Made by a program: the position numbers and the translations under genes. Below are positions 1 through 12,674 of a stretch of 12,674 nucleotides of DNA, piece by piece (position 1 is the first letter of the stretch; each line of letters opens with the position of its first letter). The notes below the pieces were generated by a model. That model had not been told where the DNA came from and did no database searches. It was given only the letters and a program-made list of their open reading frames with translations. Source of the stretch: Chloroflexota bacterium (GTDB lineage Bacteria; Chloroflexota; Anaerolineae; B4-G1); the NCBI GenBank assembly GCA_003648085.1, contig QMOC01000013.1, forward strand, positions 1-12,674, in the 5' to 3' direction.

Positions 1-132
1 AAGCGCGTGCGAACGCCTTATGGTGAGGGGAAGGTAGTGGATCTGCTGCCATTGCAGGGGAGGGTCATCGTTAAGGTAAAAGACCGACGTCTGGAACTGC
101 CGGTTGAGGAGGTGGAGCCGATTCCGGCGTAA
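1..132 (+). CDS. C-terminal tail of a PSP1/RicT-like protein (partial)
   Basis: Frame 1 is open from the left edge to TAA at 130-132 and encodes 43 residues beginning KRVRTPYGEGKVVDLLPLQG and ending in a VEEVEPI motif. The pattern of a beta-rich tail with a 'TP.GEGKVV' turn, an 'V.VKV' strand and a final 'EEVEP' resembles the C-terminal end of RicT/YaaT (PSP1 domain) proteins, which act with RicA and RicF in RNA maturation in Bacillus. The cysteine-bearing core of that family would lie outside the window, so the call rests on about 40 residues. It could be another small beta-barrel tail such as a KOW-like domain. It is followed by a hairpin and a fresh promoter, so it is probably not co-transcribed with the downstream genes. 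Confidence 0.55.
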   Translation, partial: KRVRTPYGEGKVVDLLPLQGRVIVKVKDRRLELPVEEVEPIPA

Positions 133-165
133 CGTCCAATGACCGAAGCAAGGATCAAGACCTAC

Positions 166-191
166 GGCCGCATTCGCCAGTGAATGCGGCC
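166..191 (+). terminator. Hairpin after the PSP1/RicT-like gene, possible terminator
   Basis: A perfect 10-bp stem (GGCCGCATTC at 166-175 and GAATGCGGCC at 182-191) encloses a 6-nt loop. It is followed by a pyrimidine run (ttgtccttcccc) rather than a clean T-tract, so intrinsic termination would be weak. It sits 33 bp after the stop codon and 22 bp before the next -35 box, which is where a terminator would be expected. Confidence 0.6.
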
Positions 192-213
192 TTGTCCTTC
201 CCCTGGAAGATGC

Positions 214-242
214 TTGACATTTGCCTCATTTGGTTGTATAAT
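214..242 (+). promoter_or_regulatory. Consensus sigma-70 promoter for the IclR gene
   Basis: TTGACA (214-219) and TATAAT (237-242) are separated by exactly 17 bp, a perfect match to the vegetative promoter consensus. Transcription would start near 249, giving a leader of about 90 nt before the GTG start at 340. A promoter this strong needs a repressor to be controllable, in line with the operator-like repeats beside it. It may drive the whole 340-12240 block, since no other obvious promoter is seen until 12326. Confidence 0.85.
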
Positions 243-244
243 AG

Positions 245-282
245 TGTTGCGTACAGGGAACAATGTTGCGTAATGCGCAACA
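245..282 (+). promoter_or_regulatory. Operator-like repeats, probable IclR-family binding site
   Basis: TGTTGCGTA occurs at 245-253 and again at 264-272, 19 bp apart. The second copy is the left half of a near-perfect palindrome, TGTTGCGTAATGCGCAACA (264-282), whose halves match at 8 of 9 positions around a single central base. The first copy overlaps the predicted transcription start and the palindrome lies just downstream, so bound protein would block the promoter. IclR-family proteins commonly bind palindromes of this length next to their own genes. Assignment to the adjacent regulator is inference from position. Confidence 0.65.
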
Positions 283-339
283 ACCAAGCGGTGCGTTCCC
301 TCGTTCGTTCTTCCTCATAAAGTCAGCCAGAGGCACGCG

Positions 340-1128
340 GTGTCGCAAGGACAGGTAGTCAAGTCGGTAAGGCGCGCTGTTGCTATCCTCCGTTCCTTCT
401 CTCTCGGAGAGCCAGAACTGAGTGTCACCCACCTCAGCCGAAGGCTGAACGTCCACAAGAGCACAGTCTCACGCCTGCTCTCCACGCTGGAAGCGGAAGG
501 CCTCGTTGATCGCAATCCCGAGACGGGGTGTTATCGCCTGGGTGTAGGCCTCATAGAACTGGCCGGCCTGGTGGTGCTTCACAGAGACCTACGGCAAGCA
601 GCGCGCCCGCTGCTACGCCAATTGGCCGACCAGACCCAGGAGACGGTGAACCTGGCGGTTCGTGACGGCAACGAGGTGATTAACATCGAACAGGTGGTGC
701 CCCGCGACCGGCGTGTATTGAACATCGGCTGGGTGGGACGCCGTACTCCTCTGCACGCCTCTTCCACCGGCAAGGTGTTGCTGGCCTACTTGCCGGAGGC
801 GGAACTGAATGCCTTGATTCAGAATCCGCTACCCCGCTTCACCGAGTATACCATCACCGACGCTCAGGTCTTGCGCGCCGAGTTGGCACTAGTGCGCCAG
901 CGGGGATATGCCACCGGGCTGGAGGAACTGGAGAACGGTCTGAATGCGGTAGCCGCGCCTGTCCGCGATCACACCGGTCAGGTGATCGCCACTGTTAGCG
1001 CGGCAGGGCCGTCCTATCGTTTCTCCAGAGAGCATATTAAGAAGGAAGCGGCGGCGCAGGTGATTGCCTGCGCAGAGCAGATTTCGCGCGCGCTTGGCTT
1101 TGCTCGGACGGGCGAGACAGAATCATAG
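340..1128 (+). CDS. IclR-family transcriptional regulator
   Basis: This is a full-length (262 aa) regulator of the IclR family. An N-terminal winged helix-turn-helix spans about residues 8-70, with the recognition helix near 39-54 (HKSTVSRLLSTLEAEG). An IclR effector-binding domain fills about 85-250, including the characteristic 'RTPLHASSTGKVLLAYLP' segment and a late 'GL.ELENGLNAVAAPVRD' segment. The GTG start at 340 is chosen because AGAGG lies 6 nt upstream and the protein begins directly before the domain. The gene follows a consensus promoter flanked by palindromic half sites, so autorepression is likely. It is the first gene of a block for uptake and demethylation of a quaternary amine, so its ligand is probably a substrate or product of that pathway. 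The ligand cannot be read from the sequence. Confidence 0.93.
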   Translation: MSQGQVVKSVRRAVAILRSFSLGEPELSVTHLSRRLNVHKSTVSRLLSTLEAEGLVDRNPETGCYRLGVGLIELAGLVVLHRDLRQAARPLLRQLADQTQETVNLAVRDGNEVINIEQVVPRDRRVLNIGWVGRRTPLHASSTGKVLLAYLPEAELNALIQNPLPRFTEYTITDAQVLRAELALVRQRGYATGLEELENGLNAVAAPVRDHTGQVIATVSAAGPSYRFSREHIKKEAAAQVIACAEQISRALGFARTGETES

Positions 1129-1151
1129 CGCGGCCTATCGCCGCAATCAAC

Positions 1152-1207
1152 GTAGGACAAGATGCCATCTTGTCCCACAAGATTCTCGCGGACAAGGCAA
1201 ATCTTGT
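1152..1207 (+). repeat. Leader with four alternating ACAAGAT/ATCTTGT copies, two hairpins
   Basis: The 7-mer ACAAGAT and its reverse complement ATCTTGT alternate: 1157-1163 (forward), 1167-1173 (reverse), 1177-1183 (forward) and 1201-1207 (reverse). Neighbours form a hairpin with a perfect 9-bp core (1155-1163 with 1167-1175, 3-nt loop) and another with an 8-bp stem (1177-1184 with 1200-1207). Copies 2 and 3 could instead pair with each other. The element fills the gap between the regulator gene and the permease gene and ends 13 bp before the AGGAGG ribosome binding site. It could be an RNA switch, an attenuator or simply a dispersed repeat. Confidence 0.6.
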
Positions 1208-1231
1208 AGGGCAATTCTATAGGAGGATAAG

Positions 1232-2644
1232 ATGCTGGGGGAGCTATTTGCCAGTTGGATGAAGGTACTGACGCAACCCAACGTCGAGACCTTTGAGGCA
1301 GAGAAACAGGTCGCCAATGCCTCCAAATTGCTGGTCGCTCTCCTGCTTGCCGGGCTGGTGACCGGGTTGACCACGATACCCATAGGGAGAGAGCCTGTAT
1401 CTACGCTCTTGAGCATAGGGACGACCATGCTCACCGTCGTCGCCGACTTCGTGGTCATTGCACTCATTCTATTCGTTATTGTCAAGATCGTAGGCGGGAC
1501 AGGCAGTTTTCTCACACACTGCTATCTGTTGTCGCTCCCAGCGGCGCCGCTCATCGTTATCGCCTCCCTGTTTGGCCGTGACGGTCTGGCAGCCGTCATT
1601 CTGGACCCACTGGCCCCGTTGGGGCTTGGGCGCGTCATTCCAATCCTGTTGGGCATCTATGGCGTCTTTCTACTGCTTCTGGCCTTGCAGGCCGCTCACG
1701 GGCTGAGGGCCAGCCACGCGGTCAACGTGGTTTTGATAGCGCTGGCTATTTGGGCAGTTTTGGACGTGGCGGCTATGTTCGTCGCCGGCGCTGATAACAT
1801 TCTGACCAAGACAGTGCGATTTATGAGTGCCAACAGCGAGCAACTACTGGAGCAGGCTATCTCGCACGTCTGGCTGGTGATCTTCTCTATGCTCATCGCC
1901 ATCGTACTGGGAGTGGTGGCGGGGATACTCATTACCTTGCCGCCTCGGCGCCCGCGTCCTTCCCATCTTCTGCTTCTCCTGCCCCTGGCTCTCTTCGTCT
2001 TTGTTTACCTGGGCGCCACGGGGACTTTCGGGCAGCCACTGATGCACTCGTTGAAGGCCATCATCCCCCGGGCGCAGGGGGTTGGGCTGACGGGGGCTGC
2101 GCTGACAGTGCTTTTCTATTTGCTGTTCACCTTCGGAGAGCGGGCAGCCGACCCGGTGCTTTACGCAGCAGGGATTATGCTGACCTTCCCCAGTATCGGA
2201 TTGTTCGGGCTCCTTATTCCTCTCTTCGGCATCGGCTTCATAAACGCGGCAGTGGCGCTGATCCTCTACGCCCAGTTGCCTATCCTGCGCAACACCTACA
2301 CGGGCATCAAGGATGTCCCTTCTGCTATCATCGAAGCCGGCCGGGGTATGGGGATGACGGAGTGGCAAATTATGTACAAGGTAAAGTTACCCATGACCGT
2401 GCCGGTCCTCATGGCTGGCATCAGAGTTTCGATGGTCATGATCGTGGGCATCGCTGCGATCGCCAAACTGATCGGCGTCACCTGTCTGGGCAAGTATATC
2501 TTCGACGGCATTGGCCGTGGTAGTGACCCGATGGTCATCGCCGGTGCCATAGGCGTCTCGATCTTTGCCCTGTTGATAGACGGTTTACTGGGCTGGGCCC
2601 AGAAGAGACTTACACCGGCCGGCCTGCGGGAACGTTCCGCCTGA
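1232..2644 (+). CDS. OpuC-type ABC permease with an N-terminal Yip1-like domain
   Basis: At 470 aa this is about twice the size of a normal OpuC/ProW permease. Residues about 10-190 hold a five-helix hydrophobic domain preceded by 'LTQPNVETFEAEKQ', which resembles the Yip1 family. Residues about 205-460 are a binding-protein-dependent permease. Its EAA loop (IIEAGRGMGMTEWQI, 366-380, continuing to KLP at 385-387) contacts the ATPase, and the segment 'LTFPSIGLFGLLIPLFGIG' (317-335) is typical of OpuCB/OpuCD proteins. Between the first permease helix (about 212-237) and that segment lies an extra stretch of about 65 residues (241-304) with two more hydrophobic helices. A strong AGGAGG lies 5 nt before ATG 1232. 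With the ATPase and second permease downstream, this would form a heterodimeric importer for betaine-like compounds. The role of the Yip1-like part is unknown. Confidence 0.88.
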   Translation: MLGELFASWMKVLTQPNVETFEAEKQVANASKLLVALLLAGLVTGLTTIPIGREPVSTLLSIGTTMLTVVADFVVIALILFVIVKIVGGTGSFLTHCYLLSLPAAPLIVIASLFGRDGLAAVILDPLAPLGLGRVIPILLGIYGVFLLLLALQAAHGLRASHAVNVVLIALAIWAVLDVAAMFVAGADNILTKTVRFMSANSEQLLEQAISHVWLVIFSMLIAIVLGVVAGILITLPPRRPRPSHLLLLLPLALFVFVYLGATGTFGQPLMHSLKAIIPRAQGVGLTGAALTVLFYLLFTFGERAADPVLYAAGIMLTFPSIGLFGLLIPLFGIGFINAAVALILYAQLPILRNTYTGIKDVPSAIIEAGRGMGMTEWQIMYKVKLPMTVPVLMAGIRVSMVMIVGIAAIAKLIGVTCLGKYIFDGIGRGSDPMVIAGAIGVSIFALLIDGLLGWAQKRLTPAGLRERSA

Positions 2645-2676
2645 TCATCTGTCTCTGGCGAAGAGGAGAAGTGATT

Positions 2677-3795
2677 ATGATCAAACTAGAGCATGTGACC
2701 AAGATTTATCCGGGCCAGACAGAGCCTGCGGTGAACGATCTCTCCCTGGAGGTGCCGGATGGGGAGATTTGCATCCTGGTTGGGCCGTCTGGCTGCGGTA
2801 AGACCACCACGATGAAGATGGTCAACCGCTTGATTGAGCCCACCAGCGGCAAGATTTACGTCGAGGGGCAGGATGTGATGCAGATGGACCCCATCCAACT
2901 GCGCCGCAGCATCGGCTACGTCATCCAGGAGATTGGCCTCTTCCCGCACATGACGATCGCCGAGAACATCGGTACGGTGCCGAAGTTGTTAGGCTGGGAC
3001 GATGCGCGCATCGCGCGGCGGGTGGACGAACTTCTGGAGTTGATGGGGATAGAACCCGCTGAGTATCGCGACCGCTATCCCCGCGAGCTCTCGGGCGGTC
3101 AGCAGCAGCGCATCGGTGTGGCGCGCGCCATGGCGGCGGACCCCCACGTCATGCTGATGGACGAGCCCTTTGGAGCCATTGACCCCATCACCCGCGACCG
3201 ACTGCAGAACGAGTTTCTGCGTCTGCAGCAGAAGATTCGCAAGACAATTATTTTCGTCACCCACGACATCAACGAAGCGATTAAGATGGGCGACAAGATC
3301 GCCATCTTGAACGTCGGGGGGATTCTGGAGCAGTATGGCTCGCCGAGCGAGATTCTCTCTCACCCCGCCAATCCGTTCGTGGAAGATTTTGTGGGGGCTG
3401 ATCGAGCCTTGAAGTGGCTCAATCTCGTGCGCGTGGAAGAGGTGATGGACCAGCATCCCCCGCTGATCTTCGATACTCAGAGCGTCCGCGAGGCAAGGCA
3501 GTTCATGCAAGAGAGAGGCCTGGATTTCGTCTACGTCATCGGCGCAGACCGGAGCCTGAAGGGCTACGTGAACGCCCGGGACCTGGAGGGCCAACAAGGG
3601 TGGGTGGATGCGTTTCTCACTCCTGCCGCGGTCAGCATCCAACTGGGCACCAGCCTGAGGGACACGCTGTCGGAGTTGCTGGCCTCTGACTACCGGACGG
3701 CGTGTGTGGTGGATGAGGAGCAGCGAGTGCGTGGGCTCATTCAACTGGACGCGATCCAGGAAGCCCTCAGCGCCAGGAAGGGGGGTGAGAGATGA
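2677..3795 (+). CDS. opuCA: OpuCA/ProV-type ABC transporter ATPase with CBS domains
   Basis: A 372-aa ATPase for quaternary-ammonium import. Walker A is GPSGCGKTT (36-44), the Q-loop lies around Q84, the signature is LSGGQQQR (138-145), Walker B is VMLMDEP (158-164), the D-loop is GAID (166-169) and the switch histidine is H196. The C-terminal part (about 253-365) carries two CBS-like units, as in OpuCA. In characterised homologues this region senses ionic strength or cyclic di-AMP. ATG 2677 is preferred over GTG 2671 because GAGGAG (2663-2668) is 8 nt from the ATG but only 2 nt from the GTG. The stop overlaps the next start (ATGA at 3792-3795), so the two are translationally coupled. Presence of CBS domains suggests that osmotic gating may be kept even though the neighbours point to catabolism. 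Confidence 0.94.
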   Translation: MIKLEHVTKIYPGQTEPAVNDLSLEVPDGEICILVGPSGCGKTTTMKMVNRLIEPTSGKIYVEGQDVMQMDPIQLRRSIGYVIQEIGLFPHMTIAENIGTVPKLLGWDDARIARRVDELLELMGIEPAEYRDRYPRELSGGQQQRIGVARAMAADPHVMLMDEPFGAIDPITRDRLQNEFLRLQQKIRKTIIFVTHDINEAIKMGDKIAILNVGGILEQYGSPSEILSHPANPFVEDFVGADRALKWLNLVRVEEVMDQHPPLIFDTQSVREARQFMQERGLDFVYVIGADRSLKGYVNARDLEGQQGWVDAFLTPAAVSIQLGTSLRDTLSELLASDYRTACVVDEEQRVRGLIQLDAIQEALSARKGGER

Positions 3796-4583
3796 CGGCT
3801 ACTTCGTTCGGACGCCTTCGCACATCGAACGTGACCCCGGTGCTTAAAGAAGTCCTGGGTTGGGTGGTAGTCCCTATCCTGCTGGCTATCGTGGTGGTGC
3901 TGCTCTACAATCAGGTCATCTACCGCATCGAGCCGGAGACGATGACATACCGCATGTTCTTCGATCAAACCGGCCGGCCTGCCAAACTTACCCGCTATAT
4001 CCTGCTCCATATGGAAGTCGTTTTCGTCTCCGCGCTGTTGGCCGTGCTGACCGCGGTCCCGGCCGGCATTCTCATCACGCGGGAGGGATTCCGTGACTTC
4101 GCCCCTCTAATCCTGGGCGTGGCCAATATCGGCCAGACGGTGCCCAGTATGGCCATCCTGGGCCTTTCCATGGCCTTTCTGGGCATCGGTTTTAAGCCCT
4201 CCATCTTTGCCCTGTGGTTCTACTCCCTGTTGCCCATCGTGCGCAACACGGCCACCGGCATTGACGAGGTGGATCGGGCCGTTATCGAAGCGGCGCGAGG
4301 CATGGGGATGACCAAGCGGCAGATTCTGTTCCGCATCGAGTTACCACTGGCTCTCAACATCATCTTCGCCGGTATCCGCACGGCGGTGGTGATCAACGTA
4401 GGCACGGCGGCTCTGGTCACCTTCATCGGCTGGCCCACCCTGGGCCATCCTATAGCGGCCGGCCTCCGTGTGAGGCGGACTGATATGGTCGTCGTGGCAT
4501 CAATCCTGATTGCGGTGTTCGCCATTGGTCTTGACTTCATTATGGGGAAAGTTCAGCAATTGCTGGCACCGCGCGGCGTTTAG
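3792..4583 (+). CDS. OpuC/ProW-type ABC transporter permease
   Basis: A 263-aa inner-membrane permease. A first hydrophobic helix spans about 20-42, followed by a loop, then the permease core from about 66 to 255. The core contains 'ANIGQTVPSMAILGLSMAFL' (111-130) and the EAA loop 'IEAARGMGMTKRQILFRIEL' (165-184), which docks on the ATPase. Its EAA loop is nearly the same as that of the fused permease upstream, as expected for the two halves of one heterodimer. The start overlaps the ATPase stop by 4 nt, and GGGGGTGAG just upstream serves as ribosome binding site. Unlike the upstream permease it has no Yip1-like domain and no inserted helices, so it is close to the usual family layout apart from its longer N-terminus. 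Confidence 0.92.
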   Translation: MTATSFGRLRTSNVTPVLKEVLGWVVVPILLAIVVVLLYNQVIYRIEPETMTYRMFFDQTGRPAKLTRYILLHMEVVFVSALLAVLTAVPAGILITREGFRDFAPLILGVANIGQTVPSMAILGLSMAFLGIGFKPSIFALWFYSLLPIVRNTATGIDEVDRAVIEAARGMGMTKRQILFRIELPLALNIIFAGIRTAVVINVGTAALVTFIGWPTLGHPIAAGLRVRRTDMVVVASILIAVFAIGLDFIMGKVQQLLAPRGV

Positions 4584-4707
4584 CCTGGCGGCGGCCACTC
4601 GATCTCGCGGCCTGGATTCGGGACACGAAGGAGGTGATGTCTGATTAGCAGAAGCGAAAGCCTGTATCCGAGTGAGTATCACTAATCATGTAGTAAGGAG
4701 GAATGAG

Positions 4708-5652
4708 ATGAGAAGGCTATTCAGTGTTCTAAGTCTGCTGGTCGTCGTGGCAATGTTGCTGATGGCCTGTGGCAAGACGGCTCAGGAAAAAGAGATCACC
4801 GTCAGTTCCAAGAACTTCACCGAGCAGTACCTTCTGGGGTGGATGACCGTCCTGGCCCTCCAGGACGCCGGCTTCACCGTCAACAATAAGGTTGACCTGG
4901 GGGGCACAAGTGTCAACCGGGAAGCCCTGGAGTCCGGCGAAGTGGATCTCTATTGGGAGTACACCGGCACGGCCTGGATGGTCCATCTGGGGCACGAGGA
5001 GGCCATCACCGATCCCCAGGAGTGCTACGACAAGGTCAAGGCCGAGGATGCCGCCAACGGCCTCGTCTGGCTGGAGATGGCTCCCTTCAACGACACCTAC
5101 ACGCTGATGATGACCAAGGAAGCCGGCGCCCAGTACGGCGTCCAAAAACTCTCCGACTTGCCCGCCTACCTGGAACAGAACCCCGACGCGATCCTCTGTT
5201 CTGACGAAGAGTGGACCGTGCGACCTGACGGCTACCCGGCATTGCAGGAAAAGTACGGCTTTGCCTTCAAGGAGGAGAATGTGCGCACGATGGAGATTGG
5301 GGTGACCTACAAGGCGCTGCGGGACGGTGAGTGTGACCTGGCCATGGGCTTTGCCACCGACGGCCGCATCGCCGCCTGGGGCTTGTTCAACCTGGAGGAT
5401 GACAAGCAGTTCTTCCCTGTCTACAACCCCGCACCGGTAGTGCGCAAAGACGTGCTGGACAAGTACCCCGAGATCGCGGATATTCTGTCTCCTATTGCTA
5501 AGGCCTTGGATACCGATACTATGACCTACCTCAACAGCTTGGTGGATGTAGGCGAGGATCAGGAACTGGACACCGGCGACGAGCAGGATCCCAAGGATGT
5601 GGCCTGCAACTTCCTGCTGGAGAACAATCTGATTAAGAGTTGCGGCGACTAG
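4708..5652 (+). CDS. OpuC-type glycine betaine/osmoprotectant-binding lipoprotein
   Basis: A 314-aa substrate-binding protein. Residues 1-21 form a lipoprotein signal with lipobox LMAC and lipidated Cys21, so it is anchored to the outer face of the membrane. The mature part is an OpuAC domain: 'ITVSSKNFTEQYLLGWM' (30-46), 'GGTSVNREALESGEVDLYWE' (65-84), 'NDTYTLMM' (128-135) and 'GFATDGRI' (214-221). Aromatic residues in these motifs (Tyr82, Trp83, Tyr85, Tyr131) are candidates for the cage that holds a trimethylammonium group. ATG 4708 is chosen because AAGGAGG (4695-4701) lies 6 nt upstream and the signal peptide begins there; an in-frame ATG at 4672 would add 12 residues before it. The exact ligand (glycine betaine, choline, carnitine, proline betaine) cannot be told. 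The mature domain carries five cysteines after Cys21, more than usual. Confidence 0.93.
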   Translation: MRRLFSVLSLLVVVAMLLMACGKTAQEKEITVSSKNFTEQYLLGWMTVLALQDAGFTVNNKVDLGGTSVNREALESGEVDLYWEYTGTAWMVHLGHEEAITDPQECYDKVKAEDAANGLVWLEMAPFNDTYTLMMTKEAGAQYGVQKLSDLPAYLEQNPDAILCSDEEWTVRPDGYPALQEKYGFAFKEENVRTMEIGVTYKALRDGECDLAMGFATDGRIAAWGLFNLEDDKQFFPVYNPAPVVRKDVLDKYPEIADILSPIAKALDTDTMTYLNSLVDVGEDQELDTGDEQDPKDVACNFLLENNLIKSCGD

Positions 5653-5681
5653 CACATCTGTCAGGATGAGATGTAACGCGA

Positions 5682-5710
5682 GGGCCGGCCGCGGTTGCCG
5701 TGGTCGGCCC
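5682..5710 (+). other. GC-rich hairpin between binding protein and methyltransferase genes
   Basis: Thirteen paired positions (5682-5694 with 5698-5710, two of them G-U in RNA) close on a TTG loop. No T-tract follows, so this is not a classical intrinsic terminator. It lies 30 bp after the binding-protein stop and ends 11 nt before the AAAGGAG ribosome binding site of the next gene. It could protect the upstream transcript end, be a processing site, or adjust expression between the transporter genes and the enzyme genes. Confidence 0.6.
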
Positions 5711-5736
5711 AAGCGTTGCGCAAAGGAGTGAAGGCT

Positions 5737-6582
5737 ATGGAGACCATCCTCAAGGGAACAAAGGAGGTCGTTCGCATCGCTCCTGACCGCCCTACGGTGC
5801 TCATCGGGGAGCGTATCAACCCCACCGGGCGCAAGCGGCTGGCGGCCGAGTTCGTCGCGGGCAACGTCGAGATCGTCAAGGACGAGGCGCTGGCTCAGGT
5901 CGCTGCCGGTGCCGACGTGATTGATGTGAACGTGGGCGCGGCCGGCGTGGACCAGATGGCGCTGCTGCCCCGCGCCGTGGAGATGGTCCAGGAGGTGGTG
6001 GAGGTTCCCCTCAGCATTGACACGCCAGACCCCGCAGCATTGGCTGCCGCGCTGAAAGTCTACCAGGGCAAGCCGCTGGTCAACTCGGTCAACGGCGAGG
6101 AGAAGAACCTGAGCCGCGTCCTGCCGCTGGTGGCCGAGCACGGGGCAGCGGTCATCGGCCTGTGTATGGACGACGAGGGCATCCCTGATGACCCACACAG
6201 ACGGCTGGAGATCGCCCTCAAGATTGTCGAGCGGGCCGAGGCTTTGGGCATCCCCCGCGAGGACGTCCTGATTGACTGCCTGGCCCTGACCGTCGGCGCC
6301 GATTCCAAAGCCGCGCTGGTCACGCTGGAGGCCATCCGCCTGGTCAGGGCCGAACTGGGCGTCAACATGACGCTGGGGGCCAGCAACGTCTCCTTCGGTC
6401 TGCCGGACCGTGAGGTGCTCAACCGGGCGTTCCTAGCCATGGCCATCTGGGAGGGCGTCAATGCTCCCATCGTCAACGCGGCGCGGGTCAGACAGACTGT
6501 GCTAGCGGTGGATGTGCTCCTGGGGCGAGACGAGTTCGCGACGAGGTACATCAAGCACTATCGCAAGAGGCAGAATAAATGA
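5737..6582 (+). CDS. Pterin-binding methyltransferase (MtgA/AcsE/MetH-like)
   Basis: A 281-aa TIM-barrel protein of the pterin-binding family that moves methyl groups between a corrinoid protein and tetrahydrofolate. 'VLIGERINPTGRKR' (21-34) matches the start of the MetH/AcsE pterin-binding domain. 'DVNVG' (63-67), 'SIDT' (93-96) and 'VNSVNGE' (115-121) follow in family order. 'GASNVSFGLP' (214-223) contains the conserved Asn (N217) that helps activate the folate N5 in AcsE-type enzymes. ATG 5737 is chosen over an in-frame ATG at 5695 because AAAGGAG (5722-5728) lies 8 nt upstream and the earlier start lies inside the hairpin. It overlaps the corrinoid gene by 4 nt (ATGA), a strong sign of a working pair. 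The closest characterised role is MtgA of Desulfitobacterium glycine betaine metabolism, forming methyl-tetrahydrofolate. Confidence 0.9.
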   Translation: METILKGTKEVVRIAPDRPTVLIGERINPTGRKRLAAEFVAGNVEIVKDEALAQVAAGADVIDVNVGAAGVDQMALLPRAVEMVQEVVEVPLSIDTPDPAALAAALKVYQGKPLVNSVNGEEKNLSRVLPLVAEHGAAVIGLCMDDEGIPDDPHRRLEIALKIVERAEALGIPREDVLIDCLALTVGADSKAALVTLEAIRLVRAELGVNMTLGASNVSFGLPDREVLNRAFLAMAIWEGVNAPIVNAARVRQTVLAVDVLLGRDEFATRYIKHYRKRQNK

Positions 6583-7235
6583 GCGACATACTCAAGCAAA
6601 TCGCGGAGAAACTATACGACGGTGAAGATGATGCGGTTGCCGAACTGACGCAAAGGGCACTCGATGAAGGGCTGACGCCGGCAGAGGTGCTCAACGGCGG
6701 GCTCCTCGCCGGGATGGACCGGGTCGGCGTGGACTTCCGGGACGGCGAGTTATTCGTGCCCGAAGTGCTCATCGCCGCGCGTGCGATGCACGCTGGCATG
6801 GCCATCCTGCGCCCGTTGTTGACCGAGAGTGACGTGCCGTCGGCCGGCAAGGTGGTCATAGGCACCGTCGAGGGCGACTTGCACGACATCGGCAAGAACC
6901 TGGTGGGCATGATGCTGGAGGGCGGCGGCTTCGAGATCGTTGACCTGGGCACTGATGTCCCTCCCGATAGGTTTATCGAGGCGATCAAGATGGAGCATCC
7001 AAACCTCATCGGCATGTCGGCGCTGCTGACCACCACTATGCCGAGCATGAAGCGCACAATTGACGCGCTGATGGAAGCAGGTCTGCGGGACACTGTGCGG
7101 GTGATGGTCGGTGGTGCTCCGGTCACCCAGACCTTCGCCGACGAGATTGGCGCCGATGGCTATGCGCCCGATGCGGCTTCAGCGGTCGAACTGGCGCGCT
7201 CGCTGGCAGGGCAGATAAATAAGTCAGATGGATGA
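6579..7235 (+). CDS. Corrinoid (B12-binding) methyl-carrier protein, MtgC/MttC-like
   Basis: A 218-aa protein with the two-part layout of methyltransferase corrinoid proteins. A helical cap domain occupies about residues 1-88, including 'GLLAGMDRVGVDFRDGELFV' (41-60). A Rossmann-like B12-binding domain follows from about 90. The cobalt-ligating motif DLHDIG (100-105) gives His102 as lower axial ligand, and 'GMSALLTTTMPSMK' and 'VMVGGAPVT' follow as in MtbC, MttC and MtgC. It would accept a methyl group from one or both MttB proteins encoded downstream and give it to the folate enzyme encoded just upstream. It is the only corrinoid protein in the window although there are two MttB genes. Its start overlaps the upstream stop and its end overlaps the next gene by 8 bp. 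Confidence 0.94.
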   Translation: MSDILKQIAEKLYDGEDDAVAELTQRALDEGLTPAEVLNGGLLAGMDRVGVDFRDGELFVPEVLIAARAMHAGMAILRPLLTESDVPSAGKVVIGTVEGDLHDIGKNLVGMMLEGGGFEIVDLGTDVPPDRFIEAIKMEHPNLIGMSALLTTTMPSMKRTIDALMEAGLRDTVRVMVGGAPVTQTFADEIGADGYAPDAASAVELARSLAGQINKSDG

Positions 7236-8292
7236 GATGTACGAGTTTCGCTGGCCTACCAAAACGCTGGTCGGCGTGGGGCTGATCGAGCGGGTCGGCG
7301 AGTATATCAACCCGCCAGCCACTGCGGGGCGGCTGCTGCTGGTGGCACCGCGGGAGGAGTGGGCCAGGCCACTGGTGCGGCGCATCGCCACGCAACTGCG
7401 CGAGGTGGGCTGGGAGCGGGTGGAAACCTTCACCGAGGTGGAGCCCAACCCCTCGTGGGAAACGGTGGCGCGTGGAACGGAACGAGGGAAAGCGGCCGGC
7501 GCGAACGCGGTGCTCGCCGTCGGCGGCGGCAGCGCGATGGACGCGGGCAAGGTCATCGCCGAGCGGTGCGGTGCTGATTTCCTCTGCACCGTGCCGACGA
7601 CGGCAGGCACCGGCGGTGAGATCTCCCCCTGGGCGGTCATCAGTAACCTCGACACACGGGAGAAGGACAGCGTCGTGGCTAAATGGCCCGACGTGGCGCT
7701 GCTCGACCCGGAACTGACGCTGGGCCTGCCACCCAAGACTACCCTCTTCACCGGCATAGACGCCTTCATCCACGGCCTGGAGGCCTACATCTCCAGCGCG
7801 GCCACGCCGATTACCGATGCCCTGGCCTTGGGCGGAGCGGAACTGATCGCCTCTCACCTGCGAGTGGCAGTGGAACACGGCGACGATCTGGAGGCCCGCA
7901 GCGCGATGCTGCAGGGCAGCCTGCTCACAGGCGCCGCGATGCTGCACGCCGGGCTAGGGCTGATGCACGCCATCGGCAACGTGACCGGCGGGCTGTACCA
8001 TGAACTACCCCACGGGCTGATCCTGATACGCTGTATGGACCCGGTCCTGGAGTACAACCGGCCAGCGCTGGGGCGGAAGATCACGCGGCTCGAACCGCTG
8101 GTGGACCGGGTGCGAGCGGATGCCGAAGCGCTTCTTGCGCGGTTCGAGATTGCCTCGGTGAAGGTCGCTGAGGCGGATCTGCCGCTGCTGGCCGAACGGG
8201 CGGTCGCGAACGTAAATGCCAAGACCAACCCTCGCCCTGCGACGCGGAATGAGGTCGAGACGCTGGCGCGGCAGGCTTTCGTGATCCGGTGA
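7228..8292 (+). CDS. Iron-containing (type III) alcohol dehydrogenase
   Basis: A 354-aa Fe-ADH-family oxidoreductase. The NAD(P)-binding glycine motif is AVGGGSAMDAGK (97-108), followed by 'TVPTTAGTGGEIS' (121-133). The metal ligands line up as Asp178 and His182 (GIDAFIH), His247 (GLMH) and His262 (LPHG). The position that in FucO is a second conserved histidine four residues after the third ligand is Asn251 here. The start overlaps the corrinoid gene by 8 bp, so it belongs to the same transcript; ATG 7237 is an alternative start three codons later. In this setting it may oxidise a hydroxylated quaternary amine such as choline or an alcohol left after demethylation, or reduce an aldehyde. The true substrate is not known. 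Confidence 0.88.
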   Translation: MDEMYEFRWPTKTLVGVGLIERVGEYINPPATAGRLLLVAPREEWARPLVRRIATQLREVGWERVETFTEVEPNPSWETVARGTERGKAAGANAVLAVGGGSAMDAGKVIAERCGADFLCTVPTTAGTGGEISPWAVISNLDTREKDSVVAKWPDVALLDPELTLGLPPKTTLFTGIDAFIHGLEAYISSAATPITDALALGGAELIASHLRVAVEHGDDLEARSAMLQGSLLTGAAMLHAGLGLMHAIGNVTGGLYHELPHGLILIRCMDPVLEYNRPALGRKITRLEPLVDRVRADAEALLARFEIASVKVAEADLPLLAERAVANVNAKTNPRPATRNEVETLARQAFVIR

Positions 8293-8314
8293 TGGTATCG
8301 AAGAGGCTGAATGC

Positions 8315-8332
8315 CTGACCGGCGCAGGTCAG
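8315..8332 (+). other. Small hairpin before the first MttB gene
   Basis: CTGACC (8315-8320) and GGTCAG (8327-8332) form a perfect 6-bp stem around GGCGCA in the short gap after the alcohol dehydrogenase gene, just before GAGGAG at 8334-8339. It has no T-tract. It may slightly affect access to the ribosome binding region or be chance. Confidence 0.35.
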
Positions 8333-8359
8333 CGAGGAGAGATGGAGGGACAAGCAAGC

Positions 8360-9838
8360 ATGACATCATCAAGCATGCGACGGAAACGGTCGGGCCCCGG
8401 CAAGGGCCTGATCGGCGGGCAGTATAAACCGCTGACCGATGAGCAGGTAAAGCAAATCCACAAAGCGTCGCTGACGGTCCTAGCGCAGACGGGGGTACAG
8501 GTGGAGGAGCCGGAGGCGCTGCGGCTGTTTAAGGAGGCCGGGGCAGATGTGGACGGCAATCGAGTGCGGCTGCCACAGTCCCTCGTCGAGGACGCGGTAG
8601 ACAAAGCACCCTCGCGCGTGGTGCTGGCGGGCCGTGACCCGGAGCACGACCTGATCCTCGAGGGAGCGCGGGTCCACATCGGCACCGGTGGCGCGGCGTT
8701 GCAGGTGCTTGATCTGGAGACGGGCGGAATCCGCAAGGCGGTGCTCCGGGACGTGGCTGATATGGCCCGCATTGTGGACGCGCTGGGCAACATCCACTTC
8801 TACCTCATACCCATCTACCCCACCGACCTGCCCGAGGAGACGGTGGAGATCAACAAGTATTACGCTGCGCTGGCGAACACCACCAAGCACGTCCAGGCTG
8901 GCGTCTACACCATCCAGGGCATCCGCGACGTGGTGGAGATGAGCGAGCGCATTATGGGGGGCGCCGAGCCGCTGCGTGAGCGCCCTATCGTCTCCTTCAT
9001 CACCAGTTGGATGGTCAGCCCCCTCAAGTTCGCCACCGACGTGACGATGCTGCTAATCGAGATCTGTCGGCAGCGCATGCCGGTCGTTCTCTCAGCGGCG
9101 CCGATGGCCGGCTCGACCGCGCCGGTCACGTTGGCCGGGATGCTGGCGCAGTTGAACGCCGAGCAGCTGGCCGGGCTGACGCTGACCCAACTGGTCCAGC
9201 CCGGCTGTCCCGTCCTCATCGGGCCCATCCCTGCCACAGCCGACATGCGCAGCGGCAAGTACCTGGGCGGCTCGGTGGAGTTGGGGCTGTGCAACGCCGC
9301 CATCACCCAACTGGCCCACTTCTATCACGTGCCCATCTACAACAGCGCTGGCATGACCGAGGCCAAGATTCCGGACATCCAGGCGGGCATCGAGAAGGCC
9401 CAGTCGGTCATCCAGGTCGCGCTGGCCGGGGCCAACTTCATCCACCACGCCGCCGGAATGCTGGAGGATATGTCCACCATTGCCTACGAGCAGTTTGTGA
9501 TTGACAACGAACTGTTGGGGCTGGCGATGCGCGCTGTGCGCGGCATCGAGGTCAACGATGACACGCTGGCACTTGATGTGATTGACCGCATTGGTCCTGG
9601 GGGACACTACCTGATGGACGAACACACGCTGCGCTACATGCGTACCGAGCACTACTATCCCTCGGCCGTCTTCGACCGGCAGGGGCGTCAGATGTGGGAG
9701 CAGGCCGGTGGTACCGACGCCTGGGCTCGGGCCAAAGATGTGGCGCGCCGCATCCTGGCGGAGCACCGGCCGGAGCCACTAGACCCGGCCACGGATGCCT
9801 GGATTCGAGAGCGTTTCGCATCTTCGCTGGTGCCGTGA
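8360..9838 (+). CDS. MttB-superfamily methyltransferase, non-pyrrolysine (first copy)
   Basis: A 492-aa TIM-barrel protein of the trimethylamine methyltransferase (MttB) superfamily. Family features run throughout: the N-terminal 'GGQYKPLTDEQVKQIHKASL' (19-38), the central 'MTEAKIPDIQAGIEKAQ' (332-348), and 'HHAAGMLED' (362-370) followed by a conserved 'QFVIDNELLGLAMR' helix. The reading frame has no in-frame amber codon, so it cannot carry pyrrolysine and belongs to the MtgB-like branch that demethylates quaternary amines. ATG 8360 is preferred because GGAGGG (8344-8349) lies 10 nt upstream; ATG 8342 has GAGGAG only 2 nt away and would add six residues. It would methylate the upstream corrinoid protein. 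The substrate (glycine betaine, carnitine, proline betaine or another) cannot be read from the sequence. Confidence 0.92.
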   Translation: MTSSSMRRKRSGPGKGLIGGQYKPLTDEQVKQIHKASLTVLAQTGVQVEEPEALRLFKEAGADVDGNRVRLPQSLVEDAVDKAPSRVVLAGRDPEHDLILEGARVHIGTGGAALQVLDLETGGIRKAVLRDVADMARIVDALGNIHFYLIPIYPTDLPEETVEINKYYAALANTTKHVQAGVYTIQGIRDVVEMSERIMGGAEPLRERPIVSFITSWMVSPLKFATDVTMLLIEICRQRMPVVLSAAPMAGSTAPVTLAGMLAQLNAEQLAGLTLTQLVQPGCPVLIGPIPATADMRSGKYLGGSVELGLCNAAITQLAHFYHVPIYNSAGMTEAKIPDIQAGIEKAQSVIQVALAGANFIHHAAGMLEDMSTIAYEQFVIDNELLGLAMRAVRGIEVNDDTLALDVIDRIGPGGHYLMDEHTLRYMRTEHYYPSAVFDRQGRQMWEQAGGTDAWARAKDVARRILAEHRPEPLDPATDAWIRERFASSLVP

Positions 9839-9861
9839 ACGCTCATCTGAGGAATGGAATC

Positions 9862-10743
9862 ATGAAGGTCGGCCTGGCCCAGGTGGACTGCTCACTGGGC
9901 GACGTGGAGGCCAATTTGAGCCGGGCTCTACGCTACGTCCGGCAGGCCAAAGAGCAAGGGGTGGATCTCCTGATCTTCCCCGAACTTAGTCTGACCGGCT
10001 ACGATTTGGGAGAACAGGTGGCCGAGGTAGCCATGACCCTCGAGGCTCAGCCCCTGGCGACCTTACAAGCGGAGAGCCGCGCCCTCTCCCTCGTCGTCGG
10101 CTTCGTGGAGAAGAGCACCCACCATCGGCACCACAACGCGGCCGTCTATCTCGAGGACGGACAGGTTCGCCACCTGCACCGCAAGCTCTACCTGCCCACC
10201 TATGCCGTTTTCCAAGAGGGCAGGCGCTTCGTACCGGGAGATAGCATCGAGGCTTTCGACACCCGGCATGGGCGCATGGCCATCCTTATCTGCGCCGATG
10301 CCTGGATTCCCCCGGTGGCCTACATTGCCGTACAGGATGGGGCCTCGCTGCTGCTTCACCCCGCGGCCAGTTCTAAGCAGGGCCTGGGCGAATACCTGGA
10401 CCTCCCGACCTGCTGGGAAGGCATCAACCGCGTTTTCGCCCAGCTTCACGGGGTCTACGTGATCTTTGTCAACCGCGTGGGTCGAGAAGGGGATCTGCAC
10501 TACTGGGGCGGCTCAGAGGTCATTGACCCTCGAGGCCGGGTGGTGGTCAAGGCACCCTACTTCGAGGAAGGATTATTCAGCGGAGAGATCCACCTGGAGA
10601 TGGTTAAGGAGCAACGAGCGGCTGCTCCTTTGATGCGTGACCCACGTCTAGGGCTTCTCATCAGAGAGATGCAACGAGTGCAAGACAAACTCAGGAAGGA
10701 GAACAGCAATGTCAAGTGGAGGCCGGATCGCCGGACAGTATGA
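9862..10743 (+). CDS. Carbon-nitrogen hydrolase (nitrilase superfamily amidase)
   Basis: A 293-aa single-domain hydrolase that would cleave an amide or nitrile. The catalytic Glu-Lys-Cys triad is visible: Glu41 in FPELSLTGY (39-47), Lys108 in HRKLYLP (106-112) and Cys144 in ILICADAW (141-148). The cysteine is followed by Ala-Asp-Ala-Trp rather than the Glu-Asp or Tyr-Asp that is common in many branches. ATG 9862 is chosen because GAGGA (9849-9853) lies 8 nt upstream and the family's beta-strand (MKVGLAQVD) starts there; the frame is open further upstream but only over the end of the first MttB gene. It sits 23 bp after one MttB gene and runs into the fragment before the second, so it is probably part of the same pathway. 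An amidated betaine, or an amide made during its breakdown, would fit. Confidence 0.88.
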   Translation: MKVGLAQVDCSLGDVEANLSRALRYVRQAKEQGVDLLIFPELSLTGYDLGEQVAEVAMTLEAQPLATLQAESRALSLVVGFVEKSTHHRHHNAAVYLEDGQVRHLHRKLYLPTYAVFQEGRRFVPGDSIEAFDTRHGRMAILICADAWIPPVAYIAVQDGASLLLHPAASSKQGLGEYLDLPTCWEGINRVFAQLHGVYVIFVNRVGREGDLHYWGGSEVIDPRGRVVVKAPYFEEGLFSGEIHLEMVKEQRAAAPLMRDPRLGLLIREMQRVQDKLRKENSNVKWRPDRRTV

Positions 10744-10792
10744 GCCTCTCAAGTCAGAGGAGATTGAATTGATCTGGAGGTTAGCCCTGTGA
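10709..10792 (+). pseudogene. 27-codon ORF resembling an MttB N-terminus, stub or leader peptide
   Basis: ATG at 10709, with AAGGAG (10696-10701) 7 nt upstream, opens a 27-codon frame that ends at TGA 10790-10792. Residues 5-27 align without gaps to residues 16-38 of the first MttB protein, with 10 of 23 identical, including GQY and PL; at DNA level the first 21 bases of this stretch match at 18 positions. The next gene has its own complete N-terminus, so this is an extra copy of the family's opening motif. It overlaps the end of the amidase gene by 35 bp and the GTG start of the second MttB gene by 4 bp. The likeliest reading is the remnant of a third mttB gene that lost the rest of its length. 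Because its ribosome binding site is intact, it may still be translated and couple translation of the next gene. Confidence 0.6.
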
Positions 10793-12240
10793 CTCAACAA
10801 CTGCCCGTTCAAACACTGCAACCGATGATCCGCGTCCTGTCCGACGAGCAGGTGCGGGCGATCCACTACGCCACGCTGGAGATCCTGGCCAAGACCGGCG
10901 TGGAGATGCAGGACCCTCAGGGACGCGAACTGTTGCTCGAGGCCGGGGCCTGGGAATCCAATGGCCGCATCAAGATACCGGAAAACCTGGTCACCGACGC
11001 CATCGCCTGCGCGCCCTCGCGCATCCCCATGTACGATAGGCTGGGCAACCTGACGATGCCGCTGGAACTGGGCAAAGTCTTCTTCGGTTCTGGCTCCGAT
11101 ACCACCTTCACGTTGGATGTGAAGACCGGTGAACGCCGTCGGACGATGGCTCAGGACGTTGAGGACATCGCTCACCTGTGCGACGCACTGGAGAATATGG
11201 ACTTCATCATGTCTATGGGCAATCCCTCTGACGTGCCACCCGATGACCTCTACATCCACGAGTTCATCCGCATGATCCGTGGCTCGGTCAAACCCATCGT
11301 CTACACCGCCAAGAACCGCGCCGATATGGAGGACATCTATCGTATTGCGGTAGCCGTGGCCAGTGATGAGGAGGCGTTGCGCGAAAAGCCATTCCTGTTA
11401 CTCTACGCAGAGCCCATCTCCCCCTTGCTGATCCCCGAGGAGTCGCTCCAGAAGCTGACCTTCTGCGCTGAAAAGGGCATCCCGGCATCTTACCCGCCCT
11501 CGCCTAACACCGGCGGCGGCGGACCGATCACGCTGGCGGGCGCGTTAGCGTTGGGAAACGCGGAGTGTCTGGTCGGGCTGATCATCTCCCAACTGATCCG
11601 CCCCGGCACGCCGTTCCTCTACGGGATGAACACGGCGGCAATGGATATGAAGAGCACCATCGTGAGTTATGGCAGCCCGGAGTGGCCGCTGGGCATGATG
11701 GCGCAGATGGACCTGGCCCGCTACTACAATCTCCCCGCGTGGTCGGCCGGCGGTGCCAGTGACAGCAAAGTGGTGGACGCGCAGGCGGGCATCGAGATGA
11801 CCTTCTCCATCCTGACCAACTTCCTGGCGCGTGCCACGCTGGTTCACGACGTAGGCTATATCGAGTACGGCTCCACCTCATCAATGGAGGCGCTGGTGAT
11901 CGCCGACGAGATCATCCGCATGACCCGTTTCCTGGTGGACGGGGTCGCCGTCAACGAGACGACGCTGGCGCTCGACGCCATCGCCCGCGTCCGGCCGGGC
12001 GCGGGATTCCTGGCGGACGACCATACCCTCGACAACTGGAAGTGGGCGCAGTGGCGGCCGGCCTTGATTGACCGTAACCGCTACGACCGCTGGGTGAAGT
12101 TGGGCAGGAAGGACATGTTCACGCGAGCCAATGAGCGTGCGCGAGAGATCCTGGAGGAGCACCAGGTACCGCCGTTGCCGGAAGAGGCCGAGGGGGCGAT
12201 CGCGGAGGTGCTGGCGGAGCGGGCTGCGGCGGGGGGGTAG
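10789..12240 (+). CDS. MttB-superfamily methyltransferase, non-pyrrolysine (second, divergent copy)
   Basis: A 483-aa MttB-superfamily protein, clearly homologous to the first copy but from another branch. The N-terminal 'VLSDEQVRAIHYATLEILAK' (16-35), 'SDSKVVDAQAGIEMTFS' (324-340) and 'LVHDVGYIEYGSTSSMEALV' (351-370) are family motifs. The last of these is the form common in the wider MttB family, whereas the first copy has HHAAGMLED here. No in-frame TAG is present, so it lacks pyrrolysine. The GTG start at 10789 is supported by GGAGG (10776-10780) 8 nt upstream and overlaps the stop of the small ORF before it. It probably demethylates a substrate other than that of the first copy, or the partly demethylated product, using the same corrinoid protein. 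A terminator-like hairpin follows about 40 bp after its stop. Confidence 0.92.
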   Translation: MTQQLPVQTLQPMIRVLSDEQVRAIHYATLEILAKTGVEMQDPQGRELLLEAGAWESNGRIKIPENLVTDAIACAPSRIPMYDRLGNLTMPLELGKVFFGSGSDTTFTLDVKTGERRRTMAQDVEDIAHLCDALENMDFIMSMGNPSDVPPDDLYIHEFIRMIRGSVKPIVYTAKNRADMEDIYRIAVAVASDEEALREKPFLLLYAEPISPLLIPEESLQKLTFCAEKGIPASYPPSPNTGGGGPITLAGALALGNAECLVGLIISQLIRPGTPFLYGMNTAAMDMKSTIVSYGSPEWPLGMMAQMDLARYYNLPAWSAGGASDSKVVDAQAGIEMTFSILTNFLARATLVHDVGYIEYGSTSSMEALVIADEIIRMTRFLVDGVAVNETTLALDAIARVRPGAGFLADDHTLDNWKWAQWRPALIDRNRYDRWVKLGRKDMFTRANERAREILEEHQVPPLPEEAEGAIAEVLAERAAAGG

Positions 12241-12280
12241 AACGGCGGATTACAAGACAAAGCGGATGTAATCGCACCGT

Positions 12281-12314
12281 GGGGGCGACAGTACACCCGT
12301 CGCCCCGATTCTTT
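12281..12314 (+). terminator. Terminator-like hairpin after the second MttB gene
   Basis: GGGGCGAC (12282-12289) and GTCGCCCC (12299-12306) form a perfect 8-bp stem with a 9-nt loop, followed by gattctttt. GC-rich stem plus T-rich tail fits an intrinsic terminator that closes the operon. A GC-rich palindrome of this kind could also be a copy of a dispersed genomic repeat. Confidence 0.72.
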
Positions 12315-12325
12315 TGGGATGGGAA

Positions 12326-12354
12326 TTGCGCTTGCGGTGATAATGGGGTAAAAT
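12326..12354 (+). promoter_or_regulatory. Probable sigma-70 promoter for the M20 amidohydrolase gene
   Basis: TTGCGC (12326-12331) and TAAAAT (12349-12354) are 17 bp apart, matching the -35 and -10 boxes at 4 and 5 of 6 positions. It lies just after the terminator and about 140 bp before the next gene. Transcription would start just before or inside the palindromic element that follows. Confidence 0.55.
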
Positions 12355-12359
12355 GAAAT

Positions 12360-12458
12360 GGGTCTGGCTAAAATTCGTGGGGAGAAAAGGCCGGAGGCCC
12401 CGCTTCAGCGGGGATTTTCCGGCTGAAGCCGGACGTCCCACTGATTTTAGCCACACCC
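12360..12458 (+). repeat. ~99 bp palindromic element with terminal inverted repeats and two inner hairpins
   Basis: The ends are inverted repeats: GGGT-TGGCTAAAAT-GTGGG on the left (12360-12381) is mirrored at 12437-12458, with a perfect 10-bp core (12365-12374 and 12444-12453). Inside are two tight hairpins, CCCCGCTTCAGCGGGG (12398-12413) and CCGGCTGAAGCCGG (12419-12432). Their centres, GCTTCAGC and GCTGAAGC, are reverse complements of each other. No coding frame is present. The layout is that of a MITE- or REP-like dispersed element placed in the leader of the M20 gene. It is a single copy in this window. Confidence 0.7.
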
Positions 12459-12494
12459 AAATGAAATCAGCACCTTAAGGGACAAGGAAGAGGC

Positions 12495-12674
12495 ATGTCA
12501 AACCGGATAGACTTCAAAGCCGAGGCAGAGGCGCTGCGCGGGCAACTGGTCGCCTGGCGGCGCGACTTTCACGCGCACCCGGAACTGGCTTTCCAGGAGC
12601 GTCGCTCGGCCAGCATCATCGCCGACCGGCTGCGCGAATTGGGCTACCAGGTGCAGATGGGCATTGCGACCACC
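12495..12674 (+). CDS. M20-family amidohydrolase/peptidase, N-terminal part
   Basis: ATG at 12495 opens a frame that runs to the right edge (60 codons). 'RRDFHAHPELAFQE' (about residues 22-35) is the hallmark N-terminal motif of the M20D aminoacylase/amidohydrolase branch, and a helix with 'LRELGYQV' follows. Purine-rich GGAAGAGG just upstream is the ribosome binding site. Members cleave N-acyl or carbamoyl amino acids and need a divalent metal; the metal ligands lie beyond the window. It has its own promoter after a terminator, so its link to the methyltransferase block is only by position. Confidence 0.88.
   Translation, partial: MSNRIDFKAEAEALRGQLVAWRRDFHAHPELAFQERRSASIIADRLRELGYQVQMGIATT

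Follow-up and report, generated by a model that had tools for sequence, protein, structure and literature searches.

The genes described here probably form a quaternary-amine:tetrahydrofolate methyltransferase operon of the betaine type, which would feed methyl-folate to the Wood–Ljungdahl enzymes of the same genome. Very likely it takes up a betaine-like compound and hands a methyl group from it via a B12 protein to folate; the core belongs to a known kind of system, of which it is a two-enzyme (two-MttB) variant. Uptake of a quaternary amine, coupled to folate methylation through MttB proteins that lack pyrrolysine, was the centre of the original prediction for this DNA, and the protein families, the profile scores and a core that recurs in relatives support it.

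Gene content and order

The sequence derives from an uncultured Chloroflexota bacterium of the class Anaerolineae (MAG 83% complete, 559 contigs). The window, by which we mean the whole stretch of DNA analysed, is one entire contig of 12674 bp, so the operon may extend past the contig ends. The gene identities proposed earlier were borne out by profile matches for all eleven genes, each of which lies on the + strand. The features, including two sites ahead of iclR, are as follows.

214..242, +, sigma-70-type promoter-like site upstream of iclR, TTGACA-N17-TATAAT (12/12 matches)
266..280, no strand, palindrome TTGCGTAATGCGCAA closely downstream of the −10 element, candidate operator (putative function)
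340..1128, +, IclR-family regulator (PF01614, 178 bits; PF09339, 53 bits)
1232..2644, +, permease 1 of the ABC importer, with an N-terminal Yip1-like membrane domain (PF00528, 65 bits)
2671..3795, +, ProV/OpuCA-type ATPase with CBS domain (TIGR01186, 383.5, cut-off 326.6; PF00571)
3792..4583, +, permease 2, OpuC-type (PF00528, 83 bits)
4672..5652 (maybe from ATG 4708), +, substrate-binding protein, OpuAC family (PF04069, 195.9 bits)
5737..6582, +, MtgA-like corrinoid:folate methyltransferase (NF005719, 287.9, cut-off 259)
6579..7235, +, corrinoid protein, MtgC/MtbC type (TIGR02370, 224.4, cut-off 215.3)
7228..8292, +, iron-containing alcohol dehydrogenase (Fe-ADH), accessory, not conserved (PF00465, 110.9 bits)
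8342..9838, +, MttB1, non-pyrrolysine MttB (PF06253, 410.5 bits, cut-off 25, whole protein)
9862..10743, +, CN-hydrolase (nitrilase superfamily), accessory, not conserved (PF00795, 138.9 bits)
10789..12240, +, MttB2, non-pyrrolysine MttB (PF06253, 306.3 bits, cut-off 25, whole protein)

With the starts as chosen here (likely ATG 5737 for the MtgA-like enzyme and ATG 9862 for the CN-hydrolase), three of the ten junctions overlap (−4, −4 and −8 bp), and at the other seven the genes stand 23 to 103 bp apart; the many overlaps first described were an overstatement. The window has four promoter-like sites where 2.9 would be expected, and only the one at 214..242 is perfect.

The OpuC/OsmU-type importer set is complete, with a ProV-type ATPase, two permeases and an OpuAC binding protein lying together. 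In the binding protein, Y131, Y201 and F215 are invariant in four aligned sequences, as are the EYTGT and RPDG motifs in the three sequences readable there; the cut-off of the OsmF model NF049931 was not reached (201 bits against 400). Permease 1 matched Yip1 at 27.7 bits, slightly below the cut-off of 28.6, and this fused form had been put forward as an unusual mark of the operon. Among the 120 best matches listed (the query among them), the alignment covers 90% or more of permease 1 in 117, a Yip1 call had been precomputed for 29, and all 13 entries naming an organism are Chloroflexota. On these matches the form is common across the phylum, which ruled it out as a novelty.

The model passed by the MtgA-like enzyme, NF005719, is a domain-level one and not specific for MtgA. 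The corrinoid protein meets TIGR02370 (methyltransferase cognate corrinoid protein); its top match, the glycine-betaine-specific MtgC model NF047996, stayed below cut-off (241.9 against 370). The same genome encodes a CODH catalytic subunit (TIGR01702, 598.8, cut-off 478), formate-THF ligase (Fhs) and FolD, together with two RACo-type activases, which scored 586.7 and 451.1 with the AcsV model (both below the cut-off of 800), and a second MeTr-like enzyme (209.3, below the cut-off of 259).

MttB1, MttB2 and their neighbourhoods

The PDB relatives of both MttB proteins include MtgB (E 1e-82 for MttB1 and 1e-70 for MttB2), although for MttB2 the trimethylamine enzyme is the top match, slightly ahead of MtgB. 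The sole NCBIfam match of each is the trimethylamine MttB model TIGR02369, at 477.9 (MttB1) and 420.4 (MttB2) for a cut-off of 525. As had been foreseen, neither is a pyrrolysine (Pyl) protein: the Pyl site is Met338 in MttB1 (codon ATG, 9353) and Ala323 in MttB2 (codon GCC, 11755). There is no in-frame TAG, and the Rfam PYLIS_3 match starts at a Pyl-equivalent codon that is ATG, so pyrrolysine was rejected.

The MtgB residues docked to glycine betaine are Y94, N199, R309 and H345 according to PMC6855144, and all five letters published there agree with the MtgB numbering of our alignment. In this alignment the set is missing from both proteins; MttB1 has G-S-Y-H at these places and MttB2 has S-E-W, with the His one column off. 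The MttB1 pocket, G-S/C-Y, is similar to the G-C-Y of Pyl-MttB, and the S-E-W of MttB2 was seen in 18 of 19 close rows and 5 of 5 distant rows. Both proteins fell outside the MtgB clade in a quick LG+G4 tree whose deepest forks are weak; it was built from 105 rows, the initial 118 having been thinned by 13 that came from nine loci.

At ten loci with an MttB1 at least 74% identical, MttB2 was found on the same contig and strand in nine, within 1.6 kb in eight of them and at 7 kb in one; the tenth contig stops 1.1 kb past MttB1. These loci, several on short contigs, were selected by MttB1 matches, so that the pairing count from them alone is biased. A reverse search with MttB2 across 396 class genomes returned 21 genes in 19 genomes, 13 of which have an MttB1-type gene beside them (the window counted, with its CN-hydrolase in between). 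At L030 the MttB1 partner lies about 40 bp downstream of MttB2. Three copies (L176, L180, L181) have neighbourhoods cut by contig ends, and five (L174, L175, L177, L178, L179) have no close MttB1-type gene beside them, the only such gene at L179 being 35% identical and 1.6 kb off. An obligatory pair was ruled out on the strength of these five.

Corrinoid and/or MtgA genes adjoin MttB genes at L004, L006, L010, L011, L077, L079, L081, L083, L086, L087, L098 and L109 (L074, L075 and L076 duplicate the contigs of L004, L010 and L011 and do not enter the counts). In these neighbourhoods MttB2, mostly accompanied by MttB1, forms the conserved core together with the corrinoid protein and MtgA. The window defines two MttB subfamilies, which differ in their conserved pocket residues and often occur together in Anaerolineae.

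Accessory genes and alternative readings

The closest proteins to the window CN-hydrolase are 84, 63, 58 and 56% identical. Among its homologues in the class, 11 of 17 examined (out of 130 genomes with a match) have nadE within 1.5 kb, and such pairs of Anaerolineae are taken here to be split glutamine-dependent NAD synthetases. The window protein, 44–49% identical to these 11 nadE-side proteins, appears from its sequence to resemble the glutaminase partners of NadE, but whereas they are partnered with nadE, the window copy has no adjoining nadE, and the NAD-synthase matches of the genome lie on other contigs. No Chloroflexota mttB operon with an amidase or alcohol dehydrogenase is described in the titles and abstract openings searched; such methyltransferase genes are reported in Anaerolineae generally by PMC11264602.

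In the original prediction, the operon might degrade a more complex betaine, e.g. one with a hydroxyl or amide group. The Fe-ADH and CN-hydrolase would then be dedicated steps, oxidising the alcohol and hydrolysing the amide before or after demethylation. Such dedicated steps seem rather unlikely. Both genes have open reading frames, are separated from mttB genes by 23–49 bp (and the Fe-ADH overlaps the corrinoid gene as well) and keep what we take to be the motifs of their families, all of which speaks for a role in the operon. The pathway is nevertheless weakened by what is missing from the close loci, and the permease that was to mark it is widespread. The CN-hydrolase is present at none of the ten (nor did the order's 47 other genomes yield a match at E 1e-50), and an intact Fe-ADH at none of the nine where the place before MttB1 is visible (a truncated remnant at L008, absent at eight). 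The linkage to mttB in related genomes on which the original prediction was staked was accordingly not found in close loci for the CN-hydrolase or for an intact Fe-ADH, yet Fe-ADH genes lie near mttB at 4 of 66 other loci (the L008 remnant included) against about 0.6 expected, in a post hoc test whose expectation comes from 60 class genomes and whose loci are partly of other phyla and not independent. Apart from the remnant, the cases come from three more distant Anaerolineae genomes, and one of these, G643, has a single run that holds two MttB genes along with Fe-ADH, CN-hydrolase, SoxA/SoxG-like, DAO and AOR genes. Homologues of Zn-ADH at 7 and of AOR at 6 of the 66 loci hint at oxidation of alcohols or aldehydes in the vicinity of mttB. 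Against this, the Fe-ADHs of L089, L094 and L103 (distant Anaerolineae, other subfamilies) are 32–36% identical to that of the window, the CN-hydrolase of L089 is 39% identical, and there is no aldehyde dehydrogenase among the window's genes. The iron-dependent choline dehydrogenase GbsB was rejected as an identity for the Fe-ADH (NF053866, 186.5, far below the cut-off of 550). Accessory genes beside mttB vary between genomes, so the substrate is not to be read off a single operon.

Action of the MttB pair on carboxylate-free amines (choline, trimethylamine, tetramethylammonium or similar) is possible but not likely. It would account for the lost MtgB-type Arg and Asn and the gained Glu199 and Trp309 of MttB2, and the Pyl-MttB-like pocket of MttB1, the persistence of S-E-W and the sub-threshold trimethylamine model matches are in line with it. 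However, the substrates of characterised non-Pyl MttB enzymes are acidic quaternary amines according to PMC12155760, by whose count six members of the superfamily have a known substrate. Sarcosine-oxidase-type (DAO) genes, which would fit N-methylglycines, also argue the other way, being present at 8 of the 66 mttB loci and, close to MttB2, at L178 and L179. It is very unlikely that the importer is for osmoprotection only, with the methyltransferase genes adjoining by chance. OpuC/OsmF-type importers usually have an osmotic role, and at L010 and L011 the MttB pair has no importer nearby; on the other side stand the single strand, the short gaps and the recurrence of importer genes by the pair at L006, L009, L078 and L007 (at L007, the end of a binding-protein gene only).

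Proposed function and relation to known systems

For the betaine-type system that we prefer, the IclR regulator would control the four-gene OpuC/OsmF-type importer, which would take up a trimethylammonium compound, most likely a betaine, e.g. glycine betaine. MttB2 and MttB1 would move methyl groups to the corrinoid protein from this compound and perhaps also from the product of its first demethylation; the MtgA-like enzyme would pass them on to tetrahydrofolate, while an AcsV/RamA-type activase encoded outside the window would keep the cobalt reduced. The methyl-folate would then enter the Wood–Ljungdahl enzymes; we infer both the substrate and this direction of carbon flow from gene content. 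The Fe-ADH and CN-hydrolase may be lineage-specific additions on the substrate or product side.

A two-step division of labour, with one MttB demethylating the quaternary amine and its partner the tertiary product (e.g. dimethylglycine), is unlikely; if true, one of the two would demethylate tertiary amines in a corrinoid-dependent way with no need for pyrrolysine, relying on a Glu-Trp or Ser-Tyr pocket instead. Substrates are known for few of the abundant non-pyrrolysine MttB proteins. The substrates of MttB1 and MttB2 would tell which osmolytes become methyl-folate, and whether tertiary amines are demethylated without pyrrolysine.

Several characterised systems can be set beside the window. 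In the MthB/MthK choline system of Eubacterium limosum (PMC12155760), an accessory enzyme, as may be the case here, modifies the substrate before MttB demethylation, but it is a kinase, a kind of enzyme that the window's genes lack. MtgABC of Desulfitobacterium hafniense (MtgB, PDB 2QNE; 9YCE is the same sequence where aligned) shares the MttB fold family, the cognate corrinoid protein, MtgA and methyl transfer to tetrahydrofolate; it has one MtgB with Y94/N199/R309, whereas the window has two paralogues without this set and outside the MtgB clade. The closest known arrangement is that of the multi-MttB glycine-betaine clusters of 'Ca. Formimonas warabiya' DCMF and Sporomusa ovata and, with them, 'Ca. 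Frackibacter', in which more than one MttB, corrinoid protein(s), an MtgA-type enzyme and betaine transport are clustered as in the window (PMC9768040). This likeness is one of gene content, taken from the gene list for DCMF and, for the other two, from their stated synteny to its first half. The DCMF cluster holds three MttB, two corrinoid proteins and MtgA, and rises on glycine betaine (PMC9768040). Such clusters include an N-methylhydantoinase A gene; the window has none, but homologues occur at related mttB loci (L009, L079, L084, L086, L087), adjoining the corrinoid gene at L079, L086 and L087. In place of their BCCT carriers, the window has an ABC importer, and it adds the Fe-ADH and the CN-hydrolase.

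Gene order, import and methyl-group use

The operon lies in a draft genome (3.05 Mb, 83% complete) whose closest named relatives are Anaerolineae (Chloroflexota), and the window represents one entire contig of this assembly. Its presence and gene content, as originally predicted, were borne out by family profile matches for 11 genes, all on the forward strand.

340 to 12240, + strand: eleven-gene run, by family profile matches
214-242, upstream of iclR: perfect TTGACA-17-TATAAT
266-280, upstream of iclR: palindrome TTGCGTAATGCGCAA

The genes are ordered as follows: IclR regulator, permease carrying a Yip1-like domain at its N-terminus, ProV-type ATPase with a CBS domain, second permease, OpuAC-type binding protein, MtgA-like (corrinoid:folate) methyltransferase, corrinoid protein, iron-containing alcohol dehydrogenase (Fe-ADH), MttB1, CN-hydrolase (the amidase) and MttB2. 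Three of the ten junctions overlap and seven are gaps (23 to 103 bp). G+C content is 0.57-0.60 in the initial 5 kb, which hold the regulator and importer, and rises to 0.64-0.67 near the corrinoid gene, Fe-ADH and MttB1 (6000-9000). Beyond MttB2, a GC-rich palindrome-like stretch and then the beginning of an open gene resembling an M20 peptidase (12495-12674) were noted by eye; by Pfam, an M20 gene adjoins the corrinoid gene in another mttB locus, L077.

The nearest relatives of the binding protein are acetylcholine- and nicotine-sensor precursors and OsmF/ProX proteins. Residues Y131, Y201 and F215, which we take to be cage positions, are invariant in all four aligned sequences. Importer genes again adjoin the MttB pair in three other loci (L006, L009 and L078); in L007 what adjoins it is the terminal part of a binding-protein gene. 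The genome can probably use methyl-folate, since it carries genes for the catalytic subunit of an anaerobic CODH (598.8 bits; cut-off 478), for formate-THF ligase and FolD, and for two RACo-type activases (above the Pfam cut-off, below that of the AcsV model); a second MeTr-like enzyme, below its cut-off, is also present.

Pocket signatures and pairing of MttB1 and MttB2

Both MttB proteins belong to PF06253. The top PDB match of MttB1 is the glycine betaine methyltransferase MtgB of Desulfitobacterium hafniense (E 1e-82; PDB 2QNE, PMC9842639); for MttB2 the pyrrolysine trimethylamine enzyme (6e-72) comes narrowly before MtgB (1e-70). At the pyrrolysine position, MttB1 has Met338 (ATG) and MttB2 has Ala323 (GCC). 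The Rfam model PYLIS_3, for the pyrrolysine insertion sequence, matched four MttB1 genes.

9353-9452: window
1844-1943: locus L004
7475-7574: locus L006
10979-11078: locus L009

Pyrrolysine use was rejected as an explanation: the window match begins on the pyrrolysine-equivalent codon, which is ATG, and the model therefore detects mttB coding similarity.

Glycine betaine contacts of MtgB have been proposed by docking as Y94, N199, R309 and H345 (PMC6855144), and these columns, in MtgB numbering, were compared across an alignment of 118 MttB sequences. At Y94-N199-R309-Pyl-H345, MttB1 and its close relatives read G-S-Y-M-H (12 of 14 rows); in the first four columns S-E-W-A is found for MttB2, both in close rows (17 of 19) and in all five pair members that are more distant. 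The first three columns of MtgB are Y-N-R. A quick tree (105 rows) places MtgB in its own five-row clade (support 100), MttB1 within a 46-row clade (97) and MttB2 within a 17-row clade (100). Judged from sequence, MttB1 and MttB2 are thus MttB enzymes, yet not MtgB, because their pocket columns differ and their clades are separate. Another contig of the same genome (C102, L003 1498-3684) holds a third, distant MttB gene whose pocket columns carry another signature; the gene after it encodes a corrinoid protein (45% to that of the window).

A scan of named genomes returned 29 loci, and pairing was read in the 10 whose MttB1 shows 74% identity or more. In nine of them MttB2 lies downstream; the tenth, L008, stops 1.1 kb past MttB1. 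Because these loci had been picked via MttB1, a reverse search was made with MttB2 against 396 genomes of the class (E 1e-150), yielding 21 genes in 19 genomes. An MttB1-type gene (at least 50% identical) stands beside MttB2 in 13 of the 21, counting the window, where the amidase lies between the two. No such neighbour was found at L174, L175, L177 or L178; at L179 the sole MttB1-like gene nearby is 35% identical and 1.6 kb away, and at L176, L180 and L181 the surroundings are cut off by contig ends. The genome of L175 has a listed completeness of 100%, and this locus groups MtgA, a corrinoid protein and MttB2 without MttB1. As the reverse search finds MttB2 without MttB1 in part of cases, MttB2 is the more independent of the two, and MttB1 often accompanies it. 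A remoter pairing with MtgA and corrinoid genes (MttB2 48-52%, MttB1 40-42%) occurs on contigs labelled Dehalococcoidia, Chloroflexi, Deltaproteobacteria and Pseudomonadota (L025, L026, L027, L028 and L030), with a RACo-type activase also in L027.

Fe-ADH, CN-hydrolase and the substrate

The original prediction took Fe-ADH and the amidase as possible markers of a pathway for a more complex betaine bearing an amide or hydroxyl group. This is not supported, because both genes are missing in the closest relatives. The MttB1-MttB2 interval holds no gene in seven loci (24 to 148 bp; L004, L005, L006, L009, L010, L011 and L014), an MmgE/PrpD gene in L007 and other genes over 7 kb in L012; MttB1 of L008 has a CYTH-domain gene after it. 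At E 1e-50, none of the order's 47 other genomes yields a match to the CN-hydrolase, and homologues of 39-49% identity occur in 129 of 395 other class genomes. This family resembles the glutaminase partner of NAD synthetase, since nadE lies within 1.5 kb of the homologue in 11 of 17 loci read (one more at 2.1 kb). The window protein sits in a small subfamily (nearest 84, 63, 58 and 56%, then 51% or lower). Near mttB, an amidase was found in one of 66 other loci (genome G643), against 0.08 expected.

The window Fe-ADH is an open reading frame with intact family motifs. In L008 it is left as a C-terminal remnant ahead of MttB1; it was not found before MttB1 in the other eight close loci where that place is visible, several on contigs of only 4-5 kb (L014, starting within MttB1, was excluded). 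What favours the complex-betaine reading is the association of Fe-ADH with mttB in more distant loci. Counting the remnant of the close locus L008, homologues occur in four of the 66 (874 kb; L008, L089, L094 and L103) against 0.59 expected from 152 matches in 227 Mb (60 class genomes), a Poisson P of 0.003 from a post hoc test on loci that are not independent and include other phyla. Aldehyde ferredoxin oxidoreductase (AOR) homologues lie near mttB in six of the 66 (L083, L089, L094, L104, L106 and L107). A single run in G643 (L089 118-16096) carries two MttB, Fe-ADH, two DAO-type oxidases, an aminoacyl-tRNA editing-domain protein, CN-hydrolase, SoxG-like and SoxA-like proteins and AOR, and looks like an oxidative N-methyl-glycine pathway coupled to MttB. 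From the Fe-ADH loci and this run, alcohol or amine oxidation is a recurrent theme beside some mttB genes, by differing enzymes.

Comparison with known systems

The core function of the operon is already of a known kind, here in a variant that has two paralogues and pocket signatures of its own. Superfamily substrates known before phosphocholine were, according to PMC12155760, quaternary amines bearing a carboxylic acid group, and a betaine is therefore favoured as substrate. The absence of the MtgB residue Arg309 from both MttB proteins counts against simple equivalence with MtgB. The closest arrangement found is the DCMF/Sporomusa cluster, the likeness being one of gene arrangement. In strain DCMF it comprises two corrinoid proteins, three MttB, a 668-aa protein, MtgA and BCCT carriers, with abundance up on glycine betaine; its first half is syntenic in Sporomusa ovata and 'Ca. 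Frackibacter', and its authors do not decide whether glycine betaine and dimethylglycine have separate MttB (PMC9768040). We equate the 668-aa protein with the N-methylhydantoinase A of that text. Hydantoinase A homologues are present, too, in loci with mttB that are related to the window: L009, L079, L084, L086 and L087. In L079, L086 and L087 they adjoin the corrinoid gene.
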